A stretch of 64,000 bases of DNA from Microbacterium oleivorans (GTDB lineage Bacteria > Actinomycetota > Actinomycetes > Actinomycetales > Microbacteriaceae): NCBI RefSeq assembly GCF_001691565.1, contig NZ_MAYO01000003.1:806001-870000 (forward strand), given 5' to 3'. The first letter of the stretch is position 1. Every line of letters starts with the position of its first letter. The notes beneath the pieces were generated by a model. That model saw only the letters and a list, made by a program, of their open reading frames with translations. It ran no database searches and had not been told where the DNA came from. The translations under genes and the position numbers were made by a program. Positions 1 to 64,000 of this stretch are shown here, piece by piece.

Positions 1-876
1 GTGACGGTCGACGTCACCGGGAGCCTCAAGGGCTACTACCCCGAGACGCGCAGCACCGGCGCCGGGATCATCGGTCTCGGAACCCTCCGAACCATGCCGC
101 CATCGATCAGCGGAACCGCCCAGGTCGGGTCCCCCCTCTCCGTCTCCCACCGCGTCTGGACGGCCGGGACCACTTACCGCTACCAGTGGACCGCCGGTGG
201 CGTCGACGTCGCCGGCGCGACCGGCGCATCATTCACCCCCGCCCCCTCCCATCTGGGCAAAGTGATCACGGTGCGCCTTGCCGGTTCCAAGGCCGGGTAC
301 AGAACCGCGTCGATCACCTCCGCCGGCGTGAAGATCGCTGCGGCCACGCTCACCTCCGCCACCCCGACCATCACCGGTACCGCGGCGAAAGTCGGGGTGA
401 AGCTGACCGCGAAGACCGGCACATGGACGGCGGGGACCACGTTCGCCTACCAGTGGGCGGCGAACGGCGTTACGGTCAAAGGCGCGACAGCCTCGACCTT
501 CACGCCCACGGCAGGCCTGGTCGGGAGGACGATCACGGTGACCGTCATCGGGAAGAAGGCCGGACACACGACCGCCGCGAAGACGTCGAAGGCGACCGGG
601 AAGGTCGTCAAGGGCACACTCGCGGTCGCGACCCCGACGATCACCGGGACGGGGAAGGTCGGCGCGAAGCACGCCGCCGGCTCCGTGATGAAAATCACTG
701 GGGTCGCCGTCGCCTACCAGTGGTACGCGAACGGTGTCGTCATCAAGGGCGCTACGAAGTCCACGTACACGCCCACCGCGTCGGTGCGCGGCAAGTCGTT
801 GCAAGTGAAGGTCGGCTACTCCATGACCGGGTACTCCGCCGTGGCAAAGCTGTCCGCGAAGAAGACCATCCGGTGA
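1..876 (+). CDS. Secreted/surface Ig-like repeat protein, C-terminal part
   Basis: The reading frame is open from the first base, so this is probably the 3' part of a longer gene and the GTG at base 1 need not be the start. The 291 visible residues are three tandem modules of about 85-90 residues (roughly 30-115, 117-205 and 207-291). Each has a core like AYQWxANGVxxKGAT followed by FTPTAxxxGxxITVxVxGxKAGY. Such Thr/Ala/Gly-rich beta-sandwich repeats are common at the C-terminus of secreted enzymes and cell-wall proteins in Microbacteriaceae. No catalytic domain, LPXTG motif or membrane anchor is visible. The third module is more divergent than the first two. The role (adhesion or substrate/wall binding) is inferred from the repeat type only. 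Confidence 0.75.
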   Translation: MTVDVTGSLKGYYPETRSTGAGIIGLGTLRTMPPSISGTAQVGSPLSVSHRVWTAGTTYRYQWTAGGVDVAGATGASFTPAPSHLGKVITVRLAGSKAGYRTASITSAGVKIAAATLTSATPTITGTAAKVGVKLTAKTGTWTAGTTFAYQWAANGVTVKGATASTFTPTAGLVGRTITVTVIGKKAGHTTAAKTSKATGKVVKGTLAVATPTITGTGKVGAKHAAGSVMKITGVAVAYQWYANGVVIKGATKSTYTPTASVRGKSLQVKVGYSMTGYSAVAKLSAKKTIR

Positions 877-950
877 GGGTGGGGGCGTGGCGGAGCTGGG
901 GACAGCTTCCCTCGCTGTTCGACGTACCAACGCAGGACCGACCGCACTAG

Positions 951-1400
951 CCGGAGCCGGAGCATGAGGAGTTCGACTTCCCGCCGGGTTTGCCGAAGGG
1001 GATCCTGGGGCTCATGGTCGACGTAGAGGAAGAGCAGCAGGAGTTGACCTCCGCTCTCATCCAGGAGTTCGACGCGGCGATGCTTGCGGAGGTGGACTTC
1101 GTCAACTACGAGACCAACGGAACGAACCGCCTCTTCGTCCGTGAAGTTCTCGGCGACTACGGCATGGGGACCTCGAAGGACGGGTAGGAGCACACCAGTG
1201 AATCCCTGCACGTGCTCGGTGAGCCGTGCGTGGACTTCGACTGTGACCTCGTCCTCAACAGCCTGGGTGTGTTCGGCTGGGAGCGAGAGGAGGAGTACGA
1301 CCGGCAGCGCGACGAAGCTGCTCGTGCCGAGCGGGCTGTCTGTGTACGACAAGCGGAAGCTGGAGCTCATCGCCCAGCAAGGAGTCGCCATAGACGCGAT
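951..1400 (+). pseudogene. Decayed coding remnant of unknown function
   Basis: One plus-strand frame (codons starting at 951) reads as a plausible acidic protein, including LMVDVEEEQQELTSAL and NRLFVREVLGDYG. It hits a TAG at 1185-1187, then continues in the same frame with protein-like sequence (HVLGEPCVDFDCDLVLNSLG, EREEEYDRQRDEAARAER) to about 1345. A shorter protein-like stretch (LSVYDKRKLELIAQQG) continues in another frame to about 1400. This pattern fits a gene broken by a nonsense codon and a frameshift. A 65-residue ORF starting at TTG 990 could still be expressed. I do not recognise the family. The remnant lies between the surface-protein gene and a tRNA, a common site of insertion and decay. 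Confidence 0.4.
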
Positions 1401-1425
1401 ACGCGGCCATGTCGGCACGGCACGA

Positions 1426-1470
1426 AAAAGGAGATGGGCACTCGCTCTAAGCCAGTTCCCATCTCCTTTT
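1426..1470 (-). terminator. Rho-independent terminator of tRNA-Pro
   Basis: A perfect 13-bp stem (1426-1438 with 1458-1470, core AAAAGGAGATGGG/CCCATCTCCTTTT) has a 19-nt loop. Read on the minus strand, the 3' arm ends in a run of five T. It lies about 40 nt past the 3' end of tRNA-Pro, as expected for its terminator. The A/T ends make it potentially bidirectional. Confidence 0.75.
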
Positions 1471-1509
1471 GCGACTGTTCTGCAATCAGTATTACCAACA
1501 GTCCGACCG

Positions 1510-1583
<74 letters not shown>

Positions 1584-1611
1584 GTCCGCTGCCCTCGCGG
1601 ACAACTCCACT

Positions 1612-1617
1612 ATCCTA
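1612..1617 (-). promoter_or_regulatory. Putative -10 of tRNA-Pro
   Basis: The minus strand reads TAGGAT about 28 bases upstream of the tRNA 5' end, giving a short leader. No clear -35 is visible. Confidence 0.4.
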
Positions 1618-1675
1618 ACCGGTCCGGAGGCCGCCCGCGAACCGCCACGGGGTTCCGCGTGTCCGATGTCGCCGC

Positions 1676-1681
1676 TACCCT
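1676..1681 (+). promoter_or_regulatory. -10 element of a leaderless GNAT transcript
   Basis: TACCCT lies 6 bases before the ATG at 1688, with TTCCGC 17 bases further upstream (1653-1658). No ribosome binding site is present. This spacing suggests that transcription starts at the ATG. Confidence 0.45.
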
Positions 1682-1687
1682 GCCCGG

Positions 1688-2266
1688 ATGGCCGAGATAT
1701 CGATCGAACCGGCGCGTGCGGATCGCTTCGCCGACGCCGAGCACGCGTTGACCGGAGGCGGCGACGGCGCCGACTGCTGGTGCCAGTGGTGGATGCTCGC
1801 GCCGAAGGACTTCGAAGCGACCAGCGTCGAGGAACGGCGGGAGCGGCTGCGTGAGGAACTCGCCTCTCCGGTCGCCTCAGCGCTGATCGCCTACGTCGAC
1901 GGCGACGCCGCCGGCTGGGTCAAGGTCTCCCCCCGCCCCGATCAACCCCGCCTCGCCCGCACCCGCAACATCCAGACGTCACCGGAGCCGATGGACGACC
2001 CGACCGTCTGGGCGATCACCTGCTTCGTCGTCCGCAAAGAGCACCGCTCCCAGGGCATCGCGAGCCGCCTTCTGGACGCCGCCGTCGACCACGCCCGCAC
2101 GCACGGCGCCCGCATCGTCGAGGGCTACCCGCTCGACACCGACGTCAAGCGGTTCTCCTCCAACGACCTCTACCACGGCACGCTGTCGAGCTTCCTCGCC
2201 GCAGGTTTCATGGAGACCGCCCGCCCCGGCGCGGCCCGTCCGATCGTCGCAAAGGAGCTCTCATGA
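1688..2266 (+). CDS. GNAT family N-acetyltransferase
   Basis: The 192-residue protein has a GNAT fold. The acetyl-CoA-binding region is VWAITCFVVRKEHRSQGIAS, with the Q/RxxGxxS/A signature at about residues 118-123, followed by a helix with LLDAAVDHARTHGA. An N-terminal WCQWWML motif is typical of a subgroup of small-molecule or antibiotic acetyltransferases. The substrate is unknown. Its stop overlaps the next gene's ATG (ATGA), so it is probably co-translated with the macrodomain gene. Confidence 0.85.
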   Translation: MAEISIEPARADRFADAEHALTGGGDGADCWCQWWMLAPKDFEATSVEERRERLREELASPVASALIAYVDGDAAGWVKVSPRPDQPRLARTRNIQTSPEPMDDPTVWAITCFVVRKEHRSQGIASRLLDAAVDHARTHGARIVEGYPLDTDVKRFSSNDLYHGTLSSFLAAGFMETARPGAARPIVAKELS

Positions 2267-2766
2267 GCCGCGTCACCGTCGTCCGCGGCGACATCACCCG
2301 CCAGCAGGTCGACGCCGTCGTGAACGCCGCCAACCGCGCCATGCGGGGCGGCGGGGGCGTCGACGGTGCCATCCACCGCGCGGGCGGTCCCGAGATCCTC
2401 GCCGACTGCATCGCCCGCTTCCCGCATGGCCTCGCGACCGGGGATGCCGGGTGGACGACCGCCGGCGACCTGCCCGCACGCTGGGTCATCCACGTCGTCG
2501 GACCGAACCATACGGCCGGCGAACGCGACCGCGGCCTCCTCACCTCCTGCTACCGTCGTGCCCTTGAGGTCGCTGACGACCTCGGCGCGACGACCGTCGC
2601 CTTCCCCCTCATCAGCGCCGGGATCTACGGCTGGCCGCTCGAGGACGCGGTCGACGCCGCCGTTACGACCCTTGCCGAGACTCCCTCGAGCGTGACCGAG
2701 GCGCGCATCGTCGCCTTCGACGATGCCATCTTCACCCGGGTCGAACGGCGGCTCGCCGCATCCTGA
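2263..2766 (+). CDS. Macrodomain protein, probable O-acetyl-ADP-ribose deacetylase / ADP-ribosyl hydrolase
   Basis: The 167-residue protein is a single macrodomain of the YmdB/MacroD class. It starts VVRGDITRQQVDAVVNAAN, has the glycine-rich loop GGGGVDGAIHRAGG, and has the phosphate-binding loop FPLISAGIYGWP. In this family these elements bind ADP-ribose, and the Asn in VNAAN and the Asp in GVDGAIH support hydrolysis. The likely role is removing ADP-ribose from proteins or hydrolysing O-acetyl-ADP-ribose. It overlaps the upstream acetyltransferase by 4 bases. A link to deacetylation or ADP-ribose metabolism is possible but unproven. Confidence 0.9.
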   Translation: MSRVTVVRGDITRQQVDAVVNAANRAMRGGGGVDGAIHRAGGPEILADCIARFPHGLATGDAGWTTAGDLPARWVIHVVGPNHTAGERDRGLLTSCYRRALEVADDLGATTVAFPLISAGIYGWPLEDAVDAAVTTLAETPSSVTEARIVAFDDAIFTRVERRLAAS

Positions 2767-2805
2767 CCCGCCTTACGATGGATCCACCGGACGGGAGGAG
2801 GACCG

Positions 2806-3162
2806 ATGGCGGATGCCGTGCGTGTCGACTCCTGGCTGTGGGCCGTCCGTGTGTACAAGACCCGATCGGCGGCGACCACCGCCTGCCGCGCGGGCCACGT
2901 CCGAGTCAACGGCGACAAGGCGAAGGCCGCGCAGCAGGTGAGGATCGGCGACGAGCTGCGCGTGCGCATCGCCGGCTTCGACCGCATCCTCGTCGTCCGG
3001 CAGACGCTCACGAAGCGCGTCGGGGCGCCGCTGGCGGCCGCCGCCGCAGAGGACCGCACCCCGGAGCGGGAACCCGTGGCGCAGATCGCCGTCCGCGATC
3101 GCGGCGCCGGCCGACCCACCAAACGGGAACGTCGCGAGATCGAGCGCCTACACGGTCGCTGA
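2806..3162 (+). CDS. S4-domain RNA-binding protein (HslR/Hsp15-like)
   Basis: The 118-residue basic protein begins with an S4 RNA-binding domain (VRVDSWLWAVRVYKTRSAAT, then ACRAGHVRVNGDKAKAA). A charged, disordered tail ends in GRPTKRERREIERL. E. coli Hsp15 binds free 50S subunits with blocked peptidyl-tRNA; the same role is likely but not shown here. A strong GGGAGGAGG ribosome binding site precedes the ATG. The last 15 bases overlap the end of the convergent DUF2809 gene. Confidence 0.85.
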   Translation: MADAVRVDSWLWAVRVYKTRSAATTACRAGHVRVNGDKAKAAQQVRIGDELRVRIAGFDRILVVRQTLTKRVGAPLAAAAAEDRTPEREPVAQIAVRDRGAGRPTKRERREIERLHGR

Positions 3163-3567
3163 CGTCGCCCGACGGCGGGAGATCGAGCCTCGCACCGTGG
3201 CATCCATCACGAAGAGCGCGGCACCCGTCACGCCGTACACGAGCAGGTCGCGGCCGTCGAAGACGGTCCCGAACACCAGGACGATCGGCGGCCACTCCCC
3301 CGCCCACGCAACGGGCAGCCCCGTGAGCTGGAACAGCTCGACGCCTACCGACCACGCGATGACGATCGCGCCGATCAGCCAGGACGACAGCCGAGGCAAC
3401 AACGCGACCAGCCCACCCCAGACCGCGACGACGTAGAGGGCATCACCGGTGATGTCGGATGCCGCGGTGTCCGCAGCGCCGAGGTGCACGGCGAGTCCGC
3501 AGATCACCGCCAGCACAGCGACCGCGGCGCCGAGCAGCCGTCGCCTCACACCCGCTCGCGCAACCAC
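3148..3567 (-). CDS. DUF2809-type membrane protein
   Basis: The 139-residue protein has about four hydrophobic segments (for example LLGAAVAVLAVICGLAVHLG and WLIGAIVIAWSVGVELFQLT). The motif VELFQLTGLP followed by VFGTVFDGRDLLVYGVTGA is typical of small membrane proteins annotated DUF2809. The function is unknown. The GTG start lies inside the upstream NUDIX-NYN gene (22-base overlap), so the two are probably co-transcribed. The 3' end overlaps the S4 gene by 15 bases. Confidence 0.75.
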   Translation of the reverse strand: MVARAGVRRRLLGAAVAVLAVICGLAVHLGAADTAASDITGDALYVVAVWGGLVALLPRLSSWLIGAIVIAWSVGVELFQLTGLPVAWAGEWPPIVLVFGTVFDGRDLLVYGVTGAALFVMDATVRGSISRRRATSATV

Positions 3568-4442
3568 GACACCCGACGGACCTGCGCGCCCACCGCGACC
3601 GCCCGCTCCCCGAGCGCGCGGTCGCTGGTCACGAGCAGGACTCGCTCTCCGTCGCCGACGCGCCGTTGCGCCTCGGCGACGAGCGTGTCGTCACCCGCGG
3701 CATCCGCTCGCACCACCTCGACGGAGCCGTCCGGGTCCGCGGCGGCGCGCGCCTCACCCTCGAGTATCGCGACCACGCGCGGGTACCAGGTGTCGCCGGG
3801 GAGCGACAGCTCGCCCGCCGCGACTCCGGCTCGAGAGAGTCCGCCCAAGCGATGAAGCAGTCTCGATGCGGCCCCGGCGCGGTCGCGCCACCAGCCGTCA
3901 GGAACCGAGCCGACGACGTTCGCCGCGTCGACGAGGACGGTGGGTCGGACGGCGAGCAGGTCGCGCAACGCGGGCCACGAGTCCGCAAACCCGGGGTGCA
4001 GGGGCAGAGCGTCGACCTCATTCAGCGGCACCCACTCCAGGGCGTAGCTCTCGGGGTCGGCGATCACGGGATCGAACGGGTCGATCACGTCGGCGACGAG
4101 CGTCGTGTACGACCACACCTCGAGGTCGAGCACGCTCGTGAACAACGGCCGGAGCGCCGAGGCGGGAACGCCCGCCTCTTCGTGCGACTCGCGGATGGCG
4201 GCATCCGTCGCGCTCTCACCCTGGTGCCGCGCACCTCCCGGGATGCCCCACGTGCCGCCGTGGTGACTCCACGAGACCCGGTGCTGCAGCAGCACTCCGC
4301 GCGACGGATCGTGCGCAAGCAGGCCGGCGGCCCCGAACCGACCCCAGTACCGCTCGCCGGCGTCGGTCACCACCCAGGCATCGCCCGGATCGCGAGGACC
4401 GGAGGGGCGCGGCGGCCCGCTCGACGGTTCCTCGATCCTCAT
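3546..4442 (-). CDS. NUDIX hydrolase fused to a NYN/PIN-like nuclease domain
   Basis: The 298-residue protein has two parts. Residues about 20-160 form a NUDIX domain with the box GARHQGESATDAAIRESHEE followed by AGV, which binds metal and cleaves nucleoside-diphosphate-linked substrates. Residues about 165-298 resemble an NYN/PIN-like fold: it opens with TVLVDAANVVGSVPDGWW and ends with DDTLVAEAQRR and VLLVTSDRALGERAVAVGA. The acidic residues (VDAAN, DD, SDR) match the metal site of such RNases. The fusion suggests RNA-end or nucleotide-adduct processing, but the substrate is unknown. It is followed within the transcript by the DUF2809 gene. Confidence 0.75.
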   Translation of the reverse strand: MRIEEPSSGPPRPSGPRDPGDAWVVTDAGERYWGRFGAAGLLAHDPSRGVLLQHRVSWSHHGGTWGIPGGARHQGESATDAAIRESHEEAGVPASALRPLFTSVLDLEVWSYTTLVADVIDPFDPVIADPESYALEWVPLNEVDALPLHPGFADSWPALRDLLAVRPTVLVDAANVVGSVPDGWWRDRAGAASRLLHRLGGLSRAGVAAGELSLPGDTWYPRVVAILEGEARAAADPDGSVEVVRADAAGDDTLVAEAQRRVGDGERVLLVTSDRALGERAVAVGAQVRRVSWLRERV

Positions 4443-4545
4443 GCGATCAGCCTCTCACGGGCTCGGCGGCGAGGCGCGGCATCCGTCATGTCCCGGAACA
4501 GATCCCCAGCGTGCCCGCAACAGCCCAGTCGGCTCTCAGACAACA

Positions 4546-4609
4546 GAGGAGATGACGGTTCGCGAGGACCGGATCGACCCGATGCCTCCTCGCGAACCGC
4601 CATCTCCTC
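4546..4609. repeat. Long inverted repeat downstream of der
   Basis: Two 23-base arms (4546-4568 and 4587-4609) match at 22 of 23 positions around an 18-base loop. The arm core is GGAGATGRCGGTTCGCGAGG. It fills much of the 190-bp gap between der and the NUDIX-NYN gene, both on the minus strand. It may terminate the der operon, but no T-run follows. It could instead be one copy of a dispersed palindromic repeat. Confidence 0.7.
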
Positions 4610-4632
4610 CCGAAGCGACGGCGAACCGGGCG

Positions 4633-6162
4633 TCAGCGCTGCCGACGCTCGCGCACGCGCATGTTCGTGACGATCGGCGTGCCCTCGAAGCCGAAGATCG
4701 CGCGCAGGCGCCGCTGGATGAACCGGCGGTAGCCCGGGTCGAGGAACCCGGTCGTGAACAGCACGAATGTCGGCGGACGCGTCGACGCCTGCGTGCCGAA
4801 CAGGATGCGGGGCTGCTTGCCGCCGCGGAGCGGGTGCGGGTGCTCGGCGATGAGTTCGGCGAGGAACGCGTTGAACTTGCCGGTCGGGATGCGCTGGTCC
4901 CACGACTCGAGCGCCGTCTCGAGCGCCGGGACGAGCTTGTCGAGGTGACGGCCGGTGCGTGCCGACAGGTTCACGCGCGGCGCCCACGTGACGTGCGCGA
5001 GGTCCTGCTCGATCTCGCGCTCGAGGTAGCGGCGGCGATCGGCGTTGTCCATGTCCTCGTCGTTCAGGCGATCCCACTTGTTGAAGGCGAGGACGAGCGC
5101 ACGACCGGACTCGAGGACGAGGTCGATGATATTCAGGTCCTGCACGCTGATCGACTCGGTCACATCGAGGACGACGACGGCGACCTCGGCCTTCTCGAGG
5201 GCCGCGCTGGTGCGCAGCGACGCGTAGAAGTCCGCGCCCTGCTGCAGGTGCACGCGACGACGGATGCCGGCGGTGTCGACCAGACGCCAGAGCTTGCCGC
5301 CGAGCTCGACGACCTCGTCTACGGGGTCGCGGGTCGTGCCGGCGAGGTCGTTGACGACGACGCGCTCCTCGCCCGCGGCCTTGTTCAACAGCGACGACTT
5401 GCCGACGTTCGGGCGACCGAGGATCGCCACGCGGCGGGGGCCGCCGAGCTCGTTCTTGGCGACGGCCGAGACCTCGGGAAGCACCTTCATGATCTCGTCG
5501 AGCAGGTCGGCGACGCCGCGGCCGTGGATGGCCGAGACGGGGTGCGGCTCGCCGAGACCCAGGTTCCAGAGCGCTGCGGCTTCGGGCTCCTGACGGGCGT
5601 CGTCGATCTTGTTGGCGACGAGGAAGACCGGCTTGTCGGTTTTGCGGAGCATGCGGACGACCTGCTCGTCGGTCGCCGTCGCGCCGACCATCGCGTCGAC
5701 GACGAACATGACGACGTCGCAGAGCTCGATCGCGATCTCAGCCTGGGCGGCGACGGAGCGGTCGATGCCCTTGGCGTCGTGCTCCCAGCCGCCGGTGTCG
5801 ACGAGCGTGAACCGGCGGTCCATCCACTCGGCCTTGTAGCTCACGCGGTCGCGCGTGACCCCGGGGGTGTCCTCGACGACGGCCTCGCGACGGCCCAGGA
5901 TGCGGTTGACGAGGGCCGACTTGCCGACGTTCGGCCGCCCGACGATCGCGACGACCGGGAGGGCCGGCAGCATCTCGACGACCTCGCCGCCGGCGGTGAA
6001 GCCCGCGAGCAGGTCGTCGTCCTCCTCGTCGAGCTCGTAGTCGGCGAGCGAGGCGCGCAGGGCGGCAGCCCGCTGCTCGGCCAGGTCCTCGTCGAGGTTG
6101 GCGAGCTTCTCCTCGAGCTGGTCGGGGCCGCCTTCGTATTCGTAGTCGTCTTCGGCGCTCAT
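4633..6162 (-). CDS. der: Ribosome biogenesis GTPase Der (EngA)
   Basis: The 509-residue protein has the double-GTPase plan unique to Der. There are two GRPNVGKS P-loops (first at residues 75-82, second near 250), DTGG and DTAG switch motifs, NKxD boxes (NKID and NKWD), and a C-terminal KH-like domain. Der acts in late maturation of the 50S subunit. The N-terminal extension of about 65 acidic residues is common in actinobacterial Der. The start codon overlaps the cmk stop (ATGA), and it is the last gene of the parA-to-der operon. Confidence 0.97.
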
Positions 6163-6836
6163 CGTGAGCCTTCCGTTCCCGACCGCACGACGTCCAGGAC
6201 GGCGTCGACGGTCTGTGCGAAGTCCAGGTCGGTCGAGTCGACGACCGTCACGCCGGGGGCGGCGGTGAGGAAGTCGACGACCTGGGAGTCGGATGCGTCA
6301 CGCTTGTGCAGCGCGGCGGCGACAGCCGCGGCATCCTCCGTGGTCAGTTCGGCGCTGCGCCGCGCGGCGCGCACCTCGGGGGCGGCGGTCAGGAGGATCC
6401 GCACGGGGGCGTCGGGAGCGACGACGGTCGTGATGTCACGTCCCTCGACGATCACGCCCGGCCGACCGGAGTCTGCCACGAGGCGCCGGAACAGCACGTT
6501 CACCTGCTCGCGGATCACCGGCACACGGGCCACGCCGCTCACGGCGGAGCTGACCCGCGGCTCGCGGATCGCCTCGGTGACGGAGGTCTCCCCCACCCGC
6601 ACCCAGTACTCATCGGGGTCGAGCGAGATGGCGTAGTCGAAGTCGCCCGCGGCGTCGACGACGGCCGAGGCGTCGGACGTGTCGGCGCCGTGCTCGAGGA
6701 CGTGCCAGGCCAGGGCTCGGTAGGCGGCTCCCGTGTCGAGGTAGCCGAACCCGAGACGTCGGGCTGCTTCCTTCGACACGCTCGACTTGCCGCTGCCGGC
6801 GGGGCCGTCGATGGCGATCGTGATGGGGTCAGTCAT
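6159..6836 (-). CDS. cmk: Cytidylate kinase
   Basis: The protein phosphorylates CMP/dCMP. I place the start at the ATG at 6836 (225 residues) rather than a TTG 12 bases upstream, because this ATG overlaps the tyrA stop. The P-loop GPAGSGKS is at residues 11-18, followed by the CMP-binding region [12 protein letters not shown]. The motifs GRDITTVV and [10 protein letters not shown], which lies in the lid, are also visible. It sits between tyrA and der, the usual actinobacterial order. Confidence 0.95.
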
Positions 6837-7944
6837 TGAGGCTCGCAATCTTCCACCCGCGCGCCGAGAGGCCGTCGGTGGCGATGGTCACGGCGGACGG
6901 GACGACGCTGATCTCGCCGAGGCCGAACTGCGCCCCCGGCGAGTGCTCGAGCCGGAAGTCCTCGACGTTGACGCCCAGCTCCCCGAGGTCGCCGAACAGG
7001 CGCCCCAGCTGACCCGGGGTGTCGTCGACCATGACGACCACCGTCTCGAATCGGCGGTTCTGCCCGTGCTTGCCGGGCAGACGTTCGACGCCCTCGTTGC
7101 CGCGGCGGATCGTGTCGGCGACGGCACGACGCGAACCGGGGGCATCAGGGTCGCGGAGCGCTCCGGCCACGGTGGTCAGGTCGGCGGCGAGGGCGTCGAG
7201 GACATCGACGACCGGCTGAGAATTGGCGCCCAGGATCTGCACCCACAGTTCGGGGGCGGATGCCGCGATCCGGGTCGTGTCGCGAACGCCCTGGCCTGCA
7301 AGACGCAGCGACGCGTCCTCGGCGCCGACGAACCGTCCCGCGAGGAGGGATGCCACGAGCTGCGGCACGTGCGAGACGAGAGCCACGGAGCGGTCGTGTT
7401 CCTCGGGGGTCATCTCGACGAGGCTGGCGCCGAGGTCGAGCGCGAGACCCTCGACGACGGCGAGGTCGCGCGCGGAGGTCTCCTCGTCGCGGCAGATGAC
7501 CCAGGGGCGGCCGAAGAAGATGTCGGCGCGGGCGGAGATCGCGCCGCCGCGCTCGCGACCGGCCATCGGGTGGGACCCGATGTAGCGGGAGAGGTCGACA
7601 CCGCGCTCGCGGAGGACCAGCAGCGGCTCGAGCTTGACGCTCGCCACATCCGTCACGACGGCATCCGGGAAGGCGCTGAGTTCGCGCTCGATGACGTCGG
7701 CCGTGACGTCCGGCGGCACGGCGACGACCACGAGGCTCGGCTGGTCGCCCTCTCGAGCCAGGCGTCCCGCCCCGTAGTCGACGGCGAGGCGCAGCTGCGC
7801 CGGCGATGCGTCGGCGAGGACGACGTCGACCTCGAGCGCGCGCAGCGCGTGACCGATGCTCGCACCGAGCAGGCCTGCGCCGACGATGCGGACGAGTCCG
7901 CTCGTACGGACGGCGCGGGCGCGCGCGTCGATGGCGTCGGTCAC
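6829..7944 (-). CDS. tyrA: Prephenate dehydrogenase
   Basis: The 371-residue enzyme of tyrosine synthesis oxidatively decarboxylates prephenate with NAD. It has an N-terminal Rossmann motif ([18 protein letters not shown]), the conserved GSHPMAGRE segment that contributes the catalytic His, and a C-terminal ACT domain (about residues 300-360, [20 protein letters not shown]) for likely tyrosine feedback. It overlaps both neighbours (rluB-type gene and cmk) by a few bases. Confidence 0.93.
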
Positions 7945-8723
7945 AACTGCTCCTGAGTGGGATCCCCGGGCGGGGTCTCCGCCTGGCGCGCGAGAGTCAA
8001 CAGCGCACCACGCTCCACTGTAGTCAACTCGCGTGCCCGACCCGCTGGGAGCGTGCCCAGGTGGAGCGGCCCGAACTGGCGGCGGACGAGCTCCTCGACG
8101 GGGTGGCCGACCGCCGCCATCATGCGGCGGACGATGCGGTTCCGCCCCGAGTGCAGGGTGAGCTCGACCAGGCTCGTGTCCCCGCTCGCGTCGAGCAGCC
8201 GTGCTTTGTCGGCCGCGATCGGACCGTCCTCGAGCTCGATCCCCTTCGTGAGCTGCGCGATGGTCTGCGGCAGAACGCGGCCCGACACCTTCGCGATGTA
8301 GACCTTCGTGACCCCGAACGACGGGTGGGCGAGGACGTGGGCGAGCTCGCCGTCGTTGGTGAGGACGAGGAGACCGCTCGTCTCGGCATCCAATCGGCCC
8401 ACGTTGTAGAGCCGCTCGGGCCAGTCCTTCGTGAAACGCCGCAGGTCGGGGCGCCCCTGGTCGTCCTTCATCGACGACACCACGCCGGTGGGCTTGTTGA
8501 GGATGACGTACCGCTTGCTCGTGTCGAGCTGGATCGCGGTGCCGTCGACGTCGACCCGATCGGTCTCGGGGTCGATGCGCGATCCGAGCTCAGTGACGAC
8601 GACGCCGTTCACCCGCACGCGGCCCTCGACGATGTACTGCTCGCAGACGCGCCGCGAGGCGACTCCCGCATTCGCGAGGATCTTCTGCAGGCGGACCCGG
8701 TTCTCGTCGGACTGCTCGTTCAT
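7941..8723 (-). CDS. rluB: Pseudouridine synthase, RsuA/RluB family
   Basis: The 260-residue protein has an N-terminal S4 domain (RLQKILANAGVASRRVCEQY) and a catalytic domain with the family signature VGRLDAETSGLLVLTNDG, where the Asp is the nucleophile. In this synteny (after scpB) the family modifies 23S rRNA; RluB is the likely orthologue, though RsuA/RluE-like specificity cannot be excluded. It is translationally coupled to scpB and tyrA by short overlaps. Confidence 0.88.
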   Translation of the reverse strand: MNEQSDENRVRLQKILANAGVASRRVCEQYIVEGRVRVNGVVVTELGSRIDPETDRVDVDGTAIQLDTSKRYVILNKPTGVVSSMKDDQGRPDLRRFTKDWPERLYNVGRLDAETSGLLVLTNDGELAHVLAHPSFGVTKVYIAKVSGRVLPQTIAQLTKGIELEDGPIAADKARLLDASGDTSLVELTLHSGRNRIVRRMMAAVGHPVEELVRRQFGPLHLGTLPAGRARELTTVERGALLTLARQAETPPGDPTQEQL

Positions 8724-9325
8724 CGGATGGTCTCTCCTTCGAATCCCGCTGAGCCGTCGTCCAGCAGCGGGGAGATGGGGGGCAGCTCGTCGAGGGAGTT
8801 GATCCCCAGGTGGCCGAGCAGCGCGTCGGTGGTGCGGTAGTTGATGGCCCCGGTCTCGGGGTCGGTGAAGGCCTCGGTGATGAGGCCGCGGGCGAGGAGC
8901 GTCCGGACGACGGAGTCGACGTTGACGGCGCGGATCGAGGCGACCTGGCTCCGCGACACCGGCTGCTTGTACGCGATGACCGCGAGCGTCTCGAGCGCCG
9001 CCTGCGACAGGCGCGACGGCGCCTGACCGTTGACGAACTCCGCCACCAGGTCGTCGTGCTCGTCACGGACGTAGAAACGCCATCCTCCGCCGACCTCGCG
9101 CAGCTCGAACCCGCGCCGAGGCCCTGAACGCTCCCCGTCGTAGTCGGCGACCAGCTCCTCTACCGCGCGGCGGACGGCGGCGACGGGCGCGCCGACGGCA
9201 GCGGCGAGCGCAACGAGGCTCTGCGGCTCGTCGATGATCATGAGGATCGCCTCGAGGCGGCGCGCGATGTCGCCGGGGTCCTGCGAACGCGGTGGCGCCT
9301 CGATCTCGGTGGCGTCATCGGTCAT
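8720..9325 (-). CDS. scpB: Segregation and condensation protein B
   Basis: The 201-residue protein has two winged-helix domains. It begins with the conserved RRLEAILMIIDEPQSLVALA and contains SRLSQAALETLAVIAYKQPV followed by SRSQVASIRAVNVDSVVRTL, diagnostic of ScpB. It works with ScpA and SMC in chromosome compaction. Its start lies 11 bases inside the end of scpA. Confidence 0.96.
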   Translation of the reverse strand: MTDDATEIEAPPRSQDPGDIARRLEAILMIIDEPQSLVALAAAVGAPVAAVRRAVEELVADYDGERSGPRRGFELREVGGGWRFYVRDEHDDLVAEFVNGQAPSRLSQAALETLAVIAYKQPVSRSQVASIRAVNVDSVVRTLLARGLITEAFTDPETGAINYRTTDALLGHLGINSLDELPPISPLLDDGSAGFEGETIR

Positions 9326-10161
9326 AGTCGGCTCCCAACGTGGCGAGGTTCTCTTCGGACCACCGGTCGGCGGTCCAGCGCAGCGTCAATTCGCCGAGTG
9401 GCTCGAGCTGCTCGAACGACAGCGCTGCATGACGGTAGAGCTCGAGGACGGCGATGAAACGGGCCACGACGACGCCGGTCTGCGCGACTCCGGCGACGAG
9501 CTCGCGGAAGTTGAGCTGACCGGCGTCCCGCAACAGTGTGACGACGATCGCGGCCTGCTCCCGGATCGAGACGAGCGGCGCGTGAAGGTGGTCGAGTCCG
9601 ACGTGCGGGATCTCCTTCGGCGCGAACGCGAGCATCGCGATCGCGGCGAAGTCGTCGGGAGACAGCGTCCAGACGAGCTCGGGGACAGCACGGCGATGCT
9701 TCTCGTCGAGTCGCACGGCGCGGGTGTGACGCTTGCCCTCGCGGTCCAGGCAGCGCGCGAACCACGCCGACACCTCTTTGAAGGCGCGGTACTGCAGCAG
9801 GCGCGCGAAGAGCAGGTCGCGGGCTTCCAGCAGGGCGACGGATTCGGCATCCACCAGCTCCCCCTGCGGCAGCAGCCCCGCGACCTTCATGTCGAGCAGC
9901 GTCGCCGCGACGACGAGGAACTCGGATGCCTGGTCGAGATCGGCGTCGTCGTCGAGACCTTTGAGGTAGGAGATGAACTCATCGGTGACTTTGCTGAGCG
10001 AGACCTCGGTGATGTCGAGCTCGTGCTTGGAGATGAGGGTCAGGAGCAGGTCGAACGGACCGTCGAAGTTCCCCAGCGATACGCGGAACCGGTCACCGGG
10101 CGCGGTCTCGGCCTCAGGGGTGTCCGCCCGCGGCGGCGCGGCATCGGCGTCGGCGACGTCC

Positions 10162-10178
<17 letters not shown>
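9315..10178 (-). CDS. scpA: Segregation and condensation protein A (kleisin)
   Basis: The 287-residue protein has the kleisin N-terminal signature FRVSLGNFDGPFDLLLTLIS, then HELDITEVSLSKVTDEFISY, and a C-terminal winged helix that contacts SMC. About 30 residues at the N-terminus are acidic and disordered. It overlaps parA by 17 bases and scpB by 11 bases, so the three are co-expressed. Confidence 0.96.
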
Positions 10179-11052
<874 letters not shown>

Positions 11053-11141
11053 TGATCTCCCGCCTTCGCCGTGCTCACCCGAGTCTAGTCATCCCGTCGC
11101 GGCGCGCCGTGGAGCGACTCCCCGGACGCGCGGAGCGCGGA

Positions 11142-12065
11142 TCACCTCGCTCGAGGGTGCGCCGTGAGGTAGACGTCTCGGAGCGCGTCGACGGTGACGT
11201 GCGTGTAGATCTGCGTCGTGGCGACGGAGGCGTGACCGAGGAGCTCCTGCACGACGCGGACGTCGGCGCCGCCCTGAAGGAGGTGGGTCGCGAACGAGTG
11301 CCGGAGCGTGTGCGGCGAGACGTGCACGGTGATCCCCGCCCGCTCGGCGGCTTGCTGGATCACGAGCCAGGCGCTCTGGCGCGACAGCGGAGCGCCTCGC
11401 GCTCCGAGGAACGCTCGCGGTGTCGCGCCTCCGCGCCGGGAGAGTTCGGGGCGCGCCCGGGTGAGGTACGCGTCGACCGAGGCCCGGGCGTACGAGCCGA
11501 CGGGGACGATGCGTTCTTTCGCCCCCTTGCCGCGCACCCGCAGGACCTCGCCGTGCATCAGGTCGTCGACGTCGAGGTCGACGATCTCCGATACGCGTGC
11601 CCCCGTCGCGTAGAGGAGCTCGAGCAGCGCGCGATCCCGCAGGCCGATGAGTTCGCCGGGTGCGGCGTCCTCGGGCGCCGGGCCGGCGGCATCCAACAGT
11701 CGGAGGACGTCGTCGACGGGCAACGCTTTCGGCAGACGCATCGGTGCCTTCGGCGGGCGGAGCTTCGTCGTCGGATCGTCTGTCACGATCCCCTCGCGGG
11801 CGAGGAACCGATGGAAGCTGCGGATCGCGGACTGCAGCCGCGCCAGCGAAGTCGAAGCGGGCGGCGGGTCGGATGCCGCGCGTTCCGCGGCGAACCCGGT
11901 GACGAGCTCCCCCGTCACGGCGTCGGTGTCGTCGACGCCACGCTCGTCGAGCCACGCGAGGTAGCCGGCGAGGTCGCGACGGTAGGCGGCCACGGTGTGG
12001 GCCGACAGCCCGCGTTCGATGGTGATGTGCCGGAGGAACGCGTCGACCGCGCGCGCGAGCCTCAC
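11142..12065 (-). CDS. xerD: Site-specific tyrosine recombinase XerD
   Basis: The 307-residue protein has an N-terminal SAM-like DNA-binding domain (residues 1-95) and a catalytic domain with all expected residues: R157 (ATGARVSE), a Lys in GKGAKER near 180, H252 and R255 (PHTLRHSF), H278 (LLGHAS) and Y287 (TQIYTHV). It resolves chromosome dimers at dif together with XerC. Its position downstream of pyrG and a NUDIX gene supports a housekeeping XerD rather than a phage integrase. It has a GTG start, 6 bases after the NUDIX stop. Confidence 0.93.
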
Positions 12066-12071
12066 GGGATC

Positions 12072-12722
12072 TCAGCCCTGCGGACGGTCCGCGCCCACCG
12101 GACGCGAGCGCCCCGGCCACGGCGCGTCGGCCGCGCCGAGCGTCGACCACTCACGCGCGCGGCCGGCCGCTGCGGCGAGCGCCGCGATCACGAGCGACGG
12201 ATTCTGGAGCTTCCGCGCCAGGACCGCGTCCACGACCTCATCGAGCGGGGCCCACCGCACCTCGATGTCGGCCTCCTCCTCGGTGCGCGCGAACGCCTCG
12301 GGCGTGGGCGCGAGCCCGCGGGCCAGGTAGATGCGGATCGCCTCGTCGCTGCCGCCGGGGCTCGTGAAGAAGTCGGAGAGCACGTCCCACCGCTCGGCGG
12401 TCAGGTCTGCTTCCTCGGCGAGCTCGCGCTTCGCCGCTTCGAGGGGGTCCTCGCCCGGCACGTCCAGCAGGCCCGCCGGGATCTCCCAGTCGCGGAACCC
12501 GACCGGGTGACGGTACTGCCCGATGAGGAGGACGCGGCCTTCGTCGTCGAGTGCCAGGATCGCGACCGCGCCGGAGTGGTCGACGTACTCGCGGACGATC
12601 GACCCGTCGCCGTACGCGAACTCGTCGCGGCGCAGGTTCCAGACGTGCCCCTCGAACACCGTCTCGGTCTGCGTGACCCGAACCGTGACGGCGTCGTCCT
12701 GCAAAGGCGCGGCATCCGTCAT
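12072..12722 (-). CDS. NUDIX hydrolase, ADP-ribose pyrophosphatase type
   Basis: The 216-residue protein carries a NUDIX box ending in GEDPLEAAKRELAEEADL, preceded by WEIPAGLLDVPG, the form typical of ADP-ribose/ADP-sugar pyrophosphatases. Further support comes from the GGSDEAIRIYLARGL region, which gives substrate specificity in this family. It is located between pyrG (4 bases upstream) and xerD, a conserved actinobacterial arrangement. Confidence 0.9.
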   Translation of the reverse strand: MTDAAPLQDDAVTVRVTQTETVFEGHVWNLRRDEFAYGDGSIVREYVDHSGAVAILALDDEGRVLLIGQYRHPVGFRDWEIPAGLLDVPGEDPLEAAKRELAEEADLTAERWDVLSDFFTSPGGSDEAIRIYLARGLAPTPEAFARTEEEADIEVRWAPLDEVVDAVLARKLQNPSLVIAALAAAAGRAREWSTLGAADAPWPGRSRPVGADRPQG

Positions 12723-12725
12723 AGG

Positions 12726-14426
12726 TCAGTCCTCGTTCTCGACGTCGAACAGCTCACTCGAGCGGTGCCGGTCGAGCGCCGCGGCGATGAGGCCGCGGAA
12801 GAGCGGGTTGGCCTCGGTCGGGCGGGAGCGGAGCTCGGGGTGGGCCTGCGTCGCGATGTAGTACGGGTGCACATCGCGCGGCAGCTCGACGTACTCGACG
12901 AGGTCGAGGTCGGGGTTCAGCCCCGAGAACCAGAGGCCGGCGTCCGCGATCTGCTGGCGGTACGCGTTGTTGACCTCGTAGCGGTGGCGGTGACGCTCGG
13001 TGGCGCGGTTCGAGCCGTACAGGTCCGCGGCCAGGGATCCCTCGGCCAGCGCAGCCTCGTACAGGCCGAGACGCATCGTGCCGCCCATGTCGCCGCGGTC
13101 GAGGATGTCGACCTGCTCCGCCATGGTCGCGATGACCGGGTGGGGGGTCTCGGGGTCGAACTCGCTCGAGGATGCGTCCTCGATGCCCGCGACGTGGCGC
13201 GCGTACTCGATGACCATGCACTGCAGGCCGAGGCAGATGCCGAGGGTGGGCAGTCCCTGCTCGCGGGCGAACTTCAGCGCACCGAGCTTGCCTTCGATGC
13301 CGCGGATGCCGAAGCCGCCGGGGATGACGATGCCGTCGACGGCCGACAGGGCCTTCGCGGCGCCCTCGGGCGTCTCGCACAGGTCGGACGGGATCCACAC
13401 GATCTGGACCTTCGTCTCCTGCGCGAACCCGCCGGCCTTCAGCGCCTCGGTGACCGAGAGGTAGGCGTCGGGAAGGTCGATGTACTTGCCGACGAGACCG
13501 ACGGTCACCTCGTGCTTGGGGTTGTGGACCGCGTTCAGGACTTTGTTCCAGCGGGTCCAGTCGATGTCGCCCGCCTTGGCGTCGAGGCCCAGGCGCCGCA
13601 CGATGTACGCGTCGAGGCCCTGGTCGCTGAGCGTCGAGGGGATGTCGTAGATGCTCGGCAGGTCGACGGTGTTGATGACCGCGTCCTCGTCGACGTCGCA
13701 CATGAGCGCGATCTTGCGCTTGTTGGACTCGGTGACGGGGCGGTCGCTGCGCAGAACGAGCGCGTCGGGCTGGATGCCGATGGAACGCAGCATCGCGACG
13801 GAGTGCTGCGTGGGCTTGGTCTTCTGCTCACCCGAGGCACCCATGAACGGCACCAGCGAGACGTGCACGAAGAAGACGTTGTCGCGGCCGAGCTCGTGCC
13901 GGATCTGACGCGCCGACTCGATGAACGGCTGCGACTCGATGTCGCCGACCGTGCCGCCGACCTCGGTGATGATCACGTCGGGGCGGGGCTCTTCGCTCGC
14001 CTGCAGGCGCATGCGCCGCTTGATCTCGTCGGAGATGTGCGGGATCACCTGGACGGTGTCGCCCAGGTACTCGCCGCGGCGCTCCTTGGCGATGACCTCG
14101 GAGTAGATCTGACCCGTCGTGACGTTCGCGGCCTGGCTCAGCTCGATGTCGAGGAAGCGCTCGTAGTGGCCGATGTCGAGGTCGGTCTCGGCGCCGTCGT
14201 CGGTCACGAAGACCTCGCCGTGCTGGAACGGGTTCATCGTGCCCGGGTCGACGTTCAGGTACGGGTCGAGCTTCTGCATCACGACGCGCAGGCCGCGCGC
14301 GGTGAGGAGGTTACCGAGGCTGGCGGCGGTCAGACCCTTGCCGAGAGACGAAACGACACCACCCGTCACGAAGATGTGCTTGGTGATGTCGTTGTTTTTG
14401 CGTCCCGCGCCCGAAGAGTCCGTCAC
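12726..14426 (-). CDS. pyrG: CTP synthase
   Basis: The 566-residue enzyme makes CTP from UTP, ATP and glutamine. The N-terminal synthetase domain has [20 protein letters not shown] and [20 protein letters not shown]. The C-terminal class I glutaminase has the nucleophile Cys in [10 protein letters not shown] (about residue 390) and the His/Glu pair near the end. Length matches the family. The GTG start lies 8 bases after a TAGAGT hexamer, suggesting a leaderless or very short leader transcript. Confidence 0.98.
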
Positions 14427-14434
14427 GGGCTTTC

Positions 14435-14440
14435 ACTCTA
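14435..14440 (-). promoter_or_regulatory. Putative -10 of pyrG
   Basis: The minus strand has TAGAGT ending 8 bases before the pyrG GTG. No ribosome binding site lies between, so the transcript is probably leaderless. No clear -35. Confidence 0.4.
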
Positions 14441-14497
14441 TCAGCCCTCTCGAGCCCCCGGTCCGGAGCCGGCCCGGGTGTCGCCGCGGAAGACGCG

Positions 14498-16192
14498 TCA
14501 GCGGGCGCGTCCGAGCGCCAGCAGCTCGCGAGCGTGACCGAGCGCCGCATCCGAATCCGCCATTCCCGACAGCAGGCGCGCCATCTCGGCTGCGCGCTCG
14601 TCGCCCTCGAGGCGACGGACGCTCGACGCGGTGACGGATCCGTCGTTCGACTTGACCACCGACAGGTGGTTGCCGGCGAAGGCGGCCACCTGCGCCAGGT
14701 GGGTGACGGCGATGACCTGGCTCGTCTCGGCGAGTTTCGCAAGCCGGCGGCCCACCTCGATCGCCGCGGCGCCGCCGATACCGGCATCCACCTCGTCGAA
14801 GACGAACGTCGGAACGGGATCGGTGCCCGCGATCACGACCTCGATCGCGAGCATGACACGGCTGAGCTCACCACCGGACGCGCCGCGGGCGACCGGACGC
14901 GGAGACGCGCCGGGATGCGGCGCGAGCTGGATCGTCACGACATCGCGGCCGTGAGCGGCCTCGGAGCCGGGGTCGACGGCGACCGTCAGCCGCGCGTCGG
15001 GGAGGGCGAGGTGACGGAGCTCCTCGGTGACGGCGTCGCCGAGACGGGATGCCGCGGCCCGCCGTGCGTCCGTCAGCTCCGCCCCGCGGGCGTCGAGCTC
15101 CTCGCGGAGCCGATCGCGTTCGGCGGTGAGGCGTTCGATGCGGTCGCCGTCGTCGTCGAGCTCGGCCAACCGGGCGGAACCGGTTCCGAGAAGCGCGATG
15201 GCGTCGTCGAGCGAGCCGTGCACTCGGATGAGCGCCCCCAGCGCTGCGCGCCGTTCTTCGACCGCCGCGAGCTCGTGCGGGCCGCCCTCGTCGAGGTCGG
15301 CGAGGTACCCGCTCAGCTCCCCCGCGACATCGGCGACGCGATAGCCGAGGTCTTCGATCGCGGCGGCGTGCCCGCGCAGCACGTCGTCGGTGCCGGCGGC
15401 GCGTTCGAGAGCTCGTCGCGCCTCGGCGAGGAGCTCCTGCACGTCGGGGAGATCGTCTTCGTTCGAGAGAGCCGTGTGCGCCGTGGCCGCCGCCACCCGC
15501 AGCTCTTCGACGTTCGCCAACCGATCGGCGCGCTGCGTCAGTTCGACGTCCTCGCCGGGCTGCGGGTCGACCGCCTCGATGGCGGCGATCGCTTCCCGGA
15601 GCTGCTCCGCCTCGCGCGCACGCGCGGTCTGCTCGGTCGTCAGCGTCTCGAGCTCCGCCGCCGCCGCGCGCCACGCGTCCCACACGGCGCGGTAGCGTTC
15701 CAGCGCCGTCGAGATCTCGGCGCCGCCGAACCGGTCGAGCGCATCGCGCTGCGCGGCGGCCGACGTCAACCGCAGCTGGTCGGACTGTCCATGCACGACG
15801 ACGAGCTGGTCCGCGAGATCCGCGAGCACGCCGGCGGGCGCCGTTCGACCTCCCACGGTGGCGCGACTGCGGCCCTCGCTCGACAGTGTGCGACCGAGGT
15901 ACAGCTCCGCGCTGCCGTCTCCGAGTGGTTCGATGTCGCCCCCGGCATCCCGCACCCGTTCGACGACCGGTCCGTCCTCGGGAACGATCCACACGCCGTC
16001 GACCGCCGCCTGATCCGCTCCGGCGCGCACGGCTCCGGAGTCCGCCCGCGCTCCGAGCAGAAGGCCGAGACCCGTGACGACCATCGTCTTGCCGGCCCCG
16101 GTCTCACCGGTGATCGCGGTGAACCCCGGACCGATCGGCAGCGTCGCCCCCGCAATCACTCCGAGGTCGCGCAGGCGGATCTGCTCGATCAC
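14498..16192 (-). CDS. recN: DNA repair protein RecN
   Basis: The 564-residue protein is an SMC-like ATPase of double-strand break repair. Walker A GETGAGKT is at residues 29-36, a coiled-coil middle (about 150-360, rich in Glu, Arg and Ala) follows, and the C-terminal ABC signature SGGELSRVMLAIEVV and Walker B VPTFVFDEVDAGIGG complete it. I set the start at the GTG at 16192, whose bases overlap the nadK stop (GTGA). The frame is open further upstream but reads as nadK shadow. Confidence 0.95.
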   Translation of the reverse strand: MIEQIRLRDLGVIAGATLPIGPGFTAITGETGAGKTMVVTGLGLLLGARADSGAVRAGADQAAVDGVWIVPEDGPVVERVRDAGGDIEPLGDGSAELYLGRTLSSEGRSRATVGGRTAPAGVLADLADQLVVVHGQSDQLRLTSAAAQRDALDRFGGAEISTALERYRAVWDAWRAAAAELETLTTEQTARAREAEQLREAIAAIEAVDPQPGEDVELTQRADRLANVEELRVAAATAHTALSNEDDLPDVQELLAEARRALERAAGTDDVLRGHAAAIEDLGYRVADVAGELSGYLADLDEGGPHELAAVEERRAALGALIRVHGSLDDAIALLGTGSARLAELDDDGDRIERLTAERDRLREELDARGAELTDARRAAASRLGDAVTEELRHLALPDARLTVAVDPGSEAAHGRDVVTIQLAPHPGASPRPVARGASGGELSRVMLAIEVVIAGTDPVPTFVFDEVDAGIGGAAAIEVGRRLAKLAETSQVIAVTHLAQVAAFAGNHLSVVKSNDGSVTASSVRRLEGDERAAEMARLLSGMADSDAALGHARELLALGRAR

Positions 16193-17109
16193 AGCGCTCC
16201 CTCCGCATCGCCCCGCCACCCCGCGATGGGGAGCTGGAACTTGCGGACCAGGCGATCGGTGAAGACCGATCGGTGCAGGCGCGCCAGCCGGACGGGCTGC
16301 GTCGACCGCCCGACCGAGACGCGTGCACCGGGCGGCAGGTCGTGCGAGCGGCGGCCGTCGCACCACAGCACACCACGGCCCTGGTTGCGCTCGAGGACGT
16401 CGAGCGACACGGACGTCTCGGGTCCGAGGACGAGGGGCCGGGCGAACAGGGCGTGCGCCGACAGGGGCACGAGGCAGAGCGCCTGCACCGACGGCCAGAC
16501 AACGGGGCCGCCGGCCGAGAAGTTGTAGGCGGTCGACCCGGTGGGAGTCGCCACCACGACGCCGTCGCACCCGAAGGACGACAGCGGTCGGCCGTCGATC
16601 TCGATCATCACCTCGAGCATGCGCTCTCGTGAGGCCTTCTCGACGGTCGCCTCGTTGAGCGCCCAGGTCGAGTACACGAGATCCCCGTCGGCGTTGCGGA
16701 CCTCGACCGAGAGCGTCATCCGCTCGTGGATCTCGTAGTCACGCGCCAGCGCGCGGCCGATCGCCTCGTCGACGTCGTCGGCTTCGAGCTCGGCGAGGAA
16801 TCCCACGTGGCCCATGTTGACCCCCAGCAGGGGAACGGATGCCGCCCGCACCAGCTCGGCCGCACGGAGGATCGTGCCATCGCCGCCGAGGACGATCGCG
16901 ATCTCGACGTCGGAGACGTCCATGCCGTCTTCGCCGAGGACCGCCGTGTCGAGGTCTCCGAGTGCCGCCGCGAGTTCGGGGTCATCACCGGGGACGACCG
17001 GACGCAGCCCCGCAGCCTCGACGGCGGCGACGACGCGCCGGGCGCCGGCGACGGTGTTCTCACGCAGCGCATGCGCCACCACGAGGATGTTGCGCGTCGC
17101 GTCGGTCAT
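16189..17109 (-). CDS. nadK: NAD kinase
   Basis: The 305-residue enzyme makes NADP. It contains the GGDGT motif (VLGGDGTILRAAEL), NMGHVGFLAE, and the glycine-rich NAD-binding loop TPTGSTAYNFSAGGPVVWP. The start is the ATG at 17109, overlapping the tlyA stop. It is followed by recN, a widely conserved tlyA-nadK-recN order. Confidence 0.96.
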   Translation of the reverse strand: MTDATRNILVVAHALRENTVAGARRVVAAVEAAGLRPVVPGDDPELAAALGDLDTAVLGEDGMDVSDVEIAIVLGGDGTILRAAELVRAASVPLLGVNMGHVGFLAELEADDVDEAIGRALARDYEIHERMTLSVEVRNADGDLVYSTWALNEATVEKASRERMLEVMIEIDGRPLSSFGCDGVVVATPTGSTAYNFSAGGPVVWPSVQALCLVPLSAHALFARPLVLGPETSVSLDVLERNQGRGVLWCDGRRSHDLPPGARVSVGRSTQPVRLARLHRSVFTDRLVRKFQLPIAGWRGDAEGAL

Positions 17110-17912
17110 GCGGCTCCCGCCAGTCGGTTCACGGTGTCCAACCATTGTGTCGGATTGACGTGGTTCGTCGTCCCGGGTCGCAGGTGGATGAGGAACTCAC
17201 GGTTCCCGTGGGTCCCGGCGATCGGCGACGCGATCACCCCGTGCGTTCCGAGGCCGGCATCCCACGCCGACCACAGGACGGTCGCCACGGCGTCGGCTCG
17301 ACGCCCGGCATCCGTCACCAGTCCTTCCCGCACACCCGTGCGGCCCACTTCGAACTGCGGTTTCACGAGCAGAACGAGATCGGATGCCGGTGCGCAGACC
17401 GATGCGGCGGCGGGGAGCACGTGCGTGAGTGAGATGAAGGACAGGTCCCCCGTCACGAGCGTCGGCACCTCGGCGACGCCACTCGCGTCCGCGAGAGACA
17501 TGGACGTCATGTGCCGGACGTTGAAGCCTTCGACCACCGCGACCTGCGGAAGGGCGGCGATCTCCGCCGCGAGCTGCCCGTGCCCCACGTCGACGGCGAG
17601 GACACGAGCGGCGCCCCGCTCGACGAGCACCTGGGTGAACCCTCCGGTCGAGGCTCCCATGTCCAGCGCGACGCGCCCGTGCGGGTCCACCCCGAACGCA
17701 TCGAGGGCGGCCAGGAGCTTGTGGGCGGCGCGGCTGACGTAGTGGTCGGATGCCGCGACCTCGATGTGCTGCTCGTCGCCGACCTTGACCGACGCCTTCA
17801 CGATGGGCTCGCCATCGACGGTGACCAGTCCCGCGTCGATGAGCTGCGCCGCATGCGTGCGGCTGCGCGCGAGTCCGCGGGCGGCGATCGCCGCGTCCAG
17901 CCGAGTGCTCAT
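17106..17912 (-). CDS. tlyA: TlyA family rRNA 2'-O-methyltransferase
   Basis: The 268-residue protein has an S4 domain (residues 1-60, STRLDAAIAARGLARSRTHA) and an FtsJ-like methyltransferase domain with SAM motif LDMGASTGGFTQVLVERGA, followed by LAVDVGHGQL. In mycobacteria TlyA methylates 16S and 23S rRNA and its loss gives capreomycin resistance. The ATG overlaps the stop of the small upstream gene. Confidence 0.93.
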   Translation of the reverse strand: MSTRLDAAIAARGLARSRTHAAQLIDAGLVTVDGEPIVKASVKVGDEQHIEVAASDHYVSRAAHKLLAALDAFGVDPHGRVALDMGASTGGFTQVLVERGAARVLAVDVGHGQLAAEIAALPQVAVVEGFNVRHMTSMSLADASGVAEVPTLVTGDLSFISLTHVLPAAASVCAPASDLVLLVKPQFEVGRTGVREGLVTDAGRRADAVATVLWSAWDAGLGTHGVIASPIAGTHGNREFLIHLRPGTTNHVNPTQWLDTVNRLAGAA

Positions 17913-18073
17913 GCGTTCGGGTCGCGCGGACCCGATTCGAGACGCTTCGCGAGTTCGTCGTGCAGCAGCGTGTATGCGGCTGCCCGTTCCCCCAGCGGCT
18001 GGTCCTCGATCACTTCGAGCGTCGAGAGCAGGTCCTCGCGGCGCGGGTCGCCGTCAGCGGCATCGATCGACAT
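17909..18073 (-). CDS. Small conserved-type acidic protein (54 residues)
   Basis: A 54-residue ORF begins with ATG at 18073 and reads MSIDAADGDPRREDLLSTLE, then VIEDQPLGERAAAYTLLHDE, and ends ESGPRDPNA. It is mostly helical and charged, with no signal peptide or membrane segment. Its stop overlaps the tlyA ATG (ATGA), and it lies between the HAD phosphatase and tlyA, where short uncharacterised genes are often found in actinobacteria. Coding is supported by the overlap and by amino-acid composition; the function is unknown. Confidence 0.7.
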   Translation of the reverse strand: MSIDAADGDPRREDLLSTLEVIEDQPLGERAAAYTLLHDELAKRLESGPRDPNA

Positions 18074-18129
18074 GTTCCCCACCCTACGCGGCCCGGATGA
18101 CGACGGACGTGAACGCGGCGGCGCCGTCG

Positions 18130-19161
18130 TCAGCGGCGGTGGAACGGGTCGGCGTAGAGCCGCTCGGGCACCCGGAAGCCGTAGATCGCCCGTCCAGTGC
18201 CCCAGATCGCGGCGGCGCCCGCGCGCACGAGATCGATCGGGCGATCACCCTCGGCGACGATGCGCACGTCGGGTCCGTCGATCCGCACCGAGGCGGAGCC
18301 GACGGTTGTCACATCGCCCTTCACGACCGTTTCGGGATACGGCTCGTGGAGCTCTCGCAGATCGCCGACGATGTAGGTCGGTCGCGAGGAGTTCGGCGCG
18401 GCGAGGACGTGCTTGGGCCGGTCGATCCCAGTGAGGACCAGGACGGAGTCGATCCCTGCGGCTTGCGCGCCGGCGATGTCGGTGTCGAGTCGGTCGCCGA
18501 TGAACAGCGGATGCCGCGCTCCGAACCGCGCGACCGCCTCGTCGAAGATCGGTCGCTCCGGCTTGCCGGCAACGGTCGCCAGCCGCCCGACGGCGGTGTG
18601 CACGGCCGAGACGAGCGTCCCGTTGCCCGGCGCGATGCCGCGCGACTGCGGGATCGTCCAGTCGGTGTTCGTGGCGATCCAAGGAATTCCGCCCTCCTCC
18701 TCGGGGAGAGCGAGCGCGTACGCGGCCTCGGCGAGCTGTGCCCAGCCTACGTCGGGAGCGAAACCCTGGACAACGGCGGCGGGACGATCATCCGCACTCC
18801 GCGTCACGGCGTAGCCGGCCTTCTCGAGCTCGAAGACGAGCCCGTCGCCGCCGACGACGAGGATCGCGGCGCCTGCCGGGACCTTGTCGCGCAGCAGTCG
18901 GACGGCGGCCTGCGGGCTCGTGACGACCTCGTGGGGATCGGTCGCCAGACCCAGCTCGGTGAGGTGGGCGGCCACGACGCTGTCGCGCCGCGAGGCGTTG
19001 TTCGTGATGTACGCGAGTGGCCGATCGTTCCGCGAGCTCGTCAGACTCGCCACGGCGTGCGGGATCGCCGTGTCTCCCGCATAGACCACGCCGTCGAGGT
19101 CGGCGAGGACCAGGTCGACGCCGTCGAGAGGCGTGCGGCGCGTGCGGGAGAAGAGCCCCAT
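18130..19161 (-). CDS. HAD-IIA family phosphatase (NagD-like)
   Basis: The 343-residue protein has the HAD nucleophile motif LADLDGVVYAGDTAIPHA, motif II (ITNNAS) and the C-terminal motif LFIGDRLDTDIAGAQAAGID. The order matches the C2-cap HAD-IIA group, which includes phosphoglycolate and nucleotide phosphatases. The likely substrate is a small phosphoester, possibly a metabolite-repair target. The start overlaps the stop of the repeat protein by one base (TGATG). Confidence 0.9.
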   Translation of the reverse strand: MGLFSRTRRTPLDGVDLVLADLDGVVYAGDTAIPHAVASLTSSRNDRPLAYITNNASRRDSVVAAHLTELGLATDPHEVVTSPQAAVRLLRDKVPAGAAILVVGGDGLVFELEKAGYAVTRSADDRPAAVVQGFAPDVGWAQLAEAAYALALPEEEGGIPWIATNTDWTIPQSRGIAPGNGTLVSAVHTAVGRLATVAGKPERPIFDEAVARFGARHPLFIGDRLDTDIAGAQAAGIDSVLVLTGIDRPKHVLAAPNSSRPTYIVGDLRELHEPYPETVVKGDVTTVGSASVRIDGPDVRIVAEGDRPIDLVRAGAAAIWGTGRAIYGFRVPERLYADPFHRR

Positions 19162-34116: not shown

Positions 34117-35055
34117 TCAAACCGGGTCGGGAACGGCCGTCACCGCGCGGGCGCGCTGGCGACGGGAGGCCAGGAGGGAGTCGACGGCGAACACCGCGAC
34201 GGCGACCCAGACCAGGCCGAACCCGATCCACCGTTCGAACGGCATGGGCTCGTGCAGGATGAGCACACCCGTGAGGAACTGCATGATCGGCGCGATGAAC
34301 TGGAGGATGCCGACCACGGTCAGCGACGTTCGGCGGGCGCCCGCCGAGAAGAACAGCAGCGGGATCGCGGTGACGGCTCCGGCCAGAAGGAGGAGCACCG
34401 TGTGGCCGGTGCCCTCGCGCCCCATCGTGAGCCCCGACGTCACTCCCACCGCGATGAGCTGGATGACGGCGATGGGCACGAGCCAGAAGGATTCGAGCGT
34501 GAGGCCGCTGACGGCATCCACCGACGGTCCGATCCGCTTCTTGACGAGACCGTACGTCGCGAAGCTGGCGGCGAGGGTGAGGGCGATCCACGGCACGTTC
34601 CCGACCGCGACGATGATGACGACGACGGCGGCGCCCGCGATGCCGACCGCGGTCCACTGCGCGGGACGCAGACGCTCCTTCAAGACGAGCACACCGAGGA
34701 GCACCGTCGCGATCGGGTTGATGAAGTAGCCGAGGCTCGTTTCGACGACATGGCCGGTCAGCGTGCCGATGAGGAACACCTGCCAGTTGACGTAGATGAG
34801 GAGACCCGCGATGAGGGTCCACAGCATGAGTCGACGGTCGCGGAGGATGACGCGCATCCGTCCCCAGCCGCGCGTGATCGCGATCAGAGCGACGCAGAAG
34901 ACGAGGCTCAGCACGATGCGCCAGCCGACGACTTCCCACGGCGTCGTGGGGGCGAGGCTGACGAAGTAGAGCGGGAGGAAGCCCCAGAGCACGTATGCCG
35001 AGAAGACGAAGATGCCGCCGAGGGACTTCTCGCGGGCGGCATCCTCCGGTGTCAT
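34117..35055 (-). CDS. rarD: EamA/RarD family transporter
   Basis: The 312-residue protein has about ten membrane segments arranged as two EamA repeats. It starts with the RarD signature GGIFVFSAYVLWGFLPLYFV and contains GYFINPIATVLLGVLVLKE, typical of RarD. The transported substrate is not known with certainty. It starts after a 144-base gap that carries the groES terminator. Confidence 0.88.
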   Translation of the reverse strand: MTPEDAAREKSLGGIFVFSAYVLWGFLPLYFVSLAPTTPWEVVGWRIVLSLVFCVALIAITRGWGRMRVILRDRRLMLWTLIAGLLIYVNWQVFLIGTLTGHVVETSLGYFINPIATVLLGVLVLKERLRPAQWTAVGIAGAAVVVIIVAVGNVPWIALTLAASFATYGLVKKRIGPSVDAVSGLTLESFWLVPIAVIQLIAVGVTSGLTMGREGTGHTVLLLLAGAVTAIPLLFFSAGARRTSLTVVGILQFIAPIMQFLTGVLILHEPMPFERWIGFGLVWVAVAVFAVDSLLASRRQRARAVTAVPDPV

Positions 35056-35150
35056 GAGTACGAGCCTACGACGGTCATGACAGATCCGTCAGCACGGCGA
35101 CTGCCGACGTTCGCGCGGATCCTGCCACGCGGAGCGTCGAGGTGCACGAA

Positions 35151-35184
35151 ACAGGGCCCGGATGCCGAAGCATCCGGGCCCTGT
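35151..35184 (-). terminator. Terminator of groES
   Basis: A perfect 15-bp stem (ACAGGGCCCGGATGC and complement) has loop TTCG read on the minus strand and is followed by TTTC. It starts 16 bases past the groES stop, so groES is a single-gene transcript. Confidence 0.85.
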
Positions 35185-35199
35185 GACAGGTGCTGCGTG

Positions 35200-35496
35200 T
35201 CAGCGGACGACGACCGCGAGGACGTCGCGAGCCGAGAGCACGAGGAACTCGTCGGCGCCGAACTTGACCTCGGTGCCGCCGTACTTGCTGTACAGGACGC
35301 GGTCGCCGACGGCGACGTCGAGCGGAACGCGGTTGCCGTTGTCGTCGATGCGGCCGGGGCCGACAGCCACGACCTCGCCCTCCTGGGGCTTCTCCTTGGC
35401 GGTGTCAGGGATGACCAGGCCACTTGCGGTGGTCTGCTCGGCCTCGACCTGCTTGATGACGATGCGGTCCTCGAGCGGCTTGATGGAAACCGACAC
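35200..35496 (-). CDS. groES: Co-chaperonin GroES
   Basis: The 98-residue protein has the full GroES domain: [36 protein letters not shown], then [16 protein letters not shown]. It caps GroEL during folding. No groEL follows: the next gene is rarD and a terminator intervenes. Two CIRCE operators upstream indicate HrcA control. Confidence 0.98.
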
Positions 35497-35539
35497 GTTC
35501 TACCTCTTTCTTGCTGGTGGGGTCCTGCTTCAAGACTCA

Positions 35540-35566
35540 TCAGCACTCGCTTACCGAGAGTGCTAA
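35540..35566 (-). promoter_or_regulatory. CIRCE operator 1 (HrcA site)
   Basis: The minus strand reads TTAGCACTC, 9 bases, GAGTGCTGA; only one position departs from the consensus. It lies just downstream of the groES -10. Confidence 0.92.
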
Positions 35567-35570
35567 CGAA

Positions 35571-35599
35571 AGTCTAGAGCGCGGTTGGCACTCATGCAA
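35571..35599 (-). promoter_or_regulatory. groES promoter
   Basis: The minus strand has TTGCAT, a 17-base spacer and TAGACT. The -35 overlaps CIRCE 2 and the start site falls at the edge of CIRCE 1, so HrcA bound at either would block RNA polymerase. Confidence 0.65.
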
Positions 35600-35611
35600 C
35601 GCGAGTGCCAA
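35585..35611 (-). promoter_or_regulatory. CIRCE operator 2 (HrcA site)
   Basis: TTGGCACTC, 9 bases, GAGTGCCAA: a perfect dyad with a symmetric substitution in each arm relative to the consensus. It overlaps the groES -35. Confidence 0.85.
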
Positions 35612-35640
35612 CAGTCGTCCCCGGCCACGAGACGCGGATC

Positions 35641-35681
35641 CCCTACCCCCTACCCACGCTCGCGCGCCCTATCCCCCTATC
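35641..35681 (+). promoter_or_regulatory. Candidate regulator-binding direct repeats upstream of the Hsp70-like gene
   Basis: CCCTACCCCCTACCC (35641-35655) and CCCTATCCCCCTATC (35667-35681) are spaced about 26 bases apart, near two helical turns and a half. They lie about 120 bases before the Hsp70-like start, in the 191-base gap after the groES control region. This could be a site for the LuxR regulator of this cluster; no experimental basis. Confidence 0.3.
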
Positions 35682-35802
35682 TCCGCAACCGACCCCCTCA
35701 CGACTCGCCGATCCATTCCCGCACCACCACCGGAGGAGTAGGAAGAGGGAGGGGACAGTCGGTGCGACGACGCATCGCAGGTTGGGAAGCACGGAGTGGG
35801 AC

Positions 35803-37050
35803 GTGTCGGATCGAGCACTACACGTCGCGGTCGACATCGGCGGCGACCGCGTCACAGCAGCCGCAGGGCGGCCGGACGCCGGGGAGCGTCCCGCGGTCAT
35901 CCGGCTCGGCCACAGCACCGACGCCGCCTCCTCAGCCGTCTTCATCAGTGACGACGGACCCATGTACGGCGACGCCGCGTCGCGTCGAGCGGCCGCCGCC
36001 CCCGACAAAGTCCTCCGCGACTACGCGGCTCGCATCGGAGACGAGGTCCCGCTGACGGTAGGACGTCAGGCGATCCGGGCGGAGGAGGCGTACGTCGGCG
36101 TCGTGCAATGGGCCGTCGGAGCCGCCTCGGACGCCGCCGCCGAGGCGCCCGACGGGATCACGGTCATCCTCCCCGCGGCGTGGGGAGACCACCGCCGGCG
36201 GAACCTTGCGGACGCACTCCGAGCACACGGCATCCTGGCGCACTTCATGACGACCCCCGAAGCCGTCGCCCACCATCGGATGCGCGCCCTGGGCCGTGAG
36301 CATGATCTCTTCGCGCTGTACGACCTGGGGGCGACCTCGTGCGATCTCGCGATCGTCATGGTCGAGGCGCGGACAGTCCGCGTGCTCGCCACCCGTTCGC
36401 TCGCTCACTTCGGCGGCGCGGACATCGACGACGCCGTGTTCGCCCACCTCCGGGAGATCGCACCCGCCCTGGACGACGCGGGATGGGTGGGCCTCGCCGC
36501 CGCACGCCGCGAGTGCACAGCCGCGAAGGAGGCGCTCTCCTTCGACACCGAGACGGTCCTCCCGATCGCCGTCCCCGCCGGCGAGCACCTCGTGCGGCTC
36601 GTCCGGGACGAACTCGAAGCACTCGTCGAGGAGGACGTCCGCGACAGCGTAGCCGCGCTAGAGGACCTGTGCGCCCGCGCGGGCGTGAGTCCGTCGGAGC
36701 TGCGGGGAGTCTCGCTCGCCGGCGGCGGTGCACGGATGCCGCGGGTCGCGCAGCTGGTGTCCGAAATCCTGGGGGTCGACGTCGACGAGGACGGCGACCC
36801 CCAGAGCCTCGCCGTCCGAGGGGCGGCCGGCTCACCCCTGCCCGCAGGAGAGCCGGACCTGTACGAGAGGGAGCCCCTTCCGGTGGAGCCGGTCCCGCCG
36901 CAGCCTCGCAGCGCCCTCGCGCGCGTGATGTCCGCGATGATGCGGGCGCTCCTTCCTCCTCCGCTCCCCGCAGAGACGGCGTCACCTGCTGCGTCGCCCA
37001 TCCCCGTGGCGACGGCCAGGTCTCGTCGCGACTCCCGAGCGGCGGTGTGA
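35803..37050 (+). CDS. ATPase-only Hsp70-like protein of the ini-like cluster
   Basis: I choose the GTG at 35803, which gives 415 residues; the frame is open upstream but non-conserved. Residues about 5-345 match the Hsp70/actin ATPase fold: phosphate-1 AVDIGGDRVTA (9-19), phosphate-2 YDLGATSCDLAIV (173-185), adenosine motif LAGGGARMPRV (305-315), and DPQSLAVRGAA (332-342), the Hsp70 DPxxAVxxGAA motif. The beta-sandwich substrate-binding domain is missing; residues 346-415 are Pro-rich with a short amphipathic segment (SALARVMSAMMRALLPP). It may act as a nucleotide-dependent switch rather than a foldase. The next gene starts 1 base after its stop. Confidence 0.85.
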   Translation: MSDRALHVAVDIGGDRVTAAAGRPDAGERPAVIRLGHSTDAASSAVFISDDGPMYGDAASRRAAAAPDKVLRDYAARIGDEVPLTVGRQAIRAEEAYVGVVQWAVGAASDAAAEAPDGITVILPAAWGDHRRRNLADALRAHGILAHFMTTPEAVAHHRMRALGREHDLFALYDLGATSCDLAIVMVEARTVRVLATRSLAHFGGADIDDAVFAHLREIAPALDDAGWVGLAAARRECTAAKEALSFDTETVLPIAVPAGEHLVRLVRDELEALVEEDVRDSVAALEDLCARAGVSPSELRGVSLAGGGARMPRVAQLVSEILGVDVDEDGDPQSLAVRGAAGSPLPAGEPDLYEREPLPVEPVPPQPRSALARVMSAMMRALLPPPLPAETASPAASPIPVATARSRRDSRAAV

Positions 37051-37051
37051 C

Positions 37052-39556
37052 GTGTACCAGGACGCGTGGCCGCACACGGGAGTCGCGCGCACGGCAGCAC
37101 CGGCGACGACGCGCATCCCGTCGCAGGTGCTCGCGACGGCCCTCGCGGAAACGGCGGTGACGCCGCTCCTGGCGGTGGACCTGCCGATCCGCGGGGTCGT
37201 GACGGGTCCGATCGGGTCGGGAAAGACGGCAGCGCTGGCCGCGTTGCGGGCGGAGGTGAACGAGCGCGGGATGCCGCTCGCCGGACGCCCGTCGCAGGTG
37301 ACGGACGGCGAGGTCCTCGTCGTCGACGACGCCGACGGCCTCGCGGAGGACGAACTCGCCTCGCTCCGCAGGGTCGTCGCGTCGGCGGAGGCCAGCGTCG
37401 TGATCTCACACCTGCCGCGGCCGCAGGGGCTGCTGCGCGAGATCATGGGGATCCTCGAGAAGTCCGCGCCTCCCGTACTCCTAGGAGACGTCGCACCCGA
37501 CCGCATCGTGGAGGCCACCCGCATCCCGCTCTCCTGCTCGACCGCGATCGTGGAGCAGACCGGAGGGCTCACCTGGCTGACGCTCGCCGCCGTGGACGCC
37601 CACGACCCGGGGACGTGCGGCGTCGATCCGACTCACCGCGCGCTGTGCGTCGCCCTCCGTGGGGCTGTCGCCCATCGGCTGGAGTGCCTCGACGAGCACC
37701 ACCGGGCGCTCCTCGAGGCGATGTGCGCACTCCCCGCATCGGAGCTCGCGTCGCAGGCGACGGGGACCGTCACCCTCGACGAGATGGTGACCGACGGATG
37801 CGCCGCCGGACTGCTCGCTCCGAACGGCGCGCCGCCGCCGATCGTCCGAGCCGCGGTCCGTGCTCTCACACCCGCGCACCGGGTCCCGGTGGACGCACGG
37901 CAGAGCGGGCGGGAGAGCGCGTGGCCGGGGGACGCGGCATCCACTCCGGCCTCGCTCGTCGCCCGAGGCGACCGCGTCCGTGCCGATTCCCCCGCTCACG
38001 CACTCGCGCTCTACCGTCAGGCGGCCTCCCTCACGGGGGACGAGGGGGACGTCGCCCTGGCCACCGGCATCGCCGCGGTCGGCGCCGGGGATCTGGATGC
38101 CGCCGGTGCCGCGTTCGACGTCCTCGTCCGGCTGCCGGCGCATCCTGATCACGCTGCCGCGTGCGACGCCTCGACGGCCGTCTGGGCGGCTCGCGGGCTC
38201 CTCGACGTCGGAGCCGGCTCCGGTTCCGACGCCGTCGGGACGCAGGATCCGGCGGCTCGTTCTCGGCGGGCTCTGGCCGCCGCGGGGAGGGGCACTCGGC
38301 CCGAGCCGGCGACGGCGCAGACGACCGAGGCGCCCGACACCCTCGCCGTCGCCTCCGCGGCACTGACGGCGGCTCTGTCCGCCTCGTTCTCGGACCAGGT
38401 CCTGGCGGCGGTGGACGACCTCGTCGTCGCGTCGGAGATGTACAGCGCGACGCACGACGACTTCCCGCTCGTGGAACCTCCCGCCGTGGTGGCGGCGGCT
38501 GCGGCGGTGTCGATCGGCCGACTCGACCTCGCGGCCGCGACGCTGGACTCGGCGCGCCGACGGCGGCAGGGCGGACCCGCGGCACGGTCGCGCCTCGCGC
38601 TCTGGCGCGCCTGGGTCGCGATCCACGCGGCTGATCCCGCCGCGGCATCCGCTCTCCTCAACGAGGCTGCGGCCTCCACCGCCGAGCCGACACCGCGCGA
38701 TCGGCTGATCCGAGCCGCCTGCGAGACAGCGCTCGCCCGGCGCTACGCGGGCACCGCCGAGCTGACCCTCGCATTCGACACGGCCGCGCGCGAGCTGCAC
38801 CAGCAGCACGTCGACCTCTTCCTGTTCCCGTTCCTCGGGGAGCTGTGCCTGGCGGCGGCGAGGGTGGACGACTCGGAAGCGGTCGACCGCCACGCGGATG
38901 CCGCCTTCGCGACGCTCGCGCAGGCAGGCGATCCTCCGCTGTGGAGTCCGCTCCTGCACTGGAGCGGCATCCAGCGCGGCATCATCGTGGGCCGACCCGA
39001 TGCGCTGACCCCCCATGCTCACGCCCTGGTCGGCGCAGCGGCCCACAGTCCCTTCGCGGCGCGGATGGCGACCGCCGGCCGGGTGTGGACGGACGTCCTG
39101 GCGGGCCGGGTCGATGCAGCGGCGGTGCAGTCCGCCGCCCGCGATCTCGCAGCCCACGGCCTCGCGTGGGACGGCGCCCGCCTCGCCGCGCACGGCGCAG
39201 CCCGCACCGAGGATCGATCCGCCTCGGCGCAACTGCTGGCCTGCGCTCGCGACCTGCACCCGATCCACAGCGCCCGTTCCGCTCACGCGACCGATGAACC
39301 GGATGAGCTGCCGCAACCCGGCTCGACCCTCAGCGCGCGCGAGTCGGACGTCGCGCGGCTCGTCCTGCAGGGCAAGACCTACATCGAGATCGGTCAATCG
39401 CTGTTCATCTCGCCGCGGACTGCCGAGCACCACATCGCACGCATACGTCGCCGGGTCGACGCAACCTCGCGCTCCGATCTGCTCACGAAGCTCCGGGCGA
39501 TGCTCGGCGACGACGCAGGAACCAGGACCACCAGTCACACCCGGGAGGGCACATGA
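37052..39556 (+). CDS. AAA/LuxR-type regulator (IniR/MalT-like)
   Basis: The 834-residue protein has a P-loop (GPIGSGKT, residues 52-59), Walker B VLVVDDAD (88-95), and a long helical TPR-like middle (about 330-740). A C-terminal LuxR helix-turn-helix (residues 758-813, LSARESDVARLVLQGKTYIE then FISPRTAEHHIARIRRR) completes it. This is the plan of STAND/LAL regulators such as MalT and mycobacterial IniR, which activates iniBAC. It has a GTG start 1 base after the Hsp70-like stop, and its stop overlaps the IniB-like ATG. The ligand is unknown; position suggests it controls both operons of the cluster. Confidence 0.82.
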   Translation: MYQDAWPHTGVARTAAPATTRIPSQVLATALAETAVTPLLAVDLPIRGVVTGPIGSGKTAALAALRAEVNERGMPLAGRPSQVTDGEVLVVDDADGLAEDELASLRRVVASAEASVVISHLPRPQGLLREIMGILEKSAPPVLLGDVAPDRIVEATRIPLSCSTAIVEQTGGLTWLTLAAVDAHDPGTCGVDPTHRALCVALRGAVAHRLECLDEHHRALLEAMCALPASELASQATGTVTLDEMVTDGCAAGLLAPNGAPPPIVRAAVRALTPAHRVPVDARQSGRESAWPGDAASTPASLVARGDRVRADSPAHALALYRQAASLTGDEGDVALATGIAAVGAGDLDAAGAAFDVLVRLPAHPDHAAACDASTAVWAARGLLDVGAGSGSDAVGTQDPAARSRRALAAAGRGTRPEPATAQTTEAPDTLAVASAALTAALSASFSDQVLAAVDDLVVASEMYSATHDDFPLVEPPAVVAAAAAVSIGRLDLAAATLDSARRRRQGGPAARSRLALWRAWVAIHAADPAAASALLNEAAASTAEPTPRDRLIRAACETALARRYAGTAELTLAFDTAARELHQQHVDLFLFPFLGELCLAAARVDDSEAVDRHADAAFATLAQAGDPPLWSPLLHWSGIQRGIIVGRPDALTPHAHALVGAAAHSPFAARMATAGRVWTDVLAGRVDAAAVQSAARDLAAHGLAWDGARLAAHGAARTEDRSASAQLLACARDLHPIHSARSAHATDEPDELPQPGSTLSARESDVARLVLQGKTYIEIGQSLFISPRTAEHHIARIRRRVDATSRSDLLTKLRAMLGDDAGTRTTSHTREGT

Positions 39557-40452
39557 GTAACGTGATCGCGACGATGGCGAATGCGCTGATCGAATTCATC
39601 CTGAGTCTCATTCGAGACCCCGACGTAGCCTCCGAGTTCGAGGCGGACCCGGAGGGCGCCCTCGCCGCCCGCGGCCTGGGCAACGTCGGGTACAACGATC
39701 TCTGCGCGGCACTGCCTGTCGTCTACGACAACCCCCAGGTCCTCGTCCACAACGAGCCCGGTCTTCTCCTGCGTCCACCCGCCGATCCCGGTGGCGTGTC
39801 CCCCACTCAGGTGGTGCAGCAGCTCCACGAACTCATCACGAACACCTCGTACGTCACGAACAACTCGACCGTGCTCGACCAGTCGGTGAACCAGAACCTC
39901 TGGGCTGAAGGCGACATCCTGCAGATCTTCGACAACGAGGCGATCGTCGCGAGCGGCCAGGGCTCGACCGCCGCCGGTCGCGACGTCGTCGATGACGACA
40001 GCACCGATGCGTCCACCACCGTCACCGTCGGTGGCGATGCCGTCGTCGACAGCACCGTCGACACCGACACCGCGGTCGGCTCGAACAACGACACGACGGT
40101 GACGGGGCCCGTGCCGGACAGCTCGGCACCCGCGACGGGCGGGGACACGACCCCGGCCGGACCGTCGCCGGCAGAGGATGCCGCGAGCGGCGACGACGTG
40201 GCCGATCAGCCCGCCGACGTGTCCGCACCGCAGGATGCCATGACCACCGACCAGACCACGGTGGAACCGACCGCGGGGCCGGAGCCGGTCGAGGACGCGG
40301 CACCGCCCGCGGAGGATCAACCCGTCGCGGACGAGCCGATGACCCTGACCCCGGTCGACGACGGTCCCGACCCGTACGCCACCGCGGACGACAGCACCGC
40401 GCTGTCCGAACCGGTCGCTTTCGACGAACCGACGACGGACTCGGAGTACTGA
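39553..40452 (+). CDS. IniB N-terminal domain protein
   Basis: The 299-residue acidic protein starts with an IniB-type N-terminal domain: ALIEFILSLIRDPDVASEFE (11-30), then ADPEGALAARGLGNVGYNDL and CAALPVV. Residues 104-173 are a module (STVLDQSVNQNLWAEGD, VASGQGSTAAGRD, VGGDAVVDSTV) that also occurs in the Asp-Asn-Ser repeat protein at 44599-45915. The rest (about 180-299) is disordered and rich in Asp, Pro, Thr and Ala. It has no signal peptide or membrane segment. In mycobacteria IniB is encoded with IniA and IniC and is induced by cell-wall inhibitors; its biochemical role is unclear. A GGGAGGG site precedes the ATG. Confidence 0.82.
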   Translation: MSNVIATMANALIEFILSLIRDPDVASEFEADPEGALAARGLGNVGYNDLCAALPVVYDNPQVLVHNEPGLLLRPPADPGGVSPTQVVQQLHELITNTSYVTNNSTVLDQSVNQNLWAEGDILQIFDNEAIVASGQGSTAAGRDVVDDDSTDASTTVTVGGDAVVDSTVDTDTAVGSNNDTTVTGPVPDSSAPATGGDTTPAGPSPAEDAASGDDVADQPADVSAPQDAMTTDQTTVEPTAGPEPVEDAAPPAEDQPVADEPMTLTPVDDGPDPYATADDSTALSEPVAFDEPTTDSEY

Positions 40453-40458
40453 CCGCCG

Positions 40459-41094
40459 ATGACCAGCCCCCAGACGGGCTCGCAGAGCCCGTCCCTCTCC
40501 CCCAGCCCGTCCGGTCCGCTGCGGACCGGACGGGCGCAACCCGCGCGACCGTCGGTGCACGCACCGAACTCGGCGCCCGTCATCGCCCACGTGGCCCCGC
40601 CCCTGTCATCGCGCCTCGCAGAGGCGTTCTGGAGCTTCGGTCTGGCCGCGGGCGCACTGGCGGCGGGCTACTTCTTCATCACGCGTACCGATGAACTGGC
40701 GCACATCAAGAAGCGCGTCGAGGCGGTCGACCCGGACCGGGCGGCCGAGAGCGTCGACACGACGGTGGACATCCTGTTCTGGGTGCTCTTCGGCACCTTC
40801 CTGACGTTGCTGCTCATCCAGGTGTGGGCGGCGGTCGCCTTCGCGAACCGTCGCTCCGGGGCGCGCGCGTGGCTATGCGGAACGCTGGTCGCCTTCGGCG
40901 TGCTGAGCGTCGTCGCGCTGGAGTTCACCCGCCCGGGGAACGACGGGATGCCGCTGCGGACGTTCGCGCTCGCGTATGCCGGCATCCTCATTCTCGCGCT
41001 GCTCGCGTCGCTCCTGCCCGCCTCCAGAGCCTGGACCCGCCGCCGTTTCGACGTCCGCCGCGGCCCCGCCTCGGTGGGCGGCGGCGACCTCTGA
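40459..41094 (+). CDS. Small multi-pass membrane protein of the ini-like cluster
   Basis: The 211-residue protein has a Ser/Pro-rich N-terminal region of about 50 residues, then about four membrane segments (AFWSFGLAAGALAAGYFFIT, VDILFWVLFGTFLTLLLIQV, WLCGTLVAFGVLSVVALEFT, and ALAYAGILILALLASLLPAS). A basic tail (WTRRRFDVRR) follows. The charged loop between segments 1 and 2 (HIKKRVEAVDPDRAAESVD) is probably exposed. I do not recognise a family. It is the last gene of the plus-strand operon, 6 bases after the IniB-like stop. It may anchor the cytoplasmic partners at the membrane. Its last 222 bases overlap the convergent IniC-like ORF. Confidence 0.75.
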   Translation: MTSPQTGSQSPSLSPSPSGPLRTGRAQPARPSVHAPNSAPVIAHVAPPLSSRLAEAFWSFGLAAGALAAGYFFITRTDELAHIKKRVEAVDPDRAAESVDTTVDILFWVLFGTFLTLLLIQVWAAVAFANRRSGARAWLCGTLVAFGVLSVVALEFTRPGNDGMPLRTFALAYAGILILALLASLLPASRAWTRRRFDVRRGPASVGGGDL

Positions 41095-42549
41095 CAGGAT
41101 CCCGTCGAGGGTCCGCACGGCGATCGAGCAGGCGCGGACGGCGCTGCGCGGTGTGTCCGGCCGCTCGCCGATCCGCCGCCACGTGTCCCGTAGCGCCGCA
41201 GCGAGGTCGGCGACCTCGCCGCGGGAGGCGTCCGGGCGCGCTCCGACCCGATCGGCGGGGTCGGTGCCGTCGGCACCGAGGATCCGCTCGAGCTCGTCGG
41301 TTTCGGCCGGGGTCACGCCGGCGCCGGACACGCGGATGGCCGCGAGGAGGTCGAGTTCGCGCAGCTCGTGCGATCCGTCGACCAGCGCGTCGAGCGCAGC
41401 GCGCAGCGCGTCGTCCTGCCCCGTTCGCGGCCGCTCGCGGAGGAGGTCGTCGAGGAAGGTCTTCAGCGCGCGGACCTTCAGCGCGGCGGTGCGGCCTGCG
41501 AACTGCCGGCGCACGGTGGAGCGCAGCTCCTCCAACCCGCTCTGGACGACGAGCTGTTCGGCGAGACGCTGCGACGTGGTGGCACCCCCTCGGACGAGCG
41601 CGACGCCGAGACGGATGCCGGTGATGCCGAAGCGGTCGATGAGGCCCCGACGCGCGCGAGACCCCAGGGTCGCCGCTCCCTCACGGACGAACCGATCAGC
41701 AGAGAGCAGCAGACGGTCGCGCTGATCGCGGTCCCAGCCGGCGATCTCACGGAGCGCCATGAAGTCGCGCTCCGCCATGCAGCGTGCGCTCTCGGCGATG
41801 AGTCCGGCGACCGGCATGACACCGATCGCCAGCGGCCGCATCTCGGGGAGCTCTCGGTACCGCGCCGCGATCCCGCGCGCGGACAGCAGGGCGTCCAGTC
41901 GCCCCCCGCCCACCTCGTCGGCGCGGGACAGGACGGCGAGCGCGTTGACGCTGTTGCCCGGCCCGCTGTCGACGTCGCGGAAGGCGGAGAGGAACGACAG
42001 ATCGGAGGGGTGCAGGTGGCGCAGCAGATAGACGATGGCGTCGGCGTCGGACGGGCCGCCCGTCGCTGGCGTCAGGAAGGTCAGGCTGCGATCGGCGATG
42101 CGCGCCGAGACCGATTCGATGCCGGGGGTGTCGATCAGCACGAGGGAGCGGAGACTCAGCGCGGGCCATCTGATGTCGATGTGGTCGATCTCGTCGGGGT
42201 CGATCCCGCGGAGATCGAGCCGCAGCCGCCCGTCGGTGCGTGCGAGCGAGAGCGACGAGGTGCGACCGCTGCGGTGGACGGCGTCGACGCGCGGCGTCGC
42301 TCCGTAGCGGTACCAGGTCACGATGCGGGTGCACTCCCCCGCATCGGTGGGGGCGATCCGCTCGCCGATGAGGGCATTGAGCAACGTCGACTTGCCGGCT
42401 TTGACCATGCCCGCGATCCCGAGGCGAAGCGGCTCCTGCAGTCGGGTGCGCCACGCCTGCAGGTCCGCGACCGTGGTGGTGTCGTCCTGATACAGCGCGA
42501 GGGCGTCATCGAGGAGCGCGTCGGCGGCTGCCAGGATGCCGACGCTCAC
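40873..42549 (-). CDS. Dynamin-like GTPase (IniC-like)
   Basis: The 558-residue protein has a GTPase domain with G1 GMVKAGKS (47-54), G3 DTPGIES (140-146) and a G4-like SRAD (208-211) in place of N/TKxD, as in several bacterial dynamins. The C-terminal half is helical. Residues 1-485 look conserved and are close to mycobacterial IniC in length. The last 73 residues are Gly/Arg/Glu-rich and are encoded opposite the membrane-protein gene, so they may be non-functional read-through. The GTG start overlaps the IniA-like stop (GTGA), so the pair is translationally coupled and probably acts as a heteromer, as tandem bacterial dynamins do. Confidence 0.85.
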   Translation of the reverse strand: MSVGILAAADALLDDALALYQDDTTTVADLQAWRTRLQEPLRLGIAGMVKAGKSTLLNALIGERIAPTDAGECTRIVTWYRYGATPRVDAVHRSGRTSSLSLARTDGRLRLDLRGIDPDEIDHIDIRWPALSLRSLVLIDTPGIESVSARIADRSLTFLTPATGGPSDADAIVYLLRHLHPSDLSFLSAFRDVDSGPGNSVNALAVLSRADEVGGGRLDALLSARGIAARYRELPEMRPLAIGVMPVAGLIAESARCMAERDFMALREIAGWDRDQRDRLLLSADRFVREGAATLGSRARRGLIDRFGITGIRLGVALVRGGATTSQRLAEQLVVQSGLEELRSTVRRQFAGRTAALKVRALKTFLDDLLRERPRTGQDDALRAALDALVDGSHELRELDLLAAIRVSGAGVTPAETDELERILGADGTDPADRVGARPDASRGEVADLAAALRDTWRRIGERPDTPRSAVRACSIAVRTLDGILSEVAAAHRGGAAADVETAAGPGSGGGQERREQRENEDAGIRERERPQRHPVVPRAGELQRDDAQHAEGDQRSA

Positions 42550-44429
42550 ACGATCCCCCGCTGCGCCGGTACCGTCGCGACCGCGTCGGCGGCCTCCGGC
42601 GTCGCTGCCACGGCCGCGGGCAACGCGGTCCTCACCCGCGCCAGGTACTGCAGACGCTTCGTCAGCTCGGCGATGCGCGCGTCGCGGTCCTGGGCGAAGC
42701 CTGCGGCGGGCTTGCGTGCCGCCTCGGCGGCGGCGGTGAGCGACCGGTGGATCTCGTCGGCCCGAGTTCCGAAGTGATCACGCGTCGCTCGCTGGATGGA
42801 GCGGAGTCTGTCGCGCAGCTGCTTGCCGACTTGGAAGGCGATCTCGTCGATGTACCGGCGGACCAGGTTCTTCGCCTCGTTCTGCCGTCGCGACAGCCGT
42901 GCCTGCGTGTCCTCGCGGTAGGCCCGACGCCCGACCAGGACGCCGGCGAGCAGCGACAGCGGGTTCAGCACCGCGAGCCCGATGACGCTCGTCGCGAGGC
43001 CGACCATGAGCACGCCCCCGTACGAGCCGCGCACACCGATGTAGATCTTCTCCCCCGCTGAGAGGGTCGGGGCGTCGAGCTCCGCCATCTCGTCGACCGG
43101 GTCGAGGACGCCGGTGATGTCGCCGACGTCGAGCTGCGGGATGTCCTCCTCGCCCTCGAGGAACTGCCCGGCGACCTCCTGTGCCAGCCACCGCTGACGG
43201 TCGTTGGTCCAGATGAACGTGTCGGCGACGGCCTCGCCGACGCGTTCGTCCAGCCACTGCGCGAACTCGCCCCAGACCGGTCCGGGATCGCCGGCTTCGA
43301 TGGCCTCCTCCGCCTGCCGCTGCACGCGGCGGAGGCGATCGCGGAGGTCGTGCTCGGTGTCGGCGATGAGGTCGGCTACCCCGTCGGTGAGTGTCGTCTG
43401 CCAGCGCGACGAGCGGCTGCGGAACTCCTCGGCCTGCCGCTTGGCGTCCTCGAGCCGCTCGATGATCTCCGGGGTGCGTTCCGGGTGCTGCAGAGCGGTC
43501 AACTCGGACCGGACGGCGATCGCGAGCTGCTCCACGACGTCGTGCAGGTCGGCCGCGGCGGCTCGGCGTTCGAGCTCGCCGGCGCGGTGCAGGACCTCGC
43601 TGTGGAGGTGCTGGATGAGTCGGGGGAATCCCGATTCCTCGTTCAGCTCGCGGTCCTGGCGGGCGGCCGCGGCGAGACGCAGGTCGCTCGAGACGGGGAA
43701 GACCGGGATCGGCCCGACGCTCTCGAGATGACGCTCGTCGATCCCGGCGATCTGACGCCACTGCGGGTACGCGTCGGTCTTGGTCACCACCGCCGACACG
43801 TGCGGCGACACCCGCACCGCCTGCGACAGCAGACGGATCTCGGGCGCCGTGTACTCCTGCGAGGCATCCGACACCATCAGCATGGCGTGCGCACCGGACA
43901 GCGCCGTGAGGGCGGAGAGCGCTCGGAACGCCTGCACGTCGCCGATTCCCGGGGAGTCGACGAGCCGCAGCCCGTTCTGGAGGATCTTGCGCGGCACCAG
44001 GATCTCGGCCCCGACGACCTCGCCGCCTTCGAATCGCGGCGCTTCGGCGGCGATGTACTGCCCCACATCGTCGATCGGCACCTCGTGTCGGGTGAGGTCC
44101 GGCGAAGAGGGATGCCGCACGAGGACGGCGGCGGAGGGTGAGTCACCGTATCCGACCACCGTCGGGATGCGCGTCGCGATGTCGTCGTCGACGGGGCAGA
44201 CCGGGGCCCCGACGATCGCATTGATCAGCTTGCTCTTGCCTTGCTTGTACTCCCCGACGACGAGGACCCGGACATACGGGTCGATCAACCGCGCCCGGCT
44301 CGCCGTCAACCGGTCGGCGAGATCTTCCCGCCCCCATTCGCGACTCGTCTTCCTGATCTCGTCCGCTACGCGCACGAGCGCGCCGGGAGTCTCTCCCAGC
44401 GCGCCCTGCTCCCCCACCGATTGCGGCAT
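42546..44429 (-). CDS. Dynamin-like GTPase (IniA-like)
   Basis: I choose the ATG at 44429 after GAGGGG (627 residues). The GTPase domain has G1 GEYKQGKS (59-66), G3 DSPGIGD (158-164) and G4 TKTD (216-219). A long helical region (about 275-440, coiled-coil-like ERLEDAKRQAEEFRSRSSRW) follows. A hydrophobic hairpin GVLMVGLATSVIGLAVLNPL and SLLAGVLVG (about 480-512) probably inserts into the membrane, and helices complete the stalk. This matches mycobacterial IniA, a bacterial dynamin able to deform or cut membranes. It has its own candidate promoter. Confidence 0.9.
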   Translation of the reverse strand: MPQSVGEQGALGETPGALVRVADEIRKTSREWGREDLADRLTASRARLIDPYVRVLVVGEYKQGKSKLINAIVGAPVCPVDDDIATRIPTVVGYGDSPSAAVLVRHPSSPDLTRHEVPIDDVGQYIAAEAPRFEGGEVVGAEILVPRKILQNGLRLVDSPGIGDVQAFRALSALTALSGAHAMLMVSDASQEYTAPEIRLLSQAVRVSPHVSAVVTKTDAYPQWRQIAGIDERHLESVGPIPVFPVSSDLRLAAAARQDRELNEESGFPRLIQHLHSEVLHRAGELERRAAAADLHDVVEQLAIAVRSELTALQHPERTPEIIERLEDAKRQAEEFRSRSSRWQTTLTDGVADLIADTEHDLRDRLRRVQRQAEEAIEAGDPGPVWGEFAQWLDERVGEAVADTFIWTNDRQRWLAQEVAGQFLEGEEDIPQLDVGDITGVLDPVDEMAELDAPTLSAGEKIYIGVRGSYGGVLMVGLATSVIGLAVLNPLSLLAGVLVGRRAYREDTQARLSRRQNEAKNLVRRYIDEIAFQVGKQLRDRLRSIQRATRDHFGTRADEIHRSLTAAAEAARKPAAGFAQDRDARIAELTKRLQYLARVRTALPAAVAATPEAADAVATVPAQRGIV

Positions 44430-44449
44430 GTGTGTCCCCTCGCATCCAC

Positions 44450-44542
44450 GTCGTTGCGGATACTCCCCCAGCGGCACCGTACCGACTCCCCGTCATGCCG
44501 ACAAGGGATGCCGGCGGAAGGCGCTCCTGCATCCGCAACGAC
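44450..44542 (-). promoter_or_regulatory. 12-bp inverted repeats flanking the IniA-like promoter
   Basis: GTCGTTGCGGAT at 44450-44461 and its exact complement ATCCGCAACGAC at 44531-44542 are separated by 69 bases. They bracket the promoter at 44476-44504. The arms could be two half-sites for a looping regulator. Confidence 0.6.
44476..44504 (-). promoter_or_regulatory. Candidate promoter of the dynamin pair
   Basis: The minus strand has TTGTCG, a 17-base spacer and TACGGT, 47 bases before the IniA-like ATG and inside the flanking inverted repeats. Confidence 0.55.
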
Positions 44543-44551
44543 ATGATTGGC

Positions 44552-44586
44552 TCTCGTCCCGCACCCGAGTCGGGTGCGGGACGAGA
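44552..44586. terminator. Large hairpin between the repeat-protein gene and the dynamin pair
   Basis: A 35-base perfect palindrome (TCTCGTCCCGCACCCGA, G, complement) lies 12 bases after the repeat-protein stop. No T-run follows on the minus strand, so it may act as a partial terminator or RNA-stabilising hairpin that sets the ratio between the genes. Confidence 0.6.
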
Positions 44587-44598
44587 CGTGGTCGTGAC

Positions 44599-45915
44599 TC
44601 AGAACGCGGTGTCCGCGTCGGCGTCCGGGACCTCGACGTTCATACCGCCGTCATCCGCGACGGAGTTGTCGTCACCCGTCGTCCAGATGTTCGTCGAGTC
44701 ATCGTCCGTCCACGTGGTGGTGGGCGAGAATTCGGCATTGAACTGCTCGTTCATCGAGTCGGAGATCGAGGTGTTGATCTGACTCATGTCCGTCAGGGAC
44801 TCGTCGACGTTGAACGAGTCCGAGATCGACACGTTCGTGTTGATCGAGTTGTCGGAGTTGTCCATCCAGTCGGTCGAGTTGTCGGAGTTGTCCGAGTTGT
44901 CGGAGTTGTCCGCCCAGTTGCTCGTGTTCGCCGAATCCGTCCAGGTGTTCGTGTTGATGGTGCTGCCGATCACGGCGTCACCACCCACGTCGTAGTTCAC
45001 CGAGTTGTCGACGGAGTTGTCCCACCAGGCGTCGCCGCCCGCCGCGACGGAGCCGTCGCCGCTGGCCACGTGGGCCGAGGAGCCGGATCCGATCGTGACG
45101 TCGCCGCCGGCACTGATGTTGCCGTTGACGGACTGGTCGACGTTCGTGGAGTTGAACGACACGTTGCCCGAGACGCTGCCGAGGCCGGCTGCGGGAGCGG
45201 CGCCGCCGTCCCCGAAGGTGGTGTTGTACTGCCGCACGCCGACGTTGTACTGGTCCCAGTCGATGTGCTGGTTGTACGAGTTCTCGTTGCCGGAGTTGGT
45301 GTTCGAGTTGTCGGAGCTGTCGTTGTACGAGTCGTTGACCGAGTTGTTCGAGTTGTCGGAGCTGTCGGAGTTGTCCGAGTTGTCGTTGTTCGAGTCGGTC
45401 CAGCTGTTGCCCGAGTCGTTCGTCGAGTTGTCGGAGTTGTCGCTGTTGTCCGAGTTGTCGCTGTTGTCGTTCACCGAGTTGTCCGAGTTGTCGCTGTTGT
45501 CCGAGTTGTCGCTGTTGTCGGAGTTGTCGGAGTTGTCGGTCCACGAGTTGTCGTTGTTCGAGTCGTTCGTGGAGTTGTCCGAGTCATCGGAGTTGTCGTT
45601 GTACGAGTCGTTCGTGGAGTTGTCCGAGTTGTCGTTCTCGGAGTCGGTCTTCGAGCTGTCCGACGAGTTGTCGCTGTTGTCGGAGTTGTCCGAGTTGTCG
45701 GAGTTGTCCGAGTTGTCGCTGTTGTCCGAGTTGTCGGTGTCGGTCGAGTTGTCGTTGCCGGAGTCCGTCGTCGACGCGTCGGTGGTGACGCTGTTGTCGG
45801 AGTTGTCGGTGTTCCCGGAGTCGTTGACGCTGTTGTCGGAGTCGTCGTTCGTCGAGTTGTCGTTGTAGGAGTCGGTCGCCTCAGCAACGGCGCTGAGGAA
45901 GTTGTTGTCGGCCAC
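44599..45915 (-). CDS. Asp-Asn-Ser repeat protein sharing a module with the IniB-like protein
   Basis: The 438-residue protein starts with GTG after GAGAGGAC. Residues about 15-215 are dominated by tandem Asp-Asn-Ser triplets with variants (STNDS, SWTD, SYNDN). Residues 255-324 are a module gaplessly alignable with residues 104-173 of the IniB-like protein (37/70 identities; STNVDQSVNGNISAGGD, VASGDGSVAAGGD, VGGDAVIGSTI). More SDN triplets and a polar tail follow. There is almost no Lys, Arg or hydrophobic core, and no signal peptide or IniB N-terminal domain. It is probably a disordered or beta-solenoid scaffold. It is the first gene of the minus-strand operon. Confidence 0.8.
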   Translation of the reverse strand: MADNNFLSAVAEATDSYNDNSTNDDSDNSVNDSGNTDNSDNSVTTDASTTDSGNDNSTDTDNSDNSDNSDNSDNSDNSDNSDNSSDSSKTDSENDNSDNSTNDSYNDNSDDSDNSTNDSNNDNSWTDNSDNSDNSDNSDNSDNSDNSVNDNSDNSDNSDNSDNSTNDSGNSWTDSNNDNSDNSDSSDNSNNSVNDSYNDSSDNSNTNSGNENSYNQHIDWDQYNVGVRQYNTTFGDGGAAPAAGLGSVSGNVSFNSTNVDQSVNGNISAGGDVTIGSGSSAHVASGDGSVAAGGDAWWDNSVDNSVNYDVGGDAVIGSTINTNTWTDSANTSNWADNSDNSDNSDNSTDWMDNSDNSINTNVSISDSFNVDESLTDMSQINTSISDSMNEQFNAEFSPTTTWTDDDSTNIWTTGDDNSVADDGGMNVEVPDADADTAF

Positions 45916-46102
45916 GGGTGAGTCCTCTCATCTGGCGCATGTCGCGCTCGTTGCGACGAGTCTCGTTCGCGAGGCGAATCGAGGCATCGGGGGAAATCCC
46001 CCCACTCGGCATGCGTTCCCCGGGGTACTCGGGGAACCCCACCGCCCGGGGAGGGGGATCCGTGGCCGCACGTCCGATGCCGACGGGGGATGCCGCGGAA
46101 AC
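45916..46102 (-). promoter_or_regulatory. Control region of the repeat-protein gene with palindromes
   Basis: This gap contains the imperfect palindrome GTTCCCCGGGGTACTCGGGGAAC (46014-46036, described on the plus strand) with 8-base arms, and the motif GGGGGAAATCCCCC at 45991-46004. Both are candidate operator sites. No consensus promoter is clear. Confidence 0.35.
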
Positions 46103-46108
46103 TAGGCT
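46103..46108 (+). promoter_or_regulatory. -10 element of a leaderless methyltransferase transcript
   Basis: TAGGCT ends 6 bases before the ATG at 46115 and no ribosome binding site is present. Confidence 0.5.
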
Positions 46109-46114
46109 GGCCGG

Positions 46115-47314
46115 ATGGAACAGGCCGAGCTCACCGCCCTGCTGACCGCGGAGGGCCTTCGCATGGTCGACGAGGTGGGCCCCCTCGCGTCGACGGCGGA
46201 GGTCGCCGGCGCGGTGTCGCGTTTGCGGGCCGCGGGGCACTCCCCCGATCTCGTGTCGGCTGTCGTGGGGCAGGCCCACCTCCGCGTGCGGGCTGTCGCG
46301 AAGTTCGGCCCGTTCGCAGACCGCATGCTCTTCACCCGAGCGGGCCTCGAGCAGGCGACACGACTCGAGGTCGCTGCGCGTCACGCCGGGCGGTTCCGGG
46401 ATGCCGGGGTGCAGCGCGTCGCGGACCTCGGCTGCGGCATCGGGGGTGACGCACTCGGCATGGCGGGTCTGGGGCTCGACGTCCTCGCCGTCGACGCCGA
46501 CGAGACCACCGCTGCCCTCGCGGCCTACAACCTCGCACCGTTCGGCGAGGCGGTCACCGTCCGGAGCGGCCTCGCCGAGGAGACGGACCTCGACGGCTGG
46601 GACGCCGTGTGGCTCGACCCGGCGCGCCGCACCGCGGGCCACTCCGAGACCTCCCGCACCCGTCCGGAGGACTGGTCTCCCTCACTGGATTGGGCCTTCG
46701 CCCTCGCCGAGCGGACGCCGGTGGGCATCAAGCTCGGACCGGGACTCGATCGCGACCTCATCCCCGAGGGCGTCGAGGCGCAGTGGGTCAGCGTCGACGG
46801 TTCGACCGTCGAACTCGTGCTCTGGTCAGGTTCACTGCGACGCGAGGGCGTCCGCCGCGCGGCGCTCGTCATCCGCGGCGGTTCCGCGGCGGAGCTCACG
46901 GCCCCGGCGGACTCGCCCGACGAGCCGGTGCGAGAGCTCGGCGCCTTCCTCCACGAACCCGAGGGGGCCGTCATCCGCGCGCGTCTGATCGGCGAGGTCG
47001 CCCGCGGGCTGGAGGCGGGGATGCTCGCTGACGGGATCGCCTACCTGACGTCGGATGCCGCGGTGACGAACCCGTTCGTGCAGTCGTTCCGCGTGCGCGA
47101 GGTCCTGCCGGTCAAGGTGCCTGCGATCAACGCCGCCTTGCAGGCGAGGGGGATCGGAACGATCGAGATCAAGAAGCGCGGGGTCGATGTGGACCCGGCG
47201 CAGTTCCGGCGCAAGCTCGCGCTGCGTGGCGATGCGGCTGCGACGCTGGTCCTCACGCGCCTGGGCGAGGGGCCGAAGGCGAAGCGGGTCGCCGTGCTCG
47301 CCGAGCGCGTCTGA
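46115..47314 (+). CDS. Class I SAM methyltransferase with THUMP-like C-terminal domain
   Basis: The 399-residue protein has a helical N-terminus (1-75), a Rossmann methyltransferase domain with SAM motif VADLGCGIGGDALGMAGLGL followed by VLAVDADE (about 108-132), the catalytic-type motif DAVWLDPARRTAG, and a C-terminal THUMP-like domain (about 310-395; GIGTIEIKKRGVDVDPAQFR). The architecture suggests RNA methylation, but the target is unknown. It converges with the DUF4190 gene, with one base between stops. Confidence 0.85.
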   Translation: MEQAELTALLTAEGLRMVDEVGPLASTAEVAGAVSRLRAAGHSPDLVSAVVGQAHLRVRAVAKFGPFADRMLFTRAGLEQATRLEVAARHAGRFRDAGVQRVADLGCGIGGDALGMAGLGLDVLAVDADETTAALAAYNLAPFGEAVTVRSGLAEETDLDGWDAVWLDPARRTAGHSETSRTRPEDWSPSLDWAFALAERTPVGIKLGPGLDRDLIPEGVEAQWVSVDGSTVELVLWSGSLRREGVRRAALVIRGGSAAELTAPADSPDEPVRELGAFLHEPEGAVIRARLIGEVARGLEAGMLADGIAYLTSDAAVTNPFVQSFRVREVLPVKVPAINAALQARGIGTIEIKKRGVDVDPAQFRRKLALRGDAAATLVLTRLGEGPKAKRVAVLAERV

Positions 47315-47315
47315 G

Positions 47316-47810
47316 TCAGCCGAACAGAGCGCCCTGCGACGCGGCCCACCAGAGCCACCCGGCGCTGTAGATCAGCGACGCGACGCTGAGCCCGAGCCCC
47401 CAGAGCGCGGTCTCTCGTCGTTCCCACGGACGGCGGAGCGCCAGGACGGCGAGGACTGTGCCGATGATGCCGACGGGGAATCCCCACCCGACGAAACAGG
47501 CGAGGACGAAGCCGAGGACACCGAACAGGAGCGACCATCCTGCACTCCGCGGGAGGGCGGGCTGCTGCGGGATCCACCGCACGTCGGGCGAGATCTCGTC
47601 GTCCGGGTCGGGGTGCACGGCAAGGGGCGGCGCGACGGGGAGCGGCTGCGTCAACTCGCGCTGGAACCCGCCGCGGTGGACGCCGGGGAGCGCGGAGTCG
47701 GTCGGCGCGGGCGCGAGATCCTCCGACGCGGGCTCGACGATGGGGCCCCGTGAGGAAGAGATGGGGCTCTGCGGCGCAGAGGCGGGGCGCGGCATCCGCT
47801 CGTCGGTCAT
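47316..47810 (-). CDS. DUF4190-type small membrane protein
   Basis: The 164-residue protein has about 85 disordered Pro/Ser-rich residues and then two to three membrane segments ([35 protein letters not shown], and [17 protein letters not shown]). This matches small DUF4190 proteins. The function is unknown. Its start overlaps the tsaD stop by 4 bases, so it rides at the end of the tsa operon. Confidence 0.75.
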
Positions 47811-48865
47811 GACGACGCCGCCACCTGGATCGTCGTGACCGGAAGGGTGGAGTCCGCGCCGAAGGCGAGGGTCGAGGCGGGGTGTCCGCTCATGATGAGC
47901 TCGGACGCGAGCGCCGCGATCATGGCGCCGTTGTCGGTGCAGAGCGAGAGCGGCGGTATGCGGACGGCGACACCCGCGGCCTCGGCGCGCTCGAGGGCGA
48001 CGTCGCGCAGACGCTTGTTCGCGATGACGCCGCCGCCCAGCAGCAGACGCGGCACGTCGTGGCGCGCGCAGGCGTCGAGGGCTTTGGTGACGAGGACGTC
48101 GACGACGGCTTCGCGGAAGGATGCCGCGACGTCGGGCACCGACACCGGTTGTCCCGCCGCCTCGTGCTGCTCGACCCAGCGCGCGACGGCGGTCTTCAGC
48201 CCGGAGAACGAGAAGTCGTACCGGTGCTCGGCCATGTCGGAGGCCCGGGACATGCCGCGCGGGAACCGGATGGCGTTCGGATCCCCGGTGGACGCGGCGC
48301 GGTCGATCTCAGGCCCGCCCGGGTAGGGCAGGCCGAGGATGCGGGCGATCTTGTCGAAGGCCTCGCCGGCGGCGTCGTCCATCGTCTCGCCGAGGAGCTC
48401 GACGTCCGAGACGAGATCGCGCACCAGCAGGAGCGACGTGTGTCCGCCGCTGACGAGCAGGGCGACGGTGGGGTACTCGACCTCGTCGCCGGTGAGGATG
48501 TCGGCGGCGATGTGGCCGACGAGGTGGTTCACGGCGTAGAGCGGCTTGTCGAGGCTGACGGCGAGGGCCTTCGCGGCTCCGACCCCGACCATGAGCGCAC
48601 CGGCGAGACCGGGTCCGCTCGTGACGGCGACCGCGTCGATGTCGGTGAGGACGACCTGCGCCTCGGCGAGCGCCGCCTCGATGGCGGGTTGCAACGCCTC
48701 GAGGTGGGCGCGGGCTGCGACCTCGGGCACGACGCCGCCGTATCGGGCGTGCTCGTCCATCGAGCTCGCGATGGTGTTCGACAGCAGGGTGCGGCCTCGG
48801 ACGATGCCGATGCCGGTTTCGTCGCAGCTCGTCTCGATGCCCAGAACGAGGGGTTCGCGCGTCAT
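47807..48865 (-). CDS. tsaD: tRNA N6-threonylcarbamoyladenosine transferase TsaD
   Basis: The 352-residue protein transfers the threonylcarbamoyl group to A37 of ANN-decoding tRNAs. It has the ASKHA fold with [15 protein letters not shown], the metal motif [11 protein letters not shown] (HxxxH), [13 protein letters not shown] and [12 protein letters not shown]. It is co-encoded with tsaB, tsaE and rimI. The start is 1 base from the rimI stop. Confidence 0.97.
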
Positions 48866-48866
48866 G

Positions 48867-49364
48867 TCAGCACCAGCCCTTCTCGGCCGTCGGTGCGGCG
48901 GTCGTGCGTGCCTCCCAGGCGACGAGGTTCAGCTGCATCACGACCGCGTCGACGTCGTCGGGCTGGTAGTACCGGGGGCGGCGGCCGACCTCGACGAAGC
49001 CCTCCGACAGGTACAGCGCGGTTGCGCCGGGGTTGTCTGCCCGCACCTCGAGGAACATCTCGCGCGCGCCGCGACTGCGAGCCGTGGTCAGCAGTTCGCG
49101 CAGCAGCGCGCGGCCGCGGCCATGACCCCGCGCGTCGGCGGCGATAGCGATGGTCTGGATGTCGGCATCCGTTGCGCCCTGCACGGCCCGAACACCGCCG
49201 TAGCCGACGAGGCGACCGGCCTCGACGTCGACGACGTAGCGCCCGTGGGGCGAGGCGAGTTCACCCGCCATGAGGGCGTCGCTCCAGGCATCGGTCGGGA
49301 ACGAGGCACGCTCGAGGCGCATGATGTCGTCGAGGTCGTCGCCGGTGGCGGTGCGGAGGGTCAC
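48867..49364 (-). CDS. rimI: Ribosomal protein alanine N-acetyltransferase RimI
   Basis: The 165-residue GNAT protein starts [20 protein letters not shown], typical of RimI, and has the acetyl-CoA loop [16 protein letters not shown]. It acetylates the N-terminus of protein S18 or other targets. It overlaps tsaB by 4 bases. Confidence 0.9.
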
Positions 49365-50029
49365 TGGCCGACCTTCTTCCGCGGGCCGGGCATGGTGACG
49401 TCGGGAGCGCGCAGGTACAGCGGCTCGCCCAGGTCTTCGACGCGGCCGGCGGCGACGGCGCGCGCCGCGACGAGGGCGACCATGGCGCCCGGGATGACCG
49501 TCGTATCGCGCCGCTCGGCGCCGTGCTCGGCGAGGGCGGCGTCGATGTCGTCCCGCTTGACGAGCGTCGCGTCGGTGACGCGCACCGGCAGGCCGTCGTC
49601 GTCGATCCCGTCGTAGACCGTGAACGCGAACTCTTTGCGGCGCGCGTCGGTGACGACCGCGAAGCGGGGGACGTCGGCGAACGGGTCGGTGAGCAGCACC
49701 GCGAGGGCGGCCGCATCGTGGCTCCGCACCGGGACGACCGGGATGCCGCGGCCCAGGGCGAACGCGCGCGCCGCCGCGATCCCGACTCGAAGCCCCGTGA
49801 ACGGGCCGGGGCCCATGCCCGCAGCGACGTGGGTCAGGGCGACGGGTTCGGAAGCCCCGGTCGCGCCGATGGGGCCGAGCGCGGCATCCGTCATCGCCGT
49901 CTCGAGCAGCGTGCCGATGATCTCGGCGTGACCGAGGGCATCGGCACTGGCGGCATCCGCTCGCACCGCACCGTCCGCGTCGATCACGGCGACGGCCGTG
50001 CCGAGGGAGGTGTCGATGCCGAGGATCAC
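49361..50029 (-). CDS. tsaB: tRNA threonylcarbamoyladenosine biosynthesis protein TsaB
   Basis: The 222-residue protein starts ILGIDTSLGTAVAVIDADG and has GMGPGPFTGLRVGIAAARAF, diagnostic of TsaB, the TsaD partner and scaffold. It lies in the tsaE-tsaB-rimI-tsaD order. Confidence 0.96.
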   Translation of the reverse strand: MILGIDTSLGTAVAVIDADGAVRADAASADALGHAEIIGTLLETAMTDAALGPIGATGASEPVALTHVAAGMGPGPFTGLRVGIAAARAFALGRGIPVVPVRSHDAAALAVLLTDPFADVPRFAVVTDARRKEFAFTVYDGIDDDGLPVRVTDATLVKRDDIDAALAEHGAERRDTTVIPGAMVALVAARAVAAGRVEDLGEPLYLRAPDVTMPGPRKKVGQ

Positions 50030-50068
50030 AGGATCAAGGGTATCCGGGCAGACGGAGGCCGAGCGGCG

Positions 50069-50572
50069 TCAGGGGCGGCGCGTGACCGTGACGATGCGCG
50101 GCGCGGCGTCCTCGAGCTCGGCCGCGTAGTGGCCGGTGGTGCCGCAGGCGTTGTCGATGCCGGTGCCGCTCCAGCCGCGTTCGATCTCGAGCTCCCACCA
50201 CGCGTCGACGAGACCGTCGACCATGCCGCGCCCCCACTCGACGATCGTGACGGCGTTGTCGGGATCGAGGCCCAGGTCGTCGAGTTCGGCGGGCGAGCCG
50301 AGCCGGTAGGCGTCGACGTGCACGAGCGGCGGGCCGCCGACCTCGGACGGGTGCGTGCGCGCGATGACGAAGGTGGGGCTCTGCACGGGACCGCGGATGC
50401 CGAGGCCCGCACCGATCCCGCGGGTGAGGGTCGTCTTGCCCGCGCCGAGCGGACCGGTCAGCACGAGCAGGTCGCCCGCCGTAAGCGCGGCGCCCAGCTC
50501 CCGCCCGAGCGCCTCCATGTCGTCCGGCGAGGCGATCTCGCGACGTCCCTCGAACTGCTCGATTCCGGTCAT
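50069..50572 (-). CDS. tsaE: tRNA threonylcarbamoyladenosine biosynthesis ATPase TsaE
   Basis: The 167-residue protein has Walker A LTGPLGAGKTTLTRGIGAG, QSPTFVIARTH and HVDAYRL, with WGRG near the end of the core, all TsaE hallmarks. I set the start at the ATG at 50572, which overlaps the alr stop; the longer open frame upstream is the alr shadow. Confidence 0.95.
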   Translation of the reverse strand: MTGIEQFEGRREIASPDDMEALGRELGAALTAGDLLVLTGPLGAGKTTLTRGIGAGLGIRGPVQSPTFVIARTHPSEVGGPPLVHVDAYRLGSPAELDDLGLDPDNAVTIVEWGRGMVDGLVDAWWELEIERGWSGTGIDNACGTTGHYAAELEDAAPRIVTVTRRP

Positions 50573-51711
50573 GACCGCACCTCCCGCCGCGGCACGCGCG
50601 GACCGATGCGCGTGACGATCTCGTAGTTGATGGTGCCCGCCGCGTCGGCCCAGTCGGTCGCCGACGGGACGCCCGTCGCCGGGTCGCCGAAGAGCACGGC
50701 CTCGTCGCCGACCGCGACGGGCTCGTCGCCGACGTCGACGACGAATTGGTCCATCGCGATGCGGCCGGCGACGCGGAAGGTGCGCCCGCCGATCGAGATG
50801 GGACCGGCCCCGGATGCCGCGCGCGGCACGCCGTCTGCGTAACCGATCGAGATGAGCGCGAGGGTCGACTCGCGCTCGGTGCGGTGCAGGTAGCCGTACG
50901 AGACGCCCTGACCCGCGGGCACGCGGCGGACCGCGGCGACGGACGCGCGGAGGGTCATGGCGGGGCGGAGCCCGAGGTCGGCCGACGATCGGTCGTCGAA
51001 CGGCGACAGCCCGTAGATCGCGACGCCCAGGCGGACGCAGCCAAGCCGCGCCTCGGGCAGCCCGATGGCGGCGTGCGAGGCCGCGATGTGGCGCAGCGGA
51101 GGTCGCAGCCCGGTCGACTCGGCGGCGGCCTGGGCGACCGTGAAGCGCGACAGGGCGGTGCGGTCGTCGCCGGCCGATGTGTTCGAGAGGTGGCTGAAGA
51201 TGCCGAGCACCCGGATGACGCCCTCGCGTTCGAACTGCGCCGCCTCGGCGAACACCGCGCTGTAGTCGGCCGGGGCGATGCCGTTGCGGCCAAGGCCCGT
51301 CTCGACCTTCAGCTGCACGGTCACCGGCCGCTCCGGCGATCCGGCGCGCGCCGCGGCACGGAGCTGCTCCAGGCTCGAGACGCCGAGCTCGATGTGCGCC
51401 GCCGCTGCTGCGGCGAAGTCGGCGCCCGGCGCGTGGAGCCACGCGAGCACGGGCGCGTCGATCCCGGCATCCCGCAGCTGCAGCGCCTCGGGGACGTCGG
51501 CGACAGCGAGGCGGGCCGCTCCCCCGGCGAGCGCCGCGCGTCCCGACCGCACGGCGCCGTGCCCGTAGCCGTCGGCCTTGACCACGGCGATGACCTCGGA
51601 CTCGGTGAGCCCTGCAAGGTGGCGGACGTTGTGCTCGATCGCGCCGACGTCGATCACCGCTTCGCGGGCGACGCCCTCCGGCATCCGGTGAGGGAGGGGC
51701 ATCCGGGTCAT
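50569..51711 (-). CDS. alr: Alanine racemase
   Basis: The 380-residue PLP enzyme makes D-alanine for peptidoglycan. The PLP Lys lies in AVVKADGYGHGAV (about residue 45), and the second active-site region includes the family Tyr in SYGYLHRTERE, with RIAMDQFVVDVGD also present. It sits between acpS and tsaE with ATGA-type overlaps on both sides. Confidence 0.96.
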   Translation of the reverse strand: MTRMPLPHRMPEGVAREAVIDVGAIEHNVRHLAGLTESEVIAVVKADGYGHGAVRSGRAALAGGAARLAVADVPEALQLRDAGIDAPVLAWLHAPGADFAAAAAAHIELGVSSLEQLRAAARAGSPERPVTVQLKVETGLGRNGIAPADYSAVFAEAAQFEREGVIRVLGIFSHLSNTSAGDDRTALSRFTVAQAAAESTGLRPPLRHIAASHAAIGLPEARLGCVRLGVAIYGLSPFDDRSSADLGLRPAMTLRASVAAVRRVPAGQGVSYGYLHRTERESTLALISIGYADGVPRAASGAGPISIGGRTFRVAGRIAMDQFVVDVGDEPVAVGDEAVLFGDPATGVPSATDWADAAGTINYEIVTRIGPRVPRREVRS

Positions 51712-52064
51712 GACGCGGACTCCGCGATCACGTACGCCGTCGCGAGGCCCGCGTCGTGCGAGAGCGACAGGTGGACGGTGGCGATTCCGCGGCTCGCGAC
51801 CGTGGCTGCGGTCTCGCCGGACAGAGCGAAGACGGGGCGGCCCGAGGGCTCGGAGGCCACCTCGATGTCGGTCCAGTGCACGCCCTCGGATCCGCCGAGC
51901 GCCTTGATGAGCGCCTCCTTCGCGGCGTAGCGAGCCGCGAGCGAGTGGGGCTTGAGGGTCTGCTCGGATGCCGTGAACAGCCGCGTCATGAGCTTCGGGG
52001 TGCGCTCGATCGAGCGCTCGAACCGCGGGATGTCGACGAGGTCGACACCGATTCCGATGATCAT
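51708..52064 (-). CDS. acpS: Holo-[acyl-carrier-protein] synthase
   Basis: The 118-residue enzyme attaches 4'-phosphopantetheine to ACP. It has GIGVDLVDIPRFERSIERTP, FTASEQ and RYAAKEALIKALG, the conserved Mg2+/CoA site motifs. It probably begins the acpS-alr-tsaE-tsaB-rimI-tsaD unit, as it has a 53-base gap upstream. Confidence 0.96.
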   Translation of the reverse strand: MIIGIGVDLVDIPRFERSIERTPKLMTRLFTASEQTLKPHSLAARYAAKEALIKALGGSEGVHWTDIEVASEPSGRPVFALSGETAATVASRGIATVHLSLSHDAGLATAYVIAESAS

Positions 52065-52117
52065 CCCGCCTCCTGTCGCCGCGCGCTACGGCATCAGATC
52101 AGGATATCGGGCGCGGC

Positions 52118-52705
52118 TCAGGAGACGGCGAGGCGCACGACGCGTTCGACGGCGTCCAGGCCAGGCGAGAGCTGCGCGTTCGAGCGCGCATACGTCTCCC
52201 TCGAGCGGCCGTACGGGTCGACGACGTCGTCGTCGAGGGGATCGGCGGGCGGCAGGACGAGCCCCCGCTGCCCGGCGAGGACGGCGAGCGCGCCGCGGAG
52301 CCGATCACGGGGGTCGGTGCCGGCAGAGCCCGCCCGGATCGCCTCGTCGGAGGTCGCGGCGGCGAGCCGCTCGAACTCGCGGATCGTGAAGGCGACGCGA
52401 AGTTTCGAGGGGTCGAGCTCGACGATTCCCCGGCGGTGATCGCGGTCCATCGCGAGGACGAGGTCGGCCTCCCGGAGCAGCCCCTCGGTCAGGAAGCGCG
52501 AGCCGTGCGCCTGGATCCGGTCGGTCGGCACGCCGTACCCTGCCGCGAGCTCGGCGGCTTCGACCGGCATCCGATCACCGGCTCGGGCGCGGACCCCGGC
52601 GCTCGTCGCGACCACACCGAGGTCACCGAGGCGCTGCTGCAGGACGAGCGCTGCCAGCGGCGACCGGCAGATGTTGCCCGTGCAGACGGTGAGGATGTGG
52701 ATCAC
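52118..52705 (-). CDS. Low-molecular-weight protein tyrosine phosphatase
   Basis: The 195-residue protein has the P-loop CTGNICRS (CX5R/S, residues 8-15) at the N-terminus and the general-acid segment DPYGRS near residue 165. This is the LMW-PTP family, often linked to control of polysaccharide export. Ugd is encoded nearby. The protein is about 40 residues longer than typical LMW-PTPs. Confidence 0.9.
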   Translation of the reverse strand: MIHILTVCTGNICRSPLAALVLQQRLGDLGVVATSAGVRARAGDRMPVEAAELAAGYGVPTDRIQAHGSRFLTEGLLREADLVLAMDRDHRRGIVELDPSKLRVAFTIREFERLAAATSDEAIRAGSAGTDPRDRLRGALAVLAGQRGLVLPPADPLDDDVVDPYGRSRETYARSNAQLSPGLDAVERVVRLAVS

Positions 52706-52810
52706 GCGATGCCTTTCGGAACGGATGCCGCGGCTCGCCCCTCGCCGACGTCCCCACCTCGGTGCTCGGCGGAACGATGGCGCGGGGGCGGGACGCGGAC
52801 GGGCACCCGA

Positions 52811-52816
52811 TACGGT
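52811..52816 (+). promoter_or_regulatory. -10 element of a leaderless CPBP transcript
   Basis: TACGGT lies 7 bases before the chosen GTG at 52824 and there is no ribosome binding site. Confidence 0.5.
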
Positions 52817-52823
52817 AGGGCCC

Positions 52824-53615
52824 GTGCAGGATCAGCTTAGCGACGGCCACACGCCCGCCGACTCCGTCTCGGAGGGGGCCGCGACCGATGCACCGCGCCG
52901 TCAGGGGCGACGCCGTCGACGCACGGACTGGCGTCTGGGCGGGACGGCGGTCCGTTCTTGGAACGGCAGCCTCCTCGTCGTGGCTCTGGTCAGCCTCGGC
53001 GCGGCGATCTTCGCGGGGTCGCTCGTCCAGCTGCTGTGGAAGACCCCGTGGGCGCCCCTGGTCTCGACGATCATCCTGTGGGTGGGCATGCTTGCCCCGG
53101 TCGTCGTCGCCTTCCGCCGGGGTCGTCCGGCGGGCCTGCTGCGTTTCCGTCCGGCCGACCTCGTCTTCGCCCTCGCCCTGGGTTTGGCGCTCCGCGTCTT
53201 CGACGGATGGGTGACGGATGCCGCGTCCCGCCCCTTCCCCGCGGCCGACCTGACGCCGTCGTGGCTGCTGACGGAGGCGCTCCCCGCCGGGCTCGTCGGC
53301 CCGATGATCGAGGAGTTCTTCTTCCGGACCGTGGTCCTGGTCGCGGTCTACTCGCTGCTGAGGCGCCCTGCAGGGCAGCTGGCGGCAGCGGTCGCGGCCG
53401 TCCTCGTGTCGACGGCGACGTTCGTCCTCATCCACGCGGTGGACGGCTCGCTGCCGCTGGTCGAGTCGATCTCGGTCGGCGCGGTGGGGCTCGTGTGCGC
53501 GACGCTCGTCATCCTCACGGGACGCATCTGGGGCGCCGTGCTGCTGCACATCGTCTACAACGCCTCGATGCTCCTGCTCCTGGCGGCGGGCGGCATCCTC
53601 TCCGGCGGACTGTGA
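52824..53615 (+). CDS. CPBP family intramembrane metalloprotease
   Basis: I choose GTG at 52824 (263 residues), matched by the -10 element. After a basic N-terminus (RRQGRRRRR) there are about seven to eight membrane segments. Motifs of the CAAX/CPBP (Abi) family are present: IEEFFFR (EExxxR), FVLIH and HIVYN (HxxxN). Members cleave prenylated or membrane substrates or protect from bacteriocins; the substrate here is unknown. It is convergent with ugd. Confidence 0.88.
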   Translation: MQDQLSDGHTPADSVSEGAATDAPRRQGRRRRRTDWRLGGTAVRSWNGSLLVVALVSLGAAIFAGSLVQLLWKTPWAPLVSTIILWVGMLAPVVVAFRRGRPAGLLRFRPADLVFALALGLALRVFDGWVTDAASRPFPAADLTPSWLLTEALPAGLVGPMIEEFFFRTVVLVAVYSLLRRPAGQLAAAVAAVLVSTATFVLIHAVDGSLPLVESISVGAVGLVCATLVILTGRIWGAVLLHIVYNASMLLLLAAGGILSGGL

Positions 53616-53657
53616 CGCTCCGGTCCGGAGCGCCGACGGGTCGGGAACCGACCCGTC
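53616..53657. terminator. Paired hairpins between CPBP and ugd genes
   Basis: CGCTCCGG/CCGGAGCG (53616-53632) starts directly after the CPBP stop, and a 10-bp stem GACGGGTCGG/CCGACCCGTC with loop GAA (53635-53657) reaches into the ugd stop. Together they probably terminate both convergent genes. Confidence 0.6.
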
Positions 53658-54966
53658 AGGGCCGCCCCATCCCGAGGTAGGTCCAGCCGGCCGCGCGCCA
53701 GGCTGCGGGGTCGAGGCCGTTGCGGCCGTCGACGATGATGCGTCCCTCGGTGAGGGTGTTGGCGTGCTCGGGGCTCAGCTCGCGCCGGTACTCGTCCCAC
53801 TCGGTGACGAGGATGACGGCGTCCGCTCCCGCGAGCGCCTCGTCGCGGTCGGCGACGTAGGTGAGCTGCGGGTGCTGACGTCGCGCGTTCGGGATCGCTT
53901 CGGGGTCGGTGACGGTGACGTTCGCACCGAGTCCGTGGAGCCGGACGGCCACGTCGAGTCCGGGAGAGTCGCGGATGTCGTCGGAGTACGGCTTGAAGGC
54001 GGCGCCGAGGACGGTCACGTTCTTCTCGAAGACCTGGCCGCCCAGCCCCTGCACGACGAGCTCCACGGCTCGCTCGCGGCGGCGCATGTTGATCTCGTCG
54101 ACTTCGCGGAGGAAGGCGACCGACTCACCGCGGCCGAGCTCCTCGGCGCGGGCCGAGAAGGCGCGGATGTCCTTGGGGAGGCATCCGCCGCCGAAGCCGA
54201 TGCCCGCCCCGAGGAAGCGACGGCCGATGCGTGCGTCGTGACCGATCGCGTCGGCGAGCATCGTGACGTCGGCACCGGCGACCTCGGCGATCTCGGCCAT
54301 GGCGTTGATGAAGCTGATCTTGGTGGCGAGGAAGGCGTTCGCCGAGACCTTGACGAGTTCCGCGGTCGCGTAGTCGGTGACGATGAAGGGCGTGCCCTTC
54401 GCGATCGACGGGTGGTAGACCTCGCGCAGGATCTCCGCGGCCCGCTCGCCCTCCTCACCGGCGGGAACGCCGGCGACGAGGCGGTCAGGATCCACCGTGT
54501 CCTGCACGGCGAACCCTTCGCGCAGGAACTCCGGGTTCCAGACGAGGGTCGCGCCCGTCTCGCTGACGCGAGGGGCGAGGGATGCCGCGGTCCCGACCGG
54601 CACGGTGGACTTGCCGGCGACGATGTCACCCGCGGACAGGTGCGGGAGGAGGGCGTCGACGGCTGCGTTCACGTAGGTGAGGTCGGCGGCGTAGCCGCCC
54701 TTCACCTGCGGAGTCCCCACGCCCACGAAGTGGACGGCCGCGCCGGCGGCGGCGGCGAAGTCGGTCGTGAACGACAGGCGTCCCGAGGCGATGCCCTCCG
54801 TGAGGATGTCGGTGAGCCCCGGCTCGAAGAACGGCGCTTCACCGGCCGAGAGCAGGGCGATCTTCTGCGCATCGACGTCGATGCCGACCACCTCGTGGCC
54901 GATCGACGCCATCGCGGCGGCGTGGACGGCGCCCAGGTAGCCGCATCCAATGACAGAAAGTCGCAT
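53656..54966 (-). CDS. ugd: UDP-glucose 6-dehydrogenase
   Basis: The 436-residue enzyme makes UDP-glucuronate for polysaccharide. It has the NAD Rossmann motif LSVIGCGYLGAVHAAAMASI, FLREG, the active-site Cys loop GFGGGCLPKDIRAF (about 255-268) and GAAFKPYSDDIRDSP, all standard. It is flanked by a phosphatase-type gene upstream on the chromosome and glmS, consistent with envelope sugar supply. Confidence 0.95.
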   Translation of the reverse strand: MRLSVIGCGYLGAVHAAAMASIGHEVVGIDVDAQKIALLSAGEAPFFEPGLTDILTEGIASGRLSFTTDFAAAAGAAVHFVGVGTPQVKGGYAADLTYVNAAVDALLPHLSAGDIVAGKSTVPVGTAASLAPRVSETGATLVWNPEFLREGFAVQDTVDPDRLVAGVPAGEEGERAAEILREVYHPSIAKGTPFIVTDYATAELVKVSANAFLATKISFINAMAEIAEVAGADVTMLADAIGHDARIGRRFLGAGIGFGGGCLPKDIRAFSARAEELGRGESVAFLREVDEINMRRRERAVELVVQGLGGQVFEKNVTVLGAAFKPYSDDIRDSPGLDVAVRLHGLGANVTVTDPEAIPNARRQHPQLTYVADRDEALAGADAVILVTEWDEYRRELSPEHANTLTEGRIIVDGRNGLDPAAWRAAGWTYLGMGRP

Positions 54967-55087
54967 CGTGACAGTCCCCCTCGTTGACGGGGCCGAGTCA
55001 TCGAACCCCGGTCGTTTCTATCAGAGTCGCGTGTCGACCTCTTCTCGAGTGCATGTCTGGGAGGTGTCGAGGGGAGCGAGCTCCGGA

Positions 55088-55103
55088 CCGGGCACCGGCC
55101 CGG
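55088..55103 (-). terminator. Possible terminator of glmS
   Basis: A short GC stem CCGGGC/GCCCGG with a 4-base loop lies 7 bases past the glmS stop. No T-run; low confidence. Confidence 0.35.
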
Positions 55104-55109
55104 CCTGAC

Positions 55110-56960
<1,851 letters not shown>

Positions 56961-56967
56961 GCGTCCG

Positions 56968-56973
56968 ATTCTA
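56968..56973 (-). promoter_or_regulatory. -10 element of leaderless glmS
   Basis: TAGAAT on the minus strand ends 7 bases before the glmS ATG. No -35 or ribosome binding site. Confidence 0.5.
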
Positions 56974-57068
56974 AGTGGGGAGGGCTGGGACTACGCCCCC
57001 GTGCACGCGCAGGCGCGTCGCGCACGCCGGGGCTGGCGGGAACCGGCATCCGTTTGATACCCATGTGG

Positions 57069-57089
57069 GACCGTGTCCCCCGCACGGTC
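57069..57089 (+). promoter_or_regulatory. Small hairpin upstream of the CAP-domain gene
   Basis: A 7-bp stem GACCGTG/CACGGTC with a 7-base loop lies 27 bases before the ATG at 57116. It may be in the 5' leader or overlap an operator. Low confidence. Confidence 0.3.
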
Positions 57090-57115
57090 GTGCCCCCCAC
57101 ACGACGGAGTCCCCC

Positions 57116-57613
57116 ATGTCCGCATCCCCCCGTACCCGACGGCGATCCGCCCTCGCGCTCACCGCTGTCCTCGCCCTCTCCCTGTCGGTAGCGCCCGCCG
57201 CTGCCGCCTCCGCAGCGACGTCGACGTCGTGCACCGGCACGACGCAGGCCGCCGTCCAGAAGCGCGTCCTCGCCGACGTGAACGCGGCGCGCAAGGCGAA
57301 GGGCAAGAAGCCCCTCACCCTCAACGCGTCGATGTCGAAGGTCGCCGTGGCCTGGTCGACGAAGCAGGCCACGGCCAACCGGATGAGCCACAACCCGAAG
57401 TACTTCTCGCAGATCCCCTCGGGCTGGACGCGCGCCGCCGAGAACGTCGCCTTCGGCTACACCCCTGCGAAGGTCACACCGGCGTGGATGAAGTCCGCGG
57501 GTCACCGCGCCAACATCCTCGGTTCGTACAACCGCATCGGCATCGGCGTCGCGTGCTCGAAGCAGGGTCTGCCGTTCTACACGCAGGTGTTCGGCTCGTA
57601 CCCGGCGCGCTGA
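57116..57613 (+). CDS. Secreted CAP/SCP-domain protein
   Basis: The 165-residue protein has a signal peptide (residues 1-35, RRRSALALTAVLALSLSVAP then AAAASAA) and a CAP domain with AVQKRVLADVNAARKAKGKK, MSHNP, AENVAFGY and KSAGHRANILGSY, followed by GIGVACS. The fold and a pair of Cys suggest a stable secreted protein. The role in bacteria (protease- or lipid-binding) is unclear. I choose the ATG at 57116 because the longer frame lacks a signal peptide. Confidence 0.88.
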   Translation: MSASPRTRRRSALALTAVLALSLSVAPAAAASAATSTSCTGTTQAAVQKRVLADVNAARKAKGKKPLTLNASMSKVAVAWSTKQATANRMSHNPKYFSQIPSGWTRAAENVAFGYTPAKVTPAWMKSAGHRANILGSYNRIGIGVACSKQGLPFYTQVFGSYPAR

Positions 57614-57620
57614 GAGACGT

Positions 57621-58568
57621 TCAGAGCTTGCGCAGACGCACCGTCTCGACGGTGTGGTCGGCGGCTTTGCGCAGCACGAGCTTCGCGCGGTGTCGGGTGG
57701 GCTCGACGTTCTCGCGGAGGTTCGGCAGGTTGATGTCGTTCCAGTAGCCGAGTGCCCGTGCGACCGCCTCGTCGTCGGAGATGTCGGCGAAGACGCGGAA
57801 GAAGGAGTTCGGGTTCGAGAAGGCCGCTTCGCGGAGCGCGAGGAATCGGTCGACGTACCACTGCGCGATGTGGTCGACGTCGGCGTCGACGTAGATGGAG
57901 AAGTCGAAGAGCTCGCTCACCGCGATGTCGTGCGGGTTGGGCGCCGACGCCAGGACGTTCAGGCCCTCGACGATGATGACGTCCGGGCGCCGGACGGTGA
58001 CCTGGGCGTCGGGGATGATGTCGTATCGCATGTGCGAGTAGTACGGCGCCCGCACTTCGGGCTCGCCGGACTTCACGGCGACGAGGAAGTCGACCAGCGC
58101 GCGGCGGTCGTACGACTCGGGGAAGCCCTTGCGGTCCATGATCCCGCGGCGCTCCAGCTCGGCGTTGGGGTAGAGGAATCCGTCGGTCGTGATGAGCTCG
58201 ACGCGCGGGGTGCCCGGCCAGCGGCTCATGAGCTCTCGCAGCAGTCGCGCGGCGGTGGACTTGCCGACGGCGACGGAACCGGCGACGGCGACGATGAAGG
58301 GCGTCGTGGCGTCCTGCTCGCCGACGAACCCGGCGGTGTCTGCGCCGAGGCGTTTGGTGGCCGACGCGTACAGCGACAGCAGACGGCTGAGCGGCAGGTA
58401 GACCTCGCGCACCTCGGTGATGTCGAGCCGGTCGCCGATGCCGCGCAGCTGCACGACCTCGTTCTCGGTGAGGGGCTGCTCCATACCGGCGGCCATGCGC
58501 GCCCACTCGGCGCGGGGGATCTCGCGGTACAGCGAGTCGATGGTCGTCAGCGTCTCATCGGTGGACAT
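57621..58568 (-). CDS. coaA: Pantothenate kinase, type I
   Basis: The 315-residue enzyme starts coenzyme A synthesis. I choose ATG 58568. The P-loop GSVAVGKST is at about residues 96-104, followed by ELITTDGFLYPNAEL, FPESYDRRALVDFL and VIIVEGLNVL, typical of CoaA. It lies 7 bases from the convergent CAP gene. Confidence 0.96.
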   Translation of the reverse strand: MSTDETLTTIDSLYREIPRAEWARMAAGMEQPLTENEVVQLRGIGDRLDITEVREVYLPLSRLLSLYASATKRLGADTAGFVGEQDATTPFIVAVAGSVAVGKSTAARLLRELMSRWPGTPRVELITTDGFLYPNAELERRGIMDRKGFPESYDRRALVDFLVAVKSGEPEVRAPYYSHMRYDIIPDAQVTVRRPDVIIVEGLNVLASAPNPHDIAVSELFDFSIYVDADVDHIAQWYVDRFLALREAAFSNPNSFFRVFADISDDEAVARALGYWNDINLPNLRENVEPTRHRAKLVLRKAADHTVETVRLRKL

Positions 58569-58702
58569 TGCCGCAACTCTAGCCCGCGCCCGAGGCGCCT
58601 CCCGCGCGCGGAACGCACGCGCGCGAGAGGGGGCGTGTCCCGTACTCTTAGCAGCGGGTGTTCCATCGCGGCCGTTCTGCCGCTCTCGACGGGGGTTTTT
58701 CG

Positions 58703-60268
58703 ATGCTGCGACGCGTTCTGGCGGTTCTTGCCGCTGTCGTGCTGACGGCATCCCTCGGTGTGGCCTCCGCCCCCGCAACCGCAGAAGCCGCCACGATCCC
58801 CTGGTTGAAGACGCACGGCTCGAAGATCCAGGATGCCTCGACGGGCAAGACCGTCACCGTGAAGGCGACCTCGTGGTTCGGGATGGAGACCGACACGTGC
58901 GCCCCGCACGGCCTGTGGTCGATCACGCTTGATCAGGGCATGGCTCAGATCTCGGGCATGGGTTTCAACACCGTGCGCCTACCGTTCTCGAACGAGTGCC
59001 TGACGAAGAAGTCGGTCGGCTCCGTGAACACCGCGCTGAACCCGAAGCTCGCGAAGGCGTCGACGCTGACGGTGATGGATGCCGTCGTGGCGAGTGCGCG
59101 CAAGTACAACCTGCGTGTGATCCTCGACCGGCACCGGCCGGGTTCCGCTGCCCAGTCCGAGCTCTGGTACACGAAGAAGTACTCCGAGTCCCGCTGGATC
59201 TCGGACTGGAAGATGCTCGCGAAGCGCTACAAGAACCAGCCGACGGTCATCGGCTTCGACCTCCACAACGAGCCGCAGGGTTCGGCGTGCTGGGGCTGCG
59301 GCGTGACGGCGCGCGACTGGCGCGCGGCGGCGACCCGGGCGGGCAACGCCATCCACACCATCAACTCGAAGCTGCTCATCATCGTCGAGGGCGTGCAGTA
59401 CGGCGCCGACGGCAAGGGCACCTGGTGGGGCGGCAACCTGACCGGCGTGAAGACGAAGCCGGTGACCCTCAAGGTCAAGAACCGCGTCGTCTACTCGCCC
59501 CACGAATACCCCTCGTCGGTGTTCGACCAGCCCTGGTTCCACGACAAGCGGTACCCCGAGAATCTCCGCGCCGTCTGGGACAAGCAGTGGGGCTACATCG
59601 TCACAAAGAACATCGCACCGGTGTTCGTCGGCGAGTTCGGCACGAAGCTGCAGACGTCGTCCGACAAGAAGTGGCTCTCGAAGTTCGTCGGCTACCTGAA
59701 GGACCGTCGCATCAGCTGGGGCTACTGGTCGTTCAACCCGAACAGCGGTGACACCGGCGGCCTGCTGAAGGACGACTGGTTCACGCGCGAGAAGACCAAG
59801 CTCGCCGCGTTGAAGCCGATCCTGACGCCGAAGAACGTGCGCTACCCGGCCGCGCCGGCTCCGACGCCCGCACCGCAGCCGCGGCCCTCGTCGCCCGGCA
59901 CGAAACCCGATCCGGCCGTCGGGAGGTCCGCGAGCGCGTCCTCGAACGGCGTCTCGGCGACCCTGACCGTGACGAGCTCGTGGCCGTCGAAGTACCAGAT
60001 CGCCCTCGCCCTCACGGCCTCGTCGGGCGTCAAGGTGCGCTCGTGGACGGCGTCGTGGGCATCGCCCGGCGCGACCGCCGTCGACAGCGCCTGGGGCATG
60101 TCGTGCCGCGTCGCGAGCCCGGGCACGGCGAGCGCCCGTATCAGCTGCTCGGGTGTCGACTGGGGACTCGCGAACCTGACCCAGGGGTCCCGCGTCGACG
60201 TGGGGGCGATCTTCACCGCCTCGAAGGCACCGGCATCCCCCGCCCTGTCGCTCTCGGCGACGCGCTGA
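58703..60268 (+). CDS. Secreted GH5 endoglucanase with C-terminal carbohydrate-binding module
   Basis: The 521-residue protein has a signal peptide (MLRRVLAVLAAVVLTASLGV, cleavage after TAEAA), a GH5 catalytic domain (about 35-380) with acid/base Glu in DLHNEPQG and nucleophile Glu in VFVGEFGTK, then a Pro-rich linker (APAPTPAPQPRP) and a CBM2-like domain of about 110 residues (SATLTVTSSWPSKYQIALAL, ending in SLSATR). It probably cleaves cellulose or related beta-glucans outside the cell. It converges with the dehydrogenase gene, 3 bases between stops. Confidence 0.92.
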   Translation: MLRRVLAVLAAVVLTASLGVASAPATAEAATIPWLKTHGSKIQDASTGKTVTVKATSWFGMETDTCAPHGLWSITLDQGMAQISGMGFNTVRLPFSNECLTKKSVGSVNTALNPKLAKASTLTVMDAVVASARKYNLRVILDRHRPGSAAQSELWYTKKYSESRWISDWKMLAKRYKNQPTVIGFDLHNEPQGSACWGCGVTARDWRAAATRAGNAIHTINSKLLIIVEGVQYGADGKGTWWGGNLTGVKTKPVTLKVKNRVVYSPHEYPSSVFDQPWFHDKRYPENLRAVWDKQWGYIVTKNIAPVFVGEFGTKLQTSSDKKWLSKFVGYLKDRRISWGYWSFNPNSGDTGGLLKDDWFTREKTKLAALKPILTPKNVRYPAAPAPTPAPQPRPSSPGTKPDPAVGRSASASSNGVSATLTVTSSWPSKYQIALALTASSGVKVRSWTASWASPGATAVDSAWGMSCRVASPGTASARISCSGVDWGLANLTQGSRVDVGAIFTASKAPASPALSLSATR

Positions 60269-60271
60269 CCG

Positions 60272-61165
60272 CTACGGCGTGACCATCCCGCCGTTGACGT
60301 TGAGGGTCTCGCCCGACACGTAGCTCGACTCCGCCGAGGCGAGGAACACGAACGCGGGCGCGATCTCGGCGGGCTGCCCGGCCCGCTTGTACTCGTTCTC
60401 CTCGTCGAAGGCCTTCATCTGCTCGTCCGACACTCCGTCGCTGACCTGCAGCGCCGACCAGACCGGGCCCGGCGCGACGACGTTGACCCGGATGCCGCGG
60501 GGAGCCAGCTGCTGCGCGAGACCCTTCGACAGGTTGTTGACGGCGGCCTTGGTCGCGGCGTAGTCGAGGCGGTCGGGAGCGGGCTTGTAGGCCTCGAGCG
60601 ACGCGGTGCTGATGATGGATGCCCCGGCCGGCATGTGCGCGAGCGCGGCCTTCACGATCCAGAAGAAGGCGAAGACGTTGGTCTCGAACGTGGTGCGGAA
60701 CTGGTCGTCGGAGAGGTCCTCGACGCGCTCGACCGCGACCTGCTTTCCCGCGTTGCTGACGAGGATGTCGATGCCGCCGAGGAACTCCGCCGCCTCGGCG
60801 ACGAGGTCGCGGCAGCGAGCCGGGTCGGTGATGTCGGCGGCGATGGCGTGGCCGCGCACGCCGGCGTCGGCGATGACCTGCAGGACGTGATCGGCGTCCT
60901 CCGCCTCGTCGGGCAGGTGCACGATCACGACGTCCGCTCCTTCGCGGGCGAAGGCGATGGCGGCCGCGGCCCCGATGCCCGAGTCGCCGCCCGTGACGAG
61001 CGCCTTGCGCCCCCGCAGCCGGTCCGACCCTCGGTACGTGTGCTCCCCCAGATCGGGCACGGGCGTCATCCGCGCCTGCACGCCGGGTTCGGGCTGGTGC
61101 TGCACGGGCGGCTCGACGCGGGCGTAGCGGGTGACGGGGTTGTCGAACGTGTACTGGTCGGTCAT
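60272..61165 (-). CDS. Short-chain dehydrogenase/reductase
   Basis: I choose the ATG at 61165 (297 residues). It has the NAD(P) motif TGGDSGIGAAAAIAFAREGA, LVSNAGKQ, the catalytic YAATKAA, and ends in LNVNGGMVTP. The N-terminal 45 residues (DQYTFDNPVTRYARVEP) are typical of the YdaD/YhdG-type stress-associated SDRs. Substrate unknown. Confidence 0.9.
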   Translation of the reverse strand: MTDQYTFDNPVTRYARVEPPVQHQPEPGVQARMTPVPDLGEHTYRGSDRLRGRKALVTGGDSGIGAAAAIAFAREGADVVIVHLPDEAEDADHVLQVIADAGVRGHAIAADITDPARCRDLVAEAAEFLGGIDILVSNAGKQVAVERVEDLSDDQFRTTFETNVFAFFWIVKAALAHMPAGASIISTASLEAYKPAPDRLDYAATKAAVNNLSKGLAQQLAPRGIRVNVVAPGPVWSALQVSDGVSDEQMKAFDEENEYKRAGQPAEIAPAFVFLASAESSYVSGETLNVNGGMVTP

Positions 61166-61234
61166 GCCCGCCACGGTAGGTCGGGGCGCGGCATCCATTC
61201 ACCCCCTTGCGAGGAGCGCACCGGCGAGGCAGGG

Positions 61235-61292
61235 CGCGGGATCATCGCACCTCCTCGACCGGTGCGCAAGACGTCGGTCGAGATGATCCGCG
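61235..61292. repeat. Compound inverted repeat between divergent genes
   Basis: GGATCATC (61239-61246) pairs with GATGATCC (61282-61289), and inside it TCGACCG (61255-61261) pairs with CGGTCGA (61275-61281). The dyad ends 4-8 bases before the -10 of the hydrolase gene and lies between it and the divergent SDR gene. Possible operator. Confidence 0.55.
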
Positions 61293-61296
61293 TTCC

Positions 61297-61302
61297 TAGG
61301 GT
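61297..61302 (+). promoter_or_regulatory. -10 element of leaderless hydrolase transcript
   Basis: TAGGGT ends 6 bases before the GTG at 61309; no ribosome binding site. Confidence 0.5.
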
Positions 61303-61308
61303 TGTCCC

Positions 61309-62685
61309 GTGCCGAGCGCTGCGAACCACCCTCACGAGTGCACCGTCTTCTTCCTGCCGGGATTGGGACTGGATGCCGCTTCCGTCGGCGCCATTGCGGC
61401 GGCGGCCGATCCGCGACTCCGTGTCGTCGGCATCGACCTGCTCGATCGGGGGCGCGCGGCGTCCGTCGACGACCTCGCCGACACGGCGCTCGAGCGGATC
61501 GCGGCGGAGGCCGACGGCGGTCCCTTCCTCGTCTGCGGCCACAGTCTCGGCGGCAAAGTCGCCGCTCGTGTCATGGCGCGCGTGCTGGCCGGCACCGAGC
61601 GGGTCTTCGGCCTTGCGGGCGCCGTGCTGCTCGCCCCCTCTCCTCCGACGCCCGAACCGATGCCCGACGACAAGCGCGCAGAGATGCTGGCGACCGCGCA
61701 GGGCGAGCACCTGTCGCGGGAGGATGCCGCGGCCTTCGTCGCGGCGAACGTCGCCGCCCCGCTTCCCGCCGACGTGCGGGACGCGGCGATCGATGCCGTC
61801 GTGCGGCAGCCGGCGTCCGCCTGGCGCGAGTGGCTCACCGCGGGCAGCCTCGAGGACGCGACGTCGCTCGTGGGTGTGCTCGATCTTCCCGTCGTGGTGC
61901 TGGCGGGCGACGCCGACGAGGCGCTCGGCGCCGACGCGCAGCCCGACCTGATCGCCGATGTCTATCCCCGCGCCCGCGTCAAGCGGATGCCGGGTGTCGG
62001 CCACCTGCTGCCCTACGAGGCCCCCGAGCGGGTCGCCGCTGTGCTCGCCGAGACGTGGGATGCGATCCGCACGGCGGCTCCGGTGGTGCCGGCGGAGTGG
62101 GGGCGCGTCATCGCGTCGTCGCGCGTCGACGTCGCCGTGCGGCGCACGCTCGCGCACCGCGCGATCGCGGACGACCGGGACCGCGCTCCCCGTTCGCTGA
62201 ACCGTGGGCAGGTCGAGACGCTCCGTGCGCTCGCGGCGCTGCTCGTGCCGCAGGGCGACGGGGCGACGATCGATCTCGCGACGCGCATCGACGACATGCT
62301 CGCCGAGGGCGGCACCGACGGGTGGCGTCCGCTGGGCTCCCCTGCCGACCCGATCGCCTACGCGCGCGGACTGGACGCGATCGCGGCGGTGTGGCCGAGC
62401 GAGGTCGCCGAGCAGCGCAACCTAGTCGTGACCCTGATCACCGACGGCATCGACGCCGACGGAGTCGGTGCCGACGGCATCCGCTCGTGGTTCGAGGATG
62501 CCCGCAACGACCTGCTGCGCATGTGGCTGGCGCATCCGGCGTCGCTCGCGCGCATCGGATTCGACGGCTTCGCGGTCGGGGGCACGGCGCCGCAGCCGGC
62601 GGGGTGGGCGACCATCGCGGCCGGCGAACGAGAGACATGGGAGCCGAGCGAGCTCGGCCAGACAGTGGTGGAGGATGCCGCGTGA
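61309..62685 (+). CDS. Alpha/beta-hydrolase fused to a dehydrogenase subunit-3-like domain
   Basis: The 458-residue protein starts with an alpha/beta-hydrolase domain (1-255): FFLPGLGLDAAS, nucleophile elbow CGHSLGG, acid region VVVLAGDADEALG and His in MPGVGHLLPYEAPE. Residues about 285-458 (NRGQVETLRALAALLVPQGD, YARGLDAIAAVWPS) resemble the gluconate 2-dehydrogenase subunit 3 family. The next gene, overlapping by GTGA, encodes a GMC oxidoreductase, the usual partner of subunit 3. The substrate is unknown; lactone hydrolysis coupled to sugar or alcohol oxidation is one inference. Confidence 0.8.
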   Translation: MPSAANHPHECTVFFLPGLGLDAASVGAIAAAADPRLRVVGIDLLDRGRAASVDDLADTALERIAAEADGGPFLVCGHSLGGKVAARVMARVLAGTERVFGLAGAVLLAPSPPTPEPMPDDKRAEMLATAQGEHLSREDAAAFVAANVAAPLPADVRDAAIDAVVRQPASAWREWLTAGSLEDATSLVGVLDLPVVVLAGDADEALGADAQPDLIADVYPRARVKRMPGVGHLLPYEAPERVAAVLAETWDAIRTAAPVVPAEWGRVIASSRVDVAVRRTLAHRAIADDRDRAPRSLNRGQVETLRALAALLVPQGDGATIDLATRIDDMLAEGGTDGWRPLGSPADPIAYARGLDAIAAVWPSEVAEQRNLVVTLITDGIDADGVGADGIRSWFEDARNDLLRMWLAHPASLARIGFDGFAVGGTAPQPAGWATIAAGERETWEPSELGQTVVEDAA

Positions 62686-64000
62686 CCGGCGATCATCGCC
62701 GGGTGACTGATCACCCGGGCATGCAGAGGTTCGATCTGGACGAGGTCGTCGACGTCGTCGTGGTGGGGACGGGTGCCGGTGGCGCTCCCCTGCTCGCGCG
62801 GCTCGCCGAGGCAGGGCTCCGGGTCGTCGCGCTCGAGGCGGGCCCGGACTTCGCGCCGAGCGAGTTCACCCCCGACGAACTCGAGTCCACGAAGATCAAC
62901 TGGATGTCGGAGCGCCTGAGCGGCGGAGACGACCCGACCGCCTTCGGGCCGAACAACAGCGGCTACGGGGTCGGCGGCAGCACGCTGCACTGGGGCGCGT
63001 TCACTCCGCGTCCCGATGCGCGTGACCTGCGCCTGCGCACCGACACGGGTCAGGGCCGCGACTGGCCCATCGACCATGCCGAGCTGATCCGCTACATCGA
63101 GCGCGTCGAGTCCGACATCGGCGTCAGCGGTCCGGCGCACTACCCGTGGGACCCCTCCCGGTCGTACGCCTACCCGCCCGTGCGGCGGAACGGTTCGTCG
63201 GACGTCATGATCCGAGGGTGCGACGCGCTCGGCATCACCGCGACCGACGGGCCGGCGGCGATCCTCACGCGTGACCGCGACCAGCCGCACTACGGCCTGC
63301 GCCCGGCGACGCTCGACAACGGCGACATCCACCAGGGCGACCGCTTCGGCGCGAAGGCGACGACGGCCAACACCTATCTGCCGGCCGCGGTCGCGGCAGG
63401 TGCCGAGGTCCGGCCCGACGCGTTCGTCCACGGGATCGAACGGGATGCCGCGGGCAAGGTCACGGCCGTCGTGTACCGCTCGCGCGGTGCCGATCACCGG
63501 CAGCGCTGCGGTGCGCTCGTGCTCGCGGCCGGCGGAGTCGAGACACCGCGGCTGCTGCTGCACACCGGGGTCGCCAACGCGAACGGCGTCGTCGGCCGGG
63601 GGTTCATGGCGCACGGCGGCGTGCAGGTGTGGGGCACGTTCGACGAGCCGATCCGCGGCTATCGCGGCTACCCGTCGTCGATCATCAGCGAGGACTTCGT
63701 CCGCCCCGACGACGCCGATTTCGTCGGCGGCTACCTGCTGCAGAGCCTCGGCGTCATGCCGCTGAACTTCGGCACGCAGCTCGTCCGCGGGGCGGGCCTG
63801 TGGGGCGACGACCTCATGTCGGCCATGGGCGAGTACCCCTTCAGCGCCGGTGTCGGCATGAACGGCGAGTGCCTGCCCGACGACCGCAATGCCCTGACTC
63901 TCAGCGACGAACTGGCCGAAGACGGGATGCCGCGGGCCGAGATCACCTTCTCGCAGGGCGACAACGAGCGGGCCATCGACCGGCACGGCGTCGCGGTGAT
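62682..64000 (+). CDS. GMC oxidoreductase, 5' part
   Basis: The gene starts GTG at 62682, overlapping the upstream stop, and runs off the window (439 residues present). It has the FAD motif VVVVGTGAGGAPLLARLAEA, followed by LEAG, then GGSTLHWGAF and DWPIDHAELIRYIERVES, and the second FAD region LVLAAGGVETPRLLL. GMC proteins of this type oxidise sugars, polyols or alcohols, usually with a subunit-3 partner. Confidence 0.9.
   Translation, partial: MTGDHRRVTDHPGMQRFDLDEVVDVVVVGTGAGGAPLLARLAEAGLRVVALEAGPDFAPSEFTPDELESTKINWMSERLSGGDDPTAFGPNNSGYGVGGSTLHWGAFTPRPDARDLRLRTDTGQGRDWPIDHAELIRYIERVESDIGVSGPAHYPWDPSRSYAYPPVRRNGSSDVMIRGCDALGITATDGPAAILTRDRDQPHYGLRPATLDNGDIHQGDRFGAKATTANTYLPAAVAAGAEVRPDAFVHGIERDAAGKVTAVVYRSRGADHRQRCGALVLAAGGVETPRLLLHTGVANANGVVGRGFMAHGGVQVWGTFDEPIRGYRGYPSSIISEDFVRPDDADFVGGYLLQSLGVMPLNFGTQLVRGAGLWGDDLMSAMGEYPFSAGVGMNGECLPDDRNALTLSDELAEDGMPRAEITFSQGDNERAIDRHGVAV

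Follow-up and report, generated by a model that had tools for sequence, protein, structure and literature searches.

Genes and proteins of the locus

The window, by which we mean the whole 64-kb stretch of Microbacterium DNA analyzed here, carries a gene set related to the drug-stress (Ini) system of mycobacteria. Seven genes form two convergent operons between positions 35803 and 45915 (Table 1). All seven, as claimed by the initial annotation, were confirmed as open frames, and codon-usage gene calling returned the start first annotated for the Hsp70-like gene, at 35803. The iniR-like frame starts one base past the Hsp70 stop codon, the IniB-like gene overlaps the end of iniR by 4 bases, and the iniA and iniC genes also share a 4-base overlap. 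The iniC frame reaches 40873, giving a 222 bp antisense overlap with the membrane-protein gene, which ends at 41094. The cassette lies between groES and a methyltransferase gene, a site at which it is either present or absent. A search for sigma-70 promoters found none, and the inverted repeats at 35542..35611 are presumed by us to be CIRCE elements tied to groES.

Table 1. Genes, modules and candidate regulatory elements of the cluster in window coordinates.
Feature	Position	Strand	Basis
Two CIRCE-like inverted repeats, probably belonging to divergent groES (35203-35496)	35542..35611	.	
Candidate IniR-type operator, three CCCCTA boxes	35640..35679	+	upstream of Hsp70-iniR-iniB operon
Hsp70-like protein, 415 aa: nucleotide-binding domain (NBD) and short tail	35803..37050	+	PF00012 1.5e-21; codon-usage start; DnaK motif alignment
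IniR-like AAA/LuxR regulator, 834 aa	37052..39556	+	NF038181 2.1e-83; GerE 4.4e-12
IniB-like protein, 299 aa	39553..40452	+	NF038175 4.3e-17
70-aa module of IniB-like protein, common to repeat protein	39862..40071	+	BLASTP
Small multi-pass membrane protein, 211 aa, 3-4 transmembrane (TM) segments	40459..41094	+	TM prediction
IniC-like dynamin, 558 aa	40873..42549	-	Dynamin_N 3.1e-12; IniC clade, support 99
IniA-like dynamin, 643 aa (or 623 aa from 44417)	42546..44477	-	PDB 6j72 4.5e-131; IniA clade, support 90
Asp/Asn/Ser-repeat protein, 438 aa	44599..45915	-	composition, tandem repeats, module copy
70-aa module copy inside repeat protein	44944..45153	-	BLASTP
Candidate operator GGGGGGATTTCCCCCGATG	45985..46003	-	upstream of repeat-protein/dynamin operon

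Both dynamins contain a Dynamin_N GTPase domain (4.1e-20 in the IniA-like protein). The IniA-like protein matches the solved IniA structure 6j72 over residues 32-616, while the match of the IniC-like protein is confined to the GTPase domain; IniA of locus L107 reaches 1194 bits against the same structure. The 623-aa form of the IniA-like protein has a hydrophobic segment at 478-496. In the tree the window dynamins lie inside the IniA and IniC clades (32 entries each), so that, rather than clustering with non-Ini dynamins, an outcome that would have spoken against the initial annotation, they group with IniA and IniC of the Mycobacterium type, away from the 15 further dynamins sampled from the phylum. 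IniA of M. smegmatis is reported to carry out membrane fission in vitro that depends on GTP hydrolysis.

The dynamins also match the defence profiles LeoBC (2.1e-12) and LeoA (5.5e-10) in PADLOC, and the presence or absence of the cassette at the groES-methyltransferase site, together with its patchy occurrence in the genus, would suit a Leo-like anti-phage defence or a contact-dependent system instead of an envelope-stress response. However, the solved IniA structure far outscores the LeoBC and LeoA profiles, the tree places the dynamins with IniA and IniC, and among the other five proteins only IniR has a PADLOC match, which is weak and restricted to the DNA-binding end. We know of no place in Leo systems for an IniB domain or an IniR-like regulator, and regard a defence or contact-dependent function as highly improbable.

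The N-terminal domain of the IniB-like protein scores 61.8 bits against the IniB_NTERM profile (cut-off 40). Helices are predicted at 8-58, and an AlphaFold2 model (m57f168efcd76) with an overall pLDDT of 60 exceeds 90 in the block 11-60. A Foldseek search of this domain against the PDB gave a best E of 2.4. The best VIA match of the domain, to the SonA leader from a borosin system with Z 4.8 across 37 residues, is no more than a lead. Ser, Asn and Asp make up ~62% of the repeat protein, which contains tandem repeats, has no match in Pfam and NCBIfam at E up to 1 and lacks a match to the IniB N-terminal domain. A beta-solenoid had been expected, but AlphaFold2 gave no confident fold for either the IniB body or the repeat protein (pLDDT 39). 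The module said to be common to the two proteins was recovered by BLASTP with 53% identity over 70 aa (E 6e-13) and corresponds to residues 255-324 of the repeat protein. Both proteins are very acidic, with net charges of -51 (IniB-like) and -91 (repeat protein).

IniA serves vesicle release in mycobacteria. The cluster could likewise function in stress-induced vesicle release, with the dynamin pair pinching off extracellular vesicles and the acidic IniB-type proteins as cargo or scaffold. Mycobacterial vesicle papers do mention IniA along with dynamin-like proteins, as a co-occurrence of terms, and the fission activity reported for IniA in vitro would fit. Against this, the first 40 residues of the IniB-like and repeat proteins, judged by eye, are unlike a secretion signal, and nothing in the sequence tells apart membrane cutting that serves repair and cutting that releases vesicles; we consider a vesicle-release machine rather unlikely.

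Three TM segments are predicted for the small membrane protein at the strict threshold, with a fourth appearing when it is relaxed, and no Pfam or NCBIfam family scores above its cut-off. Locus L141 encodes a homolog that is 94% identical over 190 aa. With the window sequence as query, homologs were found in 35 of 81 loci, none of which belongs to the 40 class-level loci, counts taken independently of the gene caller, which drops genes overlapping iniC; a profile added one weak class-level match at the same place (L106, 3e-8).

The Hsp70-like protein and its genomic partners

The first gene encodes a protein with the NBD of the Hsp70 family, which also matches DnaK structures down to 1.1e-17. 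The PF00012 alignment stops at profile position 369 of 599, and no match to the substrate-binding domain or lid was found. Aligned to DnaK, the ATP site reads DIGGDR for DLGTTN, T for the glutamate that we take to be Glu171, and GATS for GGGT; thus phosphate-1, the Glu171-equivalent and phosphate-2 are altered and the adenosine motif is retained. Phosphate-2 is also altered in 18 of 19 Hsp70s of the Mycobacterium type. The description 'ATPase-only' in the initial annotation fits the window copy, which ends soon after the NBD with no predicted TM segment, but this is a derived state. Among 123 relatives, at least 99 have a TM segment (seven more score 1.45-1.59, just below the threshold of 1.6) and 98 have Pro+Thr-rich tails; from this survey we used the phosphate-2, TM and tail counts, as phosphate-1 counts are unreliable, start-codon choice having cut many N-termini. 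In loci L121 and L135, beta-propeller domains follow the NBD. The window protein is a truncated member of a mostly membrane-anchored family, and its ATP-site motifs are altered. Its dN/dS of 0.145 against the sister locus L141 resembles those of IniA (0.102) and IniC (0.140), indicating that purifying selection still acts on the protein although the anchor and part of the ATP site appear to be lost. The altered motifs and missing TM segment, together with the phosphate-2 changes in the Mycobacterium type, weaken any role that needs ATP hydrolysis.

Co-occurrence analysis showed that the cluster genes are found together repeatedly and far above chance. IniA is patchy in the genus, occurring in 34 of 119 genomes, the other 85 being without the system. 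All 34 IniA genomes encode a cluster-type Hsp70 (at least 177 bits) and an IniR, compared to one (136 bits) and two, respectively, of the 85 others. In the phylum-wide sample, Hsp70 was present in 5/5 IniA-IniC loci (4 genomes) and 0/15 single-dynamin loci; at the class level it accompanies 30 of 37 IniA-IniC pairs, and a non-DnaK Hsp70 is present in 133 of 154 loci with such a pair. Mycobacterium-type loci likewise contain the partner, as do other loci of the class and phylum. Seven class-level pairs (L128-L132, L137, L139) have no Hsp70 within the 14-20 kb read, so the partner is usual but not universal. Taken together, these counts suggest that an Hsp70-like protein, predicted to be membrane-anchored in most relatives, is a usual partner of the Ini dynamin pair. 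As neither rare co-occurrence nor clustering with non-Ini dynamins was found, assignment to an Ini-type system is well supported. The initial annotation saw Hsp70, the membrane protein and the repeat protein as additions to the mycobacterial system, which is right only in part: the Hsp70 is more widespread and already present in Mycobacterium-type loci, the membrane protein is nearly absent from the 40 class-level loci, and separate-gene, module-bearing repeat proteins were seen in the Microbacterium-type layout.

Of 125 loci holding both genes, 116 have Hsp70 upstream of iniR in the same orientation (100 of 108 after removal of near-copies); the gaps are mostly short, and several Mycobacterium-type loci show this order too. 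The Hsp70-like protein might mainly sense the envelope for IniR, with a tail that would cross the wall, a TM segment that would carry the signal and a cytosolic NBD that would hold or release IniR, leaving the dynamins as mere output. The TM segments, Pro+Thr-rich tails and beta-propellers of the relatives agree with such a protein, and the altered ATP motifs would fit a binding switch. However, the window Hsp70 is conserved without a TM segment, and Hsp70 also accompanies dynamin pairs whose stretch showed no iniR (L122, L124, L133-L136, L138, L251); of 23 pairs lacking iniR in the stretch, 8 carry it. We view a role mainly as IniR sensor as rather less likely than not. A 1359-aa frame in L190 that would fuse Hsp70 to IniR was rejected: its Pro/Thr tail turns into a foreign-looking stretch ahead of iniR, which makes a frameshift likelier than a real fusion.

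The IniR-like regulator and candidate operators

In mycobacteria, published work describes activation of iniBAC by IniR. The window protein scores 281 bits against NF038181, below the equivalog cut-off of 750; judged by this profile, it is an IniR-family regulator but not an equivalog by NCBI's standard. Trehalose sensing by IniR should not be taken for granted outside mycobacteria.

CCCC-core boxes, which are candidate IniR operators and are enriched across the loci, occur in both promoters. Two overlapping tandem matches at 35640-35679 are the sole ones in the 64 kb (chance mean 0.01, for a pattern picked post hoc), and the same holds for the single match to the GGGGGGATTTCCCCCGATG pattern (chance mean 0.00, also picked post hoc); Micrococcaceae have a layout similar to the latter upstream of iniB. 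Of the 16 matches to the tandem box form in Mycobacterium-type genomes, 15 fall in ini clusters; this form is absent from the window's own genome. Microbacterium loci seldom contain exact TCCCCTAA boxes (1/38 Hsp70 regions and 2/82 dynamin-side regions). The specificity of a composite operator, TAGGGGG-N3-7-CCCGATGCC, was unsupported, as 61 Micrococcaceae genomes, a minority of them checked for cluster presence, gave one match (the ini cluster of G393) versus 4 control matches. The literature searched, largely outside subscription journals, contained no IniR box.

Proposed function and comparison with known systems

We consider it fairly probable that the locus encodes an IniR-controlled IniA-IniC pair, induced by envelope stress, with a dedicated Hsp70-like partner. 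The IniR-family ATPase/LuxR activator would bind the CCCC-core operators and turn on both operons, and the dynamin pair would remodel, i.e. cut or repair, the cytoplasmic membrane; both the response to stress and the membrane-repairing or membrane-cutting activity are carried over by analogy from the mycobacterial IniR and IniA papers. The very acidic IniB-family proteins may be cytoplasmic partners or a scaffold of the dynamins, and the small membrane protein would be a further product of the two operons. The Hsp70-like protein, probably membrane-tethered in most relatives with an often Pro/Thr-rich tail predicted outside, would work alongside this dynamin/IniB machine, regulating its assembly or reporting wall damage in a nucleotide-dependent manner rather than folding clients. 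What the comparison shows directly is gene content, orthology, co-inheritance, architecture and cis-element enrichment, whereas IniR binding to the boxes, induction by stress, fission of membranes and the Hsp70's role and topology are deduced from it and from the mycobacterial work.

On the question of how envelope damage is relayed to the Ini dynamins, in mycobacteria as well, our comparison offers a concrete overlooked partner, predicted to be membrane-tethered in most relatives, and concrete candidate operators. The pairing would also give a bacterial example of an Hsp70-family protein associated with dynamins. Tentatively, and with more doubt than for the Microbacterium locus itself, this could be an Actinomycetota-wide machine, in which an anchored Hsp70-like protein with an external tail or beta-propeller and without a substrate-binding domain is the usual IniA-IniC partner, links damage of the wall to assembly of the dynamins, and is itself controlled by the same CCCC-core operators. 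If so, mycobacterial iniBAC would be one branch of an Hsp70-dynamin machine, and Hsp70 an overlooked sensor or assembly factor.

Hsp70/DnaK chaperones share the NBD with the window protein, which differs in key ATP-site residues and in having no matched substrate-binding domain; most of its cluster relatives differ further by one TM segment and a tail, two of them by a beta-propeller. Leo proteins and other paired bacterial dynamin-like proteins (BDLPs) likewise have two side-by-side dynamin genes, and pairing is reported for most bacterial dynamin genes (PMC6104087). In contrast to these, IniA and IniC form clades of their own, and the Hsp70-like gene occurs only with such pairs in the phylum sample. 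The dynamin pairs L133-L138 of other actinobacteria branch outside the remaining IniA and IniC; no iniR was found in these stretches, and an Hsp70-like gene is present in L133-L136 and L138 but not in L137. GrpE-domain genes (7.7e-12 to 9e-6, with the weakest match at the cut-off) lie near the pair in L133, L134, L135 and L137, whereas that of L138 is more distant.

In the literature searched, largely outside subscription journals, we found no Hsp70-dynamin cluster beyond a remark that a dnaK-like gene adjoins iniR in M. smegmatis (PMC5760070). Many Mycobacterium-type loci, like the window, have an Hsp70-like gene beside iniR. The mycobacterial order iniR - iniB* - iniB - iniA - iniC resembles the window in its regulator family, the IniB N-terminal domain and the adjacent IniA and IniC relatives in A-C order. 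In contrast to the mycobacterial locus, the Microbacterium cluster has two convergent operons, an IniB with a different, Asp-rich body, an additional module-sharing repeat protein, a four-TM protein with one weak match in 40 class-level loci, an Hsp70 without a TM segment, and variant forms of the operator rather than plain TCCCCTAA tandems.

Gene content and genomic site of the ini cluster

Open reading frames and codon-usage gene calling divide the cluster into two convergent operons, in which neighboring plus-strand genes are separated by 1 or 6 bases or overlap by 4 bases. Profile searches assigned the Hsp70-like protein to PF00012 (1.5e-21), the IniR-like protein to NF038181 (IniR; 2.1e-83, under the equivalog cut-off), the IniB-like protein to NF038175 (IniB N-terminal, exceeding the family cut-off) and both GTPases to Dynamin_N.

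Genes of the cluster and its flanks in the window
Gene	Positions	Strand	Location
groES	35203-35496		left flank, divergent, upstream of the Hsp70 gene
Hsp70-like	35803-37050	+	first gene of plus-strand operon
IniR-like	37052-39556	+	plus-strand operon
IniB-like	39553-40452	+	plus-strand operon
membrane protein	40459-41094	+	plus-strand operon
IniC-like	40873-42549	-	minus-strand operon
IniA-like	42546-44477	-	minus-strand operon
repeat protein	44599-45915	-	minus-strand operon
methyltransferase gene	46115-47311		right flank, beyond the repeat protein

The IniA-like protein matches solved IniA 6j72 at 4.5e-131, which we take to be the entry of the M. smegmatis IniA structure paper. That paper names M. 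smegmatis as the source of IniA. In a quickly built dynamin tree with several long branches (79 rows: 32 IniA-type, 32 IniC-type and 15 single dynamins found by searching across the phylum), all IniA rows fall on one side of a branch with support 90 and all IniC rows on one side of a branch with support 99; the window's dynamins lie nearest to Microbacterium rows, then to other Micrococcales rows. The Ini-like dynamins of the initial annotation are thus borne out, as are its two module-sharing proteins: the IniB-like and repeat proteins have a 70-aa module in common (53% identity, E 6e-13), and sequence resembling it is found again in relatives.

The iniC and membrane-protein genes overlap in antisense by 222 bp (40873-41094); IniC is equally long in L141, the sister locus from Microbacterium sp. 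EYE_78, and is shorter in many relatives. A class-level genome from beyond the order has a weak membrane-protein relative (L106:12288-12908, 3e-8) that directly follows iniC in convergent orientation. The modeled IniB N-terminal domain (39574-39726) can be superposed, weakly, on the SonA borosin leader (37 residues, rmsd 1.0, Z 4.8).

A tsaD region also lies beyond the repeat protein; the names groES, methyltransferase and tsaD were given by recognition and are presumptive. Twelve IniA-less genomes of the genus were sampled. In 11 of them groES and the methyltransferase gene lie next to each other in divergent orientation, ∼150-200 bp apart; in the twelfth, L277, the gap is ∼1.2 kb. This makes the cluster a present-or-absent cassette, with an empty-site polymorphism between these two genes. 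Genome G015 has a 94% identical methyltransferase and lacks IniA.

Association of Hsp70 with the dynamin pair

IniA is present in 34 of 119 genomes of the genus, 18 of 249 at the family level and 56 of 394 at the class level. In the genus, IniR occurs in the same 34 genomes and in G015 and G056. All 34 have an Hsp70 match of at least 177 bits, counted as presence in the genome, with adjacency to iniA checked for part of them; in four fragmented genomes Hsp70 is on a separate contig from iniA. Among the 85 IniA-less genomes, G073 has a 136-bit match and the others at most 112 bits (DnaK level) or none.

Neighborhoods were surveyed in 80 loci fetched as a subset of all genus, family and class matches, and in 80 named loci, the best 80 of 528 from a profile scan of genome contigs. 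These sets overlap in genomes (140 of 161 loci are distinct at 92% IniA identity).

Loci containing each partner
Set	Loci	Hsp70	IniR	IniC
genus	22	18	19	21
family	16	14	14	14
order	2	2	2	2
class	40	30	22	37
named (best 80 of 528)	80	68	73	79

Co-occurrence holds for most pairs: 133 of the 154 loci that carry IniA together with IniC have a non-DnaK Hsp70. The 21 others include seven class-level pairs (L128-L132, L137, L139; 14-20 kb read), several pairs on short contigs (e.g., L149, L166, L176), L190, where Hsp70 runs into the iniR frame, and L069, where Hsp70 shares the contig but is ∼19 kb distant. In 116 of the 125 loci with both genes (100 of 108 distinct loci), Hsp70 directly precedes iniR and is read in the same direction; one of the 116 has a 1.5-kb gap, and the nine exceptions include L102-L105, L110 and L121.

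In a phylum sample, Dynamin_N matched 26 of 119 genomes, and 20 neighborhoods of 10.8-19.5 kb were fetched from 19 of these. All five IniA-IniC pairs, two of them from one genome, have an Hsp70-like gene, versus none of 15 single-dynamin loci, indicating that in this sample Hsp70 accompanies the Ini-type pair and not dynamins at large.

The window's own genome carries a second IniR-like gene (L271:8506-10956, G000:C3 near 1777182), with no dynamin or Hsp70 match in the 19.5 kb read; L272 and L273, taken from genomes that lack IniA, contain relatives of this gene.

Candidate operator boxes

K-mer comparison of cluster promoters with other intergenic regions yielded TCCCCTAA, present in 24/193 dynamin-side, 18/118 Hsp70 and 12/98 iniR-iniB regions and in 5/674 other intergenic regions (1/599 once the 75 intergenic regions overlapping cluster promoters are left out). 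This motif and CCCCTA were picked on the data that give their counts, so that a whole-genome tandem test carries more weight. In 17 genomes, TCCCCTAA-N0-10-CCCCTAA has 16 matches, 15 in fetched ini stretches and one elsewhere (G121:C1:1107507); the reversed control has one. All matches fall in 10 of 11 Mycobacterium-type genomes, and none in the other six, including the window's.

Regions with CCCCTA[ACT], a motif picked on the same data
Group	iniR-iniB	Hsp70	dynamin-side	Control
other Micrococcales	45/49	11/46	2/54	11/256
Mycobacterium-type	2/2	13/18	20/33	2/42
Microbacterium layout	15/42	6/38	19/82	3/143
remaining genomes	1/5	6/15	6/22	8/156

A second form, a G-run and short gap followed by CC(C/G)GATG, occurs in 28/49 iniR-iniB gaps of other Micrococcales (controls 0/256). 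In the Microbacterium layout it is found in only 3/84 dynamin-side and 3/42 iniR-iniB regions (control 1/145), and the simpler CCC(C/G)GATGC in 23/84 and 19/42, respectively, with a higher background of 11/145. Both forms co-occur in many Micrococcaceae iniB promoters. The window has CCCCTA[ACT] three times in its Hsp70 region and in neither of its two dynamin-side regions; each operon promoter has one box form unique in the 64 kb, the patterns having been chosen after being seen. IniR may bind the candidate boxes. IniR ChIP in M. tuberculosis is reported to give a peak before iniBAC, and no binding motif was found in the IniR passages covered.

Hsp70-like protein and a possible dynamin mechanism

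A TM segment follows the nucleotide-binding domain (NBD) in 99 of 123 complete non-DnaK Hsp70s, and 98 of the 123 have a tail with at least 30% Pro+Thr, a feature of 3 of the 17 mixed class-level proteins; no TM segment was found after the NBD of the window's protein. In L121:5045-7501 and L135:13974-16487, beta-propeller domains follow the NBD (Vgb_lyase 4.3e-20; PQQ_2 3.4e-40). In the five proteins checked with Pfam, the top-scoring Hsp70 match stops at profile position 373-374 of 599, short of the substrate-binding part.

Phosphate 2 is intact in 25/40 Microbacterium-layout, 42/46 other Micrococcales, 13/17 other class-level and 1/19 Mycobacterium-type proteins. The window and L141 proteins have a DIGGDR motif, Thr at the place of Glu171 and GATS in phosphate 2. 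Thus, of the "ATPase-only Hsp70-like" protein initially annotated, the family assignment stands, whereas ATPase activity of this copy is doubtful. The gene is nevertheless kept, as its dN/dS between window and L141 (0.145) is similar to those of IniA (0.102), IniC (0.140), IniR (0.184) and IniB (0.204).

Most likely, the cluster encodes an IniR-controlled, stress-activated two-operon dynamin mechanism. Wall or membrane stress would activate the IniR-family regulator, and boxes upstream of both operons would then raise expression of Hsp70-IniR-IniB-membrane protein and of repeat protein-IniA-IniC. The dynamin pair would work on the inner membrane together with acidic IniB-type proteins, and the Hsp70-like protein could either regulate assembly or read the envelope.

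As an envelope sensor, the Hsp70-like protein would serve IniR; however, Hsp70 accompanies 8 of 23 dynamin pairs without IniR in the stretch, including L126, where Hsp70 lies at the contig end and iniR may be cut off, and GrpE-domain genes accompany outlying pairs. For these reasons we prefer, by a narrow choice, a partner of dynamin and IniB in assembly. Seven of the 23 pairs have neither IniR nor Hsp70 in 14-20 kb. The GrpE-domain genes lie near the pairs of L133, L134, L135, L137 and L138 (farther off in L138), most of them with Hsp70, and perhaps reflect an older Hsp70-GrpE-dynamin arrangement.

In the literature searched, we found neither a general Hsp70-dynamin link nor the Hsp70 TM architecture, the candidate operator or the module-sharing repeat proteins. 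In contrast, iniBAC and IniR are already known, and a dnaK-like gene adjoining iniR in M. smegmatis is already in print (PMC5760070).
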